The notes below the pieces were generated by a model. The model searched no databases. It saw only the letters and a program-made list of their open reading frames with translations, and was not told the origin of the DNA. From Bradyrhizobium sp. 170 (GTDB taxonomy: Bacteria > Pseudomonadota > Alphaproteobacteria > Rhizobiales > Xanthobacteraceae), in assembly GCF_023101085.1 (NCBI RefSeq), contig NZ_CP064703.1:6820001-6884000 (forward strand): DNA of 64,000 nucleotides, read 5' to 3'. Made by a program: the position numbers and the translations under genes. Positions 1 to 64,000 of the stretch are shown piece by piece. Numbering within the stretch: the first letter of the stretch is position 1; each line of letters begins with the position of its first letter.

Positions 1-938
1 ATCAGTTCGTAATCCATCAGATGGTAATTGCCGAAAAACAGCGCGCCGACCGATCGGTCCGCGATGATGCGTGTCAGCGATTCCAGCATGTCGGCCGGCG
101 TGGTGGTGAAGGAAATCGTCTCGATCAGCAGCAGGCGGTTATTGATGGCGTCGGGACCGAAGAATTGCGCCAGCACGCTGAACAGAACGTTGTTCTGGCG
201 CGCGACGTAGATCGTGTTGCTGGCGGCATAGGTCTTGTCCCAGTCGGCGCCGAGCTGCGCCTTCCAGTCCGCCAGCACCGTCATCCAGTGCGCGACTTGC
301 GTTTGCGCTGCCCAGGCGACATTCTTCGCCAGATATGGCGCCTGTTTCTTGCCGAAGGCTTCGAGCGCGGCGAACGGAATGACGCCCTTGGCAACGCATT
401 CGTCCATGAAGGCAATGTTGTTCTGCAGGATGGTGCGGTTGTTGTCGCGCCAGCCCGGCTCCATCGGCGTTGCATCGAGGCCGTCGAGCGCCGACTGCAT
501 GCGGCTGCGATAGGCCAGCATCGAGCCGCGCCAGGACTTGTTATCGGGGTTATCGACATAGGGGCCAACGACCTGTACCAGCGCCATCGTGCTGTGGCCG
601 ACGGATTTGAGCAATTGATACACGATCGGCACCTGCGGCGCGTCCAGCGGCGCCATGCCCGGCCGATAGAGGATCATCCGGCCGCCTGCGCCCGAGAACA
701 GGCCGAGGATCACCGGATGCTTGCTCAGGATGTTCTTCTGGAAAATCTTTGCTGCATCGCCATAGAGCTCGAACATGCCGGTGTTGAGCGCCAGCATATC
801 CTTGGTCGCGGTGTCGGAAGGTGTCGCAGCGGCTTTTCCGGCGATTGGCGCCATATAGGCGGGAAGGGTCTGGGCACTGGCGAAGGTCCCGCCCGAAAGC
901 ATGATTGCAGCAACGGCCAGACTGGGGGCAATTCTCAT
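1..938 (-). CDS. Secreted protein of unknown function (3' part outside window)
   Basis: The reverse strand is open from an ATG at 938 to the window edge, giving about 312 codons with no stop. The start MRIAPSLAVAAIMLSGG followed by ASAQ looks like a Sec signal peptide with cleavage near residue 24. The mature part is helix-rich with many Trp, Tyr and Asn residues and repeated motifs such as W-R-D-N-N and N-N-I-A-F-M. I do not recognise the family and see no metal or nucleotide site. It is divergent from the Bug-protein gene at 1100, so the two may share a control region. A forward reading frame over the same bases is a shadow: the reverse frame has the signal peptide and plausible codon use. 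Confidence 0.72.
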   Translation of the reverse strand, partial: MRIAPSLAVAAIMLSGGTFASAQTLPAYMAPIAGKAAATPSDTATKDMLALNTGMFELYGDAAKIFQKNILSKHPVILGLFSGAGGRMILYRPGMAPLDAPQVPIVYQLLKSVGHSTMALVQVVGPYVDNPDNKSWRGSMLAYRSRMQSALDGLDATPMEPGWRDNNRTILQNNIAFMDECVAKGVIPFAALEAFGKKQAPYLAKNVAWAAQTQVAHWMTVLADWKAQLGADWDKTYAASNTIYVARQNNVLFSVLAQFFGPDAINNRLLLIETISFTTTPADMLESLTRIIADRSVGALFFGNYHLMDYEL

Positions 939-1023
939 GTCGTGTTCCCTGTCACCCTGAAATTGTATGGGCCGAGCACCGACGAATATCTGATTCTGGG
1001 ACTAGCGGTCAGTACGCGGATAG

Positions 1024-1047
1024 CTAGACTTGGCACTAGACTTGGCA
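1024..1047. repeat. 12-bp tandem direct repeat in a divergent promoter region
   Basis: CTAGACTTGGCA occurs twice back to back (1024-1035 and 1036-1047), 53 bp upstream of the ATG at 1100 and 86 bp upstream of the divergent gene. The second copy runs into TTGGCACG, which equals a sigma-54 -24 element, but the expected -12 TTGC is only weakly present (TGGTA). It could be a regulator site or a chance duplication. Confidence 0.35.
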
Positions 1048-1099
1048 CGAGGCTGGTAAACGGGCCCTTGCAGAAAAAGAGTCAGTTGGGGAGGTCGAT

Positions 1100-2077
1100 A
1101 TGATGCGCTTGAGAACGGCGCTCGCGCTGGCGGCAATTGTTGCGGCGCCACCTCTTCTGGCTACGCCCGGTCTGGCGCAGGACTATCCGTCGCGGCCGGT
1201 GAAGGTGATTGTTCCCTTCGGCGCCGGGGGGCCTGCCGACGTCACCGCCCGCCAGATCGGGAACATTCTGCAGGAAAGTTTTGGCCAGCCCTTCGTCGTC
1301 GAGAACCGCACCGGAGCCGGCGGCGTGATCGGCACGCAGGAAGCCGTCAAGTCACCACCGGACGGCTATACGCTGCTGATGATGTCGAACACCCAGACCG
1401 CGAATGAATCGCTGGTTCCGCAGCGCAAATACGAATTGATGCGCGATCTCGCGCCAATCGCCCCGGTGAACTATTCCGACCTCGTCATCGTGGTTCATCC
1501 CTCCGTGCAGGCGAAGACGCTGCAGGAATTCATCGCGCTGGCCAAATCACAGCCCGCGAAACTGAACTACGCCTCGTCCGGTCAGGGCACGCCGTACCAC
1601 ATGGCGGGCGAGCTGTTCAAAGCCATGGCCGGCATCGACGTCGTGCACGTGCCCTACCGTAACAGCGGCGAGGCGCGCAGCGGCGTGATCGGCGGCCAGG
1701 TGCAGATGATGATCGATGCGGTTCCGGCGATGGCGCCCAATGTCGCCGAAAATCAGGTGCGCGCGCTGGCCACGACAGGCAAGACGCGCTCGACCGTGCT
1801 GCCCAATGCGCCGACGGTGATCGAGGCGGGCATTCCCGGCTATGAGGCCACCATCTGGCTCGGCCTGATGGCGCCCACGGGCACGCCAAAGCCGATCATC
1901 GACAAACTCAATGCGGCCGTGAACGCGGCGGTGAAACGGCCCGATGTCGTCAAGCTCTGGACCCAGCAGGGCGCGGTTCCGATGTCGATGACGCCGGAGG
2001 AATTCGACAAATTCCTGCGCGGCGATATTGTGAAGTGGGCGGAAGTGGTCAAGAAATTCGACAAGCCGCCGCAATAA
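1100..2077 (+). CDS. Bug/TctC family tripartite tricarboxylate transporter substrate-binding protein
   Basis: This 325-residue periplasmic protein binds a small carboxylate or similar solute. A signal peptide ends near TPGLAQ (residue 27), followed by the family start DYPSRPVKVIVPFGAGGPAD. The ligand-site signatures are present: N-R-x-G-A-G-G (about residue 69), D-G-Y-T-L (about 91), LNYASSGQGTP (about 155) and HVPYRNSG (about 187). Length is normal. GGGGAGG lies 7 bp before the ATG. No TctA or TctB membrane subunits are nearby, which is common for Bug proteins. The next gene starts 7 bp after its stop, so it is probably co-transcribed with the molybdenum hydroxylase and may bind that enzyme's substrate or act as its sensor. 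The ligand is unknown. Confidence 0.93.
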   Translation: MMRLRTALALAAIVAAPPLLATPGLAQDYPSRPVKVIVPFGAGGPADVTARQIGNILQESFGQPFVVENRTGAGGVIGTQEAVKSPPDGYTLLMMSNTQTANESLVPQRKYELMRDLAPIAPVNYSDLVIVVHPSVQAKTLQEFIALAKSQPAKLNYASSGQGTPYHMAGELFKAMAGIDVVHVPYRNSGEARSGVIGGQVQMMIDAVPAMAPNVAENQVRALATTGKTRSTVLPNAPTVIEAGIPGYEATIWLGLMAPTGTPKPIIDKLNAAVNAAVKRPDVVKLWTQQGAVPMSMTPEEFDKFLRGDIVKWAEVVKKFDKPPQ

Positions 2078-2083
2078 GAAGCC

Positions 2084-2575
2084 GTGAGCAAAGGTTCGCC
2101 CTCGATGCCGAGCGTTCGATTTCGCCTCAACGGCGCCGAGACCGAGATTGACGCCGATCCCGATCGGTCATTGCTGGATATTTTGCGCGGACAGCTCGGC
2201 ATGACCGGGCCGCATTTCGGCTGCGGCGCCGGCGAGTGCGGCGCCTGCAACGTGATTGTCGGCGACCGCGCGCTGTCCGCCTGCGATACGCCGCTCTGGT
2301 CGGTGGCGGACAGGGATGTAACCACCATCGAAGGGCTGGGAACGATCGAGCAGCCACATCCGCTGCAGCGCGCCTTCATCGCCGAGCAGGCGCTGCAATG
2401 CGGCTATTGCGTCTCCGGCATCCTGATGAGCGCAGCGGCGCTGTTGAAGCGAAACCCGTCACCGACAAGCCGGGAGGTGAAGGAAGCGCTCGACCGCAAC
2501 CTCTGCCGTTGCGGTTCGCATAATCGCATGGTGCGGGCGGTGCTGCGCGCGGCGGAAGAAATGGCGGCAGGATGA
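2084..2575 (+). CDS. (2Fe-2S) small subunit of a molybdenum hydroxylase (IorA-like)
   Basis: This 163-residue electron-transfer subunit belongs to the xanthine oxidase family. Plant-type ferredoxin cysteines are at 47, 52, 55 and 67 (C-G-A-G-E-C-G-A-C), and the second cluster uses C106, C109, C141 and C143 (QCGYC and LCRC). The start is a GTG at 2084; an ATG at residue 8 (2105) is an equally good start. The stop overlaps the next ATG by 4 bp, as expected for subunits translated together. There is no separate FAD subunit, so electrons probably leave to a cytochrome, as in isoquinoline and nicotinate dehydrogenases. The substrate cannot be read from the sequence. Confidence 0.93.
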   Translation: MSKGSPSMPSVRFRLNGAETEIDADPDRSLLDILRGQLGMTGPHFGCGAGECGACNVIVGDRALSACDTPLWSVADRDVTTIEGLGTIEQPHPLQRAFIAEQALQCGYCVSGILMSAAALLKRNPSPTSREVKEALDRNLCRCGSHNRMVRAVLRAAEEMAAG

Positions 2576-4713
2576 ATCAGCCGGCGCCCGCTCCCTCCCC
2601 GCCCGCACTGCCGGTAAGCCTTGCGGCAAACCCAAAGCTGTCGTCGTGGCTGAAATTCTCAAGCGACGGACAGGTGACGGTCTCGCCGGGCAAGGTGGAG
2701 ATCGGGCAAGGCATCGTGACGGCGCTGGCACAGATCGCAGCGGATGAGCTCGATATCGATCTGTCTCGCGTGCAGATAATCCGGGCGTCAACCGCCGCCA
2801 GTCCCAACGAGGGCGTCACCTCGGGCAGCCTCTCCATCCAGCAGTCGGGCCGCGCGCTGCGTCATGCCTGTGCCGAGGTTCGCCGGATCTTTCTGCAGCA
2901 CGCGGTGGAACGGCTGGGCGTTGATATCGATGCACTCGACATCGAGGACGGCACCATTTCAGGACCGGGCAATGTCAGGACCAGTTACTGGGAGCTTGCC
3001 GAGGAAGTATCGCTCGATCGCGATACCACGCCCGGAGTAACGCCAAAGATCGCATCGCGCCGGGCGCTGGCCGGGAATTCAATTCAGCGGATCGACATTC
3101 CGGACAAGGTTTTGGGCCGGCCGCGATTCATCCACGATCAGGCACTGGCGGGAATGCTGCACGGCCGCGTGCTGCGGTCGGAGAACGCGCGCGCCAAACT
3201 TATCGAATTGAAGGAAGATGGCGTCCGCGCCGTCGCTGGTTTCGTCGCGATCGTGCGCGACGGCAGTTTCGCGGGCGTCGTCAGCGAGACCGAACATGGC
3301 GCGGAACTGGCGGTTCAGGCCTTGCGTAAGGGCGCGACCTGGTCTGACGGCGAGCCCCTCCCCGACGAAAACGATCTGGCCTCGTTCCTGAAAGCACAGC
3401 CGGCGGAATCGACGATCATCGACAAGAAGACGGCTGCATCACCTGGCGCGGCGGCGCGGACCATGAGGCGACAATATACCCGCCCCTATATTGCGCACGC
3501 GTCGATCGCACCGTCCTGCGCGATGGCGCAGTGGCACGGCGACCGCGTTCATGTCTGGACCCACAGCCAGGGCGTCTATCTCCTGCGCGCCGATCTGGCG
3601 CTGGTTCTCAAGCTGCCGGTCGAACACATTACCGTTGAGCACATGGAGGGCGCGGGCTGCTACGGGCACAATGCCGCCGACGATGTCGCGCTCGATGCCG
3701 TGCTGCTCGCTAAAGCCGCCAGCGGTCGGCCGGTGCGGGTACAATGGTCGCGCCAAGGCGAAATGTCCGATGCACCCTTTGGGGCGGCGATGGCGATCGA
3801 GATCGAGGCCGATCTTGACGCGCAGGGGGAAATCATCGACTGGCGGCACTCGATCTGGGGCAACGGTCATGTAGCGCGCCCGGGGCGCGCGGCACAGCCC
3901 GCATTGCTGGCGGGGTTCGAACTGGCGGACCCGTTTCCGCGCATGATCTCGACCAATCCGCCGCAGGCCAATGGCGGCGGCAGCGATCGCAACTCCGTCC
4001 CGCTCTATGATTTTCCTTCCTGGCGCATCGAAAGCCATCGCCTGACAACCATGCCAATCCGCACCTCGGCGCTGCGGACGCTCGGCGCGCAGGGCAATGT
4101 GTTTGCGATTGAATCCATCCTCGATGAAATCGCCGCCGAGCGCGGTGAGGATCCGATTGCGTTCCGGCTGCGATACTTGCGGGATGAGCGGGCAAAGGAC
4201 GTCATCCGCGCCGTTGCCGCTCGCGCCAAATGGAAGCCGGAGAAGCAGCCGGGCGTCGGCTATGGCGTGGCCTTTGCCCGCTACAAGAACACCGGCGCCT
4301 ATTGCGCGGCGATCGCCGAGATCGAGGGCGCCGAGGAGATCAGTGTCAGGAAATTGACGCTGGCGGTCGATGTCGGCGAAGCGATCAATCCCGACGGCGT
4401 CATCAACCAGATCGAGGGCGGTGCCATTCAAGCCACGAGCTGGGTGCTGAAGGAACGCCTCCGCTTCGACCGGCAACGCATCACCAGCACCAGCTGGACG
4501 GAATATCCGATCCTGCGCTTCAGCGAAGTGCCCGATGTCGAGGTTGAGGTCATCCAGCGGCCTGATATGGACCCGGTCGGCGCCGGCGAGGCTGCCCATG
4601 GCCCGGTTACATCAGCCATCGCCAACGCCGTGTTCGACGCACTCGGCGTGCGGGTGCGCGATCTGCCGATCACGCGGGACAGAATCATTGCCGCAATGGA
4701 ATTGACCGCATGA
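2572..4713 (+). CDS. Molybdopterin-binding large subunit of a molybdenum hydroxylase (IorB-like)
   Basis: This 713-residue protein has the permuted order of isoquinoline 1-oxidoreductase beta subunits: a molybdopterin domain first (S-P-G-K-V-E-I-G-Q-G, about residues 43-52), then the hammerhead domain near 180-260, then the second molybdopterin part. A G-A-G-E-A-A segment near residue 670 supplies the active-site Glu typical of the family. No twin-arginine signal is seen at the N-terminus, so it should be cytosolic or travel with a partner. It starts inside the stop of the 2Fe-2S subunit gene and its stop overlaps the next gene by 4 bp. The reaction should be hydroxylation beside a ring nitrogen or oxidation of an aldehyde. 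Confidence 0.92.
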   Translation: MNQPAPAPSPPALPVSLAANPKLSSWLKFSSDGQVTVSPGKVEIGQGIVTALAQIAADELDIDLSRVQIIRASTAASPNEGVTSGSLSIQQSGRALRHACAEVRRIFLQHAVERLGVDIDALDIEDGTISGPGNVRTSYWELAEEVSLDRDTTPGVTPKIASRRALAGNSIQRIDIPDKVLGRPRFIHDQALAGMLHGRVLRSENARAKLIELKEDGVRAVAGFVAIVRDGSFAGVVSETEHGAELAVQALRKGATWSDGEPLPDENDLASFLKAQPAESTIIDKKTAASPGAAARTMRRQYTRPYIAHASIAPSCAMAQWHGDRVHVWTHSQGVYLLRADLALVLKLPVEHITVEHMEGAGCYGHNAADDVALDAVLLAKAASGRPVRVQWSRQGEMSDAPFGAAMAIEIEADLDAQGEIIDWRHSIWGNGHVARPGRAAQPALLAGFELADPFPRMISTNPPQANGGGSDRNSVPLYDFPSWRIESHRLTTMPIRTSALRTLGAQGNVFAIESILDEIAAERGEDPIAFRLRYLRDERAKDVIRAVAARAKWKPEKQPGVGYGVAFARYKNTGAYCAAIAEIEGAEEISVRKLTLAVDVGEAINPDGVINQIEGGAIQATSWVLKERLRFDRQRITSTSWTEYPILRFSEVPDVEVEVIQRPDMDPVGAGEAAHGPVTSAIANAVFDALGVRVRDLPITRDRIIAAMELTA

Positions 4714-5429
4714 GCACCCTGAACATCCTGAGCGGCGGCGCGGCAGAGGGTCTGGTCGCAAGCCTGACGCCGGCCTTCAAGGCCCTGACCGGATTCGATA
4801 TCGCAGGCGAATTTGGCGCGGTCGGCGCCATGGCCGACAAATTGCGCAAGGGCACGCCGGCAGACATCATCATCCTGACCGCGGCCCTCGTCGCCAAGCT
4901 GGCGGAGGAGAAGCTGGTGGTCGCCACGTCGATCGCCGATGTCGGCTTGGTCGAGACCGCCCTCGCCGTCCGCACTGGCGATCCCCAAGCCGTAGTCAAG
5001 GATGCCGCTGATTTGCGCGAAGCCTTGCTGGCGTCCGATGCGATCTTCGTGCCGGATACCAAAGCCTCGACGGCTGGAATTCACATTGCAAATGTTCTTC
5101 AGCATCTCGGCATCGCCGATGCGGTTGCCACCCGCCTCAAAATTTTCCCGAATGGCGCGACGGCGATGCGCAAACTGGCGGCGTCCGAGGCGCGACGTCC
5201 GCTCGGGTGTACGCAATCGACCGAGATCATCAGCACCCAAGGCGTGACCTTGTCCGGTTCACTACCGCCGGGCTGCGAACTCGCGACCATGTACACGGCG
5301 GGCATCACGGCCGCCGCCGCCCACCCGCAACAAGCCCAACATCTGATCGACCTGTTGTCCGGCGCCGGACAACATGAACAGCGGCAGCACGCCGGCTTCA
5401 TCAACGGCCGGCGCCAGGCGCCAACGTAG
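4710..5429 (+). CDS. ModA-like substrate-binding-fold protein without a signal peptide
   Basis: This 239-residue protein has the fold signatures of molybdate-binding ModA: L-N-I-L-S-G-G-A-A-E at the start, G-A-V-G-A-M-A-D-K at about 40, P-A-D-I-I-I-L near 53, and P-D-T-K-A-S-T-A-G-I-H near 118. It begins MSTLNIL with no hydrophobic leader, so it should stay in the cytosol. The gene overlaps the molybdenum-hydroxylase large subunit by 4 bp, and no ModB or ModC is nearby. Known ModA proteins are periplasmic. A cytosolic copy in a molybdoenzyme operon suggests handling of an oxyanion, cofactor delivery or ligand sensing; this is inference. It could equally be a solute-binding domain reused as a sensor. 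Confidence 0.85.
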   Translation: MSTLNILSGGAAEGLVASLTPAFKALTGFDIAGEFGAVGAMADKLRKGTPADIIILTAALVAKLAEEKLVVATSIADVGLVETALAVRTGDPQAVVKDAADLREALLASDAIFVPDTKASTAGIHIANVLQHLGIADAVATRLKIFPNGATAMRKLAASEARRPLGCTQSTEIISTQGVTLSGSLPPGCELATMYTAGITAAAAHPQQAQHLIDLLSGAGQHEQRQHAGFINGRRQAPT

Positions 5430-5497
5430 CGCCCCAATTGTTGGACGCGCCCCTTCCGGGCGCCCGGCACAAAACCACTGCGCGGCTCGATTTCTGA

Positions 5498-5527
5498 TTG
5501 TCAAAGCCAATTCATATACTAATATAT
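5498..5527 (+). promoter_or_regulatory. Candidate promoter with overlapping palindromic operator upstream of the GntR gene
   Basis: TTGTCA (5498-5503) and TAATAT (5520-5525) are spaced 16 bp and could form a sigma-70 type promoter 20 bp before the GntR ATG. The -10 box is covered by the inverted repeat ATATA-CTAA-TATAT (5514-5527). AT-rich palindromes of this kind are usual for FCD-type GntR regulators, so autoregulation is plausible. The surroundings are GC-rich, which makes the AT patch stand out. Confidence 0.45.
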
Positions 5528-5544
5528 CAATCGAGAAAGCAGCC

Positions 5545-6288
5545 ATGCCCGCTCGCGCATCGAAAAAGACGGATCCAACGGTTCGCCGAATGGCCGCCGG
5601 CACTCGCCGCAGCGGCAGACCGCGCGCGGCAACGGCAGCGTCCAGAATCTATTCCGATCTTCGGGTCGAATTGGTGTCGCTGCAGCGCCGGCCCGGAGAA
5701 GCCATCTCGGAAGCGCAAATCGCGCTCTCCTACGGGGTGAGTCGTACCCCCGTTCGCGAGGCGATCCTCAAATTATCGGATGAGGGCCTGCTGGAGATCT
5801 ATCCCCAATCCGGCATCTTCGTCTCGCGCATTCCGGTCGCTGCGCTCCCGGAAGCCATCATCATCCGCAAGGCGCTGGAGGAAACCACCGCGCGGCTCGC
5901 CGCAGAACGCGCGACACCGAGCCAGATTCTGGCGCTGCAGTCGATCCTGGAGCGGCAGCGCGAGGCCAGCGTTGCCGGAGACAGCGATACGTTCCATCAG
6001 GCCGATGAAATGTTTCATGCTACAGTCGCCGATGTCGCAGGCTATCCCGGAATCTGGAAGTATATCCAGCAGGTGAAGGTCCATGTTGATCGCTATCGCC
6101 GGCTGACCCTGCCCCAGCGCGGCCGGATCGCAAAGGTGATCGTCGAGCACGAGGCCGTGCTGACCGCGATCGAGGCGCATGATGCAGAGGGCGCAAGGCG
6201 GGCGATGGAAGTCCACCTCGAAAGCCTTCTCGAGAACATCTCGGCTACTCAACATATCAATCCGGAGTACTTCGACGAGCGACCCTAG
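5545..6288 (+). CDS. GntR family transcriptional regulator, FCD (FadR-type) ligand domain
   Basis: This 247-residue regulator has a winged-helix domain from about residue 33 to 100, including E-A-Q-I-A-L-S-Y-G-V-S-R-T-P-V-R-E-A-I-L and G-L-L-E-I-Y-P-Q-S-G-I-F-V. An all-helical FCD domain follows to about residue 235, with the metal/ligand residues D-x-x-F-H and later E-H. The reading frame is open 171 bp further upstream, but the ATG at 5545 lies just after a plausible promoter and starts the normal N-terminus. It lies between the molybdenum-hydroxylase operon and the TRAP transporter, so it is the likely regulator of both, responding to the imported compound or a metabolite. Confidence 0.9.
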   Translation: MPARASKKTDPTVRRMAAGTRRSGRPRAATAASRIYSDLRVELVSLQRRPGEAISEAQIALSYGVSRTPVREAILKLSDEGLLEIYPQSGIFVSRIPVAALPEAIIIRKALEETTARLAAERATPSQILALQSILERQREASVAGDSDTFHQADEMFHATVADVAGYPGIWKYIQQVKVHVDRYRRLTLPQRGRIAKVIVEHEAVLTAIEAHDAEGARRAMEVHLESLLENISATQHINPEYFDERP

Positions 6289-6335
6289 AGTTCGAAAAGT
6301 CCATAAAACGATAAACAACATCAGGGAGGAACACC

Positions 6336-7337
6336 ATGAAACGCCGCGACTTCATCAAGCTGAGCGCAGGGCTCGGGGCCGCGATGGCGGCCACCACGCC
6401 ACTGTCATCCGCATTTGCTCAAACGAAAATGGTGCTGAAGGCATCGGACGTTCATCCGCTGGGCTATCCGACGGTCGAGGCCGTCGTCCGGATGGGCAAG
6501 AAGCTGGAAGCCGCCACCAACGGCCGACTGACGATCCAGATGTTCCCCTCAATGCAGCTGGGCGGCGAAAAGGAAATGATCGAGCAGGCCCAGCTCGGCG
6601 CGCTGCAGATCGCCCGTATTTCGGTCGGCGCCGTCGGCCCCGTCGTGGACGACGTCAACGTCTTCAACATGCCGTTCGTCTTCCGCAACTCCAAGCACAT
6701 GGAGAAAGTCATCGACGGCGAGATCGGCGACGAATTGCTGGCGAAGATTTCCGCGGCCGAAAAGACCGGCCTGATCGCGCTGTGCTGGATGAACGCCGGC
6801 TCGCGCAACGTCTACAACAACAAGCGGCCGATCCGGACCATCGCCGACCTCAAGGGCCTCAAGGTCCGCATGATGGGGAATCCACTGTTCGTCGATACCA
6901 TGAATGCGCTGGGCGGCAATGGCGTAGCTCTCGGCTTCGATCAGGTCTTCAGCTCGATGCAGACCGGCGTGGTCGACGGCGCGGAGAACAATCCGCCATC
7001 GTTCATCGCGCAGAACCATTACCAGGTGGCCAAGTATTTCACGATGACCGAACACCTGATCATTCCAGAGCTTTTGGTCTTCTCGCGCATCTCCTGGCAA
7101 AAGCTGTCGCCGGAAGATCAGGCGCTGATCAAGAAGCTTTCGAAGGAAGCGCAGGCCGAACAGCGTGTGCTCTGGTATGAAGCGGAGAACGCCGCCATCG
7201 AAAAAATGAAGGCGGCCGGCACCGAGATCATCACCGACATCGACAAGAAACCGTTCCAGGACGCCGTCAAGCCGGTCTGGGACAAATACGGCGCGAAATA
7301 CGCGGCGATGGTCAAGCGCATCGAGGCGGTGAACTAG
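6336..7337 (+). CDS. TRAP transporter solute-binding protein (DctP family)
   Basis: This 333-residue periplasmic receptor feeds a TRAP permease. The N-terminus MKRRDFIKLSAG has two arginines (R3-R4) and looks Tat-like, then a hydrophobic run to S-A-F-A-Q. Family signatures are L-G-G-E-K-E-M-I-E-Q-A-Q-L-G near residue 72, the carboxylate-contact region around N-A-G-S-R-N-V-Y-N-N and I-R-T-I-A-D-L-K-G-L-K-V-R (about 151-180), and Q-T-G-V-V-D-G-A-E-N-N-P-P near 209. GGGAGG lies 6 bp before the ATG. The gene is followed by the small and large permease genes, so the transporter is complete. DctP ligands are usually organic acids; this ligand is unknown. Confidence 0.94.
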   Translation: MKRRDFIKLSAGLGAAMAATTPLSSAFAQTKMVLKASDVHPLGYPTVEAVVRMGKKLEAATNGRLTIQMFPSMQLGGEKEMIEQAQLGALQIARISVGAVGPVVDDVNVFNMPFVFRNSKHMEKVIDGEIGDELLAKISAAEKTGLIALCWMNAGSRNVYNNKRPIRTIADLKGLKVRMMGNPLFVDTMNALGGNGVALGFDQVFSSMQTGVVDGAENNPPSFIAQNHYQVAKYFTMTEHLIIPELLVFSRISWQKLSPEDQALIKKLSKEAQAEQRVLWYEAENAAIEKMKAAGTEIITDIDKKPFQDAVKPVWDKYGAKYAAMVKRIEAVN

Positions 7338-7358
7338 CGCCTGGCTCGCGATTGGCGA

Positions 7359-7386
7359 GTGGCCGGACGACGTCCGTTCGGGCCAC
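7359..7386 (+). other. Intercistronic stem-loop between dctP-like and dctQ-like genes
   Basis: GTGGCC (7359-7364) pairs with GGCCAC (7381-7386), and inside it GGAC pairs with GTCC around a 3-base loop. There is no T run, so it is not a typical terminator. Such hairpins often protect the upstream binding-protein mRNA and let it be made in excess over the permeases. Confidence 0.35.
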
Positions 7387-7440
7387 CGCCTCTCCGAGCC
7401 GCAGAAGCGATTTGAAGCGCCGTTATTCTCCGAGGTCAAA

Positions 7441-7962
7441 ATGTCCAATTCTGCGGCCGGAACTTTCCGGCGTGTGACCGATGCGGTTTACTGGACCGGC
7501 GCCGTGATCGCGTGCGTGGCGCTGGTGCTGGTCTCTGCGGTCATTCCGTGGGCCGTCTATACCCGATACATCCTGAACAGCGCCGCGTCATGGCCCGAAC
7601 CGATGGCCGTACTGCTGACCGTCGGCATTACCTTTATCGGCTCGGCCAACTGCTATCGGCAGCGCATCCACATGAACATGACGGTGGGTACAGATTTGCT
7701 ACCGCCGCTGCTGCGCCGCGCTTCGCTGTTCCTCAGCGAAGTCTTGATGGGCGTGATTGCGATCTTCATGGTGATTTGGGGGCTGCGGCTCGTTCACACC
7801 ACCTGGGACAATTCGGTCGATGAATTTCCATGGCTGTCGGTCGGCATCACCTATCTTCCGATCGTGGTCAGCGGCGCCATGATGCTTCTGTTCGTCGTCG
7901 AACGCCTGACCATCGGCCCGCCGCCGCGTGACGGCAGCGACGCCCACGTACCGGTCGAGTAA
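7441..7962 (+). CDS. TRAP transporter small permease (DctQ family)
   Basis: This 173-residue membrane protein has four predicted helices: around residues 17-38, 55-72, 92-115 and 134-155. The family pattern of a conserved W-P-E-P between helices 1 and 2 and a loop with Y-R-Q-R-I-H-M-N is visible. It forms a complex with the large permease that starts 5 bp downstream. The acidic C-terminal tail is cytosolic. Length matches the family. Confidence 0.92.
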   Translation: MSNSAAGTFRRVTDAVYWTGAVIACVALVLVSAVIPWAVYTRYILNSAASWPEPMAVLLTVGITFIGSANCYRQRIHMNMTVGTDLLPPLLRRASLFLSEVLMGVIAIFMVIWGLRLVHTTWDNSVDEFPWLSVGITYLPIVVSGAMMLLFVVERLTIGPPPRDGSDAHVPVE

Positions 7963-7967
7963 TTCCC

Positions 7968-9257
7968 ATGGATATCGCGGTTCTGCTTCTCAGCATGTGC
8001 TTCTTCTTCGCGATCGGCATGCCGATCGCCTATGCGCTGGCCCTGTCATCGCTGGTCGGCGCGCTCTGGATCGACTTGCCGGTCGGCGCGGTCATGCAGC
8101 AATTTGCCAGCGGCGTCGGTAAGGTCTCGATGCTGACCATCCCGTTCTTCGTGCTGGCGGGCGCCATCATGGCCGAGGGCGGCATGGCCAAGCGGCTGGT
8201 CGACTTTGCAGCCGTGGTCGTCGGGTTCACGCGCATGCGGGGCGGCCTCTCGCAGGTCAACATTCTCGCGACCACGATCATGAGCGGCATCTCGGGATCA
8301 TCGGTTGCCGACACATCCGCGATCGGTTCGGTGATGATTCCCCAGATGGCCGCCAAAGGCTATCCGCGGGTGTTCGCAACCAATGTGACCATCAGCGCCT
8401 CGCTGCAGGCCATCATCATTCCACCGAGCCACAATTCGGTGATCTATTCGCTGGCGACTGGCGGCGTGGTGTCGATCACGAGCCTTTTCCTCGCCGGCGT
8501 GATTCCCGGATTGCTGCTGGGCTTCTCGTTGATGCTGCTCTGCCTGTTCTACGCCTATCGCGACAAGCATCCCAAGGGGGAGCCTGTGCCGATCCGCCAG
8601 GCGGTCAGGATGCTCGGTGACGCCGTGTGGGGGATCGTGACGCTGGTCATCGTGCTGGGCGGCATCCTCACCGGCGTCTTCACGCCGATCGAGGCGGGTG
8701 CGGTCGCCTGCGTCTGGGCGTTCTTCGTCACGATGTTCATCTATCGCGACTACAAATGGTCCGAACTGCCGCTACTGGTCTACAAGACGTTGCAGACCGT
8801 AGCGATGGTGCTGACGCTGGTGGCCACCGCATCATGCTTCGGCTATGTCGCCGCGCTGATGCAGATGCCGGCGAAGATGACCGATTTCTTCGTTGCCATA
8901 TCGAGCAACAAGTACGTGCTGCTGATGTGGTTGAACATCATGCTGCTGGTTCTGGGAACGGCGCTCGATCTTGCGCCGCTGTTGCTGATCTGTACGCCGA
9001 TCCTGCTACCTGTCGTGAAAAGTTTCGGTATCGATCCCGTGCATTTCGGCATCGTCATGCTGCTCAATCTCGGCATCGGCCTGCTGACGCCGCCGGTGGG
9101 GACGACGCTGTTCGTCGGCTGCGCCATCGGCAAGGTTTCGGTCGATGAAGTGATGCGCGGCATCTGGCCATTCTATTACGTGATGTTTACGGTGCTGATG
9201 ATCGTGACCTACGTGCCCTGGCTGTCGCTGGCGTTGCCGAGGGCGTTCGGGTTCTAG
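7968..9257 (+). CDS. TRAP transporter large permease (DctM family)
   Basis: This 429-residue transport subunit moves the solute with sodium ions through about 12 helices. Visible signatures are G-M-P-I-A-Y-A-L near residue 14, the T-I-M-S-G-I-S-G-S-S-V-A-D-T-S-A-I-G segment near 106, I-I-P-P-S-H-N near 148, and L-L-T-P-P-V-G-T-T-L-F-V-G near 365. It completes the TRAP operon that begins at the DctP-type gene. The cyclase-family gene follows 35 bp later on the same strand. Confidence 0.95.
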   Translation: MDIAVLLLSMCFFFAIGMPIAYALALSSLVGALWIDLPVGAVMQQFASGVGKVSMLTIPFFVLAGAIMAEGGMAKRLVDFAAVVVGFTRMRGGLSQVNILATTIMSGISGSSVADTSAIGSVMIPQMAAKGYPRVFATNVTISASLQAIIIPPSHNSVIYSLATGGVVSITSLFLAGVIPGLLLGFSLMLLCLFYAYRDKHPKGEPVPIRQAVRMLGDAVWGIVTLVIVLGGILTGVFTPIEAGAVACVWAFFVTMFIYRDYKWSELPLLVYKTLQTVAMVLTLVATASCFGYVAALMQMPAKMTDFFVAISSNKYVLLMWLNIMLLVLGTALDLAPLLLICTPILLPVVKSFGIDPVHFGIVMLLNLGIGLLTPPVGTTLFVGCAIGKVSVDEVMRGIWPFYYVMFTVLMIVTYVPWLSLALPRAFGF

Positions 9258-9292
9258 AACAGGCGCCGCGGTCCGCGGCGGGGAGACCACGC

Positions 9293-9979
9293 GTGAAGAT
9301 CGTCGACCTCAGCCGGGAGCTCTATCATCGCACCCCGAGCTATCCCGGCCACCCTCCGGTCATGCACGGCGTCTGGAAGAGCCACGAAGAGTCCTTTGCC
9401 GAGTCCGGCAATGTACACGGGCTGGCGTCGATGTTCATCTCGATGGTGGACCATGCCGGTACCCATATCGACGCGCCCAGGCATTTCGGCAAAAGCGGCA
9501 TATCCATCGACGAGTATCCGCTGGAAAAGTGCATCGTGCCGGGCACCTGCATCGACCTGCGCCACATTGCACCGCGCGCCGAGATTACGCCTGCCGATCT
9601 CGAGGCCGCGGTGACGAAGGCCGGCGTGCCGGTGCCGAGGGGCGGCACCGTGCTGCTCTGCACCGGTCACCACGAGCGAACATTCCCCCGCAAGGAATAT
9701 TCGAGCGACAATTCCGGCGTGAACGTCGCCGCCACCGAATGGCTGGCGCAGCAGGGCATCGTGCATTTCGGTATCGATTCGATGCGGCCGGGACCCGAGG
9801 GCAAGGTGAATGCCCTTGTCCACAAGGCCTGCCTCGACCTCGACATCACCCATATCGAGAGCCTGTGCAATCTCGAAGCGCTGCTTTGCCGCGGCCAGTT
9901 CACCTTCATCGGCCTGCCGATGAAGTGGCGCGGCGGGACGGCTTCGCCGATCCGCGCCGTTGCGGTGTTTGACATGTGA
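9293..9979 (+). CDS. Cyclase family protein (kynurenine-formamidase-like metal hydrolase)
   Basis: This 228-residue metal-dependent hydrolase carries the family motif H-A-G-T-H-I-D-A-P-R-H-F (about residues 52-63), whose His and Asp residues bind the metal. A second conserved piece is F-G-I-D-S-M-R-P-G-P-E-G near 160. The start is a GTG. Members include kynurenine formamidase and isatin hydrolase, which open amide or lactam bonds. With a molybdenum hydroxylase that may make ring lactams and a TRAP importer upstream, a ring-opening or deformylation step is a reasonable inference. The substrate is not known. Confidence 0.88.
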   Translation: MKIVDLSRELYHRTPSYPGHPPVMHGVWKSHEESFAESGNVHGLASMFISMVDHAGTHIDAPRHFGKSGISIDEYPLEKCIVPGTCIDLRHIAPRAEITPADLEAAVTKAGVPVPRGGTVLLCTGHHERTFPRKEYSSDNSGVNVAATEWLAQQGIVHFGIDSMRPGPEGKVNALVHKACLDLDITHIESLCNLEALLCRGQFTFIGLPMKWRGGTASPIRAVAVFDM

Positions 9980-10018
9980 AGCAGGCGAAGCGTCGAACCG
10001 GCGTAACGTCTTCGACAA

Positions 10019-10079
10019 AGGCGGCATCTAGCCGCCTACCCCTACCTTCCCTTTCGGACGAGGCGCGTATGGACGCGCC
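10019..10079 (+). other. Two hairpins in the gap before the Liv operon
   Basis: AGGCGGC (10019-10025) pairs with GCCGCCT (10031-10037) around a 5-base loop, and GGCGCGT (10062-10068) pairs with ACGCGCC (10073-10079) around a 4-base loop. Neither has a T run. They probably mark the 3' end of the upstream mRNA. Confidence 0.4.
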
Positions 10080-10178
10080 GTGAAAGCTTGCCTAAACTCA
10101 TCCCAATAATGGCCGATGCCGGGGCAAAACGGCGCGGATAATCGGACGGGAACACCCGTCGAATCAGGGGAGGAGAAC

Positions 10179-11486
10179 ATGGACCGTCTTCGGCGGACTA
10201 ATCGTGCTGTCCTATTTGCATCAGTCGCTGTGACGTCGCTTGGGCTGGCGGTACCCGCGTCTGCTCAGGAAACCTTCAAGCTCGGCATCGTGACGTTCCT
10301 GTCGGGCCCGGCGGCGGATAGTTTTGGCGTTCCTGCCCGTAACGGCGCGCAATTCGTCATTGATCAGCTAAACAAGGGTTCAGTGCCCTCGCCTTACGAG
10401 AAGGTCGGATTCGGCGGCATCAAGATCGAGCCCGTCATCATCGACGAGAACGGCGGCGCCACCAAGCAGGTGCAGGAATTGCGCAACCTCTACCAGCGCG
10501 ACAATGTCGACGTCGTGCTCGGCTATATCAGCTCCGGCGACTGCCTCGCGGTGGCGCCGATCGCGGAAGAGCTGAAAAAGATGCTGCTGCTGATGGATTG
10601 CGGCACGCCACGTATCTTCGAGGAAGCCAAATACAATTACGTGTTCCGCACCGCCGCTCATGCCACGATGGATAACGTCGGCCTCGTCAGATACATGAAG
10701 GCCAAGAACATCAAGATGGACACGCTTTCGGCGATCAACCAGGACTATGCCTGGGGTCAGGATAGCCGGGCCGACTTCGTCGCAGCCGCCCAACAACTTT
10801 ATCCCAACGTCAAGGTTCAGACGGACCTGCTGCCCAAGTACGGCGCGGGCCAGTATGGCACCGAAATCTCCGCGCTGGTGGGCGCAGGCTCCGACGTGGT
10901 CTATTCGAGCCTGTGGGGCGGCGACCTGCAGGCCTTTGTCCTGCAGTCGGCTCCCCGCGGGCTGCCGAAGCGCAGCCAGCTCGTGTTCAGCGCCGCCGAT
11001 CACGTGTTGCCGCCGCTCGGCGACAAGATGCCCGACGGCACGATCATCGGCGCACGCGGCGCCTATGGCCTGATGTCGCAGAAATCGCCGCTGAACGATT
11101 GGCTGTTTAGGGGATACGAGGCCGCCAACGGCGTCTATCCGGTTCAGGCTGCCTATCGCATGACACAAGCGATCCTGGGATTGAAGGCCGCGGTCGAGAA
11201 GGCCATGAGCAAGAACGGCGGAAAGAAGCCTTCGACCGATGAAATGGTCGCGGCAATGACCGGTCTGGAGTGGCCGTCGCCCGGCGGACTCATTCAGATG
11301 AAGCTCGCCGACGGCCATCAGGCGATCCAGCCGATCGCCATCAGCCGGACCAAATACAATCCGGATCTAAAGCGGGTCGACCTGGTGGATATCCAGTACT
11401 TCGCGGCCGAATGCGTCAACCCTCCCCCGGGCGTGAAGTCAATCGACTGGATCAAAGGCGGCATGCAGGGTGCCAAGTGCAATTAG
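10179..11486 (+). CDS. Liv-type ABC transporter substrate-binding protein
   Basis: This 435-residue periplasmic protein has the type-I two-lobe fold of LivJ/LivK. The frame is open from 10116, but AGGGGAGGAG directly before the ATG at 10179 marks the start of a signal peptide ending at P-A-S-A-Q-E. Signatures include L-S-G-P-A-A near residue 38, A-R-N-G-A-Q-F-V-I-D, and V-V-L-G-Y-I-S-S-G-D near 120. It is longer than LivK (about 370 residues) and resembles the aromatic-acid and amide binding relatives. Permease and ATPase genes follow on the same strand after a terminator-like hairpin. Confidence 0.92.
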   Translation: MDRLRRTNRAVLFASVAVTSLGLAVPASAQETFKLGIVTFLSGPAADSFGVPARNGAQFVIDQLNKGSVPSPYEKVGFGGIKIEPVIIDENGGATKQVQELRNLYQRDNVDVVLGYISSGDCLAVAPIAEELKKMLLLMDCGTPRIFEEAKYNYVFRTAAHATMDNVGLVRYMKAKNIKMDTLSAINQDYAWGQDSRADFVAAAQQLYPNVKVQTDLLPKYGAGQYGTEISALVGAGSDVVYSSLWGGDLQAFVLQSAPRGLPKRSQLVFSAADHVLPPLGDKMPDGTIIGARGAYGLMSQKSPLNDWLFRGYEAANGVYPVQAAYRMTQAILGLKAAVEKAMSKNGGKKPSTDEMVAAMTGLEWPSPGGLIQMKLADGHQAIQPIAISRTKYNPDLKRVDLVDIQYFAAECVNPPPGVKSIDWIKGGMQGAKCN

Positions 11487-11514
11487 GCCGCACCGGTATC
11501 CAATGATCACATAT

Positions 11515-11548
11515 GGCGGCGCGTGATTAAGCTCCGCGCCGCCTTTTT
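11515..11548 (+). terminator. Rho-independent terminator/attenuator between the Liv binding protein and permeases
   Basis: GGCGGCGCG (11515-11523) pairs perfectly with CGCGCCGCC (11535-11543) around an 11-base loop and is followed by TTTTT. It sits 28 bp after the binding-protein stop and 34 bp before livH. Partial termination here would give more binding protein than permease, a usual arrangement in ABC operons. Confidence 0.8.
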
Positions 11549-11581
11549 CTGTCCACCGACGACCCGCGTGACTCCATCGCC

Positions 11582-12478
11582 ATGAATTTCTTTTTGACGA
11601 TCGTTCTCGATGGCCTGATTCAGGCCTCGTGGCTGTTCATCGTCGCCCTCGGCCTGACGCTGGTCTTCGGCGTATTGAAGATCCTCAACATCGCCCATGG
11701 CAGCTTCTATGCACTCGGCGCCTATATCGCGGCGAGCACGGTGACCTTGGTTGCTGCGCGCGGCCTTCCTCCAGGTGTCGGCTTCGTCGCCATGCTGCTC
11801 TCGGTGGCGCTGATCGCGTCCGCCGTCGGACTTCTGCTGGAACGCGGCCTCCTGAAAATGTTCTATGGCCGCGACGAAGTGGTGTTGCTGCTGGTGACCT
11901 ATGCCGTGTTTCTGATCCTTGAAGACGTCACCAAGCTGATCTGGGGCGTCAATCCGATCTATGCGACGCAGCCATATGAACTCTTCGGCAATCTCGAATT
12001 CGCCGGGCTCTATTACGTCGGCTATGATTTGGTGCTGATCCCGATTTCGGCCTTGATCGGCTTTGCGATCTGGTTCGGCCTCAATCGAACCGTGATCGGC
12101 AAGATCGTTCTGGCGGTGATCCACAACGAGGAAATGAGCGTGAGCATGGGTGTGCGCGTCAATCAGGTCTATGCGATCGCCTTTGCGTTCGGCGTCTTGC
12201 TCGCCGCCCTCGCCGGCGCCCTGACCGCGCCGAAAATATCGATGCAGCCAGGCCTCAGTTCGGACGTCATCATCCTGAGCTTCGCTATCGTCGTGATCGG
12301 AGGGCTGGGCAGCGTCGAGGGCGCGGCAGTCGGCGCGATTCTGGTCGGGCTGGCGCGCGCTGCTTCGGTGCATCTCATGCCGCAAGCCGAACTGTTCATG
12401 ATCTATTTGATCATGGCGGCAGTGCTGATGTTTCGCCCTGAGGGCCTGTTCAAGCGCGAAACGGCAAGGCGGATTTGA
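11582..12478 (+). CDS. livH: Branched-chain amino acid type ABC permease (LivH)
   Basis: This 298-residue inner-membrane subunit has 8-9 predicted helices. The N-terminal L-V-F-G-V-L-K-I-L-N-I-A-H-G-S-F-Y-A-L-G-A-Y segment (about residues 28-49) and the late G-G-L-G-S-V-E-G-A-A-V-G-A-I-L-V-G stretch (about 240-256), which contacts the ATPase, are LivH hallmarks. Its stop overlaps the next start by 4 bp. The symbol gives the family role; the imported solute may be an amide, amino acid or aromatic acid. Confidence 0.92.
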   Translation: MNFFLTIVLDGLIQASWLFIVALGLTLVFGVLKILNIAHGSFYALGAYIAASTVTLVAARGLPPGVGFVAMLLSVALIASAVGLLLERGLLKMFYGRDEVVLLLVTYAVFLILEDVTKLIWGVNPIYATQPYELFGNLEFAGLYYVGYDLVLIPISALIGFAIWFGLNRTVIGKIVLAVIHNEEMSVSMGVRVNQVYAIAFAFGVLLAALAGALTAPKISMQPGLSSDVIILSFAIVVIGGLGSVEGAAVGAILVGLARAASVHLMPQAELFMIYLIMAAVLMFRPEGLFKRETARRI

Positions 12479-13467
12479 TGAGGAAAGGCCTGCATCCCCT
12501 GGTCATGATAGGTCTTGTCGCTGCGGTGACGCTGGCCGGCCGCGCGCTGCCGACCTGGACCTTGTCGCTGGCGACGATTGCCGCCTCCAATGCGCTGATC
12601 GCGCTTGGCATCGTCGTGCTGGGCCGCACCGGCAACGTGTCGTTTGGTCAGGGCCTGTTCTTTGCCGCCGGCGGCTATGGCGTGGCGCTGATCGCCAACG
12701 CGTGGGGTCTCACCGACGCGGTCGCGCAGGTGATCGTCGGCGCGGCTTGCGGCGGCCTGCTCGGTCTGGTCATCGGGCCGTTGATCGCGCGCTACAGCGG
12801 GATTTTCTTCGGCATGCTGACATTGGCGCTATCGATGGTGTTTTACGGCGCGCTGGTGAAATCGACCGCGCTTGGCGGCTCCGACGGGTTCAATGTCGGA
12901 CGGCCAAGCCTGTTTGGCATGAGCTTCACCGATCCGCGCGAGGCCGACTTCATGCTGTATGCCGTCTCGGTCATAGTGACGGGTCTTGCCGGCATCGGCG
13001 CTACCTTCCTGTTCCGGTCCGAATTCGGCCTTGCCAGCCTTGCGGTGCGCGAAAACAACCTGCGCGTCGAATATCTCGGCCTCTCGGCCAATCAGATCAT
13101 ATCGATCAACTTCCTGATCGCCGCGATCTTCGCAGGCGCCAGCGGCGCCTTTGCCCTGATGGCGCAGCGGCATATCGATCCGCAATTCGCATACTGGACC
13201 ACATCGGGCGAATTCGTCTTCGTGGCGGTGCTTGCCGGTAACCAGAGCGTGGCCGCCGTCTTCGTCGCCTCGATGGCGCTGGAACTGGTCCGTTCGTTCT
13301 CGAACCTCTATTTGCCCAATACCTGGCAGCTCGTGCTCGGCGTCTTCCTCTTGGGCGTCATTCTGTTTCTGCCGCGTGGCATCGGTTCGCTCTGGATCAG
13401 GGACCGGCGCAAACGGCGCAACTCGGCGGCGGCTTCCCTCACCGCCGAACGAGGAGCCACACCGTGA
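12475..13467 (+). CDS. livM: Branched-chain amino acid type ABC permease (LivM)
   Basis: This 330-residue inner-membrane partner of LivH has about 9-10 helices. G-N-V-S-F-G-Q-G-L-F-F-A-A-G-G-Y-G (about residues 52-68) is the LivM signature, and A-V-R-E-N-N-L-R-V-E-Y-L-G-L near 190 is the cytosolic coupling region. The C-terminal tail is basic (R-D-R-R-K-R-R). It overlaps livH and livG by 4 bp on each side, so the four membrane and ATPase genes form one translationally coupled unit. Confidence 0.92.
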   Translation: MMRKGLHPLVMIGLVAAVTLAGRALPTWTLSLATIAASNALIALGIVVLGRTGNVSFGQGLFFAAGGYGVALIANAWGLTDAVAQVIVGAACGGLLGLVIGPLIARYSGIFFGMLTLALSMVFYGALVKSTALGGSDGFNVGRPSLFGMSFTDPREADFMLYAVSVIVTGLAGIGATFLFRSEFGLASLAVRENNLRVEYLGLSANQIISINFLIAAIFAGASGAFALMAQRHIDPQFAYWTTSGEFVFVAVLAGNQSVAAVFVASMALELVRSFSNLYLPNTWQLVLGVFLLGVILFLPRGIGSLWIRDRRKRRNSAAASLTAERGATP

Positions 13468-14210
13468 ACCCGGTTCTTTCGGTACACAGGCTCGAGAAGC
13501 GCTTTGGCGCAGTGGTTGCGGCCGATGCGCTTACCCTCGATGTTCCGGCCGGTCAGAAGATCAGCCTGATCGGCGCCAACGGCGCCGGTAAAACCACCTT
13601 CGTCAACATGGTCACCGGCTATCTCAAACCCGACAGCGGGACGATCCTGCTCGACGGAATTGACATCGGCAGACGCTCGCCACGAAGCGTAGCCCGGCTT
13701 GGCATCTCCCGTTCCTTCCAGATTCCACAACTGTTTGTCGAGCTGACCGCCGCCGAGAATCTCACTGTGGCGATTTCCGGCATCGGCGCAGGGATGTCAC
13801 TCCGGGCGCCGGCCGAGGCTCAAGGCCGCCGCGACAAGGCCGTCGAGTTGCTGGAACGTTTTGGCCTTGCCGATCTGGCCGATCGTCCGATCTCGGAGCT
13901 TGCGGGCGGCGTGCGCAAGCTGATCGACATCGCCATGGCTTTGGTGCGGCGTCCAAGACTACTGCTGCTGGATGAGCCGACCTCCGGAGTATCGGCGGAA
14001 GAAAAATTCACGACCATGGATCGCGTTATCCACGCCGTCGCGCCCGACGCAGCGACCATCGTATTCGTCGAGCACGACATGGAAATCGTCAGCCGCTATG
14101 CTGATCGCGTCGTGGCGTTCTATCAGGGCCGGATTCTGGCCGACGGGGTGCCCGCCGAGGTCCTGAATAATCAGGAAGTCCGCCGCTACGTCACCGGAGG
14201 CGTGCGATGA
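13464..14210 (+). CDS. livG: Liv-type ABC ATPase (LivG)
   Basis: This 248-residue ATPase has a Walker A of G-A-N-G-A-G-K-T-T (about residues 38-46) and a Walker B/D-loop of L-L-L-L-D-E-P-T-S-G-V-S-A-E-E near 168. The H-loop histidine lies in V-E-H-D-M. The signature motif reads E-L-A-G-G-V-R-K instead of LSGGQ, a degenerate form common in LivG-type subunits. Together with LivF it powers the importer. It starts inside the livM stop and overlaps livF by 4 bp. Confidence 0.93.
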   Translation: MNPVLSVHRLEKRFGAVVAADALTLDVPAGQKISLIGANGAGKTTFVNMVTGYLKPDSGTILLDGIDIGRRSPRSVARLGISRSFQIPQLFVELTAAENLTVAISGIGAGMSLRAPAEAQGRRDKAVELLERFGLADLADRPISELAGGVRKLIDIAMALVRRPRLLLLDEPTSGVSAEEKFTTMDRVIHAVAPDAATIVFVEHDMEIVSRYADRVVAFYQGRILADGVPAEVLNNQEVRRYVTGGVR

Positions 14211-14878
14211 ACGACGCGGCGCCATTGCTCGCAATCGACAATCTTGTCGTTGAGATCCAGTCGATGCCTGCATTGCGCGGCTTTACGATGCACGTCGCGA
14301 AAGGCGCCATGGTCAGCCTGGTGGGCCGCAACGGCGCGGGCAAGACCACGCTGATGCGTTCGATCATGGGGCACCTCACGCCGGCCAGGGGGATGGTGCG
14401 GTTCGAAGGCAGCGACCTGTCGTCCCGTCCGCGCCATGCGCGCGCGGCACTCGGGATCGGCTATATGCCGGAAGATCGCTGCCTGGTGCCGCAGTTGACG
14501 GTCGAGGAAAACATCATGTTGCCGTTGTGGGTCGCGAGGCATCTCGACCGCAAGGCCCGACTCGACTTCGTCTATGAGGTAATCGGTGAACTCACCGAGA
14601 TGCGCCAGCGCAAGGCGCTGTTGCTGAGCGGCGGACAGCAAAAGCTGGTCGCGCTCGGCCGGGCGCTTGCCATTGGAACCAAATGCCTGCTGCTCGACGA
14701 GCCGTTCGAAGGCATCGCGCCAGCGCTGTCGGAACGGCTGTCGGAGGTGCTTGCGTCCCTCAAAGGCAAGGATCTGACCTTGCTGATGTCGCAATCGGAC
14801 CTGAATCACTCGCGTGAGCTGATTGACGTGGAATTCACGATTGAACGTGGCGCCAATCCCGTACCCGCCAGCCAATGA
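14207..14878 (+). CDS. livF: Liv-type ABC ATPase (LivF)
   Basis: This 223-residue ATPase is the second motor subunit. Walker A is G-R-N-G-A-G-K-T-T (about residues 38-46), the signature is L-L-S-G-G-Q-Q-K-L near 143, and Walker B is C-L-L-L-D-E-P-F-E-G near 162. The H-loop position carries Gln-Ser (M-S-Q-S-D) where His is usual; a variant residue here is seen in some LivF proteins. It ends the operon and is convergent with the Crp/Fnr gene 50 bp away. Confidence 0.92.
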   Translation: MNDAAPLLAIDNLVVEIQSMPALRGFTMHVAKGAMVSLVGRNGAGKTTLMRSIMGHLTPARGMVRFEGSDLSSRPRHARAALGIGYMPEDRCLVPQLTVEENIMLPLWVARHLDRKARLDFVYEVIGELTEMRQRKALLLSGGQQKLVALGRALAIGTKCLLLDEPFEGIAPALSERLSEVLASLKGKDLTLLMSQSDLNHSRELIDVEFTIERGANPVPASQ

Positions 14879-14928
14879 GCCCTGAGCGTCCCGACTTCGC
14901 TGGCCGCCTTCGCGAGGCGAATCGACGG

Positions 14929-15663
14929 TCAGTCGCTGTCGTGCCCGGACCCCGCTTCCGCTATCTCGCGAAGCATCTCGGCATTCAGCACAACGATGGC
15001 GCCGTGCTCGAGACGCACCCAATCGCGACCTGCCCAGGCGCGCAACTGCTTATTGATGCTCTCCCGGGTCATGCCGACCATCTCGCTGATCTCCTGCTGC
15101 GTGATCGCGATGGTTCGGCCCTGCGGCGCAGACGTATGCTTTTCGGACAGGCGAAGCAGCGCGCTGGCCAGCCGTCCGGGCAGATTCTGCAGGATAATCT
15201 GCTCGACCTGATCGCTGGTCGATCGCAACCGCTCGCAGAGCAATTCGATGAACTTCATTGCCAACGCCGGTTGAGCCTTCACAAAGGGGATGAACTCGCG
15301 CCGGTCGATGACGAAGAGTTCGCAAGTGCTGTTTGCGATGGCGTCGGTCGAGCGGGCTTGTCCGTCGAGCAGCGCGATCTCGCCGAAAATTTCCCCAGGC
15401 CCGACGATGTTCAGGATCGCGTTGCGGCCATCCGGCGAGGAGATGCTCATCTTCACCGTACCCGAAATGACCGCGTACAGGCTGTGGCCGGGGTCCCCTT
15501 TGGAAAACAGCGTGGTCCCCCGCTTCAGCGTGGAGTGTTTGGCGTAACGGCAAAGCTGCTCGAAAGCTTCTGGCTCGAGGTCGGCAAAAATCGGGTGCTT
15601 GCGCAACACCGACAGTTTGCTGCTCGAGAATCCGTGAGCTTCACCCGTCCTTTGTTGAGGCAC
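14929..15663 (-). CDS. Crp/Fnr family transcriptional regulator
   Basis: This 244-residue regulator has a cyclic-nucleotide-binding-type beta barrel (about residues 20-135, with G-D-P-G-H-S-L-Y-A-V-I-S-G and G-E-I-F-G-E-I-A-L-L-D-G-Q-A-R-S-T-D-A) and a C-terminal helix-turn-helix with T-Q-Q-E-I-S-E-M-V-G-M-T-R-E-S-I-N-K near 200. The phosphate-binding pattern G-E-x-A-L-L…A-R-S-T is close to that of true cAMP-binding Crp. No Fnr cysteine cluster is seen. The frame is open to 15801, but a GTG at 15663 with CAGGAG upstream gives the normal length. It is convergent with the Liv operon; its targets are unknown. Confidence 0.88.
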   Translation of the reverse strand: MPQQRTGEAHGFSSSKLSVLRKHPIFADLEPEAFEQLCRYAKHSTLKRGTTLFSKGDPGHSLYAVISGTVKMSISSPDGRNAILNIVGPGEIFGEIALLDGQARSTDAIANSTCELFVIDRREFIPFVKAQPALAMKFIELLCERLRSTSDQVEQIILQNLPGRLASALLRLSEKHTSAPQGRTIAITQQEISEMVGMTRESINKQLRAWAGRDWVRLEHGAIVVLNAEMLREIAEAGSGHDSD

Positions 15664-15843
15664 GCCAGTCAAACTCCTGGGAACACGGGATGGCAGCCCT
15701 TCCGTAATCAACGCAGGCCGGCTTTTCAACCGGAAAGCGCCCCGGCGCGTCGATTTGGGGGCGGAAAACAGGAACAATGCCTCCCATAGCGGCAGAACCA
15801 TGGCCGGATCGCACAGCCGCCGCAGCGGAGGGCGATTTGCAGC

Positions 15844-15876
15844 AAAAAGCCAGCAAAACCCAATGGTCTTGCTGGC
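15844..15876 (-). terminator. Rho-independent terminator for the reverse-strand gene ending at 15900
   Basis: Read on the reverse strand, GCCAGCAA (15876-15869) pairs with TTGCTGGC (15856-15849), with a further partly paired GACC/GGTT inside, and TTTTT follows at 15848-15844. It lies 24 bp past the stop of the small gene at 15900. Confidence 0.7.
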
Positions 15877-15899
15877 TATTCTAATCTACGCGATCAGGG

Positions 15900-16319
15900 C
15901 TATTTCAGCGAAGAATTCGGACAAAGCATGTGAAGTCCAATATGCATGTGGCCATTATGGGCAAAGATCCGAACTTTCAGGTCATGCGTGCCATCGACGT
16001 TCTCACCGACCTTCAGCACCAGCGGCATCGGGTTGGGTGACCTCAGATTGGTTGCAATAACTTCGGTAATCTTGTCGCGGACCGCCTTGGGAATTGCGCC
16101 GGAGTGCTTTTCCCACCTGTCGTGCCCATCGGTGGCTCCCGATTCGCTGGCCCAGTTTTCCTTCTTCGGCACCAGGAATTTCGTAAATTTCCCGAACGCA
16201 TAAGGGCCGTTCTTCTTCTCGTACTCTTTGAATTTCTTCGCGGTTTTGCCGATATTCTGCGGGCTATATAATTCATTGATGTGTTCTTCAAATTTTCCGC
16301 TGTAAGTTAGTCCACCCAT
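15900..16319 (-). CDS. Hypothetical protein, 139 residues
   Basis: I do not recognise this family. The start at 16319 is favoured over the open frame to 16358 because AAGGAG lies 6 bp before that ATG. The protein is soluble, Lys- and Gly-rich, with a highly charged stretch K-K-F-K-E-Y-E-K-K-N-G near residue 29 and a histidine cluster H-N-G-H-M-H-I-G-L-H near the C-terminus that could bind a metal. There is no signal peptide or membrane segment. It has its own terminator, so it is probably expressed alone or after the long signalling gene upstream on the same strand (57 bp gap). Confidence 0.72.
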   Translation of the reverse strand: MGGLTYSGKFEEHINELYSPQNIGKTAKKFKEYEKKNGPYAFGKFTKFLVPKKENWASESGATDGHDRWEKHSGAIPKAVRDKITEVIATNLRSPNPMPLVLKVGENVDGTHDLKVRIFAHNGHMHIGLHMLCPNSSLK

Positions 16320-16375
16320 TTCTTGCTCCTTGAAAGCGGCGATAATTGCCGGGGCCATAACGTGGCCATATTATG

Positions 16376-19300
16376 TCAAATATCCGAGAACTTGGAGAGC
16401 GCCGCCTTAGCACGTTGTAGATGTACAGTCATTTTTGATTGGTCGAAGAGGGTAATAGCCTGGACCAATTCCTCCCTTGCCTCGTCTGTCCGGCCGGAGG
16501 CCGCCAGGAGCCGGGCCCGCACTCCCTTGGCCGCTCCCAGCAGGGGCAAGGCTTCGAGCTTGGCAGTGAATTCGATGATTCGTTGCAGACAGGCCATGGC
16601 CTCCTCGAGCATGTGCCCGCCTTGCGCCGCGAGAATATTCGCCTCTGCACTCGCCGCCAGCGCCTCGATGCCTGCATATCCCTTCTGTCTAGCGCTGGCC
16701 TGGCAGGCGCGCAGGAGGGACAATCCGTGCTGGATATTGCCGAGTTGGCCATAGGCCGCGCCGAGATACGCCGAGACGGCGACCTTGCTGGTTTCATGAC
16801 CAAGCTTGTCGGCTTCATCCTTGGCCTGCAGCAATATCTCAGTCGCGCGCTCAGCACGTCCCTGCTGCGTGTAAAGGCTCCCTAGCGCACTCATAATAAG
16901 GGGCCGAAACAAGCGCGCCTCGCTTTCGCGCGAAACGCGAAAGGCTTGATCGAGAGCGTTTTCCGCCTCTTCAAGATCGCCGCGCATCAGTTGCACGACC
17001 CCGCGACCGTAATCGGCTGCGATCACGTCATAAGGGCGATCGTTCGTTTCGGCCAGGATACTCGCCTTTTCAGAGCAACCTTCGGCTTCATCGAATTCGC
17101 CTAACCATGCATGAACGATGGCGCTCATCATGTAGCAGAGCACCAGAAGGCTGGATCCTGTTGTTCCCGGAGGAACGTTTTCCGGCGCCCTCGTAAGCAA
17201 CGCAGTTGCCTTCGCGAGATGTCGCTCCGCATCCCGATATCGTCCGGCGAGAAAATAGGACTGGCCAAGACCGTATTCGACGAAGCTGAGCCAACGGGCG
17301 TTGCTCATCTTGTTGGCCAAGGCGACGGCTTCTTCCGCCACCGCAATCGCTTCATATGGCGTTCCGTAGAAGTTCAGCGCCGCGGCCCTGATCGCGATAG
17401 AGGCAAGCCGCCGTCCTTCATCGCCGATCTTGCTGGACCGCGCTTCCCCGTCCTGACCAAGACCGAACCATTCCTCGATGCTTCCAAACGACACGAAGGC
17501 TAGTCGCGCTTCGATGCGTAGATCGATCGCCCGTTGCTCGCGCGCCGTCGATTCCGGCTGTTTGTCCACCGCATCCATTGCGATCTTGAAATATTCCGTA
17601 GCGTCCCGGAACGCCGATCTGGCAAACGCCTTCCTCGCGGCCAAATGCCCATACCGGTCAGCCTTGCTCCAGTCCTGCGCCTTGACCGCATGATGGCAAA
17701 GGGCCTCCGCAACGTCATGCTCGCGCCCGGCCGAGGTTGTTTCCAGAGCCATTAAAATCCGGCGATGCAGCACTTCCCGCTGCGAACGGAGGATCGATTC
17801 GTAAGCGACCTCACGAATAAGATCGTGGGCAAAGACATACTCAACCGATGGGACCGACCGTACCTCCTCAAGGAAGTCCAAGATCTCCAGAGACCAGAGC
17901 CGGCTTTGCAATTGCGCCGCCGGCATCTCGGTCACGGCGGCGAGCAGATGCGGCGATATGCGCGGTCCGAGAACCGAAGCGAGCTGCAGAAGCGCCTTAT
18001 CTTCGTTCGGCAAACGATCGATACGCGACGCGATCACTCCCTGAACGGTGGGAGGAATTTCGAGGGTATCCCACGATGCCTTGGCGTCGCCGGCGACGCG
18101 ACGACCGATGAGCTGCCGGGCGACCTCCTCGATAAAGAGCGGAATCTGGCCGGTGTGGCGGAGGATACGGGCCTTGAGCGCATCGAGATCGACAGCTGTG
18201 CCGAGCAAATTGTCGAGCAGTACGTTTGCCGAGGCCGCGTCGAGCGACCGAAGCCAGATCCGCAGTACATCCAAACCTTCAAGCCAGTCCGGCGTATACT
18301 CGGTCCGCCAGGTCAGCAGCACCAGCAACGGCCGGCTGGTCGCAAGCGACATCAAAGCTTCAACGACCGTCTCGCTCTGGCCATCGATCCAATGCAAATC
18401 CTCCAGCAACAACACCGTCGGCCGCGACGAGACCGCTCGATCCAGCATGTTGCGAACGGCATCGATAATTACACGCCGCCGCAGCAAGGGTTCGAGATCG
18501 CGCCAGCGTGGATCCCCGGCCGGTTGGTCGAGAACAGAATTGAGTGCCGCAGGCCAAAGCTCGGCGTGAGCCGGCGTGGAGTCCCCGCTTGAGCCGACGT
18601 GATCCGCGAGGGTGAGATTCTCCGCCTGCAGCGCGCTTTGAACAAGCTTCTTCAGCAAGGCATACGGAACTGCCTGCTCGAGCGGATTGCACTCGGCTTC
18701 GACAACCTGCCAATCGCGTTGCCGCAACGTGGCCACGAATTCATGGACTACACGGGACTTTCCTATTCCAGCCGTTCCCACCACGGCGGCGATCTTCCCG
18801 GAAGAACCGACTGCCAGCGCCGCGCGCTCGAGCTGCGAAATCTGTTCGTTCCGGCCGACGAAGGATGAAAGACCGGCCGTAGAGCGGGCCCGCCAGCGGC
18901 TCAAACCGCTGATATCGACGACCTCGTAACAGGGCACCAGTGCGGGAAATCCTTCCATCCGTTTCGGCGGCAGGGCATTGAAGGTCACAATTCCGGTCGC
19001 CAGACTCTGGCAGGACTCCGATGCCAGGATCTGTCCGGCAAGTGCCGCGCTTTCGAACCGTTTCACCAGATGGACCGCCGGCCCGCCGGCTTCATAGATC
19101 GAAGAGAAGTCAGCTTCGATGACATGCGCGACGACATAACCGGAGTGAATGCCGACCCGGACGTGAAGCTCCGGATCTTCCAGCAGCTTGATGCGTCTCA
19201 CGAGCTCGATGGCTGCGTGACAGGCCATAACGGCGTGGTTGTCGTCCGCGTGCGGCGCACCAAACAACGCAATCAACCCGTCGCCGCCTTCCTTGCTGAC

Positions 19301-19570
19301 GATCCCGCGGCTGCGGCGAACTGCCGTGCGCATGGCTATCAAGGCCGGCTCGAGCCGGGAAATCGCTTCTTCCGGATCGAGCTCCGAAATCAGATCGGTC
19401 GAACGCTGCAGGTCGGAACAGAGCACGGTGAGGAATTTTCGTTCGCCGGCGATGCGGCCACGCGCTTCGGGTGCGGGGGGGCTCGTCGGATGGTTGGGCA
19501 CAACCGCGCCGCATGCAGAGCAAAACAGATCGCCAGCTCTCAGCGTCGACGAACAGACCTGGCAAGACAC
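16376..19570 (-). CDS. Zinc-ribbon / class III nucleotide cyclase / AAA ATPase / TPR signalling protein
   Basis: This 1,064-residue cytosolic protein starts with GTG (GGAGGA 8-9 bp upstream). Order of parts: zinc ribbon with C3, C6, C17 and C20; a class III adenylate/guanylate cyclase domain at about 40-205 with metal Asp in L-C-S-D-L-Q-R-S-T-D and G-G-D-G-L-I-A-L-F-G; an STAND-type NTPase with Walker A G-T-A-G-I-G-K-S near 265 and Walker B V-L-L-L-E-D-L-H-W-I-D near 390; then a long TPR-like helical part from about 620 to the end. Proteins of this plan are common in Bradyrhizobium and are thought to couple a sensed ligand to cyclic nucleotide output. Whether the cyclase is active cannot be told, since the substrate-specifying Lys and Asp are not clear. 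The function in the cell is unknown. Confidence 0.9.
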   Translation of the reverse strand: MSCQVCSSTLRAGDLFCSACGAVVPNHPTSPPAPEARGRIAGERKFLTVLCSDLQRSTDLISELDPEEAISRLEPALIAMRTAVRRSRGIVSKEGGDGLIALFGAPHADDNHAVMACHAAIELVRRIKLLEDPELHVRVGIHSGYVVAHVIEADFSSIYEAGGPAVHLVKRFESAALAGQILASESCQSLATGIVTFNALPPKRMEGFPALVPCYEVVDISGLSRWRARSTAGLSSFVGRNEQISQLERAALAVGSSGKIAAVVGTAGIGKSRVVHEFVATLRQRDWQVVEAECNPLEQAVPYALLKKLVQSALQAENLTLADHVGSSGDSTPAHAELWPAALNSVLDQPAGDPRWRDLEPLLRRRVIIDAVRNMLDRAVSSRPTVLLLEDLHWIDGQSETVVEALMSLATSRPLLVLLTWRTEYTPDWLEGLDVLRIWLRSLDAASANVLLDNLLGTAVDLDALKARILRHTGQIPLFIEEVARQLIGRRVAGDAKASWDTLEIPPTVQGVIASRIDRLPNEDKALLQLASVLGPRISPHLLAAVTEMPAAQLQSRLWSLEILDFLEEVRSVPSVEYVFAHDLIREVAYESILRSQREVLHRRILMALETTSAGREHDVAEALCHHAVKAQDWSKADRYGHLAARKAFARSAFRDATEYFKIAMDAVDKQPESTAREQRAIDLRIEARLAFVSFGSIEEWFGLGQDGEARSSKIGDEGRRLASIAIRAAALNFYGTPYEAIAVAEEAVALANKMSNARWLSFVEYGLGQSYFLAGRYRDAERHLAKATALLTRAPENVPPGTTGSSLLVLCYMMSAIVHAWLGEFDEAEGCSEKASILAETNDRPYDVIAADYGRGVVQLMRGDLEEAENALDQAFRVSRESEARLFRPLIMSALGSLYTQQGRAERATEILLQAKDEADKLGHETSKVAVSAYLGAAYGQLGNIQHGLSLLRACQASARQKGYAGIEALAASAEANILAAQGGHMLEEAMACLQRIIEFTAKLEALPLLGAAKGVRARLLAASGRTDEAREELVQAITLFDQSKMTVHLQRAKAALSKFSDI

Positions 19571-19927
19571 CCTCAGCTTCCTCCATCCATAAGGTTCAGA
19601 CTAGCGAAAGATCATGGGCGAACAAGTCTTTAGGTCGACTATCGAGATCGGTGGGCGTTCTGACCGGCAAGCCATGATGCGCTGGATTTCGGGCTGGGAA
19701 GGATCGGAAGGCAATTGATTCAAACACAACTGCGATTCTCGTAACAGATAACCTGCCATGCAACTAGGGGATGCCGGACAGCCTAGCCATGCCCCACATA
19801 GCATCACCTCCTCCGTGAACCTTTCCCCGCATGCATGGCACTAACGGCTCGTTGAATATGGAGCCGCGCACAGGCCCGAACACGCTCGACCCGGCGCGCT
19901 TTTGATCAGCCCTTGAGGAGAATACCC
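19571..19927. other. Divergent intergenic region, no gene seen
   Basis: These 357 bp separate the signalling gene (reverse) and the small secreted-protein gene (forward). I see no coding potential, hairpin with T run or repeat. Both promoters should lie here. TTGAGGAG just before 19928 is the ribosome site of the forward gene. Confidence 0.5.
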
Positions 19928-20200
19928 ATGACGAAATTAGCTTTGCTGGGCGTGACAGCCCTCCTTTTCGCTGCAGTCGCAGCGCCGGCCGCCGCACAGG
20001 AGGTAGTCTACAATCCCGGCTACTGTGCGCAGTTCTATCCGAACGCCAACTGCCAGAACAATGGACCCAACAGTCCCTATACCGGCGACTACCAGCTGCG
20101 TAACCAGATCCGCGGAGCTTATGCTTGGGGGGCCGGTCCCTGTGCAATGGGCGCTGACTACTATGTCGGCCGCGGTGGCCGCCGTTACGCCTGCTATTGA
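19928..20200 (+). CDS. Small secreted protein, 90 residues
   Basis: The protein has a clear Sec signal peptide (M-T-K-L-A-L-L-G-V…A-A-P-A-A-A-Q, cleavage near residue 23). The mature part of about 67 residues is rich in Tyr, Asn, Gly and Cys (Cys in G-Y-C-A, N-C-Q, P-C-A and a terminal A-C-Y), enough for two disulfides. TTGAGGAG lies 9 bp before the ATG at 19928, which decides the start over an upstream in-frame codon at 19913. Similar short Tyr/Gly-rich secreted proteins are frequent in Bradyrhizobium; the role is unknown. Confidence 0.75.
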   Translation: MTKLALLGVTALLFAAVAAPAAAQEVVYNPGYCAQFYPNANCQNNGPNSPYTGDYQLRNQIRGAYAWGAGPCAMGADYYVGRGGRRYACY

Positions 20201-20212
20201 TTGCGAGACGGC

Positions 20213-20251
20213 CTGCCGGCCACTGGCGCCTGTGGCGGCATCAGCCGGCAG
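20213..20251. terminator. Inverted repeat between convergent genes
   Basis: CTGCCGGC (20213-20220) and GCCGGCAG (20244-20251) are perfect reverse complements around a 23-base loop, exactly in the gap between a forward stop at 20200 and a reverse stop at 20252. No T run follows, so a role as a bidirectional terminator is only likely, not certain. Confidence 0.4.
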
Positions 20252-21220
20252 CTATTCCTTGGCGATTCCCATTTCCTTGATCACGCGCTCATATTTCGCG
20301 AGCTGATCGCGCGTCATGGCGCGCAGCTCCTCCGCTGAGCTGCCGCGCACGGCGAAACCCAGCTCTTCAAGCTTGCGGCGCACATCGCCATCGCCGACCG
20401 CTTTCAGCACTTCGGCGTTCAGGCGGGCAACAATATCCTTCGGGGTACCAGCGGTAGCGAGAATCGTGAACCATGAGTTGAAGAAGAAACTAGGCAGGCC
20501 GGATTCCGAGACGGTCGGCACATCAGGGAATTGCGACAATCTCTTCTCGGTGGTCACCCCGATCAGCCTGAGTTGCCCGCCGCGCACGAGCGTTGCGACC
20601 GTGCCCAGCCCCTGGAAGCCGACGGGAATCTGGCCGGCGGCAATGTCGGTTGCGGCCTGGGTGGCGCCCTTGTAGGGCACATGCGTCAGCGATATGCCGG
20701 CAGCCGACGCGAACATTGCCATCGCCAGATGCTGCGGGCTTCCCGGCCCGCCCGAGCCATAATCGATCTTCCCGGGCGCAGCCTTCGCGGCAGCAATCAG
20801 ATCCGCTGCGCTCCTGAAGCTGGCTTGATTGTTGGCAACCAGCCCCCATTCCACCGTCGCAACCAGCGACACCGGCTCGAAATCCTTCAGGATATCCCAG
20901 CGCATCTTGGACTGCAGGTTCGGCACCATCGTCATGATGCTGTCGTTGAATCCGCCAATCGTGTAACCGTCCGGTTCGGCACGGGCGACGGCCTCCGCCC
21001 CGATCAGCCCTGACGCGCCCGGCTGGTTCAGGATCACGATCTGCTGGCCCATATTGTCGGCCATCTTCTGGGTGACGATTCGCGCGGCGACATCGACCGC
21101 ACTTGCCGCGGCAAGCGGCACGATCATCTTGATGGGCCGGTCGGGATAACTCCCCTGCGCGATCGCATGGTGGCTCGAGAACAGCACGAGCGCCGGAATC
21201 AGCAAATGGACCAGACGCAT
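20252..21220 (-). CDS. Bug/TctC family substrate-binding protein (second copy in window)
   Basis: This 322-residue periplasmic protein begins with a signal peptide ending at H-A-I-A-Q-G and the family start S-Y-P-D-R-P-I-K-M-I-V-P-L. Ligand-site pieces are N-Q-P-G-A-S-G near residue 65, D-G-Y-T-I-G near 84 and H-V-P-Y-K-G-A-T-Q-A near 182. It is clearly a different subfamily from the protein at 1100 (A-A-A-S-A-V-D in place of G-A-G-G-P-A-D after the first strand). It stands alone with no TctAB genes. The ligand is unknown. Confidence 0.92.
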   Translation of the reverse strand: MRLVHLLIPALVLFSSHHAIAQGSYPDRPIKMIVPLAAASAVDVAARIVTQKMADNMGQQIVILNQPGASGLIGAEAVARAEPDGYTIGGFNDSIMTMVPNLQSKMRWDILKDFEPVSLVATVEWGLVANNQASFRSAADLIAAAKAAPGKIDYGSGGPGSPQHLAMAMFASAAGISLTHVPYKGATQAATDIAAGQIPVGFQGLGTVATLVRGGQLRLIGVTTEKRLSQFPDVPTVSESGLPSFFFNSWFTILATAGTPKDIVARLNAEVLKAVGDGDVRRKLEELGFAVRGSSAEELRAMTRDQLAKYERVIKEMGIAKE

Positions 21221-21357
21221 ACATTTCCTCCCGATCGGGCAGGCTTTGCGTAATCGCAGCCGCCTCTCTTGAGGAAAGATTGCGCTCGAACTCTCCGCTT
21301 TGCAATCGGTCCGGAAATCGACTGCCCCCGGCTGCGAATGCCGGGTGCGCGCGGTGA

Positions 21358-22197
21358 CTAAAGGAGCTTGCCGTCCGGTCCAAAAAACGGATGCGGCCCG
21401 TCGAAGGTCCCTATGGGGACTTGATGGGTCACGACCGTGCCGAATCCCTCGCCCGGAAACCAGCTATGGAGGTGGAAGGCGGTCGGCTCGACCTTGAAGG
21501 AGGGTTCGCGCAGTTCGGCCAGATCGAGATCGACGGCATGATTCGGGGCTGGGCAGATAGTGGTCGGCACGCCCGCAAACATGGTCAGTGTCGCGCGATG
21601 GACATGCCCCGTTGCGATCAGCTGCACGCGGGGGTGACGGCGCACGATGGGCGCGAGATCGCCCGCGTTGAGGAGATTCTGGCGATCCATGTGCCAAATG
21701 CCCGCCTTGAACGGCGGATGGTGCAGAAACAGCAGCGCCGTACGGTCGGACGACGAAGCCAGAGTGGCATCAAGCCATTGCAACGTAGGCTCTTCGAGTT
21801 CGCCATGCGGCTTTCGATGCACGCTTGAATCCAGCAACAGCAGATCGAGCCCGGCGACCTCGATCTTCTGATTGAGCGGCCCGGACACGAACGCATACGA
21901 AGCGGAAGGAAACGCGGCACGCATCAGCTCGCGCGAATCGTGGTTGCCGGGAATGCCGGCGAACGGAAGCTTGAGCGGCGACAGCAGCCGCTTGAGATAT
22001 TGATATTCCTCGGCCGTCGGCGTGTCCGCCAGATCGCCGGAGATGACCACAAAGTCGGGCGCCGGATCGAATTCGTTCAGCGCCGCGACGCAACGCTCGA
22101 GCGCCTTGGCGGTATCGACCCGGCCATAGGCCAGCGATCCCGGCGGCTTGATGTGCAGGTCGGAAATCTGGGCAATATGAACCGGCTTTGGCGACAT
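21358..22197 (-). CDS. Metallophosphoesterase, cyclic-nucleotide/glycerophosphodiester phosphodiesterase type
   Basis: This 279-residue cytosolic phosphodiesterase has all calcineurin-fold metal motifs: Q-I-S-D-L-H (about residues 9-14), I-S-G-D-L-A near 53, G-I-P-G-N-H-D-S-R-E near 82, F-L-H-H-P-P-F near 150 and A-T-G-H-V-H near 190. The pattern matches class III phosphodiesterases such as GpdQ and CpdA. The ATG at 22197, 9 bp after the preceding stop, is a better start than TTG at 22209. It is the last gene of the ABC transporter operon, which suggests that the imported compound is a phosphodiester or yields one. Confidence 0.9.
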   Translation of the reverse strand: MSPKPVHIAQISDLHIKPPGSLAYGRVDTAKALERCVAALNEFDPAPDFVVISGDLADTPTAEEYQYLKRLLSPLKLPFAGIPGNHDSRELMRAAFPSASYAFVSGPLNQKIEVAGLDLLLLDSSVHRKPHGELEEPTLQWLDATLASSSDRTALLFLHHPPFKAGIWHMDRQNLLNAGDLAPIVRRHPRVQLIATGHVHRATLTMFAGVPTTICPAPNHAVDLDLAELREPSFKVEPTAFHLHSWFPGEGFGTVVTHQVPIGTFDGPHPFFGPDGKLL

Positions 22198-22205
22198 CGG
22201 GCTTC

Positions 22206-23267
22206 TCAATTCTCAGGCGGCAACAGACGGACGGCGTCCGGCGAAATCGACAGTCCGATCCGTTCGCCAGCCTTGGCTTGAACCGTATTCGGCGCGTCGA
22301 CGCTGAGCAATCTATTGGATGCACCACTGATGACCAGCCGTTGCCTATCACCAATGAAGCTCACGCTGTCGATAGTGCCCGAAAGCGACGCACTTCCGGC
22401 TGACGTCACGCGAATGGTTTCGGGGCGGATCATTGCAACCGCCGCCGGCATGTCCACGTCGCAGTGAATCGGCTGCCGTCCGCCCGGCAACATGAGATGA
22501 CCGCCCTCTATGGCCGCTTCGACAATATTCGCGGCGCCAATGAATTCGGCGACAAAGCGGCTTCGCGGCGTGAAGTAGATCTCACGTGGCGTGCCGATCT
22601 GGGCAATCGCTCCCTTCTGCATGACGACGACACGATCACCGAGCTCCATGGCCTCGGACTGATCGTGGGTCACATAAATCGTGGTGATACCCAACGCGCG
22701 CAGCAGGCGATTCAGTTCGCCGCGCAGCCGGTCGCGCAATGCGGCATCAAGCGCCGTCAGCGGTTCATCGAGCAACAGGATGCCCGGCCGGATCGCAACC
22801 GCGCGCGCCAGCGCGACGCGCTGACGCTGACCGCCGGAAAGCTGGTCGATGCGGCGGTTCTCAAGGCCGGAGATATTTGTCAGCGCCACCAGTTCGGCGA
22901 CGCGTGCCGCCCGCTCCTTGGCCGGTATCCCGCGGATCTTCAGACCATAGCCGATATTGTCCGATACGGTCATGTTAGGGAAAAGCGCGTAGGACTGGAA
23001 CACCATGCCGACGTTACGCCGCTCGATCGGCACTGCCGTCATGTCCTTGCCGTCGAACAGCACCCTGCCGCCGGCATCGGGCACTTCGAGCCCCGCGATG
23101 ATGCGCAGCATGGTAGTTTTGCCGCAGCCGGAGGGACCGAGCAGCACCAGCGTTTCACCACGGGCGATGTCAAGCGTCGCAGGTTCAAGCGCGCGCGTTC
23201 CGTCGGCAAACGTCTTGCCGCAGGCCTCGATATGCACCGAGGCGCCATGTCCGGCCTGCGCACTCAT
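22206..23267 (-). CDS. ABC importer ATPase (PotA/FbpC/PhnT type)
   Basis: This 353-residue ATPase has Walker A L-G-P-S-G-C-G-K-T-T near residue 39, Q-L-S-G-G-Q-R-Q-R-V near 137, Walker B G-I-L-L-L-D-E-P-L-T near 155 and the H-loop in Y-V-T-H-D-Q-S-E. A C-terminal TOBE-like domain starts near 285. The frame is open to 23432, but the ATG at 23267 overlaps the permease stop by 4 bp and gives the normal N-terminus. The family imports iron, polyamines, thiamine or 2-aminoethylphosphonate. Confidence 0.92.
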   Translation of the reverse strand: MSAQAGHGASVHIEACGKTFADGTRALEPATLDIARGETLVLLGPSGCGKTTMLRIIAGLEVPDAGGRVLFDGKDMTAVPIERRNVGMVFQSYALFPNMTVSDNIGYGLKIRGIPAKERAARVAELVALTNISGLENRRIDQLSGGQRQRVALARAVAIRPGILLLDEPLTALDAALRDRLRGELNRLLRALGITTIYVTHDQSEAMELGDRVVVMQKGAIAQIGTPREIYFTPRSRFVAEFIGAANIVEAAIEGGHLMLPGGRQPIHCDVDMPAAVAMIRPETIRVTSAGSASLSGTIDSVSFIGDRQRLVISGASNRLLSVDAPNTVQAKAGERIGLSISPDAVRLLPPEN

Positions 23268-24049
23268 CTTTTCTGTTCCTTCTCGGCAAACAATTGCATG
23301 GCAACCAGCAGTGGAATGATCATCACGAAGAAGATCAACGTGTAGGCCGACGCCACTTCCAGCCGCATCGAGGCATAGCTGTCGGCAAGGCCAATCGGCA
23401 GCGTCTTGGTCAACGGCGTGTGGAGCATCCACGTGAGGTTGAATTCACCGAGCGACAGCGTCACCACCATCAGGCTGCCCGCCAATATCCCCGGCACCGC
23501 GTTGGGCACGATCACGTCGCGGAAACGCCGCCACGGCGATGCGCCGAGCGACGCTGCGCCTTCGTCCAGCGTCTTGATGTCGACGGTCGCGAACACAGCC
23601 ATGACCGATCGTACCATGAAGGGCATGGTGAAGATGACATGACCCACGAGAATGAATAACCAGGAGCGGCGAAAATCGCCGAATCCCCCGTAGGTCAAGA
23701 GCAGCGCCAGCGCGATAGCCAGGCCAGGGATCGCCAACGGCAGGGTGATGATCTCTTCGACGATCCGCGACAGGCGCCCTCCCCGCACATGCAAGGCATA
23801 GGCGGCTGGAACGCCCACGGCGAGCGTTACTGCAAGCGTCGCAAATGCGACTACGAATGACAGCAGGATGGTGCCGGCATAGAGCTCCCATACCTGCACG
23901 ACCCACTGCAGGGTCACGCCCGATTGGATGCCGCGGAAATAATTCACGGTCACGCCAGCGGAAATCGACAGGATCGCGGGCACCACCAGGAATGCGGCGA
24001 CCAACAGTGTGAAAATGAGTTGGCCGGTGAAGATCAGGCGATCGCGCAT
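23264..24049 (-). CDS. ABC importer permease, second subunit
   Basis: This 261-residue membrane protein has six predicted helices and the permease-ATPase coupling loop E-G-A-A-S-L-G-A-S-P-W-R-R-F-R-D-V-I-V-P (about residues 168-186). The ATG at 24049, 4 bp after the upstream stop, is chosen over the longer open frame to 24103. It overlaps the ATPase gene by 4 bp. It should pair with the frameshifted permease upstream, so a functional transporter depends on that gene being read through. Confidence 0.9.
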   Translation of the reverse strand: MRDRLIFTGQLIFTLLVAAFLVVPAILSISAGVTVNYFRGIQSGVTLQWVVQVWELYAGTILLSFVVAFATLAVTLAVGVPAAYALHVRGGRLSRIVEEIITLPLAIPGLAIALALLLTYGGFGDFRRSWLFILVGHVIFTMPFMVRSVMAVFATVDIKTLDEGAASLGASPWRRFRDVIVPNAVPGILAGSLMVVTLSLGEFNLTWMLHTPLTKTLPIGLADSYASMRLEVASAYTLIFFVMIIPLLVAMQLFAEKEQKR

Positions 24050-24053
24050 GGTC

Positions 24054-24868
24054 TCATCCAGCCGCCGCAACGGCGCTTCCGCTAAAGGAGCGGGCAAGCG
24101 CAAGAATGAGCCAGGTGATGATGCCGAGCCCGACCGACAGCGCGGCCGAGATGGAGAAATTCGCAGCCAGCGTGAATTCGGTATAAATCAACATCGGCAG
24201 TACGTCGATGTTCGTTGCCAGCGTAAACGCCGTACCGAACGCGCCCATCGCGGTCGCGAAGGCAATGGCGCCGGAGGCAACGAAAGCCGGCGCCAGCGCC
24301 GGCAGCACGACATCGCGCTGCACCGCCCACGGGCCCGCGCCGAGCGAACGGGCGGCTTCTTCCAGGCCGACATCGAGCTTCTGTACCGCGGCCATAATGG
24401 TGAGAATGACGCGTGGGATGGAGAAATACAGATAGCCGAGAAACAGGCCATAGATCGAATAGGCAAAGACCAGCTTCTCGCCAAACAGGCGGTTGGAGAA
24501 ATCGCCGATCAGGCCCTGTCGCCCGGCGAGGAGAATGATCAAGAAGCCGACCACCACGCCGGGAAACGCCAGCGGAAAGGTCAGCATCGCAATCAGACCG
24601 CGCGACCCGGGAAACGGTGCCGTTGCAGGAACATTCCAGCGATCGTCGCCACGATCAACGTCACAATGGTGGTCGCGGCGGCAAGCAGGATGGTGTTGAC
24701 AAGCGTCGCACGGTAACGCGGCTCGGTCAGGATCGCGAGATATCCCGCGAGCCCCTGCGGACCTTCCGCGCCGGTCACGACAAGTCGTGCCATCGGCAAA
24801 AGAAAGAACGCCACCGTCACCACCGCAAGCGGCAGCAGGCAGAACCAGACAAAGGACCTATGTGACAT
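24054..24868 (-). pseudogene. ABC importer permease, first subunit, interrupted by a frameshift
   Basis: The N-terminal part (24868 to about 24593) encodes M-S-H-R-S-F-V-W-F-C with two helices and ends Q-R-H-R-F-P-G-R-A-V-stop. The rest continues in another frame as G-L-I-A-M-L-T-F-P-L-A-F-P-G-V-V-V-G-F to 24054 and keeps the coupling loop E-A-A-R-S-L-G-A-G-P-W. Removing one GC/CG pair from CGCGCG at about 24598-24603 restores R-F-P-G-R-G-L-I, so a 2-bp insertion in a CG repeat is the likely cause. Everything else in the operon is intact, so this is a recent mutation, a sequencing error or, less likely, recoding. Confidence 0.85.
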
Positions 24869-24905
24869 CAGAAGATAGCGCCCCGGCGAGAGGCGCCATA
24901 TTGCC

Positions 24906-25913
24906 TCAGCGAACCTCGGCGAGATAGCGGTCGACAAAGCCTTTTTGCACGTTTTCCATCTGGCCCCAGTCGACGTTCTTCGCGCGCGCATAGTCGCTGT
25001 CAGGCAGGAACTTCTTCTTCATCGCCTCAGGCAGCTCGATCGGCCGCGCCGGGCGGAGATAGGCGTTGGTCCAGATCGCCTGTCCCTTGTCGGACAAAAG
25101 ATAATCCAGCACCTTCTTGGCCTTGTCCTTGTCGGGTGCGTTCTTGACGAGGCCGACGACGTAGGGGAACACCACCGATCCCTCGCAGGGGATCACGAAT
25201 TCAAAATTGCCTTTTTCTGAGTATTTCGCGCGATAGGCGTTGAAATCATAGTCGAACAGAATCGGCATCTCGCCGGAGACAACGCGGGCGTAGGACGTCT
25301 GCTTGGGAACGATCGGATCGTTCTTCCGCAGATCCTTGAAGAAGTTGATCGCGGGATCGAAGTTTGCTTCGGAGCCGCCGAGCGCCAGATTGATCGCGAC
25401 CGCGCCGACATACCCGACCGCAGCCGAGGACGGATCGAGATAGCCGACCATGCCCTTATAGTCGGGCTTCAGGAGATCCTTCCAGCAGGCCGGCACCGGC
25501 TTGCCGCCGAGCGCGTCCTTGTTCACGAACAGGCCAAGCGTGCCGGAATGAATCGTGGTCCAATAGCCGTCGGCATCTTTCAGGCCGGCAGGAACCTGGT
25601 CCCATTTCGCCGGCTTGTAAGGCTCAAGCGCATCCTGCGCTTTGGCTTTCATACCGAAGGTCACGCCGAAATAACCGATATCGCCGACGGGGTTGTTTTT
25701 CTCGGCGAGGATCTGAGCCAGCGCCTGGCCGGAATTCTTGTTGTCGTGCGGGATATCGTAGTTGAGATCGGCCTTGATCGCCTTGAGCATCGAAGCCCAG
25801 TCCGCCCATTCCGGCGGGCAATTGTAGCAGATGACGTCGGCCGCTTTGGCGGATTGCCAGGGCGCAGTCAGGGACAGCGCGAGCAAGGCAAGTACAAAAC
25901 GGACGGTCTTCAT
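24906..25913 (-). CDS. ABC importer extracellular solute-binding protein (type II)
   Basis: This 335-residue periplasmic protein has a signal peptide ending at Q-S-A-K-A-A-D. The mature part has the fold of FbpA/PotD/PhnS proteins: a first strand D-V-I-C-Y-N-C-P-P-E-W, G-T-L-G-L-F-V-N-K-D near 124, D-Y-K-G-M-V-G-Y-L-D-P near 150 and a C-terminal L-P-E-A-M-K-K-K-F-L-P. It is the first gene of the reverse-strand operon. The paired cysteines in C-Y-N-C are unusual. Iron-type tyrosine ligands are not obvious, and the phosphodiesterase downstream points to a phosphorus compound; this is inference. Confidence 0.9.
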   Translation of the reverse strand: MKTVRFVLALLALSLTAPWQSAKAADVICYNCPPEWADWASMLKAIKADLNYDIPHDNKNSGQALAQILAEKNNPVGDIGYFGVTFGMKAKAQDALEPYKPAKWDQVPAGLKDADGYWTTIHSGTLGLFVNKDALGGKPVPACWKDLLKPDYKGMVGYLDPSSAAVGYVGAVAINLALGGSEANFDPAINFFKDLRKNDPIVPKQTSYARVVSGEMPILFDYDFNAYRAKYSEKGNFEFVIPCEGSVVFPYVVGLVKNAPDKDKAKKVLDYLLSDKGQAIWTNAYLRPARPIELPEAMKKKFLPDSDYARAKNVDWGQMENVQKGFVDRYLAEVR

Positions 25914-26104
25914 GGGTCACTCCGGTTCAGGGCGGCAATTGACGATCTCATCACCAACCGGTGTGCAAGTATAGGCCGCGCATGAAGCTTTTGCGACAGG
26001 GCATTTTGCTATGCAGCAAATGTCTCCGGCAAACGCCACCCCTATTCAGCAATTTTGTCGGTCGGCGATTTCCGGTAGCATCCGGGGGACGAGAGGATAC
26101 GCCC

Positions 26105-27259
26105 ATGTACCAACCCTCAGGCGTGAAGACATCGCCCGCACTTCCCATTCCCGACCAGATGAAGGCCTGGGTGCTGGGCGACCCGGACCATCTGTTGCTG
26201 CTTGAAAAGCCGGTGCCCGTTCCGTCACGCGCCGAAGTCCTGATCCGGATCGATGCGGTTGCAATCTGTGCCACCGATCTCGAAATCATTCATTCGGGAT
26301 CGCCGGCCAGTATTGAAGGCGGCCTGCCCTTCAACAAGAATTTCACGCCGGGCCACGAGTATATGGGCACGGTCGCCGCGCTCGGGCCCGACGTCGACGA
26401 ATTCGAGATCGGAGAGCGGATCAGCGTGGAGATCCACGCCGGCTGCGGCCAGTGCAAGCGCTGCCGCCAGGGCATGTATACGTCATGTCTGAACTACGGG
26501 AAGCCGGAGAAGGGCCATCGCGCGAACGGCTTCACGACAGACGGCGGCTTTGCCGAATACGCCGTCAATCACATCAACACGCTGGCGCGAGTGCCCGACA
26601 CCATGAGCGACGCCGAGGCGACGCTGGTGGTCACCGCGGGGACGTCGATGTATGGATTGACGGAGTTGGGAGGGTTGGTAGCCGGCGAGAGCGTTGTGGT
26701 GATCGGCCCGGGACCGATCGGACTACTCGCGGTGGCCGTTGCCAAGGCGCTCGGCGCCAGCCCGGTCATCCTGACCGGGACACGCAACAGACGACTGGCG
26801 ATCGGCCGAGAGCTCGGCGCCGATCGGGTCGTCAACATCAACGACGAGGACGCGGTTGAGGTGGTCAGGCAACTCACCGGGGGCATCGGCGCGGACTATG
26901 TGGTCGAGTGCGCCGGCAATGAGGCGACGATCAACCAGGCCATTCACATGACCAATCGCGGCGGGAAAATTTGTCTCGCCGCGTTTCCACACGATCCAGT
27001 CACGATGGATCTCGCGCATCTCGTAAAGAACAATATCTATGCCTACGGAATTCGTGGTGAAGGCCGCAGCGCCACCCGCCGCGCCATGGCGCTGATGGCG
27101 GAGAAGCGCTTCGACGCGACGAAAATCCATACCCACACATTCCCGCTGGCTGACCTGCCGACTGCGCTGCGCTATGCCCGAGAGCGTATCGAGGATGCGA
27201 TCAAGGTGGTTGTGACCAACCGGCAGGCGGGCGCGATCGCTAACGCCGCGGCCGAGTAA
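26105..27259 (+). CDS. Zinc-dependent alcohol dehydrogenase (medium-chain family)
   Basis: This 384-residue NAD(P)-dependent enzyme has the catalytic zinc ligands in A-I-C-A-T-D (about residue 57) and T-P-G-H-E-Y-M-G (about 82). Structural-zinc cysteines lie in C-G-Q-C-K-R-C-R-Q-G-M-Y-T-S-C near 117-131, and the Rossmann segment is V-V-I-G-P-G-P-I-G near 201. GAGAGG precedes the ATG at 26105; the open frame back to 25961 has no start signal. It is divergent from the ABC operon. It resembles threonine/sorbitol dehydrogenase-like enzymes that oxidise secondary alcohols; the substrate is unknown. Confidence 0.92.
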   Translation: MYQPSGVKTSPALPIPDQMKAWVLGDPDHLLLLEKPVPVPSRAEVLIRIDAVAICATDLEIIHSGSPASIEGGLPFNKNFTPGHEYMGTVAALGPDVDEFEIGERISVEIHAGCGQCKRCRQGMYTSCLNYGKPEKGHRANGFTTDGGFAEYAVNHINTLARVPDTMSDAEATLVVTAGTSMYGLTELGGLVAGESVVVIGPGPIGLLAVAVAKALGASPVILTGTRNRRLAIGRELGADRVVNINDEDAVEVVRQLTGGIGADYVVECAGNEATINQAIHMTNRGGKICLAAFPHDPVTMDLAHLVKNNIYAYGIRGEGRSATRRAMALMAEKRFDATKIHTHTFPLADLPTALRYARERIEDAIKVVVTNRQAGAIANAAAE

Positions 27260-27274
27260 CGCAATCGGGAGAGA

Positions 27275-27421
27275 TCACCGGCCCTCGAATTTCGGCTCGC
27301 GCTTCTCCATGAACGCCTTGATACCTTCCTGCATGTCATGCGTTTTGAACAGCGGCAGGAGCTTGTCATAGAGGGATTCGTTGCACTCGGTCTTGATGGC
27401 GCGTTGGGCTTGGCCCATCTG
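27275..27421 (-). pseudogene. C-terminal fragment of an enoyl-CoA hydratase/isomerase (crotonase) gene
   Basis: About 47 codons read Q-A-Q-R-A-I-K-T-E-C-N-E-S-L and end G-I-K-A-F-M-E-K-R-E-P-K-F-E-G-R-stop. The final A-F-x-E-K-R-x-P-x-F is the typical crotonase C-terminus. Nothing upstream in frame resembles the crotonase core, so this is a 3' remnant left in the gap between the alcohol dehydrogenase and the Cox-like operon. A short independent gene cannot be excluded. Confidence 0.6.
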
Positions 27422-27458
27422 AATGCTCGTTCTGTCTGATCGATCCTGTTGCGTCGTA

Positions 27459-29852
27459 TTATATTCGCCCCAAGGCAGTCAGGATAACCTGAGGCGTCAG
27501 CGGAATTTCCGTGATGATTGTCCCAAACGGCCGGAGCGCGTCGTTGACCGCGTTGGTTACGGCCGCCGCCGCACCTGCCGTGCCGGCCTCGCCAGCGCCC
27601 TTCGCCCCCAGTTCCATTTCCACGGTTGGTGAAACCACATGCCCGACATCGATGTCTGGCATTTCACCGGACATCGGAACCAGATAATCGGCCATATTGG
27701 CGTTGGTGAGTTGGCCGCGTTCGTCATAAACGCATTTCTCAAACAATGCGGCACCAAGTCCCTGCACCACACCTCCCCTGATCTGCTCATCGACCAACTG
27801 TGGATTGATGATGGTGCCGCAATCCTCGACCACCCAATGCTTCAGCAGTTTCACGAAGCCGGTATCGGTATCGACCTCAAGCCAGGAAGCCTGAACGCCA
27901 TTGGTGAAGGCAAAGGGGTAGTCACGCGGGACAAAGTGCCTGGTCGCCATAAACTCGGGCTGAATGCCGGGCGGCAGCGTATCGGGACGAAAATAGACAA
28001 TGCGTGCGAGCTCGCTCAAATCGATCCGCGGCGTACCATCGACGGCATTCACGACACCATTGTTGACAATGTCGAGTTCCCCTGGCGTCGATTGCAGGAC
28101 GGCGGCCGCTACGTCGAGGATGTTCTTGCGCAGTATCTTGGTGGCTTGAAGCGCGGCCTCTCCACCAATACCAGCGCCGCGCGAGGCCCAGGTGCCTCCG
28201 CCATACGGCGTATTGTCGGTATCGCCCAGGATCACGCGAACGCGGTCCATCGAGACGCCAAGCACGCTTCCGACGATCTGTGCGGTAAGCGATTCCGATC
28301 CCTGTCCCTGCTCTGTGATACTTGTCTGGCAGATCACTGACCCCTGCGCGTCGAGCCGCACCGCGACGCCATCCTGCGAGGATATCTTCGCACCGCCGAC
28401 GCCATAAAACGCCGCACTGGGATTGGTAACCTCGATGAAGCTGGCGATACCTATGCCACGATGGATACTTTTCGCCCGCAGGGCGGTCTGCTCGGCGCGC
28501 AACGCGTCGTAGCCCATCATTTTGACGAGCTTGGCGAGCGCTGCATGGTGCGACAATTGCTCGAAGCGCAAACCTGACGGTGAAGCGCAGGGGTAAGCGT
28601 CATCGGCAATCAGATTGCGACGGCGGATCTCGATCGGGTCCATGCCGATCTTCATGGCCGCCAGATCGACCAGGCCTTCCGTCACCGAGCAGGCGATCGG
28701 ATGGCCAACAGCGCGGTACTGGCACATCACGTTCTTGTTCTGGAACACGACACGGGCCCGGGCACGATAATTCCTCGTCACATAGGGACCACCGACGAGA
28801 TTGACGACCTGATTGGCCTCGATCGCGCTGGTGCGCGGATACATCGAATAGGGTCCGATCCCCGTAAGGTCGTCGATCTCAAATGCCGTGATAGTGCCAT
28901 CACGCCTGACGCCGATCTTTGCCTTGCAGCGATGGTCGCGGGCATGAATATCGGTGTTGAAGCTCTCGATCCGATCGGCGACGAATTTGACCGGACGCCG
29001 CAAGAGCTTGGACAGCGCGTAAGTCGCCATCTCGTCGGCATAGATGTGAACCTTGATGCCGAAGGAGCCGCCGACGTCCTTGCAGACCACGCGGACCTGT
29101 GATTCCTTCAAACCGAGATGGAGCGCCGCAATATTTTGCACCATATGCGGCGCCTGCGTACCTTGATAGATGGTCAGTCTCGCTTCCGCGGCGTTCCAGT
29201 CCGCTACCACCGCGCGCGGTTCGAGTGTCACGCCGGTGTGCCGTCCGAAAACGAACTCTGTCTCCACCACCTCGTCGGATTCGGCAAAGGCCCGATCGAC
29301 GGTGCCCGCATCGTGATTGCGTTCAAAAGCCAGGTTGTCGCCAAGCGAGGCGTGAATCACGGTTGTGGCCGGATCAAGCGCGGTGCGCATGTCTGTTACG
29401 GCATCGAGTTCCTCATAGTCGACCAAGACGAACTCCGCGGCGTCCTCAGCCTGAGCGCGACTGCTCGCCACCACGGCGGCGACCGCTTCGCCCTGCCAGC
29501 ACACGCGGTCAACGGCGATAGCGCTTTGCGGAGCGGATTTGAGGCCCTTCAAATGCGAGAGTACGCCGACCCACGGCGTAATGACAGCCGAGAGTTCCCT
29601 ACCTGTGATGACGGCGATCACGCCGGGCATCTGCTTGGCCACTGACGCGTCGATGCCATTGATCTTTGCGTGCGCATGCGGCGAGCGCAGGAACACGACA
29701 TGCGCCATTCGCGGCAGCTCCATGTCGCTGACGTAGAGCCCGCGTCCCTGCATCAGCCGCTCGAGGTTCGGCCGCGGCACTGTCTTGCCGATATAGGAGT
29801 TCGGCCGGTCCAGCGCAGAAAGCGTTTCAGGATTTGCCTGCTTCGATGTCAT
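27459..29852 (-). CDS. Molybdopterin-binding large subunit of a Cox/Cut-type molybdenum hydroxylase
   Basis: This 797-residue catalytic subunit starts at an ATG overlapping the 2Fe-2S gene by 4 bp. It has the hammerhead domain (about residues 20-135) with Y-I-G-K-T-V-P-R and G-R-G-L-Y-V-S-D, then the molybdopterin domains with G-G-S-F-G-I-K near 257 and G-Q-G-S-E-S-L near 540. G-A-G-E-A-G-T-A-G near 760 supplies the active-site Glu. The loop that in CO dehydrogenase holds the selenylated Cys (A-Y-R-C-S-F-R) reads Q-Y-R-A-V-G-H here, so this is not a CO dehydrogenase. It should hydroxylate an aromatic N-heterocycle or an aldehyde. Confidence 0.93.
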   Translation of the reverse strand: MTSKQANPETLSALDRPNSYIGKTVPRPNLERLMQGRGLYVSDMELPRMAHVVFLRSPHAHAKINGIDASVAKQMPGVIAVITGRELSAVITPWVGVLSHLKGLKSAPQSAIAVDRVCWQGEAVAAVVASSRAQAEDAAEFVLVDYEELDAVTDMRTALDPATTVIHASLGDNLAFERNHDAGTVDRAFAESDEVVETEFVFGRHTGVTLEPRAVVADWNAAEARLTIYQGTQAPHMVQNIAALHLGLKESQVRVVCKDVGGSFGIKVHIYADEMATYALSKLLRRPVKFVADRIESFNTDIHARDHRCKAKIGVRRDGTITAFEIDDLTGIGPYSMYPRTSAIEANQVVNLVGGPYVTRNYRARARVVFQNKNVMCQYRAVGHPIACSVTEGLVDLAAMKIGMDPIEIRRRNLIADDAYPCASPSGLRFEQLSHHAALAKLVKMMGYDALRAEQTALRAKSIHRGIGIASFIEVTNPSAAFYGVGGAKISSQDGVAVRLDAQGSVICQTSITEQGQGSESLTAQIVGSVLGVSMDRVRVILGDTDNTPYGGGTWASRGAGIGGEAALQATKILRKNILDVAAAVLQSTPGELDIVNNGVVNAVDGTPRIDLSELARIVYFRPDTLPPGIQPEFMATRHFVPRDYPFAFTNGVQASWLEVDTDTGFVKLLKHWVVEDCGTIINPQLVDEQIRGGVVQGLGAALFEKCVYDERGQLTNANMADYLVPMSGEMPDIDVGHVVSPTVEMELGAKGAGEAGTAGAAAAVTNAVNDALRPFGTIITEIPLTPQVILTALGRI

Positions 29853-30334
29853 GGCAAGCGTCCGGCGCGCGCCCGCGCTGTGGTCTCGATGGCGTCGACG
29901 ATGGCCTGATAACCTGTACAGCGACAATAGTTGCCGGAAAGATGTTCGCGAATCTGTTCTCGATCCGGACACGGCGATTGTTTCAGCAGATCCTGCGCCG
30001 CCATCAGCATTCCCGGCGTACAGAAGCCGCATTGCAGTGCGTTACGTTCCCGGAATGCAGACTGCAAATCCGCAATCTCGCCGCTGTCGGAGACCCCCTC
30101 GATCGTCTCAACCGTCGCATTGTGCGCCTGCACCGCAAGCAGCAGGCAGGAACGGACGATATCGCCATTGACGCGGACCGTGCATGCACCGCACACCCCG
30201 TGTTCGCAACCGACATGCGTGCCGGTCAGCTCAAGACGCTCGCGAAGAAAATCCGCCAAGTTCAGGCGCGGCAGTACACTCGCTTCAACACGTTCACCAT
30301 TGACACTGAGCGAAATCGCAACCGCAGCCGTCAC
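29849..30334 (-). CDS. (2Fe-2S) small subunit of the Cox/Cut-type molybdenum hydroxylase
   Basis: This 161-residue subunit carries ferredoxin-type cysteines at 43, 48, 51 and 63 (C-E-H-G-V-C-G-A-C) and the second cluster at 102, 105, 137 and 139 (Q-C-G-F-C and Y-C-R-C). It passes electrons from the molybdenum site to the FAD subunit. It overlaps the genes on both sides by 4 bp, so the three subunits are made in a fixed ratio. Confidence 0.94.
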   Translation of the reverse strand: MTAAVAISLSVNGERVEASVLPRLNLADFLRERLELTGTHVGCEHGVCGACTVRVNGDIVRSCLLLAVQAHNATVETIEGVSDSGEIADLQSAFRERNALQCGFCTPGMLMAAQDLLKQSPCPDREQIREHLSGNYCRCTGYQAIVDAIETTARARAGRLP

Positions 30335-31212
30335 GCTGATACTCCCGCGTGGAGATCAGGGCGATCAAGCAGCGAAGATACGCAACGCGCCAACAGGACC
30401 TTCGCCAGATGCCGGCGCATGGCGGGTGTCGCCTGTTGATCCTCCAGGGGATCCAGCTCGTCATTCAATGCGGAAGACGCCTCGGACAACACCGTAGACG
30501 TAATGGCTACATCGACCAGTTTGCCGGCAGACCTGGCTAGTAACGGGCGATCGCCGACCGCAAAGAAACCAAGGCGAAGATCAGTAAACCGCCCATCCCT
30601 GACGAAGGCCTGCGCTGCGAGACCGACGATTGCGTAGTCGCCATGTCGACGGGCAAGCTCATGAAAGAAATGCGTCGAATTTTTTGGACTCACCGGCAGT
30701 TCAACGGCGACCAACAACTCCTCCGGCTTGAGCGCGGTTTCGTAGATCCCGACGAAAAATTGGCTTGCCGCAATCCGCCGCTCGCCGCTTGGCCCGCGAG
30801 CAACGATGGTAGCGCCAAGCGTGAGCATGCAGGCCGGCAGTTCGGAAGCCGGGTCTGCGTGCGCAAGGCTTCCCCCGATGGTGCCGCGGTTGCGGATTGC
30901 AGGATGGGCAACATGGGCGACCGCATCCGTCAGCAGGGGAACATGGGCTGCTATTTCCGGAGATTTCAGGAGGTCGGCGTGGCGCGTCAGCGCACCGATG
31001 GTGATGACGCCTGCCCTCACCACGATCCCACGCAACTCGGCCAACTCGCCGATATCGATAATGAGTTCGGGCGCGACCAGGCGCAGGTTCATCGCCGGCA
31101 GCAGGCTCTGGCCGCCCGATAACACCTTGGCCTTTTCGCCATGCGCGGTCAGCAATTCCAGCGCATTTGCGACGCTGGTCGCGCGGGCGTAAGCGAAAGC
31201 CGAGGCTTTCAT
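30331..31212 (-). CDS. FAD-binding medium subunit of the Cox/Cut-type molybdenum hydroxylase
   Basis: This 293-residue flavoprotein has the FAD-binding segments A-K-V-L-S-G-G-Q-S-L-L-P (about residues 29-40) and T-I-G-G-S-L-A-H-A-D-P-A-S-E near 107. The ATG at 31212 (M-K-A-S-A-F-A-Y) gives the standard N-terminus; the open frame continues to 31248. It is the first gene of the reverse-strand operon and is divergent from the LLM monooxygenase gene with a 177-bp gap, so the two units may be controlled together. Confidence 0.93.
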   Translation of the reverse strand: MKASAFAYARATSVANALELLTAHGEKAKVLSGGQSLLPAMNLRLVAPELIIDIGELAELRGIVVRAGVITIGALTRHADLLKSPEIAAHVPLLTDAVAHVAHPAIRNRGTIGGSLAHADPASELPACMLTLGATIVARGPSGERRIAASQFFVGIYETALKPEELLVAVELPVSPKNSTHFFHELARRHGDYAIVGLAAQAFVRDGRFTDLRLGFFAVGDRPLLARSAGKLVDVAITSTVLSEASSALNDELDPLEDQQATPAMRRHLAKVLLARCVSSLLDRPDLHAGVSA

Positions 31213-31326
31213 TTCTGGCGTGACCTCTCCGGCCAATACTATCGGCATTTTCGCGGGATTAGACGGCTGAGACCGCCAAAGGTCAAGTTTGTTGTCGGGT
31301 GATTATTTCGACTTTGAGCTTGTTTT

Positions 31327-31346
31327 CGTGCGACGAACGACGCACG
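31327..31346. promoter_or_regulatory. Imperfect palindrome in the divergent promoter of the Cox-like and LLM genes
   Basis: CGTGCG (31327-31332) and CGCACG (31341-31346) are reverse complements around ACGAACGA, itself nearly symmetrical. It lies 43 bp before the LLM ATG and about 115 bp from the divergent gene, a fitting place for an operator. No regulator gene is adjacent. Confidence 0.35.
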
Positions 31347-31389
31347 TTCTGTGCCAAACAAAAAGCCTGCCTTTGGGGAAGAGCAGACC

Positions 31390-32496
31390 ATGAAGCTTGG
31401 GTTCTTTACGATGCCGATCCATCCCGTCGACAAGGATTGGCGGCTTTCGCTCAAGGAGGATCGCGAGGCTTTCCTGCTGGCGGATGAACTCGGCTTCACC
31501 GAAGCCTATGTCGGCGAGCACGTCACCGACAGAGCCGAGAACATTACGTCCTGCATCGCTTTCATCGCATGGCTCGCGGCGGCGACCAGGCAGATCAAGC
31601 TTGGCACCGGCACCATCAACATGCCGAATGCTCATCCGGCGGCGATTGCAGCCTCGATCGCGATGCTCGATCATATGCTCGACGGACGCCTGATCTTCGG
31701 CATCAGCCCCGGCGGCCTGCTGTCGGACGCTGAAGTATTCGGCAACCTCGAGGCGGACAGGAATGCCATGTTCCTGGAGGCGATCAATCAAGTGCTTCAG
31801 ATCTGGGCGAGCGAGCCGCCCTACAATCTTCAGGGCCAGTTCTGGAACATATCGGTTCAGAAGACCCTGATCGAAGACATCGGCCAGGGCTTCATTCCGC
31901 GCCCACTGCAACGGCCGCACCCGCCGATCGTGGTCACGGCGGTGGCGCCGTTCTCAAAAGGCGTGACGGAAGCCGCCGCACGCGGCTGGGAGCCGATCTC
32001 GGCAAACTTCCTGATGCCGGCCTGGGTGAAAAGCCACTGGCCGAAATACGTCGAGGGCTGCGAACGCGCCGGCCGCCCTGCGGATTCGGCGAATTGGCGC
32101 GTTGCCAAGAGCGTGTTCGTCGCCAAGGACGCAGCCACCGCAAAGGCCTACGCCACCGATCCGAACGGACCCTATGTTTATTACTATCGCTCGCTGTTCA
32201 CCAAGCTGAAGCGTGGTGGCCGCCTTGAATTGTTCAAGACGCGCCGCGATCAGCCCGACAACGAGGTGACGCTGGAGTCGATCTGCAACAAACTGATCAT
32301 TCATGGCACGCCGGAGAGCGTGGCCGATCAACTGCTGGCTTTTCAGGAAGAGACCGGGCGTTTCGGCACCCTGCTCTATGCTGGCAAGGATTGGAAGGAT
32401 CGCGAACTCGGACGCCAGTCAATGATCCTGATGGCCGAAAAGGTCGTGCCACGAGTCAATGCCAGTGCATCCAGCGGCTCCAAGGCCGCCGAATAG
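31390..32496 (+). CDS. LLM class flavin-dependent monooxygenase
   Basis: This 368-residue enzyme has the luciferase-like TIM barrel: M-K-L-G-F-F-T-M-P, then E-A-Y-V-G-E-H near residue 37, I-K-L-G-T-G-T-I-N-M-P near 68, and G-R-L-I-F-G-I-S-P-G near 98. Proteins of this group use reduced FMN and O2, made available by a separate flavin reductase; one is encoded at 33451. GGGGAAGAG precedes the ATG. The group includes limonene, alkane and uracil (RutA) monooxygenases. It is followed after 25 bp by the deacetylase-fold hydrolase on the same strand. Confidence 0.92.
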   Translation: MKLGFFTMPIHPVDKDWRLSLKEDREAFLLADELGFTEAYVGEHVTDRAENITSCIAFIAWLAAATRQIKLGTGTINMPNAHPAAIAASIAMLDHMLDGRLIFGISPGGLLSDAEVFGNLEADRNAMFLEAINQVLQIWASEPPYNLQGQFWNISVQKTLIEDIGQGFIPRPLQRPHPPIVVTAVAPFSKGVTEAAARGWEPISANFLMPAWVKSHWPKYVEGCERAGRPADSANWRVAKSVFVAKDAATAKAYATDPNGPYVYYYRSLFTKLKRGGRLELFKTRRDQPDNEVTLESICNKLIIHGTPESVADQLLAFQEETGRFGTLLYAGKDWKDRELGRQSMILMAEKVVPRVNASASSGSKAAE

Positions 32497-32521
32497 TCCA
32501 TCGACACCAGGAAAGCTTGCC

Positions 32522-33397
32522 GTGGCGCTGAGCGATCGCATTCCCTATCAAGCACAAGTCGACCGACCGAAGCTTGCACTTCCCGGCGGAAAGAAGCTCG
32601 CGGTATGGGTCATTCTCAATGTCGAGGAATGGCGGATCGAGAGCGCCATGCCTCGCACCGTGCTGAGCCCGCCCATGGGTCAGCCGCTTTTGCCCGACGT
32701 GCCGAACTGGTCCTGGCATGAATACGGCATGCGCGCCGGCTTCTGGCGTCAGTTCACGGCACTGACCGACCGCAAAATACCGGTGACCCTGGCAATCAAT
32801 GCCAATGTCTGCAATTCCTATCCGCGTGTCGCGTCAGCGGCGCTCGAAGCGGGATTCGAATTCATGGGCCACGGTTTCGTGCAGGGGCCGATGCACAAGG
32901 TCGAGAACCAGGCGGATGCCATCAAGCGCTCGGTCGAGACAATTTCGAAATTTGCAGGGAAGCCGCCACGGTCATGGGAAAGCCCCGGCCTCACGGAGAC
33001 CGAGGAAACTCTTGATCTGCTTCGCCTCAACGGCATCGAGTATGTCGCGGACTGGGTGATCGACGATCTGCCGCAGGACATCGCCACGCCTCACGGTACC
33101 ATAACCACAATTCCCTATTCGGTCGAAACCAACGATATCGTCATCCATGCGCTGCAGCATCTACCTTCCGAGCAATTCCTGAAACGCTGCACCGATCAGT
33201 TCGACCGGTTATATCTGGAAGGCGCATCGAACGCGCGGATCATGGCGATTTCAATTCACCCCTACATTACGGGCGTGCCGCATCGCATCAAGTATCTGGA
33301 GGCGCTGCTCGACTACGTCCTAGGTCACGATGGCGTCGCACTGATGACAGCCAGCGAGATCGGCGACTGGTATCGCGCAGAGATGGCAAAGCATTAA
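32522..33397 (+). CDS. Polysaccharide-deacetylase-fold hydrolase (PuuE-like)
   Basis: This 291-residue protein starts at a GTG. It carries V-I-L-N-V-E-E-W near residue 31 in the position of the first metal Asp motif, G-H-G-F near 118, and S-W-E-S-P-G near 157, a pattern seen in the PuuE (allantoinase) branch rather than in chitin or peptidoglycan deacetylases. No signal peptide is present, so a cytosolic small-molecule substrate is likely. The PuuE branch cleaves cyclic amides. Pairing with an LLM monooxygenase suggests it acts on the ring or amide product. Confidence 0.87.
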   Translation: MALSDRIPYQAQVDRPKLALPGGKKLAVWVILNVEEWRIESAMPRTVLSPPMGQPLLPDVPNWSWHEYGMRAGFWRQFTALTDRKIPVTLAINANVCNSYPRVASAALEAGFEFMGHGFVQGPMHKVENQADAIKRSVETISKFAGKPPRSWESPGLTETEETLDLLRLNGIEYVADWVIDDLPQDIATPHGTITTIPYSVETNDIVIHALQHLPSEQFLKRCTDQFDRLYLEGASNARIMAISIHPYITGVPHRIKYLEALLDYVLGHDGVALMTASEIGDWYRAEMAKH

Positions 33398-33450
33398 GTT
33401 GCATATCTGCCGCAAGGCAGCGGACGATCCTGCGGGATTCGGCGATCCGC

Positions 33451-34005
33451 TCACGAGGACTTGTTGCAGTCCCCGGCAATAAACCGGCCGAAGCTGCCAC
33501 GCGCAAACAGTAGCGGTTCCTGCCGATTATAGGTGTAGGCCTCGACAGCGCCCAGGAAGATGATGTGGTCGCCGCCGTAATACCGATTGGCCGCGCGGCA
33601 TTGGAAATTGGCGACGCTGTCGGTCAGCACCGGCGCGTTGCCAAGCCCCGGCGTCCAGCTCACGCCGGCGAACTTGTCGTCCGACGATTTTGCAAACCGA
33701 GACGCAAGTGCTTCTTGGGAAGCTCCGAGAACATTGACCGTGAAATGACTGGCATTCTGGAAGATCGTGAGTCCCTGAGAAAACATCCCCAGACTCCACA
33801 ATACCAGCGGCGGATTGAGCGACACCGAGGCAAAGGAATTGCAGGTCACGCCATACGGCCTTCCATCCGCCGCCATCGCCGTGACGATGGTGACGCCTGT
33901 GGCGAAGGTGCCAAGTGCATTGCGAAAGTCCCGGGGATCGATCGCCGAGTTGTCACTGGCAAACTCGTTGGCCGGATCGGCTGGATGTTTGGGTGCGTCA
34001 GACAT
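33451..34005 (-). CDS. Flavin reductase family protein
   Basis: This 184-residue protein has the FMN-binding split-barrel of two-component monooxygenase reductases: F-A-T-G-V-T-I-V-T-A near residue 33, G-V-T-C-N-S-F-A-S-V-S-L-N-P-P-L-V near 52 and the late Y-Y-G-G-D-H-I-I-F-L-G near 142. It gives reduced flavin to the partner oxygenase, most directly the acyl-CoA-dehydrogenase-fold enzyme whose gene ends 10 bp upstream, and perhaps the LLM enzyme. It is convergent with the deacetylase-fold gene. Confidence 0.93.
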   Translation of the reverse strand: MSDAPKHPADPANEFASDNSAIDPRDFRNALGTFATGVTIVTAMAADGRPYGVTCNSFASVSLNPPLVLWSLGMFSQGLTIFQNASHFTVNVLGASQEALASRFAKSSDDKFAGVSWTPGLGNAPVLTDSVANFQCRAANRYYGGDHIIFLGAVEAYTYNRQEPLLFARGSFGRFIAGDCNKSS

Positions 34006-34015
34006 CCGCCAAGCC

Positions 34016-35242
34016 TCAGAGCGTCAGATTTTCGGACGGCAGGCCAAGCGCCACGCGTCCATAATTGGTTCCTGCCGCATCGAAATTGAATGCGAGGTGC
34101 GAATTCACCGCGTGGGCGTCGCGGAACTGCCGCTGCAGCGCGCCTGACGTAAACAGGCTGCGCGCACCGCTTGCCGCGAACAACAACGAGACCGCCTCGG
34201 TGCAAAGCTTCACCGCGAACGCACCATCGCGCCGCAGCCTCGTCTTTGCCACGAGGTCGGGAACGTAGCCCCGCCTTGCGTCAGCCATCGCATCGACGCA
34301 GTTCGTGCGCATGACGAGGCGGGCCGCGTCGATCTTGGCGGAGGCCTCTGCGATCTTGATTTGGGTCGTCTGCAGGTCGCTCAGTTTGGCACGATTGTAG
34401 GTCGAGGCTCGATGCCGCGCGAATTCGACGTAGTCGTTCAGGCAGGCTTGCGCATTACCCAAGCCAACACCCGACAACACGTAAGGGAAGAGAGAGAATA
34501 CCGGCAGCGCATACAGCGCGTTTGGGTTGACCATGCTTCCCGGCGTCGGTCCGCCGGTCAGTTCGCTGACCGCGACGGTCATTTTCTCCGCTACAAAGGC
34601 ATCCTCGACCCATACGTCGTTCGATCCGGTACCGCACAATCCCGTCGCATTCCAGGTGTCGTTGATCTTGTACTCGCTCCTGTTGAGCAGGAATATACGG
34701 TATTCGATGCCGTCAGCCTCATCTTCGGAAGACACCACGCCGGCAAGCATGTTCCAGTCGCAAGACTCGACGCCCGAGCAGAACGGCCAGTGACCACGAA
34801 GGACATATCCCCCATCCGCCTTTCTCGCGCGACCGGCCGGAAAGATGAAAGACGACGCGATCAGCGCATCGGCATTCCTGCCCCAGACGGCGTCCTGCGC
34901 CTGCCGGTCGAACATACCCAGCATCCAGTGATGGCTGGCAAGATTGGCGAAGTTCCACGCCACGGAAGCGTCTGCCTGCCCCAGCGCGTCGGCGCAATCG
35001 ACCAGAGCGACATAGTCAAGCTCGGCCCCTCCAACGCGTTTGGGTTGCACGATTCGGAACAATCCGGCGTTATGCAAATCGCGCTCGGTCTCCGGCGGCA
35101 GGCGCCGAAGCTCCTCCGTCCTTGAAGCACGATCGCGCAATTCCGGAATCAAGGCCTTAGCACGCGCAACCATGGCGACATAGCTGTCCGCGCCCGGCCC
35201 CGCGGGCGAACCTGCATCCGGCTTTCCACCGTCTCCAGCCAT
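34016..35242 (-). CDS. Flavin-dependent monooxygenase of the acyl-CoA dehydrogenase fold (HsaA/HpaH/DszC-like)
   Basis: This 408-residue enzyme has an N-terminal helical domain, a beta domain with G-H-W-P-F-C-S-G-V near residue 147, and a C-terminal four-helix domain with R-R-D-G-A-F-A-V-K-L-C-T-E-A near 340. The G-x-W-x-F-x-S-G pattern is the flavin contact of the oxygenase branch rather than of CoA dehydrogenases, and the flavin reductase gene beside it supports this. AGGAAA precedes the ATG at 35242; the open frame extends to 35275. Known members hydroxylate phenols or oxidise sulfur and nitrogen. The substrate is unknown. Confidence 0.9.
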   Translation of the reverse strand: MAGDGGKPDAGSPAGPGADSYVAMVARAKALIPELRDRASRTEELRRLPPETERDLHNAGLFRIVQPKRVGGAELDYVALVDCADALGQADASVAWNFANLASHHWMLGMFDRQAQDAVWGRNADALIASSFIFPAGRARKADGGYVLRGHWPFCSGVESCDWNMLAGVVSSEDEADGIEYRIFLLNRSEYKINDTWNATGLCGTGSNDVWVEDAFVAEKMTVAVSELTGGPTPGSMVNPNALYALPVFSLFPYVLSGVGLGNAQACLNDYVEFARHRASTYNRAKLSDLQTTQIKIAEASAKIDAARLVMRTNCVDAMADARRGYVPDLVAKTRLRRDGAFAVKLCTEAVSLLFAASGARSLFTSGALQRQFRDAHAVNSHLAFNFDAAGTNYGRVALGLPSENLTL

Positions 35243-35374
35243 GTGTTTCCTCGCCTGCCCGTTGCTTTGCGCCACCCGAGCTTTGCCAGTCTACCGGCTG
35301 ACCGCCAATGATCAAGGCGCACGGGGGGCATGGCTACTCCGCCACAAGGCGCTGGTCCCCAAAACGCAAAAAAA

Positions 35375-35400
35375 GCCCGGTGGCCATAAGGCCACCGGGC
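35375..35400 (-). terminator. Strong rho-independent terminator on the reverse strand
   Basis: GCCCGGTGGCC and GGCCACCGGGC form a perfect 11-bp stem with a 4-base loop, and on the reverse strand seven Ts follow (35374-35368). It would stop transcription coming from beyond 35400 on the reverse strand, just before the monooxygenase gene region. The only reverse-strand reading frame ending there is the short one at 35442. Confidence 0.8.
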
Positions 35401-35441
35401 GAGTAGAGCAATTTGAGGTACGCAACGGACGAGCCGCTATT

Positions 35442-35549
35442 TTACGCCCCAGGATTTTTGGGACTGAACAGGTGATAGCCTGTGCGAATGAAGTTGTAGG
35501 CCGAGAAGACTTGTTGTCCGCACCTCTTATTATTTCGAATCGCTCGCAT
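35442..35549 (-). CDS. Possible 35-residue ORF or 3' remnant ending at the terminator
   Basis: The frame starts at ATG 35549 and reads M-R-A-I-R-N-N-K-R-C-G-Q-Q-V-F-S-A-Y-N-F and then I-R-T-G-Y-H-L-F-S-P-K-N-P-G-A-stop, 41 bp before a strong terminator. There is no ribosome site. The part from V-F-S-A-Y-N-F onward looks like real protein. The upstream part overlaps the higB remnant on the other strand, so this may be the tail of a longer gene cut off when the toxin-antitoxin DNA arrived. I do not recognise it. Confidence 0.35.
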   Translation of the reverse strand: MRAIRNNKRCGQQVFSAYNFIRTGYHLFSPKNPGA

Positions 35550-35602
35550 CAAATTTGCGGGTACGCACGAAGAGTATGACGGCATAAACGCGGGACTGTG
35601 TG
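35550..35602 (+). pseudogene. C-terminal remnant of a HigB-type toxin gene
   Basis: The frame reads I-K-F-A-G-T-H-E-E-Y-D-G-I-N-A and then loses its frame. HigB toxins end R-F-V-G-T-H-A-E-Y-D-x-I-x-A-E-T-V-stop directly before higA. Restoring one A in GCGGGACTGTGTGA gives exactly A-E-T-V-stop. The N-terminal three quarters of the toxin is missing. Confidence 0.6.
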
Positions 35603-35984
35603 ATGATGGACGTAAAGCCTATCCACAATGAACAGGATTACGACTGGCCGTCCGCGAAGTAACTCGTTATTTTGAGGCCGAGCCCGCGCCTGGAACCGCC
35701 GATGGCGACCGTTTCGAGGTTCTGTCTACACTCATCAAGGAGTACGAAGGCAAGCACTTCGCAACGCGCCACGGCGATCCCGTAGACGTCTTGCATTTCG
35801 CGATCGAATCCATGGGCAAGTCGCAAGCCCAACTCGCTAACTTGATTGGGCGAAATAGTGCTTCTAAAATATTAAACTGGATTCGGCCCTAACATTGGAA
35901 ATGATCCGCGCCATTAGCAAGGAATGGAACATTCCAATTGGCGTCTTAATGGCTCAGTACAGGTTAGCCCGCGCGCAGGGGTAG
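35603..35984 (+). pseudogene. higA: HigA-type antitoxin gene with two single-base deletions
   Basis: The pieces read M-M-D-V-K-P-I-H-N-E-Q-D-Y-D-W, then V-R-E-V-T-R-Y-F-E-A-E-P-A-P-G-T-A-D-G-D-R, then the helix-turn-helix region S-Q-A-Q-L-A-N-L-I-G-R-N-S-A-S-K-I-L-N, then L-T-L-E-M-I-R-A-I-S-K-E-W-N-I-P to a TAG at 35982. One G missing after D-Y-D-W and one C missing at R-P-L-T-L split the frame in three. The order and content match HigA antitoxins that neutralise HigB. As it stands no functional antitoxin can be made. Confidence 0.8.
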
Positions 35985-36147
35985 CTTACATGCCCCGCTT
36001 TCGACATGGTTTGCTTGCCCGCATCCCTCGTTTCGTCGTTCGATTTCGCCAGACGAGGCATTGAAGACGTGGCGCATTATCAATGCGACGACCGGAGTGC
36101 AGGCTACGGACATCGCAATGCTATTGTCACTCCTGTCAACCTCGCAA

Positions 36148-36829
36148 TTCCGATAGAGCGTGGCCTCAAGGTCGATTACCGCACGATGTGGGAGTTCGTC
36201 CACGCTGAGAAGCTCAGTTACAAAAAAAGACGCTGATTGCCGCCGAACAGGACCGTCCCGACGTTGCCCGTCGCCGGGCGCAGTGGGCCAAGTATCAGGA
36301 TCGGATTGATCCCTCCCGCCTGGTGTTCATCGATAAGACCTGGACCAAAACCAATATGGCGCCGCTACGGGGCTGGGCGCCGCACGGTCAACGCATCAAA
36401 GCCAAGGTGCCGCACGGCCGCTGGCAGACCATGACCTTCATGGCCGCTTTGCGCCACGATCGCATCACCGCTCCGTGGTTCATCGAGGGGCCGATCAACG
36501 GCGAAGCCTTCCTTCTCTACATCGAGAAGGTTCTGGTCCCGACCCTGCAGCCCGGCGACATCGTCATCATGGACAATCTCGGCTCGCACAAGGCCAACGC
36601 CGTGCGTCGCGCCATCCGTGCCGCCGGCGCCCGGCTCTTCTACCTGCCCAAATACTCGCCCGACCTGAACCCGATCGAGCAGTTCTTCGCCAAGTTCAAA
36701 CACTGGCTGCGCAAGGCCGCACAGCGAACCACCGAGGCCGTCTATGATGCTATCGCTCCGATCCTCAACACCGTCTCACCAGCCGAATGCGCCAATTACT
36801 TCGCCAACGCTGGATATGACCAAACCTAA
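36148..36829 (+). pseudogene. IS630 transposase, N-terminally truncated, with A7 frameshift site
   Basis: The first frame ends [22 protein letters not shown] and stops just after seven As (36222-36228). The -1 frame continues [15 protein letters not shown]. The DDE catalytic core is complete: V-F-I-D-K-T-W near 36330, V-I-M-D-N-L-G-S-H near 36565 and S-P-D-L-N-P-I-E-Q near 36660. A run of As at this place is the known programmed -1 frameshift site of many IS630 elements, so the break need not be damage. The missing N-terminus is. Confidence 0.85.
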
Positions 36830-36846
36830 ACTCATCCCGCTCTAGC
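36148..36846 (+). mobile_element. IS630-family element, left part missing
   Basis: The DNA from about 36148 contains the downstream half of an IS630 transposase; the right end is probably in CCTAAACTCATCCCGCTCTAG after the stop at 36829, with a TA dinucleotide at the edge as expected for this family. The left inverted repeat and the N-terminal helix-turn-helix part are absent; sequence at 36001-36147 is unrelated. The element cannot move by itself. Confidence 0.75.
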
Positions 36847-37125
36847 CTGTGGTCATTTCTTGACCAAGCCTTGGCAATGCCACAACCTCTCGATGAAAGC
36901 GGTTCTCCACATCCCTACATTGATTCCAACTTCGGCTCGTAAAGAGTGCTGACAGAAATGTTTCATGAAGGAGAATGCATCGATGCGCCATATGCTGATG
37001 CTTCAGGTTCGGGCGCTGGCCTAAGTGAACGTCTGATTTTATGCCGCGCGCTGCCTCTGATTTGATACCGCGACGGATATTTTTTATACTGCATTTTTTC
37101 GGCCACGGACTTGTTCGTGAGCTAG

Positions 37126-37983
37126 GTGGTGTGGACTCTAAGGATTCCCTTTTAGGGGCAAATCAGATTCAAGACTGCTTTTGGGGAGGCAGTCTTGGGT
37201 GTGATGGATCGGTTGGTTTTGAGCGACGCGGCGTGGGAGCGGATGGCCCCGCTGATCATAGGCCGGCCAGACCAGAAGGGTTCGACCGGCCGCGACAACC
37301 GGATGTTCGTGGAGGGCGTGCTTTGGATCGTGCGCACCGGCTCTCCCTGGCGTGATCTTCCAGAGGCGTTTGGAGATTGGAACAGCGTGTTCCGACGCTT
37401 CAGTCGATGGAGCATCAAAGGTGTCTGGTGGCGGATCTTCGAGGCGATGTCCGATGATCCGGACTTCGAATATCTGATCGTCGATTCCACCATCGTTCGG
37501 GCGCATCAGCACGCCGGCGGGGCCAAAAAAGGGGGTCTGAAGATCAAGCGGAAGATCAAGCGATCGGCCGCTCGCGCGGGGGCCTGAGCACCAAGATACA
37601 TCTGGCCGTTCGCGGCTTGGGATGTCCCGTGCGGTTCACGCTTACCGCAGGTCAGAGGGGCGATGCACCGCAAGCTGCCGCATTGATCGAGGGACTACCC
37701 GCCGAGGTCGTCATGGCCGATACAGCCTATGATGCCGATCACTTGCGCCAAGCCATCGCTGCCAAGGGCGCGATCGCCGTCATCCCCAATAACCCTTCAC
37801 GTGCGCTCAAATATCCGCTCGACAAGCATCTCTATGCCCAGCGCCATCTGGTCGAATGCTGCTTCTCAAAGCTCAAGCAGTTCCGCCGCGTCGCAACCCG
37901 CTTCGAAAAGACCGCCCGAATTTATCGGGCCGTCGTTACTCTCGCCGCCATCGTCCTATGGCTCCGCTAAATGTCCACACCAC
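37126..37983 (+). mobile_element. IS5-family (IS427-type) insertion sequence, complete
   Basis: The element is 858 bp. Its ends are the inverted repeats GTGGTGTGGAC (37126-37136) and GTCCACACCAC (37973-37983), each bordered by CTAG (37122-37125 and 37984-37987), the YTAR target type of this group. It has inserted into the 3' end of a metallophosphoesterase gene on the other strand. Confidence 0.9.
37195..37970 (+). CDS. IS5-family transposase, two frames joined by -1 frameshifting at A6G
   Basis: OrfA (37195-37587) starts M-G-V-M-D-R-L-V-L-S-D-A-A-W-E and includes the DUF4096-type domain and the first catalytic Asp (L-I-V-D-S-T). At G-G-A-K-K-G the sequence AAAAAAG (37525-37531) allows a -1 shift into the frame that continues S-T-K-I-H-L-A-V-R-G-L-G-C-P-V-R to 37970, with D-T-A-Y-D-A-D and the C-terminal R-H-L-V-E-C-C-F Glu. 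Right after the slip site a 12-bp segment (GAAGATCAAGCG, 37539-37550) is repeated in tandem, adding four residues to the shifted product. Activity is plausible but the insertion is unusual. Confidence 0.88.
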
Positions 37984-38947
37984 CTAGAGCTGCTGCCCAT
38001 CGCGCAAGGCAGAGTTATCTCCGGCGGGCAGTTTAAGCGGACCGGCAGAAGGCTCGTGCCAGCGCCCACCGAGGTATATCCGACCATGGCGCCATGGCGC
38101 CATGGTCCAGCGCCCATGAATCTAGGTAATGCTGCCTCCAGCTTGATCGGAATTCCACTGGGTAAGCAAAGCTGACCTCCGTGGGTGTGTCCGCATAACA
38201 TGAGATCGAATCTGGCGCTCATCGCTCGATCGTAAACTTCCGTCGTGTGCGCCAATAAAATCGAAAAGGCATCTGAAGGAATTTGCGACGCGGCTTTCTC
38301 AATGTCGTCTGCCCGATAGAAATGCGGGTCGTCAACGCCGGCCAGGAAAATACGTTGTCCATCACGAACAATTGGTTCGCACTCGTTGAACAGCATGCAG
38401 ATCCCCATGGCTTCCATCGAAGGGGCCATACGGATGCTGTCGTGGTTACCAAGCACCCCATAAACTGGCCCCTTCAATTGGGCCTGCAGTTCATCAATGA
38501 TTTCTAGACTTTTTTCGAATGGACCATATGTCTTGCCGCGATAGTCGCCGGTTAAGACGCAAATGTCGTATTGAAGGCCACCGACCACGCTAACCAGATG
38601 CCGCATCGCGCCTACACTTATGTCGGCATGCAGATCGCTGATGTGAAGGATGGTGAAATTGTCAAATGCCGGGGGAAGATTGGCGAAAGCCACGCTATGT
38701 TTTTTGACAACGACGTGGTCAGCGTTTCGACGCGCACGACCATAAAATCCAGTCAGCTTCAGCGCAGTTCTTACAATCGACGGCGCTGCGTACCAGTTTT
38801 CAAGATTGAAAAAGATCAGCCCTGTCCAAACAGCTGGGCTTCATGCTCGACTTCGATTTTCAGTCGCCGCTCAACATGTTCTGAGCCAATTCGCTCAATC
38901 AGATCTTGCAGAGATGTTCCGGTCGCAACGTTCGAAGTAGGATCCAA
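37984..38947 (-). pseudogene. Metallophosphoesterase gene, frameshifted and cut by the IS5 element
   Basis: From a TTG at 38947 (GGAGAGA upstream) the frame reads L-D-P-T-S-N-V-A-T-G-T-S-L-Q-D-L-I-E-R-I and runs to F-G-Q-G-stop near 38820. The neighbouring frame continues G-L-I-F-F-N-L-E-N-W-Y-A-A-P and then carries the whole catalytic domain: I-L-H-I-S-D-L-H, L-T-G-D-Y-R, V-L-G-N-H-D-S and C-G-H-T-H-G-G. The C-terminus breaks off after N-C-P-P-E-I-T-L at the IS5 edge and ends in IS sequence. The catalytic residues are all there, so the damage is recent; a shorter product from an internal GTG at 38693 is conceivable. Confidence 0.85.
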
Positions 38948-39432
38948 ATTCTAGTCTCTCCAGTTGGAGGCCGCTCCAAACAAAAGCATGAATGGCATGA
39001 TAGGTCCATTGTAGTCGACCCGGCCGGCGCGCTATTTCAGGCCATGGCTTGGATTGAGGCAGGCTAATTGGAAGTGGTCGGTTGGCCGGTAAGCTCTGCC
39101 GATGTCCGCTTTACCCACGGTAGCAGACCCAGCAGAGCGCTGGTTCGACGTCCGCTAAGTGCCAGTTCCGGACATTTGGGAAGTTGCCGACGACCCGCAC
39201 CGATCGTGTCGCGCGAAAAAGGATTGGATCGACCCGGCTACGCGAGCTTCGGCATCGGCTTCGTGACCTCGCGGGCATGTTCGATGAAGAGTTGCGCGAG
39301 CGCACGAACCATCCAGCCCCAACCCAGCTCGCGTGTCAGCCTAATCATCACCTTGCTGGCGCCGCTCAAGTCAAATAGTCAGCCCGGCCGTAGGGCCGAG
39401 CTTTGGTTTATCGAGAAAAGTTGGCGGGGCTC
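38948..39432. other. 485-bp gap with a probable dispersed repeat
   Basis: No gene is supported here. The stretch at about 39098-39177 has TGTCCGCTTT…GACGTCCGCTAAGTGCCAG…CCGGACAT, an arrangement I know from repeated non-coding elements scattered in Bradyrhizobium relatives. A related stretch is at 53061-53140. Confidence 0.45.
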
Positions 39433-39849
39433 TTAGGTGGACAACAGATCGATGACCCGCATGATCGCGACGCTGCTGCCTGCATTCTCGTTATTCTCTG
39501 GGAGACCTTTGTTGCAGCTCCACACGTCACCCTTCTTAACTGTGAAATCCTTACCCGGACCTTGGTTGACCACCAATTCGCCCTCGAGGCAATGGCAGAC
39601 CATGTCGTTTGCCATACCGGGATTCGTCGATTTGGATTTCGGTTGATACACTACGTCGCGCATCGAGACGGTCTTGTACGCGGGGATCATCGACTCACGC
39701 TTACCCAAGTCAACCCGCCTCACGCCGGGAGCGATTTCCGTACCCTGATTCGGCACATAGGGTTGAGCCACAGCACTTTTCGCCATGACGACCGCCGATG
39801 TGGCGGCGAGGCCGAAAGCAAGCGCGAATCTTCTGTCGACATCTTTCAT
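39433..39849 (-). CDS. Secreted cupin-like protein, 138 residues
   Basis: The start at 39849 follows AGGAGG with 6 bp spacing; the open frame to 39990 is ignored. M-K-D-V-D-R-R-F-A-L-A-F-G-L begins a signal peptide ending at S-A-V-A-Q-P. The mature part has the cupin pattern H-C-L-E-G-E-L-V-V near residue 85 and V-K-K-G-D-V-W-S near 101. Only some of the metal ligands of active cupins are recognisable, so it may be a binding protein. There is no operon partner. Confidence 0.75.
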   Translation of the reverse strand: MKDVDRRFALAFGLAATSAVVMAKSAVAQPYVPNQGTEIAPGVRRVDLGKRESMIPAYKTVSMRDVVYQPKSKSTNPGMANDMVCHCLEGELVVNQGPGKDFTVKKGDVWSCNKGLPENNENAGSSVAIMRVIDLLST

Positions 39850-40221
39850 TGCGATCCTCCTATGGAGTTGCCTCTTCCACATGCGCAATGCGCGCGCAGA
39901 CGTGCGAATTGCACATGCTGCTAGGACTGGCAAAATGAAGAGTGCCGGTCGATTGCTCCAGTTCCCTGCGAGCCTTGCGATCAAGTACAATCAAGTCGTT
40001 TCCCATGCCGCGAGTGAATCATGTTCGCGACAAGTTGGGATTCAAATGTCAGTGACAGAACACTAGACCGTCTTGTTTGGTGACTACCTCTCACACTGAC
40101 TTTGCCTTTGTGAAGTTAGCGCGATTAGAGACCGATGCTTTGGTGAGAGAGCCCCCGGGCAACTTCTCATAGCCTGCCGAAAGGCACTTGTCTTTGCCGG
40201 ACAAGGAGTTGATTAGCTTGG
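39850..40221. other. Gap of 372 bp, no gene seen
   Basis: The promoter of the reverse-strand cupin gene and that of the small forward gene at 40222 should lie here. I see no repeat, RNA gene or conserved reading frame. Confidence 0.4.
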
Positions 40222-40431
40222 ATGCATGAGAATGCAGACGAAATGCCCATTGGAACTCGCGTCACGATGAGCGAGCTTGGATCCGTTCGTTGCCCCCGCC
40301 TCGCCGGAAAGATAGGCACAGTTGTGGGTAGAGGCATTTATAGAAACAGCATTACGGTGCTGTTCGATGGAAATAGGACAACTAGCTCATTGCATCGGGA
40401 CTATCTCGCCCCAGCGCAAACGTCCGGTTGA
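40222..40431 (+). CDS. Small KOW/SH3-like protein, 69 residues (paralogue of 62667-62909)
   Basis: The core I-G-T-R-V-T-M-S-E-L-G-S-V-R-C-P-R-L-A-G then K-I-G-T-V-V-G and I-T-V-L-F-D-G-N-R-T-T-S-S-L-H-R-D-Y-L has the alternating pattern of a small beta barrel such as a KOW or SH3-type domain. A second gene in this window encodes a clearly related protein. There is no signal peptide. GGAG lies 17 bp before the ATG, a weak site. It sits alone among mobile remnants. Its function is unknown; nucleic-acid or protein binding would fit the fold guess. Confidence 0.7.
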   Translation: MHENADEMPIGTRVTMSELGSVRCPRLAGKIGTVVGRGIYRNSITVLFDGNRTTSSLHRDYLAPAQTSG

Positions 40432-40622
40432 GGCCTTGGAATCGCCAGGCGTCGATCATCAGGGCTGACTGGCGTCGTGCCGTCGGGGGTCGCACTTGCG
40501 TTGCTGCAAGGCCGGTGCCGTCACCGGCCAAGACGTGAGCCCGAGTCGCGCTAGTAACATCAGGCCGCCTGACAAGCCGACAAGTCACGACGACGGTATG
40601 CGAACGGAGTGCTCGCGCGGGT

Positions 40623-41009
40623 TCAAGACTGTTCGGGCCCGACAGTTACCACCATCACTCCGTCGATCCGAATTAAGAAGGTCATGGTTGGCAGCTCGGA
40701 TGCTGGCGCAACGCCAACTGCGTGCTCGAACGCCTCAATCTCCTTCTGCGCTGCCGGCCGCGTATTAAGCGTTGAATCAGCGGAGCAAACCGAAACTCCA
40801 TTCGACTTGAGGGCCATCAGATCTGCCCTCAGGTCGGCATCGCTACAAATTTCCAACGCTTCTGCAAAGTCGACTGTTTCAAAGGCAAGTACCGGCAGTC
40901 CGTCGATTTCAAGAACAAAAATCGGAAGTCGACCGTCCGACGCCAACAAAGGTTCTCGCGCTGACACCAATAACTCCTCGATCACACGGTCAAGGGACGC
41001 TGCCGACAA
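40623..41009 (-). CDS. Hypothetical protein, up to 128 residues
   Basis: The frame begins at a TTG (41009) without a clear ribosome site; a GTG eight codons later is an alternative. Protein features are acidic with V-L-E-I-D-G-L-P-V-L-A-F-E-T and a matching C-terminal T-F-L-I-R-I-D-G-V-M-V-V-T-V, which could be paired beta strands. I do not recognise it. The composition is protein-like and no other frame is better, but it may be a remnant. Confidence 0.5.
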   Translation of the reverse strand: MSAASLDRVIEELLVSAREPLLASDGRLPIFVLEIDGLPVLAFETVDFAEALEICSDADLRADLMALKSNGVSVCSADSTLNTRPAAQKEIEAFEHAVGVAPASELPTMTFLIRIDGVMVVTVGPEQS

Positions 41010-41130
41010 CGATCACGGCCGGGACAGCCCAAAGCCACAGCTGTTAAATTCACGGTGGTTAGAATACCATGCTGATGACCGCGACGATGAACGGCGCGGT
41101 CACCAACAGGCACGGCCAAGGGCCGGAACA

Positions 41131-41607
41131 TCAAGCGGCGATGGTGGTCGCGGCGATTTTTTTCTTGAGAGCTTCGCAGACCGTGCGAACTTCGGATGTC
41201 ATCAGCGAGCACTCCTCGATCTGCAAGAAGTAGCGCTTGCCTTGATCGCGATAGTTTGCCGCCAACTCCTTGATCTCGTTCACCACGGAGTGAACGCCAG
41301 CAACCGTTGCCTCGCACTTCTTGGCAGCCTCTGTCAGTTCAGCACCGAGCGCTTCGATCTCTTTTACAGCCGCATCGTATTCGCGAACAACGGCTTCGGC
41401 GGAAAGTTTGCCGACCTGATTGACGCCTTCCTTGTGCTCGACGTAATCGGGCATGGGGCCTTTCGGTAGCGGATGGTCGACGTTGGGAACGATGTGGATC
41501 GGAGGTAGTGCGGGATGGCTGATTTGGATCAAGTCACCAATATCGCGTTCAATGTCGTCGGTTTTCGATAGAGGGGAACGGGCGAGAAGTTCATCTGTGA
41601 AACTCAT
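41131..41607 (-). CDS. Hypothetical coiled-coil protein, 158 residues
   Basis: An ATG at 41607 is preceded by GGAG at 10 bp. The N-terminal third is Pro-rich (H-P-A-L-P-P-I-H-I-V-P-N-V-D-H-P-L-P) and the rest, from about residue 68, is a long amphipathic helix with heptad pattern (A-V-K-E-I-E-A-L-G-A-E-L-T-E-A-A-K-K-C-E). There are no membrane segments. It looks like a structural or partner-binding protein; the family is not known to me. Confidence 0.65.
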   Translation of the reverse strand: MSFTDELLARSPLSKTDDIERDIGDLIQISHPALPPIHIVPNVDHPLPKGPMPDYVEHKEGVNQVGKLSAEAVVREYDAAVKEIEALGAELTEAAKKCEATVAGVHSVVNEIKELAANYRDQGKRYFLQIEECSLMTSEVRTVCEALKKKIAATTIAA

Positions 41608-41854
41608 TTAGCAATGCTCCAAAACTGTTGCAGGGCTAACGAAGGTCCTAACGGTCAAGCAAAATATTCTCGTTGTCCACCGCTGATATCGGCGCCTATG
41701 TATTGTACTTGATATTGGAACCGTCGCATTTCGGACCTAATTAACGCGCACGGCGTGGGAGGTCACTAGTCACGGCCAATGCGTGACGTGACGAGATGGG
41801 TTAGTGGCGTTTCCGCTGCGAGTTTACAGCGAGCGGATGCGAACAACTCGCCAC

Positions 41855-43440
41855 TCAAATGTCGGGATATCCGATTGAGGTCCGGGAGAGTGACGGCCCA
41901 TCCTCAGGGTGTCTGCGACTTTCTGACACTTCTCGATCTTCTTTGAACGACGCCCATAGTCTTTTCACCAATCCCTCGAACGATCGCGCGACTATGCGAG
42001 GAGTCAATGTAAACGGGGTTTCGAATAACAGCTCTCCAGTGCGCAAACCCAACGAGGCCCGCCCGACACCTATGTCGTGGGCTTCTTCCTGCTCGTAGAT
42101 CAAAACGGAGAGCGCCGGATTGCTCTTCACCAAACGTTTGGCCTCGTTGACGGCGGACATTGCGCCGACGGCGAAGCGGCCGCGCACGCTGAGCGCGATC
42201 AAACTGTCAAAGATCGGCTCCCGGTCCTTGCAGAAGAGCAGCTTGTAGTCATACGAGCCGACGCCGAAGTCGAAGGCGCGATAGTTCTGATCCGCAAAAT
42301 GATCGATGACATCGCGCATGAGGATCAGGCCGGGGCTGAATTTCGCATTCTGCGACATGGTGTAGGTGTTGAACATCATGGAAAAGCGGTGGCCGTCCGA
42401 GACACCGGCGAAGATCGCGATCACTTCCTCGTCGCATTCGAGCGCATGGATTTCTATCGCGCGGCCAGCCGAGTTATGCAGGCAGCGCGGATGAATTCCT
42501 GCACGCCCGGTTCGGCGAATACGTTTGGTAGCTTTCGCTGGGCCATTCGTTGCGGCTTGACTTGGAAGAACCAGTCGAGCAGACGGGTGATGTCGACGTC
42601 ATCAGACGCGATGTGATAGCGGTAGCCGGCAAGCGGCTGCAGTTTGCGCTCCTTGCGCTGTAGCCGGCGGCGGAGGGATTTGCTGATCAGGCTCTCGGCT
42701 GTTGCGCCGGATTCGATCGTGCGTACTGGGCAATGACTGGTCGAGGGCCCATGAGGCAGAAGCCGCAGCGGGTTCTGCAGATCCCACCAGTAAGTCGGCT
42801 GGCAGCGTAGCGTCAGCACGTCGGCTTCGTCGCGCGCTGCGAGCAGCGCCATCAGCGAGTGGAGATCACGTTCAGTTGCCGTCCCCGCGAATTCGCGGTC
42901 CCACAGGCCCATGTTGAAGGTTGAATGGTTGCCACCCATGAAGCTCGCGCAACGCACGCCGAGGGCTGTTTGCAACACGAGCGGCAGCAGGACCAGCGGT
43001 CTGGCGTCGTCATCACGGGCGATCACGAGAAACGGCGAAAGCCCCGCGCGCTCACCGACCTGGCGCTGCCAGGCAGCGAGAAAATCGAACCGTTGGTAGG
43101 GTGTAGCGGAATGGTTCGGACTCTCAAGACTGCGCCAGACCGTTTCAGCGGCGGCGAGATCGTGGACGATCTCGACGCTTGCGACGCGCCTTGATCGCGA
43201 CAACGCAATTGCTTGCGTCGTCCGGCTTTCGATAGCGGTCGCGATCCTGCGGGGGCCGTCCCATAATTCCACGGCCAGCCCGTAGCTGGCGAGGTGCCTG
43301 GCGCGTTCCTTTGCAGCTTCATCACTTAGCGACGATAGGCGCGCGCGGTTGATGATATGGCCTTCATTGTCGAGGATGAATACTATGTAGTTGTGGTGCA
43401 CGGATGCACCCCGGGCGCTCCAGTTCCTCACGTGATCCAT
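41855..43440 (-). pseudogene. GNAT (CelD/BcsL-type) acetyltransferase gene split by a frameshift, with an extra N-terminal domain
   Basis: The first frame (43440-42454, 328 residues) contains V-E-I-V-H-D-L-A-A-A-E-T-V-W-R-S-L-E and M-G-G-N-H-S-T-F-N-M-G-L-W and ends R-L-A-A-R-stop. The neighbouring frame continues G-R-A-I-E-I-H-A-L-E-C-D-E-E-V-I-A-I-F-A-G and the acetyltransferase core F-D-F-G-V-G-S-Y-D-Y-K to 41855. The shift is near 42455. The first 75 or so residues (N-Y-I-V-F-I-L-D-N-E-G-H-I…V-E-L-W-D-G-P-R-R-I-A) resemble a separate short rhizobial protein fused in front. The CelD group is linked to exopolysaccharide or cellulose modification. Confidence 0.8.
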
Positions 43441-43582
43441 CCACCAAAAAGCTACGCAACGTGCTTATTCAGCACGCTCGGTCAATTTGTCGCAAGAGGT
43501 TTGTCGCAAGAGATAAGCGGGGAATTGGAGCTACCTATTTGGGTTATGGGGCAGCTACCATCACATGGCATACTGGAAGCCG

Positions 43583-43910
43583 TCACTGCGAGGCTTTGCC
43601 CCTCGCCACCCGAAAGTGCATCCAGCCAAGAAAAAAGAGCAGCACAGGAGGTCCCAAGACGATCGCTGGATAGACGGCTTTCGGGATCGCAGAAGCCCGT
43701 GGGGCGGCGGATGGAAAATCGCACAAAGGCCCCTTGCTCTTCGACGGCCCACAGTCACTCTCGTACTTGGCCCCAAACCGCAGCGGCCGCGCGCTCGTAT
43801 GCGCGCGCATCTGCATCTCGCTTCCAAATAAGGATGGCTATCGGGCCCGCAACACAGCCCCAAAGCATAGAAAGAACGATCCAAAGCAGCAGGCGTCTCG
43901 CCGGGTTCAT
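43583..43910 (-). pseudogene. Small two-helix membrane protein gene with one frameshift
   Basis: From ATG 43910 (GAGGGG upstream) the frame reads M-N-P-A-R-R-L-L-L-W-I-V-L-S-M-L-W-G-C-V-A-G, a membrane helix, then K-R-D-A-D-A-R-A-Y-E-R-A and stops near 43757. The next frame continues Y-E-S-D-C-G-P-S-K-S-K-G-P-L-C-D and a second helix V-Y-P-A-I-V-L-G-P-P-V-L-L-F-F-L-G-W to 43583. Joined, it is about 108 residues with a conserved-looking Cys pair in the loop. I do not know the family. Confidence 0.65.
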
Positions 43911-44314
43911 GGTCCCCTCGACCAAAGAATGGCGGATTGCGTTGGGAGATGCCAGGCGACGCTTCCCGCCCAAACCGCGCGCCCGCCGTCGGACCCGAAC
44001 CCTTCCGCAACCTGATCGCGGGCGCAAGTACTTTTCCGCGCGCGGTGCAAAAGCAGACATCGTGGAGGTCCAAGAAGGGTCAATAGTGGAAGTAGAGATC
44101 ATCGCCGATTAACAAGCATGTCCGTTAATCGCGTTAGTTTTCAGAGGGGCGGCTTGTGCGTAGCCCTTGGAATTACCGTCCGACAACATCCAGCAGCGCA
44201 AGAGATTCAGATATGTCTCATTGGAAAGGCGGACATTGTATCCGCCTGGCCGCCTCGATCGCCGACCAACGAAGCAACAGCTCTGACGATACGGTAACGG
44301 CCCGAGGGTGAGGA
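43911..44314. other. Gap of 404 bp, no gene seen
   Basis: Several frames stay open because of high GC, but none has a start signal, a recognisable domain or a consistent protein composition. No hairpin with a T run was found. Confidence 0.4.
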
Positions 44315-45139
44315 TTAGCGCACTGACCATGGCCATGCCAATAACGGTTGCGGTTTCTTGGCTTGCGACCGCTCCGCGGTTGGCGCCGGCTTTTGCGTCT
44401 GGGCGACATTGGCCGGCTGCCGCGGACGCGGCAGTGGTATGTCGGGCATCACCTTTGGCTCTTCGGGGCTCACCTTTGGTGCCGCTTCGAGCATCGCCTT
44501 TGGCTCTGAAGCGTTGGCGACGACCTGGGCGAGTTGTTCCTGGCTCGCGCTGAGTCGCTCGGTGAGCATCTGGCTTTCGCGCGCCATCTCGATCTGGTCC
44601 GCCTTGATCTGGTCGATGATACTGTTGTTGCGCGCGCTTTCATCCCGGCTCGCCTTGAGTTGGCTCGCGAGACTTTCATTGTCGCGAACCAATTGTTCTT
44701 GCCTCACCTTGAGCTGTTCGACTGTTTGGCTCAAGGCAGCGATGTCGTGCGCGATCGGTTGAAACTGCTGCGCCAACTCGGAATGCAGGGCAACGACAGT
44801 CGGCACGACGTCTTTCGACGCGGCGACGTCCGGCGCGGCGTATGTCAGACGTGCTGGGTCTGCGGGGGCCATTATCGCCGGATCAACGGAGGATGACCAC
44901 CACGAGGCAGCGACACCAACGGATGCTGCCAACAGAGAACCGACGAAAGCCACATAGCGCCAACCTGCCAATCGAGGAATCGCTGCCAGGAGGGCGCGAG
45001 ACGTCTTAATACTGGTCGGCGGGATTCTGGTCGGCCGGGCCGAAGGGCTGACTCCCGCTTCGCGCGCCAGGTTCGAAAGCTGCTCCTCCAGGCTCGCGAC
45101 CTGTCCCTCCGCGACCTTGTCGTCCAGCATGGAATTCAT
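44315..45139 (-). CDS. Membrane-anchored coiled-coil protein, 274 residues
   Basis: The start at ATG 45139 follows CGGAG with 7 bp spacing; a GTG at 45172 is less likely. A cytosolic N-terminal segment of about 60 residues is followed by one membrane helix (Y-V-A-F-V-G-S-L-L-A-A-S-V-G-V-A-A-S, about residues 63-80). The long periplasmic part has a coiled coil (S-Q-T-V-E-Q-L-K-V-R-Q-E-Q-L-V-R-D-N-E, about 135-220) and a Pro/Lys-rich tail. Such architecture is common in Bradyrhizobium; the role is unknown, perhaps envelope-related. Confidence 0.72.
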   Translation of the reverse strand: MNSMLDDKVAEGQVASLEEQLSNLAREAGVSPSARPTRIPPTSIKTSRALLAAIPRLAGWRYVAFVGSLLAASVGVAASWWSSSVDPAIMAPADPARLTYAAPDVAASKDVVPTVVALHSELAQQFQPIAHDIAALSQTVEQLKVRQEQLVRDNESLASQLKASRDESARNNSIIDQIKADQIEMARESQMLTERLSASQEQLAQVVANASEPKAMLEAAPKVSPEEPKVMPDIPLPRPRQPANVAQTQKPAPTAERSQAKKPQPLLAWPWSVR

Positions 45140-45531
45140 TTGGTGCTCCGTATCAAATGCATTGGCATCCACCTGAGAGCGATCCGCGCATCCGCGCTAC
45201 GGTGAGCTAACATTCAATGGAACGCAGATGGTTCTTGAGCCTGCGACGCTTCTCAGCACATGGGCATGCAGCTGCACGTCAATCGTCTTTTTTAATAGCT
45301 CGCTAGTGGTCTTTTAAAGCAGCCGAGAAGGCGGAACTATGTTCACGGTCGGAGAACTACGGAAGGAACCCTGACCTGTCGGGAGAACGCGGATTCGTCA
45401 CACGGTTCCTTGCCCCGTGTGGGTCCGTCCGGAGCGCTGCATTTTCCTAACGACATAACGTGGCCAAACCGCGCGCCACGAAAAGCCCCAACCACACGGT
45501 GCCGAGCGCGCACGCAATGCACCGACCTTCG
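45140..45531. other. Gap of 392 bp, no gene seen
   Basis: The promoter of the coiled-coil gene should lie at its left edge. The rest is probably remnant DNA that leads into the hydrolase fragment. No RNA gene or repeat was found. Confidence 0.4.
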
Positions 45532-45637
45532 CTACGTCCGGCTGATGGAGGATGCTGGCCACTGGCTTCCACAAGAGCGGCCGGCCGAGGTCAACGCGGC
45601 GCTGCTTGAATTTCTGCACGGCCTTCCGGCAACATGA
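45532..45637 (+). pseudogene. C-terminal fragment of an alpha/beta hydrolase gene
   Basis: The last codons read D-A-G-H-W-L-P-Q-E-R-P-A-E-V-N-A-A-L-L-E, then F-L-H-G-L-P-A-T-stop. A-G-H-W-x-x-x-E-R-P-x-E-V-N is the catalytic-His end of epoxide-hydrolase-like alpha/beta hydrolases. The sequence upstream in frame does not resemble the hydrolase core, so only the tail remains. Confidence 0.7.
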
Positions 45638-45852
45638 CGAGCGGAAGCCTACCGCTCAAGGAGACGCCGCCAACTTCCGTTTCGGGGTCAATCGCGTCAC
45701 TTTGAGAGCGCGCCGCGAACTTCTGCTCTTCTCCGATCAGCGGACATCGCCGACGGGTGCGTCAGGTCCGAAAAGTGCCATGGGACTAAACCGCTCGCGC
45801 GGTAGGGCACTGCGGCGGGAGGCACAGCCAAGGCGATAGCGCAACGGGACGT

Positions 45853-45897
45853 CCTGTCTTGAGATCGAGGGGTTTCGACAACCTCACTCAAGACAGG
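45853..45897 (+). promoter_or_regulatory. Hairpin covering the ribosome binding site of the IS91-associated recombinase
   Basis: CCTGTCTTGAG (45853-45863) is the exact reverse complement of CTCAAGACAGG (45887-45897). The right arm runs into AGGAG, the ribosome site 7 bp before the ATG at 45907. Folding would hide the site and lower translation when the mRNA starts upstream. It may also serve as a terminal structure of the element. Confidence 0.6.
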
Positions 45898-45906
45898 AGC
45901 ATCCCC

Positions 45907-46782
45907 ATGACCGACGAGGCCATGAGCCCTTTACGGCGGCGCATGATCGAAGACATGACGATCCGCAAGTTAGCGCCAAAGACCCAACAAGGCTACATCC
46001 GCACCATCAGGGACTTTGCTGCATTCCTCGGCCGATCGCCCGACACGGCGAGCTTCGAGGACGTCCGGCGCTTTCAACTGCATCTGGCGGCGAACGGCGC
46101 GCACATCCCGATTCTCAATCATACCGTAGCTGCGTTGCGGTTCTTCTTCAGGATCACGCTCAGGCGCTCCGATATCATCGAGCACACCACATTCCTCCAC
46201 GAGCCCCGCAAGCTGCCGGTCGTGCTCAGCCCAGAGGAGGTGGCGCGGCTGTTGGATGCCGCGCCGGGCCTCAAGTACAAGGCGGCGCTGAGTGTGGCTT
46301 ACGGCGCAGGTTTGCGCGCCGCCGAGGTGATCTCGCTCAAGATCGGCGACATCGACAGCAAGCGCATGGTGATCCGCGTCGAACAAGGCAAAAGCCGCAA
46401 AGACCGCTACGTGATGCTGTCTCCGCATCTGCTCGAGTTGCTGCGTGCCTGGTGGAAGACAGCACGACCGCAGGGCTGGTTGTTTCCTGGCCGCGACCGC
46501 GTGCAGCCGATGACTACGCGCCAGCTCAATCGCGCCTGCCATACCGCAGCCGAGAGGGCCGAGATCGACAAGCGCGTGTCGCTCCACACCTTGCGGCACA
46601 GCTTCGCCACCCATCTGCTTGAGCAGAACATCGATATCCGGGTGATCCAGGTGCTGCTCGGGCACGCCAAGCTCGACACCACGGCGCTCTATACCCGCGT
46701 CGCCACCAAGACGATCCAACAAGTCATGAGCCCGCTGGAGCATATCGCCCGCAAGATCGAGAGGGTCGAGCCACCGGCCTAA
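45907..46782 (+). CDS. Tyrosine recombinase/integrase accompanying the IS91-type transposase
   Basis: This 291-residue recombinase has an N-terminal SAM-like DNA-binding domain (about residues 12-90) and a catalytic domain with Arg in A-Y-G-A-G-L-R-A-A-E-V (about 132), Lys in V-E-Q-G-K-S-R, H-x-x-R in H-T-L-R-H-S-F-A-T-H-L (about 224), His in L-L-G-H-A-K and the nucleophile Tyr in A-L-Y-T-R-V (about 262). The set is complete. It is 12 bp upstream of the transposase gene. Its part in IS91 transposition is not well established. Confidence 0.9.
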   Translation: MTDEAMSPLRRRMIEDMTIRKLAPKTQQGYIRTIRDFAAFLGRSPDTASFEDVRRFQLHLAANGAHIPILNHTVAALRFFFRITLRRSDIIEHTTFLHEPRKLPVVLSPEEVARLLDAAPGLKYKAALSVAYGAGLRAAEVISLKIGDIDSKRMVIRVEQGKSRKDRYVMLSPHLLELLRAWWKTARPQGWLFPGRDRVQPMTTRQLNRACHTAAERAEIDKRVSLHTLRHSFATHLLEQNIDIRVIQVLLGHAKLDTTALYTRVATKTIQQVMSPLEHIARKIERVEPPA

Positions 46783-46794
46783 AGCGCGGCTCGC

Positions 46795-47994
46795 GTGCCG
46801 CGTCCGGCACTGGAGGTCGCGGATATCTTCCGCGATCATGGACCGGCATGGCGCAGCGCCAACGCCGGCCATCTGAGCCTTGGCCAGTTGAAGGTAATGT
46901 CGGCGATCGAGAACTGCCGCACCGCGGCGCTCGGCGGCCATGTCGCGCGCTGCGAGAAGTGCGCGCACACCAAGATCTCGTACAACTCTTGCCGTAATCG
47001 GCACTGCCCGAAGTGCCAAGGCGCGGCGGCAAAGGACTGGCTGGCCGCGCGCGAGGCCGATCTGCTGCCGGTGCCGTACTATCATGTGGTGTTCACGCTG
47101 CCGGCAGCCATCGCCGACATCGCCTACCAGAACAAGGCGGTGGTCTACGATCTCTTGTTCAAGGCCTCGGCCGAGACCCTGGCCACGATCGCCGCCGACC
47201 CCAGGCACCTCGGCGCCCGCGTCGGCATCACCTCGGTTCTCCATACCTGGGGTTCAGCCATGACCCACCACCCGCACGTCCACATGATCGTGCCGGGCGG
47301 CGGCGTCTCGCCCGACGGCCAGCGCTGGGTGTCCTGCCGACCTGGCTTCTTCCTCCCCGTCCGCGTGCTCTCGCGCCTGTTCCGGCGGCTGTTCCTGGAG
47401 AAGCTGATCGCGGCCCACAACACCGGCCATCTGAAGTTCTTCGGCGATCATGCCGCTCTCGCCGACCCGCGGGCGTTCGCGGCGTATCTGGCACCGCTAC
47501 GCCGAGCCGAATGGGTGGTCTATGCCAAGCGCCCGTTCGGCGGGCCACAGGCCGTGCTGGCCTATCTGTCGCGCTATACCCATCGCGTCGCCATCGCCAA
47601 CAGCCGACTGATCGCCTGTGACCGCACCGGTGTCACCTTCCGGTGGAAAGACTATCGTGCCAATGGTCGCGATCGCCAGAAGCTCATGACACTCCCAACC
47701 GGCGAGTTTATCCGCCGCTTCCTCATCCACGTTCTGCCGCACGGCTTTCACCGCATCCGCCACTACGGCCTTTTGGCCAGCGGCACGCGCGCCGACAACA
47801 TCGCCCGAGCGCGTGAGTTGCTCGCCGTCTCAAACTCCCAGGCCGAGCCCACCGGTGCCGCCGCCGATCCCGGCAAGCCGATTTGTCCATGCTGCGGCGG
47901 TCGCATGATCATCATCGAGGTCTTCGCGCGCGGTGCAACGCCACGGCATCGGCCGACAGCTTCACCTACCGCAATCAAGATCGACACCTCATGA
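46795..47994 (+). CDS. IS91-family HUH (Y1/Y2) transposase
   Basis: This 399-residue rolling-circle transposase starts at GTG. An N-terminal zinc-binding region has C-E-K-C and S-C-R-N-R-H-C-P-K-C-Q (about residues 43-75). The HUH metal motif is T-H-H-P-H-V-H-M-I-V-P-G-G-G near 160, and the catalytic Tyr region is Y-L-S-R-Y-T-H-R-V-A near 262. A second zinc ribbon (C-P-C-C-G-G-R) is at the C-terminus near 365. Length is normal and no frameshift is seen, so it may be active. Confidence 0.92.
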   Translation: MPRPALEVADIFRDHGPAWRSANAGHLSLGQLKVMSAIENCRTAALGGHVARCEKCAHTKISYNSCRNRHCPKCQGAAAKDWLAAREADLLPVPYYHVVFTLPAAIADIAYQNKAVVYDLLFKASAETLATIAADPRHLGARVGITSVLHTWGSAMTHHPHVHMIVPGGGVSPDGQRWVSCRPGFFLPVRVLSRLFRRLFLEKLIAAHNTGHLKFFGDHAALADPRAFAAYLAPLRRAEWVVYAKRPFGGPQAVLAYLSRYTHRVAIANSRLIACDRTGVTFRWKDYRANGRDRQKLMTLPTGEFIRRFLIHVLPHGFHRIRHYGLLASGTRADNIARARELLAVSNSQAEPTGAAADPGKPICPCCGGRMIIIEVFARGATPRHRPTASPTAIKIDTS

Positions 47995-48609
47995 CCGCGT
48001 CACACCCCCGCAAATCTGATCGTCGCACTAGTTGCCTCTCGACCGGCCACGGTAGAACGCGCTCAGATATCCAGCCGTCGTCTCAAATCGTCCGACACTT
48101 CACTGCGGTCGATGCGACCCGCCCCTCATCCAGCAGCCGTTTCACCGTCCACCGGCCTGCTGGAGCGCCTCGACTCCATTCACACACCTCATCCGCGGCA
48201 CTCAAATCCCCATAGCGTAGGCCGCGCCATCCCCGTACCCCTCCCGCGGTTTCCTCCCTTGGAGGTTTGCGGACGCCGGCCCCGCGCCCGCGGCACCACC
48301 GTCATGGGGCCGGCATCCGAAAACCTTCACATGATCGGACTCATGCACTGCAGCAAAGCGCTTTTTATTCGATGACCTCGTCGGCAGCGACCTGCAGAGT
48401 CAGCGGCAGTGCACAAATGTAGCGGCGCCTGCGATCCAGCGTCGGCCGGGAACCAGACACTTGGGTAGGAGGTTGTTCAAATCTGAACGTGGGGCGGTGG
48501 CGTTTTTGCTGTTTCCGCCACCTTTTCACTACCCAAGTCGAACAGCGTCAGGTGTGAACCCATCCCCGGCTGGAAGAGAGACCAAAACCCCGGCCGTTCG
48601 GAGATAGAT
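47995..48609. other. Gap of 615 bp with element end and a terminator-like hairpin
   Basis: The first 320 bp belong to the 3' part of the IS91-type element, ending at the hairpin 48275-48314. Further on, GGTGGCG (48496-48502) pairs with CGCCACC (48516-48522) and TTTT follows, a plausible forward terminator 84 bp before the next gene. No coding region is supported. Confidence 0.5.
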
Positions 48610-49713
48610 ATGAGAAACATAGCACGCACCTGGAGCCTGTGTTCGCTGACGGCACTGACATTCGCCCTAACAGTTGCCTACCTCATGCTACTCTTTTCAA
48701 GCAGCGCCACCAGTCAGGGGGCAGGGGAAGTGTCAGGCGCCAGATTTGAATTCGCGCTGATCGGCGACATGCCGTATGACGCCAGGCAAGAAAAGGAGTT
48801 TGCCAACGTCATGAGGGAGATAGACGCCGCTGAGTTGGCCTTTGTCGTTCACGACGGCGATTTTTGGTATGACGGCAACGCGTGGACCGAGCAAGTCGGG
48901 GGCTTCCCGCCATGCGGTGACGAGACTTTCAAGCATCGCCTCGGTCTGGCTCAAAGCTCCAAACATCCTTTCATATTTGTGGCCGGAGACAACGAGTGGG
49001 CCGATTGTCACCGGGCAAAGCCGCGCACGTATGACCCGCTTGAGAGATTGGCAAAGCTCCGACAGATGTTTTTCCACGGTGATCACAGCCTAGGTCAACG
49101 CACCATACGGTTGACGCGGCAGAGCGAAGACAGCCGCTACGCTAACTTCCGCGAGAACGTGCGCTGGACCCAGGGTGATGTAATGTTCGTCACTCTCCAC
49201 GTGACAGGCAGCAACAATAACCTGGGCCGCACTCCGGAGATGGACGCTGAGTACTCAGAGCGTAACGCGGCCAACCTGGTGTGGATGAGACAAGCCTTCG
49301 ATCTGGCCACGCGGAGCGGAAGCAAAGCAATCATGATCGTTGCTCAGGCCGACCCCCAATTTGAAAATACCTGGCCGGCATACGTGCAGCAGAGATACAT
49401 GCTGGAGGGCCTGGGTCTCAAATCACCTGAGACGAGAAGAGCAACTGGCTTCGACGAGTTCCTGGCTGCGCTGGAGAAGGAGACCGTGGCCTTCGGCAAG
49501 CCCGTGGTCTACGTGCATGGAGATACTCACATCTTTCGCGTCGACAAACCTTTGTTCGGCTCCACAAGCCGACGGACTATCGAAAATTTCACGAGAGTAT
49601 CGACTATTGGTTACCCTGATACGCATTGGGTCCGGGCAATCGTTGACCCCAGGGAACCGAATGTATTTAACTTCAGGCTAGAGATCGTAGAGGCGAATCG
49701 GGTCAAACATTGA
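48610..49713 (+). CDS. Secreted metallophosphoesterase-fold protein
   Basis: This 367-residue protein starts with an uncleaved or cleavable leader (hydrophobic residues about 14-31). Metal motifs are variants of the calcineurin set: F-A-L-I-G-D-M-P-Y-D near residue 49, V-V-H-D-G-D-F near 78, V-A-G-D-N-E-W-A-D-C near 120 (G-D-N-E in place of G-N-H-D) and V-Y-V-H-G-D-T-H-I-F near 302. The missing His of G-N-H is notable, since it normally protonates the leaving group. It should be periplasmic. Neighbours are only mobile elements. Substrate unknown. Confidence 0.82.
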   Translation: MRNIARTWSLCSLTALTFALTVAYLMLLFSSSATSQGAGEVSGARFEFALIGDMPYDARQEKEFANVMREIDAAELAFVVHDGDFWYDGNAWTEQVGGFPPCGDETFKHRLGLAQSSKHPFIFVAGDNEWADCHRAKPRTYDPLERLAKLRQMFFHGDHSLGQRTIRLTRQSEDSRYANFRENVRWTQGDVMFVTLHVTGSNNNLGRTPEMDAEYSERNAANLVWMRQAFDLATRSGSKAIMIVAQADPQFENTWPAYVQQRYMLEGLGLKSPETRRATGFDEFLAALEKETVAFGKPVVYVHGDTHIFRVDKPLFGSTSRRTIENFTRVSTIGYPDTHWVRAIVDPREPNVFNFRLEIVEANRVKH

Positions 49714-50138
49714 TGCAATGCTGTCTCAGTGCGTTTCCGAACTGGCAAGTATCAGTCAGCTCGTGCAGCAGATATCATCAACCGGCCTCCAGCGCCGAGA
49801 CTGTCAGAGTCCGGTTGGAGTCAATTTCGGACCGGCGAGCAGCGCCGGCACGTGGGCCATGAGCGCCAGCGCCATAGCCATAAGGGTTAATTCGAGATTG
49901 CAGTTGCCAGTCGCATTCCAAGTTTTAGCGTTTCGATAGTCGTGCGGATTTGGCCGACGCCTGATCAACCCCGGCCATGTCTACCGGGCGACCAGGGACC
50001 GCCGCTCTGCCCCCAGGGCGACGGCCCCGCCGAAATAAGCAATGTGCGGTGGAACCGGCGCCGCGCCGGCAGTTGCGGAATGAGCCGTCCGGCGATCGCC
50101 CGGGCGGCTTGTTCTATGCGGTGCGCGCCGCCTCCAAA
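49714..50138. other. Gap of 425 bp up to the IS66 element, no gene supported
   Basis: Some GC-rich frames are open, for example 49942 onward, but none has a domain or start signal. The last 8 bp, CCTCCAAA (50131-50138), are the left target duplication of the IS66 element. Confidence 0.45.
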
Positions 50139-50202
50139 GTAAGCATCCGGCGTGGGCCACGGGCGGGTTAGTCGCCACCCAGCATCGTCATCTATACGCA
50201 GA

Positions 50203-51843
50203 TCACGCCGCTTGCGCGGCAATCGCTGATCCCGGCGTCCAATTCCAGGGCAGCAGCTCGTCCAGCCGATGAGCTGGGTGGGCGGCGATGCGGGCAAGGA
50301 TATCCGTGAGCCATGCTTGCGGATCAACGCCGTTCATTTTGGCCGTGACGATTAGGCTATACATGGAAGCCGCGCGCCGCCCACCGCGGTCAGAGCCGCA
50401 GAACAGCCAAGCCTTTCGCCCGAGAGCTATACCTCTTAACCCTCGCTCGGCGGCATTGTTGGAGAGGCAGACGCGTCCGTCCTTCAAGAACAGCGTGAAG
50501 CTCGCCCCTCGCTTCAGGATGTAGTTGAACGCCTTGGCCAGGTCGTGCCCGCGGGACAGCTTGACGAGCTGGTCGCGCATATAGACCTGAAGGTCCTCGA
50601 CCAGAGGCCGGCTCAGCGTCTGCCGAACCTGAACGCGTTCCTCGGCACTCCTGCCATTGATGGATCTCGAACAGCGCATCGATCCACCGCACGACCTCGA
50701 CCGCAATGGGCGAGAGCGGGATCTCCTTTTTACCGGCGGCCTTGCGACGCGCATTCTCTTCGATGTCGGCCATGGCGAAGAACGGGCGCCGCGCATGGAC
50801 CCAACATGCCGCCTCCCGGATCGCTCCGGGCTGGCGCCCCGCCAGATAGAGCTGGTTGTACCCGTCATAGGGTCTGCCTGCAGGATGCCGGCATATCGGG
50901 CCAGATGCGCCTGAGGATGCTCGCCTCTACGGTCGCGGGAGTAATAGAACATCGCCGCCGGCGGGCCGGCGCCACCAAACGGCCGATCGTCCCGGACATA
51001 GACCCAGCACCGCCCCGTATCGGTCTTGCCCTTGGCCAACACTGGCACCGTCGTATCATCGGCATGCAGGCGCTCGGCCGCCATGACATGGGCTTCGACC
51101 AGGCGCAGCAGGGGATCCAGCGACGCACTGACCGAACCCACGGCGTCCGCCATCGTCGACAGCGCGATCGGCACGCCTTCCAGGGCGTAGCGCTCAGCCT
51201 GGCGGTTTAAGGGCTGATGCTGGCCGAACTTCTCGAACATGATCATGGCCAACAGGCTCGGGCCGGCCCATCCCCGGGCGACGGCATGGAACGGCGCCGG
51301 CGCCTGACTGACCTTCTCGCAGTCGCGGCAAGAGAACTTCTCCCGCACCGTCTCGATCACTTTCCACTGGCGCGGCACCACTTCCAGCGTCCGGGTCACG
51401 TCCTCGCCGAGCTTGCGCAGTCGGTTGCTGCCGCAGCATTCGCAAGCTGTCGGCGGATCGATCACCACGCGATGCCGTGGGAGATGCTCGGGGAAGGTCT
51501 GGCGTTCACCGCGCTTGCGCGCAAATCCGCGCACCGTCGTCGTCTTGGCCACGGCCTGTTCCGCCGCTAATTCGTCTTCGGTGGCGTCGGCTTCCAGCTC
51601 CTCGAACGTCAACGCCAACTGCTCAATCAGGCGCGACGAACGTTCCGACCGCTGGCCGTAGATTTGATGCTTCAGCTTGGCGATCTGCAGCTTCTGCTGG
51701 GCAATCAGCGCTTCGTCCTCAGACGCTTTCGCACGGGCGACCGTAAGTTCAGCGGCGATCTCCAAAGCCTTCGCGCGCTCGACCGCCAGCGCCTGTTTCA
51801 GGGCGACAACGTCATCCGGAATCGCGTCGCGGTCAGCATCCAT
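50203..51843 (-). CDS. tnpC: IS66 transposase TnpC, probably inactivated by two opposing frameshifts
   Basis: The open frame is 546 residues. It has the N-terminal coiled coil (about residues 10-60), a leucine-rich DUF4372-like part, a zinc finger C-E-C-C…C-R-D-C and the first catalytic Asp in L-H-A-D-D-T-T-V near 275. At about 50873 one C is missing ([16 protein letters not shown] is shifted to P-M-T-G-T-T). The original frame returns near 50660 at I-N-G-R-S-A-E-E-R. About 73 residues in between are scrambled, including the region after the second catalytic Asp. The last catalytic Glu in N-N-A-A-E-R-G-L-R is in frame. The product should be inactive. Confidence 0.88.
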
Positions 51844-51911
51844 GTGACGCAGTGAATCACAGATTTGATGCGTTGGGATTCCCTAAAATGTACGTAACCG
51901 CTGGCCTTCGC

Positions 51912-52259
51912 TCAGCCCGCACTCTGCGGCCGCCAGGTCACTTGCGGATTCCGCCAGTCGATCCCTTCGAGCATATAGGCCATCTGTGCTGCGGAGATCG
52001 ATATTGCGCCGGAAGATGCCGAAGGCCAGATGAACTTGCCCCGGTCCAGGCGCTTGGCATAGAGCGACATGCCCACCCCATCATGCCAAAGAATCTTGAC
52101 CAGGTCACCGCGGCGACCCCGGAAGATGTAGAGATCGCCGGCATGGGGATCGCGCTTCAGGCTTTCTTGGATCGTAAGCGCCAAGCTTTGCATGCCGCGG
52201 CGCATATCGGTGTGGCCGGTCGCGATCCAGACCCTGACGCCGCTCGGGGTCGGGATCAT
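51912..52259 (-). CDS. tnpB: IS66 accessory protein TnpB
   Basis: This 115-residue protein has the IS66 Orf2 signature: M-I-P-T-P-S-G-V-R-V-W-I-A-T-G-H-T-D-M-R-R-G near the start, G-D-L-Y-I-F-R-G-R-R-G-D-L-V-K-I-L-W at about 42-58, and the late G-I-D-W-R-N-P. It is needed with TnpC for transposition. Its start overlaps tnpA by 4 bp. No damage is visible. Confidence 0.92.
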   Translation of the reverse strand: MIPTPSGVRVWIATGHTDMRRGMQSLALTIQESLKRDPHAGDLYIFRGRRGDLVKILWHDGVGMSLYAKRLDRGKFIWPSASSGAISISAAQMAYMLEGIDWRNPQVTWRPQSAG

Positions 52260-52678
52260 TGCCGCCTCAAAAGCTCAAGGACCCGCTGCAGCGCCTCGGT
52301 ATCCACGTCGCGATCAACGCGCACCCGGCAGCCGCCAAGCTCGATCTCGATGATTCCGGCCTTCGTGCGCGGCGCAGGAGACGAAGACGACAGCCTCGGC
52401 GCATACGCCGATGCCGGGGCCAGCGTAGAGGCGATCTCCACAGGAACAAGCGCCGGCACGGCATCCCCGCTCAGCCGGCCTTCGCGCGCCAACCGGCGCC
52501 ACGTGAACAATTGGCTCGCAGACAACCCGTTGCGCCGCGCCGTTACCGACACCAATCGTGGCCCGCCGTAGCTCTCGGCAACGATCCGCTGCTTCTCCTC
52601 GAATGTCCAATGGCGCCGAGCGCCCGTCGAGACAACTTCCAGCCGAGAGACCTTCGGCATAGGCGTATGGTCAGTCAT
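52256..52678 (-). CDS. tnpA: IS66 accessory protein TnpA
   Basis: This 140-residue protein has an N-terminal helix-turn-helix (R-R-H-W-T-F-E-E-K-Q-R-I-V-A-E-S and then G-L-S-A-S-Q-L-F-T-W-R-R near residue 50) that binds the element ends. The C-terminal part I-E-I-E-L-G-G-C-R-V-R-V-D-R-D-V-D is the usual IS66 TnpA tail. It lies first in the element and overlaps tnpB by 4 bp. Confidence 0.92.
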   Translation of the reverse strand: MTDHTPMPKVSRLEVVSTGARRHWTFEEKQRIVAESYGGPRLVSVTARRNGLSASQLFTWRRLAREGRLSGDAVPALVPVEIASTLAPASAYAPRLSSSSPAPRTKAGIIEIELGGCRVRVDRDVDTEALQRVLELLRRQ

Positions 52679-52743
52679 ACGCCTATGTCTTCAATCTCAA
52701 TCATACCCGCAAGGCGGCCTTCGCCGGAGCGATACCCTCCAAA

Positions 52744-53211
52744 GCAGCTCTTGCCATATCTCGAATAACGTCACTCGGAAAATTCGAACGGAGCAGGCAT
52801 TGAAAGCCCTATTCGTGGCCTGCGATTAGTTTCAACTCAATGGCACGCGCAGCCGCATCGATTTCTCTTCGGTGATTGCCGATTGCATCTGCCTATCCCC
52901 AGCGCCAATTGACTGAATGACTTTGCTGTGGAAGGTCCACGCCGCGAGGGGTCCAAGCCGCACCGAAGTGCAGCAGCTTGATCAGAGCAACAATTAATTC
53001 GGAAAAACGGGTAACTTCAGCTCTTCCTTTCACAGCATGGCGGGCTGTTCTTGCAAAAGCTAATGTCCGGGTTGGGTCATTCGCGTCGGTTTGGTCGCAC
53101 CATGGCGACTTCCGGTCTACCCCGGTGAACGGACATTTCTCCGGACCGGCGAGCATGTCTCAGAGGTGCCAACAGGAGACATCGCATTCAGTAGCGTTGC
53201 GCCAAGGCTGC
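52744..53211. other. Gap of 468 bp with a probable dispersed repeat
   Basis: No gene is supported. At about 53061-53140 the sequence TAATGTCCGGGTTGGGTCATTCGCG…CGACTTCCGGTCTACCCC…GAACGGACATT resembles a repeated non-coding unit that I know from Bradyrhizobium relatives, and is similar in plan to 39098-39177. Confidence 0.5.
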
Positions 53212-53523
53212 TCAGTCCTCGACATATAAGACCACGATGGCGATCAGCGTAGCCACCATCATGACCGACATCGTGACAAACCCAAACACGAGGAAAACCG
53301 GTTCCTGCGAAACGTAGTGATCGAGATTTTCGAAGAAGGACGAGACGCGAAGCTGTCCCGTCGTCAGCCACTCGAGAAGGCGACTGCCCGAAATCAGAGA
53401 TGAGGCAAAGGGCCAGAGCCAGACATATGTAGGTTCGAACCAGCGCGGGAAACGCATTTCAGCCGCAACGGTTATCGCGCCATTCGTGACGCGCGGATTG
53501 CTGGCGTTCTCACAGGTAATCAA
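53212..53523 (-). CDS. Small membrane protein, up to 103 residues
   Basis: The C-terminal part has a strong membrane helix (V-F-L-V-F-G-F-V-T-M-S-V-M-M-V-A-T-L-I-A, about residues 76-99) and a weaker one near 36-47 (V-W-L-W-P-F-A-S-S-L). The start at 53523 is not supported by a ribosome site; M at residue 23 (M-R-F-P-R-W-F-E-P) is an alternative. Aromatic-rich, no known family. It may be a real small membrane gene or a remnant. Confidence 0.5.
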   Translation of the reverse strand: MITCENASNPRVTNGAITVAAEMRFPRWFEPTYVWLWPFASSLISGSRLLEWLTTGQLRVSSFFENLDHYVSQEPVFLVFGFVTMSVMMVATLIAIVVLYVED

Positions 53524-54013
53524 GAACGCACGGTGCAGCAGAAAATCCTGAGCGCGCGCTGTCCCACTAGCGTTACCATGGCACCTTCCGCATCAGCATC
53601 AAGTCAGGCGAACGTAGGTGACGGCATGCCCTCGTCCTATACGGTGAGCGTTGGACCGCCAGGCGCGAGATCAGCGACTTGCGGATTGAGTTGCGGCTCT
53701 TTCATACGTGCCCTCAGTTTTTGGCGAAACGCGTTATAAAGGACAGCTATTCCCAGTGAAGCAGGGAACCCCTGCAAATGTATGCCGCAACCGCTGGCTG
53801 ATCCTCATATTCAACATGAGTAGGAGACGGATATCGGTGCTACGCGACGCTTGTGAAGAGAGCACCTTTTGTTGCGTCAGTGCTTCCGCGCGGCAACTGC
53901 ATCGAGACTGCTATTTGCACTTACTCTCTTCCTTTACTCGCCGCGCGGCCCCCGCGCTCACATTTATCCGTTCGTACAATGAGGACTTGACGTTGAGCCG
54001 ACGCACAGTTGGA
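53524..54013. other. Gap of 490 bp, no gene seen
   Basis: The forward frame from 53708 is open but its first 100 codons show no protein-like pattern. The promoter of the small gene at 54014 is expected here. Confidence 0.4.
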
Positions 54014-54172
54014 ATGCCCGAGGCCGATGAATTGAAAGACATGACGAAGTTGTTAGCGAGCTTATGGGAAGCCGCGCAACAGCTTCCTGAGGGTTCAGAG
54101 CGGCAGGATGCGTTCAGACAGATTGGTAGCTTCCAGAGGCGGGTGGCGGCATTAATTACACGCGCCCTTTAG
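54014..54172 (+). CDS. Small helical protein, 52 residues
   Basis: M-P-E-A-D-E-L-K-D-M-T-K-L-L-A-S-L-W-E-A then A-Q-Q-L-P-E-G-S-E-R-Q-D-A-F-R-Q-I-G-S-F and Q-R-R-V-A-A-L is a clean two-helix pattern with a conserved-looking S-L-W. TTG at 53993 is an alternative start. Short proteins with this pattern are frequent in Bradyrhizobium accessory regions. The function is unknown. Confidence 0.6.
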   Translation: MPEADELKDMTKLLASLWEAAQQLPEGSERQDAFRQIGSFQRRVAALITRAL

Positions 54173-54182
54173 GCTCTCAGGG

Positions 54183-54392
54183 ATGTCGTGTCGAGCTCTG
54201 CGGTGGCTACCGATCCAACTCGCGCCGGAAGATTGCGATTTGGAAGTTGGCGAACTTGATAAGATTGGCATTATGCCATTGGGTTTTCCATGCCGTCGAA
54301 AATTGGGGGGTTGGTACAATGCTTGGGCCGATGAACCGATTTTGATTTTTCCGACGCACTGGAGGATCTGGCGCGTGCCAACAAGTTGGTAA
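54183..54392 (+). CDS. Small conserved hypothetical protein, 69 residues
   Basis: The pattern R-W-L-P-I-Q-L-A-P-E-D-C-D-L-E-V near the start, then L-G-F-P-C-R-R-K-L-G-G-W and P-T-H-W-R-I-W at the end is one I know from a rhizobial family of short unknown proteins. It starts 10 bp after the preceding small gene. The protein has two Cys and several Trp. No function is known. Confidence 0.62.
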   Translation: MSCRALRWLPIQLAPEDCDLEVGELDKIGIMPLGFPCRRKLGGWYNAWADEPILIFPTHWRIWRVPTSW

Positions 54393-54478
54393 GTTAGTAA
54401 GTTAGTAATGTGGATTTGCGGATCAACCGCGTCTAGCGCCCTTGCAATCGAGAGTTATCGATCCTCATCCGGGTGTAC

Positions 54479-54709
54479 CTACTTGTAAGGTGTGATCTCG
54501 CGGGTCTCCGTCAGCTTGATCATGTGCACCGGTGGCGCGTACCGGCCCTTTCGACATGACCGGCATTTCAGCGAAGCCTCCAACTTCCAGAGCGGCGTGT
54601 CGCGCGGTCGGCGGATGGCGTCGAGAGGTAGGCTTGCCCGCGTCTTGCAGCGATTGCATTCCACCTCCAGCCAGCCCAATCCACCATTGAGACAGTGGTC
54701 GGCTCCCAT
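54479..54709 (-). CDS. Zinc-ribbon protein, 76 residues
   Basis: The protein reads M-G-A-D-H-C-L-N-G-G-L-G-W-L-E-V, then C-N-R-C-K-T-R-A-S-L-P-L-D-A-I-R, and C-R-S-C-R-K-G-R-Y near residue 50. The two C-x-x-C pairs form a zinc ribbon. I recognise it as a short conserved rhizobial protein without known role. The frame is open to 54787, but 54709 is the normal start. It lies just downstream of the group II intron on the same strand, which may have inserted in front of it. Confidence 0.72.
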   Translation of the reverse strand: MGADHCLNGGLGWLEVECNRCKTRASLPLDAIRRPRDTPLWKLEASLKCRSCRKGRYAPPVHMIKLTETREITPYK

Positions 54710-54909
54710 GATCTTGCCGCCCAGATGACGTGTCGCGATTTGGTGCTCATGGCCAGCGATTACAGCGCTACGGTGCCGGACGCGCAATCCACGGTAGAGT
54801 CGGGATGTGGCGCGGTGGCTTTAGGTTCGAACATATCTGTTTTCCGCCTCTTTCGTCTGGCGGTGCCTTAGTGTTTCGACCGTGACTCCGTTTCCACATC
54901 CCGCTCATC

Positions 54910-54942
54910 GAACCGGACGGGCGAATCTCTCGCATCCGGCTC
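54910..54942 (-). ncRNA. Group II intron domain V
   Basis: Read on the reverse strand, GAGCCGGATGCG pairs with CGCCCGTCCGGTTC around a short loop, matching the catalytic domain V consensus (GAGCCGUAUGCG…CGUACGGUUC). A domain VI-like stem follows towards 54870. Confidence 0.85.
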
Positions 54943-54954
54943 TCGGACAAGACT

Positions 54955-56286
54955 TCACGCCTTCACCCACGGCACGTCGTGTCCAAGCGCAGTTAAGCGT
55001 ACGAGCCCGAAGTGCCCGTAGAGATGCGAGAGTGGATAAGTCCCGCCCTTGCGTCGCCTGACCTTGTGCTTGGAGCGCAACCACCGGCGCAACCGCACAG
55101 CGGTGTAGTTGTCGATCGCTCTGTACGCCTTGTTGACGGTGCCTACGCTGAAGTAGTTTGCCCATCCGCGCAGCGCGCGATTCAACTTGCCCACCAGCTC
55201 TGTGGTTTCTTGCCATGTCCCCGATCGAGCAGTCAGCGCGTGAATGTTCTCCACCATGCGCCGGATGCTCTTCCGCGATGGCCGATATCCCAGGCGTGCC
55301 TGACCGGTTCTCGCTGAATACATCCGCCCGAACGAGTAGCCCAAGAAGTCGAACTCCCCTTCCGGCACCTTGCAGATTCGTGTCTTCTCCTCGTTGACCG
55401 TGAGCTTCAGCTTGCTCATGATCTTGCGCAGTTGTTGCAACGCCTCTTCGGCTTTGCCCTTCTTGCACAGGATCACGAGATCGTCGGCATAGGTCACGAT
55501 ACGAGAGCCGAGGCTTTGCTCCAACCCGAGCATCTTCCATCCCAACACGAACCGGCGCATGTAGAGATTCGCCAGCAATGGTGAGATGGGTGAACCCTGC
55601 GGGATGCCACGCCGCTTGTCCCGGGCTTCGGTTGTGCGTGTCTTCCTCCCTCGATCGTCGGTTTCTTCTACGGGGCATTCCAGCCACATCTTGATCAGAT
55701 GCAGCACGCGCCGATCAACAATTCGGCGCGCTACCGACTTTAGAAGTTCGGCATGGGGAATGCTTCCGAAGTAGTCCGCGAGGTCGGCGTCCACGACTTC
55801 CGGGTGGCCACGGAACAGCAGCCCTTCCACCTTGACCACCGCCTGTTGGGCATTCCGCCCTGGGCGGTACGCGTACTGTTCGGGTGGAAGGTCGGCTTCG
55901 AAGATCGGCTCCAGCACCAGCATTGTTGCTGTCATGCAGACCCGATCCCGCACGGTCGAGATGCCCAGCGGCCTGAGCTTGCCGTTGGCCTTCGGGATAA
56001 ACACTCTTCTGATAGGATCCGGCTGGTAGCTCTCCTCCCTGAGCGCAAGCGCCAGTTCGCCGAGCCACCGCTCTACGCCATACGCATCGATGTCCGCAAA
56101 ATCCTGACCGTCCACCCCCGGTGCGCCCTTATTGGAGCGACACTGGGCATAAGCGTGGGCCAGAACGTCCTCGCGGCCGATCTTGTCGTACAGGGCATAG
56201 AACCGATAGCCGGCTTCTGCCTTCGCTTTCGCGTGCAACGCCGTCTGCAGTTTCTGAACACTCTTCGGAGTTGATAGGTTGCCCAA
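54955..56286 (-). CDS. ltrA: Group II intron reverse transcriptase/maturase (LtrA type)
   Basis: This 443-residue protein has the reverse-transcriptase core: P-G-V-D-G near residue 55, [14 protein letters not shown] near 98, Y-R-P-G-R-N-A near 139, [14 protein letters not shown] near 229 and the catalytic Y-A-D-D near 267. The maturase (domain X) follows at about 330-420 with R-G-W-A-N-Y-F. No HNH endonuclease is present, as in rhizobial introns of this kind. The start appears to be TTG (56286). No frameshift is seen, so it may be active. Confidence 0.93.
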
Positions 56287-56930
56287 TCTCCAAGTCCCTC
56301 GCTACGTCTTGCGTTCGTCTCGAACTAAGGTCCCTTCCCTCCACCGGAGTTACCCGGCTTCAGCGGTACTACGAACCCCTCCGCATCCCCACGGCGCCCG
56401 GCCTGTCCCTCACGGGCATCCGGTTGGTCATCCCTGCCCACGCCTTGGGGTCTCCCGTGTTGCGTACGCTTTCCTTGTGTACATGCTGTCGCCACTACCC
56501 CGGCGCAGCGGCTGGGCGTATTGCTTCGCTCATTCACCCCAGCCGTATCAGCCTTCCCCGAAAGGGTTGTCGGGTCGGCCTCCGCATTGTCCTTTTCGAG
56601 GCTTGCTCGGGCGTTCACTCGCGTTACGGCCTGCACACTCGCGCTGTCACCGTATATCGTGACACGCTAACCAGAGGCTTCAGCCACTTTGTTACCTCCA
56701 TGACTGCTCCGGTTGCTTCCGGCTGGAGCGGTTGCCGGGTGGGACTTACACCCACTGGAAAGCGCCGCCTTTCCACGGCGCACACCCGTAGGATGACATC
56801 GGCTCCGTGGCACTTCCACTTGGTCAAGCCAGCCGCCGCAGCGCCGGGAAAAGTTGCAAGACAAGGTTGGAACCGTGGAAACGGAGAAGCGTCTAGCCAC
56901 GTCAGACTTACCATCACCGTTGAGAGTGAA

Positions 56931-57188
56931 ATGGCCCTGCATTTCAGCCGCGTTGGTCCTGCAACAGAGGAGTTAGAGATATGGAGCGCGAGCGAACGCG
57001 GCTTTTCTTTCGTTATTAGTAACGAGAGCAGAGATGGGCCTGGACTTCACGGCAAGCCCGGCTTTGTAGCTTCTTGGCGCCCCATCCATATTAACAAGCC
57101 TGCGATCAGGGTGGGCGGATCACCCTTCAAGACGTTCGCCGAAGCCGCGACGGCCTGTGAGGCCATGCTGCCACACCTGACCAGATAG
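56931..57188 (+). CDS. Small conserved hypothetical protein, 85 residues
   Basis: M-A-L-H-F-S-R-V-G-P-A-T-E-E-L-E-I-W then R-G-F-S-F-V-I-S-N-E-S-R and W-R-P-I-H-I-N-K-P-A-I-R-V-G-G-S-P-F-K are protein-like, with a last helix E-A-A-T-A-C-E-A-M-L. GAGAG precedes the ATG at 7 bp. The same frame is open far upstream through the intron, which is meaningless. I recognise the F-x-F-V-I-S and I-x-V-G-G-S-P-F pattern from short rhizobial proteins; function unknown. Confidence 0.65.
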   Translation: MALHFSRVGPATEELEIWSASERGFSFVISNESRDGPGLHGKPGFVASWRPIHINKPAIRVGGSPFKTFAEAATACEAMLPHLTR

Positions 57189-57229
57189 CTTCGGCTTTGG
57201 CGCAGCCGACGCAAGCTGAAGAGGGACCA

Positions 57230-57376
57230 ATGACCGTTTTCGTTTACGTCAACACGAGCAAGCAGATCGGAGACAAAGACGACGTCAAGTTATTCGCAAA
57301 TGTGGATGCCGCGGAAAAGTGGTTCGAGGAGAATGATCCTGAAGGCGTCGCGTTCGAGTACGAGGTATTAGAATAG
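57230..57376 (+). CDS. Small conserved hypothetical protein, 48 residues
   Basis: The frame reads M-T-V-F-V-Y-V-N-T-S-K-Q-I-G-D-K-D-D-V-K and then A-A-E-K-W-F-E-E-N-D-P-E-G-V-A-F-E-Y-E and V-L-E-stop. GAGGGACC lies just before the ATG. Acidic, beta-alpha-beta-like. I recognise it as a short protein widespread in rhizobia, often beside mobile DNA. It follows the 85-residue gene by 41 bp and may be co-transcribed. Function unknown. Confidence 0.72.
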   Translation: MTVFVYVNTSKQIGDKDDVKLFANVDAAEKWFEENDPEGVAFEYEVLE

Positions 57377-57512
57377 TCGTTGATCCGCGCGCCTCTGCCG
57401 TGCGCACTTGCTGGTGGTAAATCGCGAGCGCACAATAGGGCTCGGTGTTGCACTTTGGTAACCCATTATTTTGTTCGCAAGCGATAAGTTCATCGCTTTG
57501 GGAGACAGGCAT

Positions 57513-57710
57513 ATGGACGTGTATTTGAACACCAAACGTGATCTGCTCGTTGTGAAGACGGGATATCCGATGCCGCCCGCTGCGGCGCAGGGAAAATGGC
57601 GTAAAAGCAAAAAGAGGGTCATCAAAGTCAGCGACGAGATCAGCTCGGCGCTCCAGAGGCAGGGCTACTACATGCGCAAGCTAAGGGACCTGCATAGTAA
57701 TAGAGACTAG
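57513..57710 (+). CDS. Small basic hypothetical protein, 65 residues
   Basis: M-D-V-Y-L-N-T-K-R-D-L-L-V-V-K-T-G-Y-P-M then a Lys/Arg-rich middle G-K-W-R-K-S-K-K-R-V-I-K-V and a helix E-I-S-S-A-L-Q-R-Q-G-Y-Y-M-R-K-L. GGGAGA precedes the ATG at 57513 by 8 bp; the open frame back to 57471 is ignored. The basic charge suggests nucleic-acid binding, but this is a guess. It lies 30 bp before the interrupted yedK gene. Confidence 0.6.
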   Translation: MDVYLNTKRDLLVVKTGYPMPPAAAQGKWRKSKKRVIKVSDEISSALQRQGYYMRKLRDLHSNRD

Positions 57711-57739
57711 CGAAGAACGATCCTTTGCGGCAGCCTTCG

Positions 57740-57753
57740 ATGTGCAATCTCTA
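57740..57753 (+). pseudogene. yedK: First codons of yedK, cut by the RIT assembly
   Basis: ATGTGCAATCTCTA encodes M-C-N-L-Y up to the second base of codon 5. The Cys at position 2 is the catalytic residue of YedK/HMCES, which crosslinks to abasic sites. The gene continues at 62372 with AATCTCTAC, so the 4.6 kb between are inserted DNA. Confidence 0.75.
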
Positions 57754-57769
57754 TTATGCCGATCTCCGT

Positions 57770-57836
57770 ATTATGCCGCGCCGATGCGCATTCCCGAGGA
57801 CAGGGGCGCAATCTCGGCGCGGCATGTCGGCATAAT
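57770..57836. repeat. Relic RIT terminal repeat
   Basis: ATTATGCCGCG (57770) and GTCGGCATAAT (57826-57836) enclose a spacer so that the unit is exactly 67 bp from core to core, as in the intact left end at 59014-59080. The spacer sequence differs. An extra core ATTATGCCGAT lies at 57753-57763. Confidence 0.75.
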
Positions 57837-57900
57837 CAGAGCGCCTCGAGGAATGCGAGCAGCTTGTCGCCGGGGCGAGAGTGGCCGGGCTTTGCCATCG
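57836..57900 (-). pseudogene. C-terminal tail of a second ritC-type recombinase gene
   Basis: The last codons read H-S-R-P-G-D-K-L-L-A-F-L-E-A-L-stop. The intact recombinase at 59080 ends R-P-N-D-K-L-L-A-F-L-E-A-L-stop, and both stops overlap the terminal repeat in the same way. The rest of the gene is lost. Confidence 0.8.
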
Positions 57901-57939
57901 CCCGTCACAGCAAGAATCTGTTTGTGCGCCGGTTGGCGA

Positions 57940-58404
57940 TCAAGAGCCGGTTGTCTCCCCGCTGGGCGTGGCGCGGAGGGCGAATATTTCCTTGGCTGCG
58001 AACAGGCCGTTGAGCGCGGCCGGGAAGCCGGCATAGACGGCCATCTGCATGATGACCTCGGTGATCTCTTCACGGCTCAGGCCGACGTTCAGGCCAGCCT
58101 CGATGTGAACCTTGAGCTGAGGGCTGGCATTGCCGAGCGCGGTTAACGCGGCAATGGTCGCGATCTCACGGGCCCGCAGATCGAGGCCGGGGCGGGAATA
58201 GATATCGCCGAAGGGGAACTCGATCACATAGCGCGCGAAATCGGGCGCGATGTCCGCCAGCGCCGTGATGACGTTATGCCCAGCCTTGCCGTCAATCTCA
58301 TCTAGTGCTCGCCGCCCGCGCTCGAGCCGGCTTTCTTGCGGCGAGAAGACCGGTGCGGGGGGTGCGCATGCGGGTTGAGCCTGTGCTTTCGTGGACTGCG
58401 TCAT
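57940..58404 (-). CDS. Carboxymuconolactone decarboxylase family protein
   Basis: This 154-residue protein starts at ATG 58404 (AAGGAG upstream). The core has A-P-D-F-A-R-Y-V-I-E-F-P-F-G-D-I-Y, R-A-R-E-I-A-T-I-A-A-L-T-A-L-G near residue 80 and H-I-E-A-G-L-N-V-G-L-S-R-E-E-I near 104, the usual 4-carboxymuconolactone decarboxylase pattern. No AhpD C-x-x-C pair is seen, so it is not a peroxidase of that kind. It overlaps the MerR gene upstream and is probably controlled by it. It lies between two RIT ends as possible cargo. Confidence 0.88.
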   Translation of the reverse strand: MTQSTKAQAQPACAPPAPVFSPQESRLERGRRALDEIDGKAGHNVITALADIAPDFARYVIEFPFGDIYSRPGLDLRAREIATIAALTALGNASPQLKVHIEAGLNVGLSREEITEVIMQMAVYAGFPAALNGLFAAKEIFALRATPSGETTGS

Positions 58405-58768
58405 GATTTTTGCTCCTTGTTCTCGTGCCGGCGTAGCCAGCAATCTTGGTGTCGAGAACGAGAAGGCACGCTTGCAGTTCGGCAGCGTGGGCACGGACGG
58501 CCGCACGGTGGCGCTCCAGAAGCTCGCGACGCTCAGCCTCAGTGCCGACGCCGCGCTCCCGCAGTGCTGCGTAGCGCAGCATGTCCCGGATCGGCATCCC
58601 GGTCGTCTTCAGACGGCCGAGAAACTCGATCCAGGTCAGGATCGATGCGTCGTAATCCCGATGGCGCGATTGGTTGCGGTCAGCATAGGGCAGCAGCCCG
58701 ATCCGCTCATAGTAACGAATCGTATGTGCTGTCAGTCCCGAGCGTTTCGCCAGTTCACCAATCTTCAT
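58298..58768 (-). CDS. MerR family transcriptional regulator, long C-terminal overlap with the next gene
   Basis: M-K-I-G-E-L-A-K-R-S-G-L-T-A-H-T-I-R-Y-Y then E-R-I-G-L-L-P is the classic MerR winged helix, followed by the dimer helix with E-F-L-G-R-L-K-T-T-G-M-P-I-R-D near residue 50. No metal-binding cysteine pattern is present at the end, so an organic ligand or redox signal is likely. The open frame gives 156 residues, and the last 35 overlap the decarboxylase gene. The normal MerR end would be near L-D-T-K-I-A-G-Y, so the tail may be an extension caused by a lost stop. Confidence 0.88.
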   Translation of the reverse strand: MKIGELAKRSGLTAHTIRYYERIGLLPYADRNQSRHRDYDASILTWIEFLGRLKTTGMPIRDMLRYAALRERGVGTEAERRELLERHRAAVRAHAAELQACLLVLDTKIAGYAGTRTRSKNHDAVHESTGSTRMRTPRTGLLAARKPARARAASTR

Positions 58769-59012
58769 GAGCACCCTTCTCGATCAACGACGCAACGGAA
58801 GCTAGGGGTTCGAGCGCGCTCTAAGTCAAGAGGAAATCGCATCACAGTGATTCGAGCACCAGCACGCTGTCTCCGACGGGGTGGTGCATCGCTGCGATTT
58901 GGAACAGGCAAATGGACAAACAAGGTCTGTTCGCCGCTCGGCGAAGTGAGCCTGCCCGGCGACTGCTAAGCTTGAAGCCAATTCATTTTCGGCAGGGGGC
59001 AGGGAGGGGGCC

Positions 59013-59081
59013 GATTATGCCGACCGTTGGCTCAGGACGGCCTCAGGCGGCGGCGATCGCTGCTTTGGAGTCGGCATAATC
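59013..59081. repeat. Left terminal inverted repeat of the RIT element (69 bp)
   Basis: The repeat starts GATTATGCCGAC and ends GTCGGCATAATC, so each terminal repeat is itself framed by two inverted copies of the core ATTATGCCGAC. Compared with the reverse complement of 62264-62332, 61 of 69 positions agree. The spacer between cores is 45 bp. The stop codon of the last recombinase gene overlaps its inner edge. Confidence 0.9.
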
Positions 59082-60069
59082 ACAGTGCCTCCAGAAATGC
59101 GAGAAGCTTATCATTCGGTCGAAAACGACCGGCAGTAGCTACCGCTGGAGCTGTAGCGGCCAGTGCGCGTTCCTTGATTCCCATATCAGCGTGTAGGTAG
59201 ATGTGGGTGGTTTCGACCTGCTCATGGCCGAGCCAAAGTGCTATCACCGAAGTCTCAACTCCCGCCCGCAGCAGTCGCATCGCGGCGCTGTGACGCAACA
59301 CATGCATGCTGATGGTTTTCTGTCCCAACGACGGACAGGCGCGGGTGGCGATCTGAACGTATTTGGCGAGCCGATGTTCGACGGCGTCACGGCTGAGTGA
59401 CGTCCCCGACTGGGTGACGAAAAGTGGCTCCGCCGGTTGACCAGCGCGCTCAGCGAGCCAAACACGCAGGAGGGCGACCATGCCCGACGTAATCGGTGTG
59501 ATCCGCAACTTCCGTCCTTTCCCCATGCAACTGACATGCGCGCCAGTGCCGAGATGAACATCGCTGATGCGAAGGCCGATCAATTCTGACGCACGCAGGC
59601 CCGTTTGGGCCGCGAGCGTAAGCAGGGTATGGTCGCGCCGCCCGGTCCAGGTCGAGCGGTTGGGTGCGCGGAACAGCGCATCGAGTTCTGGTTCGATCAG
59701 GAAAGTGACGAGCCTCCGGTCGAAACGCTTGCGTGGAATGGCAAGCACGCGTTCGATTATGGCGGCATGCTCGGGATGTCGAAACGCTGCGTACCGGAAC
59801 AGCGAACGGACGGCGGCAAGTCGAGCGTTGCGAGTGCGCGCACTATTCTCCCGCTGCTTCTCAAGATGGTCGAGGAAGGCGCCGATGAGCGGCGCATCAA
59901 GATCGTCGATGTCTAGCTTCGATGGTTCGACGTCTTTCCTCGCGGACGCGAAGACCAGCAGCAGCCGCAGCGTGTCCCGGTAGGCCGCAAGTGTATGGGG
60001 ACTAGCTTGGCGCTGGCAGATGAGGCGTTCCGTGAAGAACGCTTGCAGGGTTGGGGCAAGTGCGGTCAT
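59080..60069 (-). CDS. ritC: RIT element tyrosine recombinase C
   Basis: This 329-residue recombinase has an N-terminal SAM-like domain (about residues 5-95) and a catalytic domain with Arg in A-Q-T-G-L-R-A-S-E-L (about 160), Lys in M-G-K-G-R-K-L-R, H-x-x-R in H-V-L-R-H-S-A-A-M-R-L-L (about 254), His in W-L-G-H-E-Q-V and nucleophile Tyr in T-H-I-Y-L-H-A-D (about 286). It overlaps ritB by 4 bp and is the last of three. Trios of different tyrosine recombinases in one overlapping operon define RIT elements; how the three share the work is unknown. Confidence 0.92.
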   Translation of the reverse strand: MTALAPTLQAFFTERLICQRQASPHTLAAYRDTLRLLLVFASARKDVEPSKLDIDDLDAPLIGAFLDHLEKQRENSARTRNARLAAVRSLFRYAAFRHPEHAAIIERVLAIPRKRFDRRLVTFLIEPELDALFRAPNRSTWTGRRDHTLLTLAAQTGLRASELIGLRISDVHLGTGAHVSCMGKGRKLRITPITSGMVALLRVWLAERAGQPAEPLFVTQSGTSLSRDAVEHRLAKYVQIATRACPSLGQKTISMHVLRHSAAMRLLRAGVETSVIALWLGHEQVETTHIYLHADMGIKERALAATAPAVATAGRFRPNDKLLAFLEAL

Positions 60070-60989
60070 GCGGCACCTCCGAGGTGCCGCTCCAAACGAT
60101 CACCAACCAGCGTCAGCAACTCCGGCGCAGCTGAGATATACCAGTATGTGCTGACGGGATCGACGTGGCCGAGGTAGGTCGACAGCAACGCGATCCGGTT
60201 CCCCGGCTCCCTGCCATCTCGATATCCGTCAAGGATGGTATTGACGGCAAATCCGTGCCGCAGGTCATGCAGCCTCGGACGGCATGAGGCAGAGCGCGGC
60301 TTGAGGCCGGCGACATCCACAATTTGACGAAAGACGGGCTGGACGCCCATGTAGCGGAACCTGGTGCCAACCGTAGTGACCAGCAGTGCCGGCGTATTCG
60401 ACGAGTTTTTCGGACGGTCGTCTCGACGCAGATAATCAACCAGTGCAGCCACGGTGCTCGGATGCAGCGGCAATTGGCGAGACTTGCCGAACTTTGCGTT
60501 CCGAATGGTGAGTAGTCCAATGACGGAGTCAAAATCGTCGCGGTCGAGGCCGATCGCTTCCCCAACCCGCATGCCGGTCACTGCAAGCAAAGCGATCAAT
60601 GTCCGAAATGTCGCCACTCGGTGCGGTGCCCGCAGCGTCCCGGCTGCGGCGATGAGGGCCGCGATATCCGACTCCGAATATAGGTAGGGGGTGGCCCGGC
60701 CTTTTTGCTGCACCAGCAAGTGTGTCGGGGGCACCTCGGTCGCGGGGTCGATCCCGCGCAGGTGTTTAGCGAAGCGGCGAACAACGGAAAGCCGGGCAAA
60801 CGCCCAGGTTCGACCGCGCTTAGGGAGTGTCGCCCAAGCGAGCGCCGCCTCGGTTGTCAGATGGTCTTCGCCACGATCCTCGACGAAGGTGAGAAACTGA
60901 CCGAGTAGTTTCTCGGCTCGATAGAGCTTAAAGCCGAGGGCGCGGCGAACCGCAAAATAGTCAGCGAGAGCTTTGCGGAGAGCGTTCAT
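60066..60989 (-). CDS. ritB: RIT element tyrosine recombinase B
   Basis: This 307-residue recombinase starts at an ATG overlapping the ritA stop by 4 bp; the frame is open to 61007. The catalytic set is Arg in V-T-G-M-R-V-G-E-A-I (about 150), R-L-H-D-L-R-H-G-F-A-V-N (about 250), L-G-H-V-D-P-V and Tyr in S-T-Y-W-Y-I-S (about 288). The stretch Y-R-D-G-R-E-P-G-N-R-I between the H-x-x-R and the second His is longer than in XerC/D, as usual for the middle RIT protein. The coupling of translation points to use in a fixed ratio. Confidence 0.92.
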   Translation of the reverse strand: MNALRKALADYFAVRRALGFKLYRAEKLLGQFLTFVEDRGEDHLTTEAALAWATLPKRGRTWAFARLSVVRRFAKHLRGIDPATEVPPTHLLVQQKGRATPYLYSESDIAALIAAAGTLRAPHRVATFRTLIALLAVTGMRVGEAIGLDRDDFDSVIGLLTIRNAKFGKSRQLPLHPSTVAALVDYLRRDDRPKNSSNTPALLVTTVGTRFRYMGVQPVFRQIVDVAGLKPRSASCRPRLHDLRHGFAVNTILDGYRDGREPGNRIALLSTYLGHVDPVSTYWYISAAPELLTLVGDRLERHLGGAA

Positions 60990-62209
60990 GCGATGTCTCC
61001 CGGCCAAGGGCGGGCGATCGACCGCAGAGCATCGCGATCGACCTTGGCGTAAATCGATGTCGTAATAGCGTTGCGGTGGCGCAGGAGTTGTCCGATCTCG
61101 GGCAGCGATGCACCGCCGCGTAGCATCAGAGTCGCCGCGGTGTGACGCAGCCGGTGAGCATGGATCGGTTCAATGCCGCACCGTTCGCTAGCGTGGCGAA
61201 CAATCTGCGTTACCGCGCCAGTGGTGAGAGCATGGTGCGGAGCTGTGATCCGTGCAAACACTGTGCGGCCTTGCGTGCTTGCGGGACGGCCGTGACGCAA
61301 GTAAGCCGCAATTGCTTCGCCGACATCCGCGGGCAAAGGCAATCGTTCGGTGCGATTGCCCTTGCTGTGAGCAATCACGATCTCGCCGGCTCGCCAATCG
61401 ATGTGCTCAAGTTGCAGTTTGGCGACTTCGCCTGCCCGCAGGCCCAGGCGAACAAGCATGGTCAGGACCGCGAAGTCACGACAGCCACTTCGGGTGCTGG
61501 CGTCGCAGGACGCCAGAAGGCGCTGCACCTGGTCAGAGGCCAATCCCTTCGGCAATCCGGTTAATCGCCGACCGGGAACGGTCGGCACCGCAGACACCAG
61601 CGACCGATCGATAGCGCCGTCGACGTAAAGAAAACCGAGTAGTGATCGAAGGGCCGTCACCGTCAGCCCGGCCGTCCCAGGGCTGAGGCGGGAGCACTTT
61701 GTCACTACAAAAGAAATGACATCAGCCGCTGTCAGGCTTCGAAGGTCCAGAGCAAGGCCGTCCGGCAAGACCCTGGTTTGAAGGAAGGGACGCATCAGTT
61801 CAACATACCTGGACGCTGACGCATCCTTGATGCCACGTTCAAGTATCAAGTAACCTCGGTATCGCGCCAGGGCCGCTTCAAGCACTCCGCTGGCCGGCGG
61901 CAACAAAGCCGCAGGTGCGGTCCCAAGACCGCGCAGGTAACCGAGGATCGGCTGCATCGCTCTGATAGAGCGAAGAAAACTGTAACCAGCTTCATGACGG
62001 CTGCGCTGAAACCGCTCTACTTCCTTTGCGCATAGTTCCCCTACACCGAGCCCCTCGCTCACAAGCCAATTGCTCAGCTGATTTAGCAGCAACAAATGAA
62101 AGCGGGCCTGCTGTGGGCTATAGCCTTGTCGTGTCAGGTGGTCGGCAAACCCGGTCGCGAATGCCGAAAGCGGACCCGAAATCCTAACTCGTGACAGATC
62201 AATCAACAT
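60986..62209 (-). CDS. ritA: RIT element tyrosine recombinase A
   Basis: This 407-residue recombinase is the longest and first of the three. GGGAGG lies 6 bp before the ATG at 62209, which is preferred over the open frame to 62260. It has an extra N-terminal part of about 100 residues (F-H-L-L-L-L-N-Q-L-S-N-W-L) before the core-binding domain. The catalytic residues are Arg in R-L-G-L-R-A-G-E-V (about 266), H-A-H-R-L-R-H-T-A-A-T (about 355), L-L-R-H-R-N-A-I-T and Tyr in T-S-I-Y-A-K-V (about 390). The fourth position of the set is R-H instead of G-H. All are in place, so the element may be active. Confidence 0.92.
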   Translation of the reverse strand: MLIDLSRVRISGPLSAFATGFADHLTRQGYSPQQARFHLLLLNQLSNWLVSEGLGVGELCAKEVERFQRSRHEAGYSFLRSIRAMQPILGYLRGLGTAPAALLPPASGVLEAALARYRGYLILERGIKDASASRYVELMRPFLQTRVLPDGLALDLRSLTAADVISFVVTKCSRLSPGTAGLTVTALRSLLGFLYVDGAIDRSLVSAVPTVPGRRLTGLPKGLASDQVQRLLASCDASTRSGCRDFAVLTMLVRLGLRAGEVAKLQLEHIDWRAGEIVIAHSKGNRTERLPLPADVGEAIAAYLRHGRPASTQGRTVFARITAPHHALTTGAVTQIVRHASERCGIEPIHAHRLRHTAATLMLRGGASLPEIGQLLRHRNAITTSIYAKVDRDALRSIARPWPGDIA

Positions 62210-62263
62210 CAAAGCCTCCCTTCGATTGGCAAGAGGGAGGCTATACGCGGTAGCCATCAATCG

Positions 62264-62332
62264 GATTATGCCGACTCCATCGCAGCGATCGCCGCCGCCC
62301 GAGCCCGCTCTGAGCTAATGGTCGGCATAATC
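62264..62332. repeat. Right terminal inverted repeat of the RIT element (69 bp)
   Basis: It has the core ATTATGCCGAC at 62265-62275 and GTCGGCATAAT at 62321-62331, the mirror of the left repeat with eight differences. It lies 54 bp upstream of the ritA start and may also hold the promoter of the recombinase operon. Confidence 0.9.
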
Positions 62333-62346
62333 CAGAGGTCGGCATA

Positions 62347-62380
62347 GTAGAGATTATGCCGACGTCGGCATAATCTCTAC
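62347..62380. repeat. 34-bp perfect palindrome at the right junction with yedK
   Basis: GTAGAGATTATGCCGAC (62347-62363) is followed directly by its reverse complement (62364-62380). The outer 9 bases on each side are the yedK target AATCTCTAC in two orientations, and the inner part is two head-to-head cores ATGCCGAC. A further degenerate core GTCGGCATAG is at 62338-62347. Confidence 0.9.
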
Positions 62381-62704
62381 AGCATCACCACCAATCAAGA
62401 AGCCATCCGCGCGCTCTTCCGGGTGATGAACCGCTACGTCGGTAACCTGCCGCCAATGCCGGGGCGTCTTCTCGGACTATCCTGCGCCAGTCGTCCGCAA
62501 CGCCGGGACCGAGCGCGAGCTGACCATGATGCGCTGGGGCATGCGGCCGCCGCCGAAGATCGGCGGGCCACCGGTCACGAACATCCGCAAACACGTCGTC
62601 CCCGCACTGGCGCGGCTTGGCTGAAGCCAGAGAACCGGTACTGGGTGCCCTTCAACACCGCTGGGATCAGCCCGCCGGCAGTGAACGGCGCAAGGTGGCC
62701 TTAG
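62372..62704 (+). pseudogene. yedK: Middle part of yedK (SOS response-associated peptidase, HMCES family), frameshifted
   Basis: After the insertion the gene continues N-L-Y-S-I-T-T-N-Q-E-A-I-R-A-L-F-R, then V-F-S-D-Y-P-A-P-V-V-R-N-A-G, then M-M-R-W-G-M-R-P-P-P-K-I-G and W-L-K-P-E-N-R-Y-W-V-P-F-N. One extra C after M-P-G, one extra A after T-N-I-R and one extra T before W-L-K-P-E-N break the frame three times, and the family sequence is lost after P-F-N. The gene cannot work. YedK proteins bind abasic sites in single-stranded DNA through Cys2, which is on the other side of the insertion. Confidence 0.85.
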
Positions 62705-62909
62705 TGCTTTCAGATGTTGAAGATATATAGCCCATGTGCAAGCAGGTCGGTCTTCTGTCGCCATCGAACAGCACTGTGATACCGGTGTTGTGACGGCTCA
62801 AGCCGACAACGATGCCAATCTTGTCAGCCAGATTTGGGCAACGAACCGCTCCAAGTTTGCTGATCTTAAAGCGGGTGCCGACTGCAATTCTATTTGTTTC
62901 CCAGTTCAT
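62667..62909 (-). CDS. Small KOW/SH3-like protein, 80 residues (paralogue of 40222-40431)
   Basis: The core V-G-T-R-F-K-I-S-K-L-G-A-V-R-C-P-N-L then K-I-G-I-V-V-G and I-T-V-L-F-D-G-D-R-R-P-T-C-L-H matches the protein at 40222 in the same order with equal spacing. Shared: G-T-R, S-x-L-G-x-V-R-C-P, K-I-G-x-V-V-G, I-T-V-L-F-D-G. The last 20 residues are unlike. It lies on the reverse strand inside the broken-up yedK region, so it was brought in by later insertion. Function unknown. Confidence 0.7.
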   Translation of the reverse strand: MNWETNRIAVGTRFKISKLGAVRCPNLADKIGIVVGLSRHNTGITVLFDGDRRPTCLHMGYISSTSESTKATLRRSLPAG

Positions 62910-63117
62910 GGTTTAGCTCCGCAAAGCCTTTATCGAAAACTGCGGATTGTTGACGGTCTGTGTTTCAGGATCATTTCGTGGCTACAGAAATTGGTTTCGT
63001 GGCAGCTACCGGCGGCAATGTTCTTTGCCGTTCCGTCTAGGAACGCCGCATCTGCTACGGAGGCCAGCCGTTCGCATGAGAGTCCTCAGGCGACCGGCAA
63101 TCGTCTCGCATCGCATG

Positions 63118-63298
63118 TCATCGCATTTGCAGTTGGTTGCTGGCGGTGCAATCTTGGAAGTGCTCAAGGAGCGCGGCATTGGCCAGGTGCTCCCAATACT
63201 CTGCCTCCGCGAGCAGCTTCCAGCTCCTGTCAGGGACGATATGCGGCACTCTGCCGACACAACGACGCCATTGCGCGCAAGCGGCGTATAGTTTCCAT
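63118..63298 (-). pseudogene. Small conserved protein gene with one frameshift
   Basis: From ATG 63298 the frame reads M-E-T-I-R-R-L-R-A-M-A-S-L-C-R-Q-S-A-A-Y and R-P-stop. With one C fewer in CCC it continues D-R-S-W-K-L-L-A-E-A-E-Y-W-E-H-L-A and E-H-F-Q-D-C to 63118. The joined 60-residue product has the pattern Q-S-A-x-x-P-x-x-S-W-K-L-L-A-E-A-E-Y-W-E that I know from short rhizobial proteins. Confidence 0.65.
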
Positions 63299-63454
63299 TC
63301 CCATCCTCCCGTTGTTTTCCCATCTTATTTTTTATTTTTGCGTCGGAGTCATTATGATTATGACCCAGAACTAATTTTTGCCTTCTCTGCGGCAGCGAGG
63401 GGCGGTTGATTGCGAATTATTTCGGTTCGGGTTCGCATAGGTTTTCAGATGAGC

Positions 63455-63545
63455 GTTGATCGCTCCAGAGCCAGTCAGACCGAGGCGAACGCGATGGTCC
63501 GCGCCGATCCATCTGAAGGCGATGCCGGTGATCCTAGAGCAGTCA
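63455..63545 (+). pseudogene. Probable C-terminal fragment of yedK
   Basis: With one C removed, the sequence reads T-E-A-N-A-M-V-A-P-I-H-L-K-A-M-P-V-I-L, close to the YedK active-site segment (N-A-x-V-x-x-I-H-x-K-A-M-P-V-I-L). It is on the same strand and side as the yedK middle part, about 750 bp further. The DNA between has two small reverse-strand genes, so a second insertion probably split the gene. Confidence 0.5.
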
Positions 63546-63876
63546 GCGAGGAAACAGACTTCGATAGCGGTAATCGTGTCGAACGTTTTGGCCGATGGCT
63601 CTCTTCAAACGGGGCGGGTGCCCGCCTATCATGCGCCTAGCCCAGCTTGGTCAGCACCGGAACTGGAACCGTTCGTCCCGCTCGCGTGTCCGGGAAGGTG
63701 GATGGAACTTTAGAGGGGTCCTCCTTTTTGGTAGTCATTGCATCGGGTTCCTTCCGATAGAGTGTCTCGGCCTACCGGGCTCACGCCGCCCAGCCCCGGC
63801 CCGGAGAGCAGGCGGCCCTGCCAAGCGCCCCGCGAGGCGGGGTCGCTTTGTGCGGAACTTGCTGGAGCCAAAGGTG
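63546..63876. other. Gap of 331 bp, no gene seen
   Basis: GC-rich DNA with a short hairpin (CCCCGC / GCGGGG, near 63828-63842) before the next gene. No coding frame or repeat is supported. The ribosome site GGAG lies 12 bp before the start at 63877. Confidence 0.4.
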
Positions 63877-64000
63877 ATGCCTCGCTCCCCGTCCATCGTG
63901 CCGCAAAGCGCCGACCATGACACCTATCTGGTGCTGAACGATTTTGGCAGGCTCGGGCGCGCTTGGTGCGAGACCGACGAGGAAGGCACCAACCGGGAGA
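63877..64000 (+). CDS. Conserved hypothetical protein (N-terminal part, runs off the window)
   Basis: The frame starts M-P-R-S-P-S-I-V-P-Q-S-A-D-H-D-T-Y-L-V-L and then N-D-F-G-R-L-G-R-A-W-C-E-T-D-E-E and is open to the edge. I recognise the Y-L-V-x-x-D-F-G-R-x-G-R-x-x-x-E-T-D pattern from a rhizobial protein family of unknown function often found near plasmid or island transfer genes. GTG at 63874 is an alternative start. Confidence 0.72.
   Translation, partial: MPRSPSIVPQSADHDTYLVLNDFGRLGRAWCETDEEGTNRE

Follow-up and report, generated by a model that had tools for sequence, protein, structure and literature searches.

The 64,000-nucleotide stretch of Bradyrhizobium sp. 170 DNA analysed here (the window) contains a yedK-type gene that is split after M-C-N-L-Y by an intact Recombinase-In-Trio (RIT) element with ritA, ritB and ritC, as an earlier note on this DNA had recognized. 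The 5' end of the gene (ATG-TGC-AA, 57740..57747, plus strand) runs into a 6-bp segment, TCTCTA (overlap X, 57748..57753, plus strand), giving the junction ATG-TGC-AAT-CTC-TA (57740-57753). The opposite junction reads AATCTCTACAGC from 62372 and includes the same TCTCTA (overlap Z, 62374..62379, plus strand), after which comes the remainder of the gene (62380..62640, plus strand, right edge approximate), which is frameshifted here and has no NCBIfam match. Three relatives carry uninterrupted yedK-type genes at this site (L118, ATGTGCAATCTCTACAGCATCACC; L116, CTCTGCAGC; L119, ATGTTCAATCTCTATAGC), each continuing the 5' flank of the window; the gene of L119 matches the Pfam SRAP profile at 1.2e-22, and those of L116 and L118 match it with scores that fall short of the family's cut-off. 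These empty sites, together with four insertions at the same codons in one genome, support the precise entry that had been proposed, at what are read here as yedK codons 3-5. Within the 64-kb window, TTATGCCGA (at most one mismatch) is enriched, with 36 occurrences against 12.45 expected, a number reached by 0 of 100 shuffles.

The recombinase genes lie on the minus strand in the order A-B-C, with 4-bp overlaps at 60986-60989 and 60066-60069: ritA (60986..62209), ritB (60066..60989) and ritC (59080..60069). Their products have the 407, 307 and 329 residues originally reported, and all three match Pfam Phage_integrase, in the case of ritA in a scan of the longer open reading frame that reaches 62260. 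A putative catalytic R..HxxR..H..Y set is present in each recombinase, identified by eye in RitA and RitB; in RitC, R159, H256, R259, H282 and Y291 are invariant across 10 aligned sequences. Adjacent, overlapping A-B-C tyrosine-recombinase genes in units of ~3.3-3.5 kb, with inverted repeats and multiple identical copies, characterize the RITs described in Cupriavidus metallidurans, pHG1 and others (PMC2864759, PMC3414803), with two core-binding domains reported for RitA and an extra C-terminal helix for RitC (PMC8138268). The RIT part of the insert likewise has inverted repeats at its ends and falls in this size range.

The insert as a whole, however, is not the simple RIT it had been taken for, but a 4.6-kb composite in which the left end looks like the corresponding end of an ardC-targeting RIT and is followed by a pair of cargo genes and then by a complete yedK-targeting RIT. 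The left end (57754..57901, plus strand), which opens with the outer left arm TTATGCCGAT (57754..57763, plus strand), resembles another RIT subfamily, with 87% identity of 57750-57877 to L069 (the same place as L135), and it contains a vestige of the 3' end of a ritC gene, 57826-57901 being 72% identical to 59070-59145 (repeat D1). The cargo, on the minus strand, comprises a gene of the carboxymuconolactone decarboxylase family (57940..58506, bounds of the longest open reading frame with an uncertain start codon; Pfam CMD, 1e-21) and one for a MerR-family regulator (58298..58774, start codon uncertain; Pfam MerR, 2.1e-16). The RIT part, 59013-62355, matches the 3.3-kb elements of relatives at 94-96%. 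The 69-nt inverted repeats that had been described are real (61/69 positions, 88%; repeat I1, 59013..59081 on the plus and 62264..62332 on the minus strand), but they are inner repeats, those of the complete RIT; the outer arms of the insert are the left one and its counterpart on the right, GTCGGCATAG (62338..62347, minus strand). Nor does the expectation that most copies lack readable outer ends hold for the copies read here, among which clear joints are not unusual. If RITs can take up cargo together with an end like that of another subfamily, they could serve as vehicles for other genes.

Beyond the right arm lies a perfect 20-bp palindrome, TTATGCCGACGTCGGCATAA (62354..62373), flanked by two copies of the 6-bp segment, namely, Z on the outside and an inverted inner copy, TAGAGA (overlap Y, 62348..62353, minus strand). 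The palindrome and the inverted inner overlap do not figure in the earlier note. The unit 57754-62373 occurs in four yedK-type genes of the genome, without a single base difference among the four copies from 57754 to 62356, and the palindrome is on the yedK 3' side in 4/4 of them, including copy D, which is inverted. The same asymmetry is seen across the genus: the palindrome is missing from 18/18 of the 5' yedK junctions found by pattern and present at 17/20 of the 3' junctions (palindrome-only sites left out; L068, L079 and L080 have none at yedK), and in the 9 copies readable on both sides, ritC points six times toward the yedK 5' side and three times toward the palindrome. This one-sided arrangement suggests how RITs choose and enter their targets.

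One way to account for it would be a palindrome already resident as the landing site, in which case the true targets would be yedK-type genes that bear it, with the element entering on its 5' side. Palindrome-only yedK-type genes, one base short, do exist in two genomes, and in yedK the element is never found on the 3' side of the palindrome. Nevertheless, we consider this explanation unlikely: no palindrome is present in any uninterrupted orthologue read at the window locus, or in most of those at the copy-C locus; the genus scan found it (with at most one mismatch) in 14/257 genomes, the sites read being mostly element joints; and a pre-existing palindrome would be demanded in unrelated target genes across phyla. 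Spread of the four copies by homologous recombination or gene conversion among yedK-type genes, without recombinase-mediated movement, appears still less plausible, and we give it very little credence. Flanks are indeed exchanged between yedK loci, since L061 has two 5' flanks and L062 two 3' flanks, and yedK halves derived from different loci are joined in copy C and L120, so that the junctions tie RITs to this exchange; but the copies have identical bodies between yedK halves that are not the same, and in numerous species other RIT subfamilies lie precisely at motif positions within unrelated genes.

The direct repeat noted at the outset is present, with AATCTCTA at both margins of the insert. 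Comparison of junctions favours reading it as a 6-bp recombination overlap (TCTCTA) rather than as a duplication made by a staggered cut, because the two sides often differ in other copies: X is unlike Z in copy C and in 14/37 loci of a broader survey of RITs. An ordinary transposon with an 8-bp target duplication, which the flanking AATCTCTA would fit, thus seems almost inconceivable, given also that the recombination genes identified there encode tyrosine recombinases and that a third, inverted segment is present; a staggered-cut (DDE) transposon was rejected on the discordance of X and Z, despite the identical flanks in the window.

In the survey, element spacing is 3.04-3.52 kb at 55/56 loci (4.85 kb at L183), and among the 43 RIT copies with both ends readable, a palindrome occurs at exactly one end in 33 and at both ends in none, compared with 110/11,200 random windows (1%) under the same strict rule. 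That rule finds no palindrome at the remaining 10/43 loci, 4 of which have an imperfect one by eye; L232 has a palindrome at neither end. Under a looser rule, to which 96/5,582 random windows conform, the palindrome is at the ritC end in 22 and at the ritA end in 17 of 39 loci. Its side follows the polarity of the target, as judged by eye from the survey sequences, with the element in either orientation. Over 37 loci, the overlaps X, Y and Z agree at 5.0-5.2 of 6 bases, the figure for controls being 2.0-2.1, and a pHG1 RIT copy at an IS66 transposase shows the same arrangement of palindrome and overlaps. Conceivably, the palindrome and the inverted overlap are newly made at each insertion, for example, by hairpin-end copying, Y being the local target overlap duplicated in inverse orientation; the symmetry is kept while the sequence varies between families, and Y is usually like Z. 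We regard this as improbable, however, because Y is unlike Z at 18/37 loci and unlike both X and Z at 14, of which 8 have X=Z and 6 have three distinct overlaps, and the sequence of the palindrome is family-specific rather than target-derived.

The arrangement of these sequences makes it likely, in our view, that the composite RIT moves by tyrosine recombination across 6-bp overlaps, through a circle with two cores and into a target matched to the overlap. That the unit is mobile is suggested by its four identical bodies in this genome and by the empty sites. Recombination of X with Z would excise the unit as a circle, the joint of which would run from element arm through overlap, palindrome and overlap to the other element arm, and thus contain two equivalent cores, either of which could serve for recombination with the overlap at yedK codons 3-5. 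Because the overlap would be matched to the target, the palindrome would always come to lie on the same target side, with the element facing either way. X, Y and Z would then be a record of present and earlier targets, and the three different overlaps at 6/37 loci imply that the matching is not strict. If X recombined with Y, the element would be set free and its palindrome would stay behind as a scar, which the palindrome-only yedK-type genes would fit except for their missing base. Counting against the scheme are, in addition, the yedK junctions and survey loci with no palindrome and the finding that in several RIT families the palindrome does not copy the element arm. As for the composite, the intact yedK-type recombinases may have accepted the left end resembling an ardC-type RIT, and the two intervening genes would therefore have been carried along.

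Several known systems come close to this scheme. The strand-biased circularizing integrative elements (SEs) are site-specific, with inverted terminal motifs around a 6-bp spacer that moves with the element from the donor to the new site, features resembling the inverted motifs around a 6-bp segment and the site specificity seen here; Tn554 and Tn916 are named beside the SE comparison, and the SE gene called srap is, according to the available text, not of the SRAP/YedK family (PMC10214605). Identity with an SE was nonetheless rejected: instead of the block intA, tfp, intB and srap, three recombination genes were found in the window element, with no tfp or srap among them, each matching Phage_integrase and with putative catalytic residues, and there are two apparent cores around a palindrome. 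Elements of the Tn554 and Tn916 types also carry over a short adjoining segment from the donor; their gene content is unlike that of RITs, and we know of no one-sided palindrome in them. The GInts, too, are site-specific islands that use several tyrosine recombinases, and they have imperfect direct repeats and circular forms (PMC5385486); their four genes are ginA-D, one without catalytic residues (PMC10214605); the three window genes, all with such residues, do not correspond to ginA-D with its non-catalytic GinC, and the available text of the GInt paper never uses the word "palindrome" (PMC5385486). For RITs themselves, insertions in radC and in IS66 tnpA were known (PMC2864759, PMC3414803), and a 28-29 bp inverted repeat with an overlapping palindromic sequence is mentioned, uninterpreted in the accessible part of the source (PMC3414803); a comparison table of 2023 marks three features of RITs as not formally tested, namely, movement, an empty site and target specificity (PMC10214605). 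What the present comparison adds is the composite in yedK, with its cargo and its left end like that of another subfamily, and the proposed reading of the one-sided palindrome and inverted overlaps as an attachment site with two cores. From the junctions follow precise ends, an overlap, a rule for targets and a prediction of the circle joint, each of which is thus directly testable.

Many other RITs fit the same architecture, and it is possible, although we would put it a little short of probable, that RITs in general have as their attachment site a 20-bp palindrome, specific to each family, between 6-bp overlaps in inverted orientation, joined in a two-core circle. The three recombinases may travel together because three kinds of half-sites, those of the element, the palindrome and the target arm, differ, which offers a concrete idea of why three are needed. 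Subfamilies would, on the same tentative footing, be specialized on different conserved, often catalytic, motif codons, mostly of mobile-element genes, with yedK as one target among others. In the survey, the target genes are often broken at recurring profile positions, and of 23 loci scanned, 20 yielded a target family, which at 18 of these loci was one of transposase, recombinase or reverse-transcriptase genes.

The element in the window is a recombinase-in-trio (RIT) element that occupies 57754-62373 within a yedK-type gene. As the earlier note claimed, it carries three overlapping tyrosine-recombinase genes, which lie on the minus strand (ritA, 60986-62209; ritB, 60066-60989, overlapping its neighbours; ritC, 59080-60069), the trio is flanked by 69-nt inverted repeats (59013-59081 and 62264-62332, 88% complementary), and the split gene is present on both sides, with ATG-TGC-AAT-CTC-TA from 57740 on the left and AATCTCTACAGC from 62372 on the right. 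That description holds with corrections, in that the 69-nt repeats are inner rather than terminal ones and that the palindrome and an inverted segment on the yedK 3' side were missed. There, the arm of the element (62338-62347, GTCGGCATAG) is followed by a 6-bp inner inverted overlap, Y (TAGAGA, 62348-62353), the palindrome TTATGCCGACGTCGGCATAA (62354-62373), and the overlap Z (TCTCTA, 62374-62379), after which yedK resumes; on the yedK 5' side, the 6-bp overlap X lies at 57748-57753.

The genome (9.2 Mb, one contig) contains four copies of the element, namely, the window copy and copies B, C, and D, with zero base differences among them from 57754 to 62356, and in each, a yedK-type gene is split directly after M-C-N-L-Y. 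The downstream halves at B, C, and D match SRAP, the Pfam family of YedK, and are open over 218-239 codons, whereas that in the window (62380-62640) is frameshifted. In copy D, the element faces the other way in its gene, with the palindrome still on the yedK 3' side, and allowing up to 2 mismatches, the palindrome occurs in this genome only at the four copies. A second, distant RIT-like trio (G000:C1:2223000-2230000) was also observed in the same genome.

We searched 257 genomes of the genus with the 5' flank of the window insertion (57150-57745). In three of the six closest other matches, this flank continues into an uninterrupted yedK body of the same type (L118, ATGTGCAATCTCTACAGCATCACC; L116, ATGTGCAATCTCTGCAGC; L119, ATGTTCAATCTCTATAGC); the earlier note had staked its reading on such intact genes of relatives, and these, free of the insert, uphold it. 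The gene of L119 matches SRAP at 1.2e-22, and those of L116 and L118 match it below the cut-off. In L117 and L121, the flank runs into other sequence, and in L120 (G207:C55), it is joined, without an element, to a yedK body of the copy-C type (94% over 756 bases), which is a chimera or else the mark left by an exchange and an excision. At the copy-C flank, no insert interrupts the gene in seven relatives, whose yedK body differs, and two have the palindrome alone, one base short; these palindrome-only sites are likely excision scars, although they are possibly precursors.

In 20 regions of the genus, the outer RIT ends found join yedK codons, except for one end in L075. A junction pattern scan of 29 loci, including our four copies, detected the palindrome in 0/18 5' junctions; among the 22 3' junctions, two are palindrome-only (L086, L088), 17 of the remaining 20 carry the palindrome (in L083 and L090, no element is visible), and it is missing from L068, L079, and L080. 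Where both sides and the rit genes are readable, ritC points toward the yedK 5' side in 6/9 copies and toward the palindrome in 3/9 (L073 and L074, both with Y and Z swapped, are the same locus in this count). There are also loci with two 5' flanks (L061) or two 3' flanks (L062), and short derivatives in yedK that keep the repeats without recombinase genes (L063, L066, L068).

Beyond the genus, we surveyed 79 loci from several phyla, drawn from a RitC alignment, 56 of which have ends marked by a clear repeat pair. Under a strict rule (at least 8 perfect pairs, gap of at most 2, near the element end), a palindrome lies near exactly one end in 33 of the 43 loci with both ends readable, near both in none, and near neither in 10, four of which show an imperfect palindrome by eye; random 60-mers satisfy the rule in 110/11,200 cases. 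A looser second pass found palindromes in 39/56 loci, 22 at the ritC end and 17 at the ritA end (random 80-mers, 96/5,582), with 10/10 positions paired in 18 and 9 in 17 of the 39. The palindrome sequence varies between families (TTATGTGGACGTCCACATAA, TTATGCGGAATTCCGCATAA, TTATGTTGATATCAACATAA). Across 37 loci, X, Y, and Z agree at 5.0-5.2 of 6 bases, compared to 2.0-2.1 in controls, and six loci have three different segments. A RIT copy of pHG1 (ritA and ritB annotated) is arranged in the same way, with CGCGGT-TCATGCCGCTAGCGGCATGA-ACCGCG at a gene for an IS66 transposase; at L232, which adjoins an ardC-like gene, the search for a palindrome was negative.

Of the 30 flank fragments scanned for target families, seven come from the genus and 23 represent as many of the 39 survey loci. 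The genus fragments match ArdC/MPTase, ritB, and SRAP. Family matches were obtained for 20/23 survey loci: Transposase_mut (5), IstB (3), IS66 (2), DDE_Tnp_1, DDE_5, Phage_integrase (2, L223 below the cut-off), an integrase N-terminal domain, rve, resolvase, reverse transcriptase, RadC, and DUF3489 (1 each unless noted); the fragments of L187, L201, and L205 gave none. Break points recur within a profile, at Transposase_mut 254-256 (L156, L166, L194, L199, L217), IstB 159/160 (L204, L209, L227), IS66 154 (L155, L231), Phage_integrase 133 (L142, L223, L228), and MPTase-PolyVal 52-54 (L135, L141). Several of the break motifs are catalytic (HExxH, the integrase HxxRH, the N-terminal cysteine of YedK), and by eye, members of a given target class carry the palindrome at the same motif half.

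Judging from these sequences, excision probably proceeds by recombination of X with Z, yielding a circle in which two cores flank the palindrome. If the overlap is matched to the target, recombination at either core would place the palindrome on the same side with the element facing either way, which would explain the fixed side of the palindrome and the free orientation of the element. The two-core circle would likewise account for the inverted Y and for earlier hosts having left their trace in Y or Z. The overlaps would not have to be strictly identical, given the six loci with three different segments.

The window element is composite. Its left outer end (57750-57877) includes what is left of a ritC 3' end and shares 87% identity with the left end of a different RIT subfamily (L069, the same place as L135, which sits in ardC); it is separated from the complete RIT by genes for a carboxymuconolactone decarboxylase and a MerR-type protein. 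A genus search for RITs covered 265 genomes, 186 with any match, and in 12 other genomes, among the matches listed, the RIT begins at the inner repeat. Thus, it seems that the recombinases of the yedK type moved an end resembling another subfamily's, along with the two intervening genes.

RIT trios have been reported, inserted in radC and in a gene for a transposase, and the sole repeats given for them are an inverted repeat of 28-29 bp and an overlapping palindromic sequence (PMC3414803); other studies place RITs in radC and IS66 (PMC2864759), enter NT for RITs under target specificity, empty site, and movement (PMC10214605), or cover RitA-C (PMC8138268) and GInts (PMC5385486). In the portions of the literature searched, with Ricker 2013 and Van Houdt 2009 outside it, neither the one-sided palindrome and its inverted overlaps nor the target rule nor the composite is described.

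One RIT has entered a reverse-transcriptase gene (L184), and others lie within the ritB (HDLR/H) or ritC (VIR/H) of another RIT (L142, L145), a case that L147 looks to resemble. In L139, ardC 5' halves lie inverted on both sides of a RIT, forming a 228-nt inverted repeat. In the window, a 443-aa ORF (54955-56286, minus strand) resembles, by eye, the reverse transcriptase/maturase of a group II intron.
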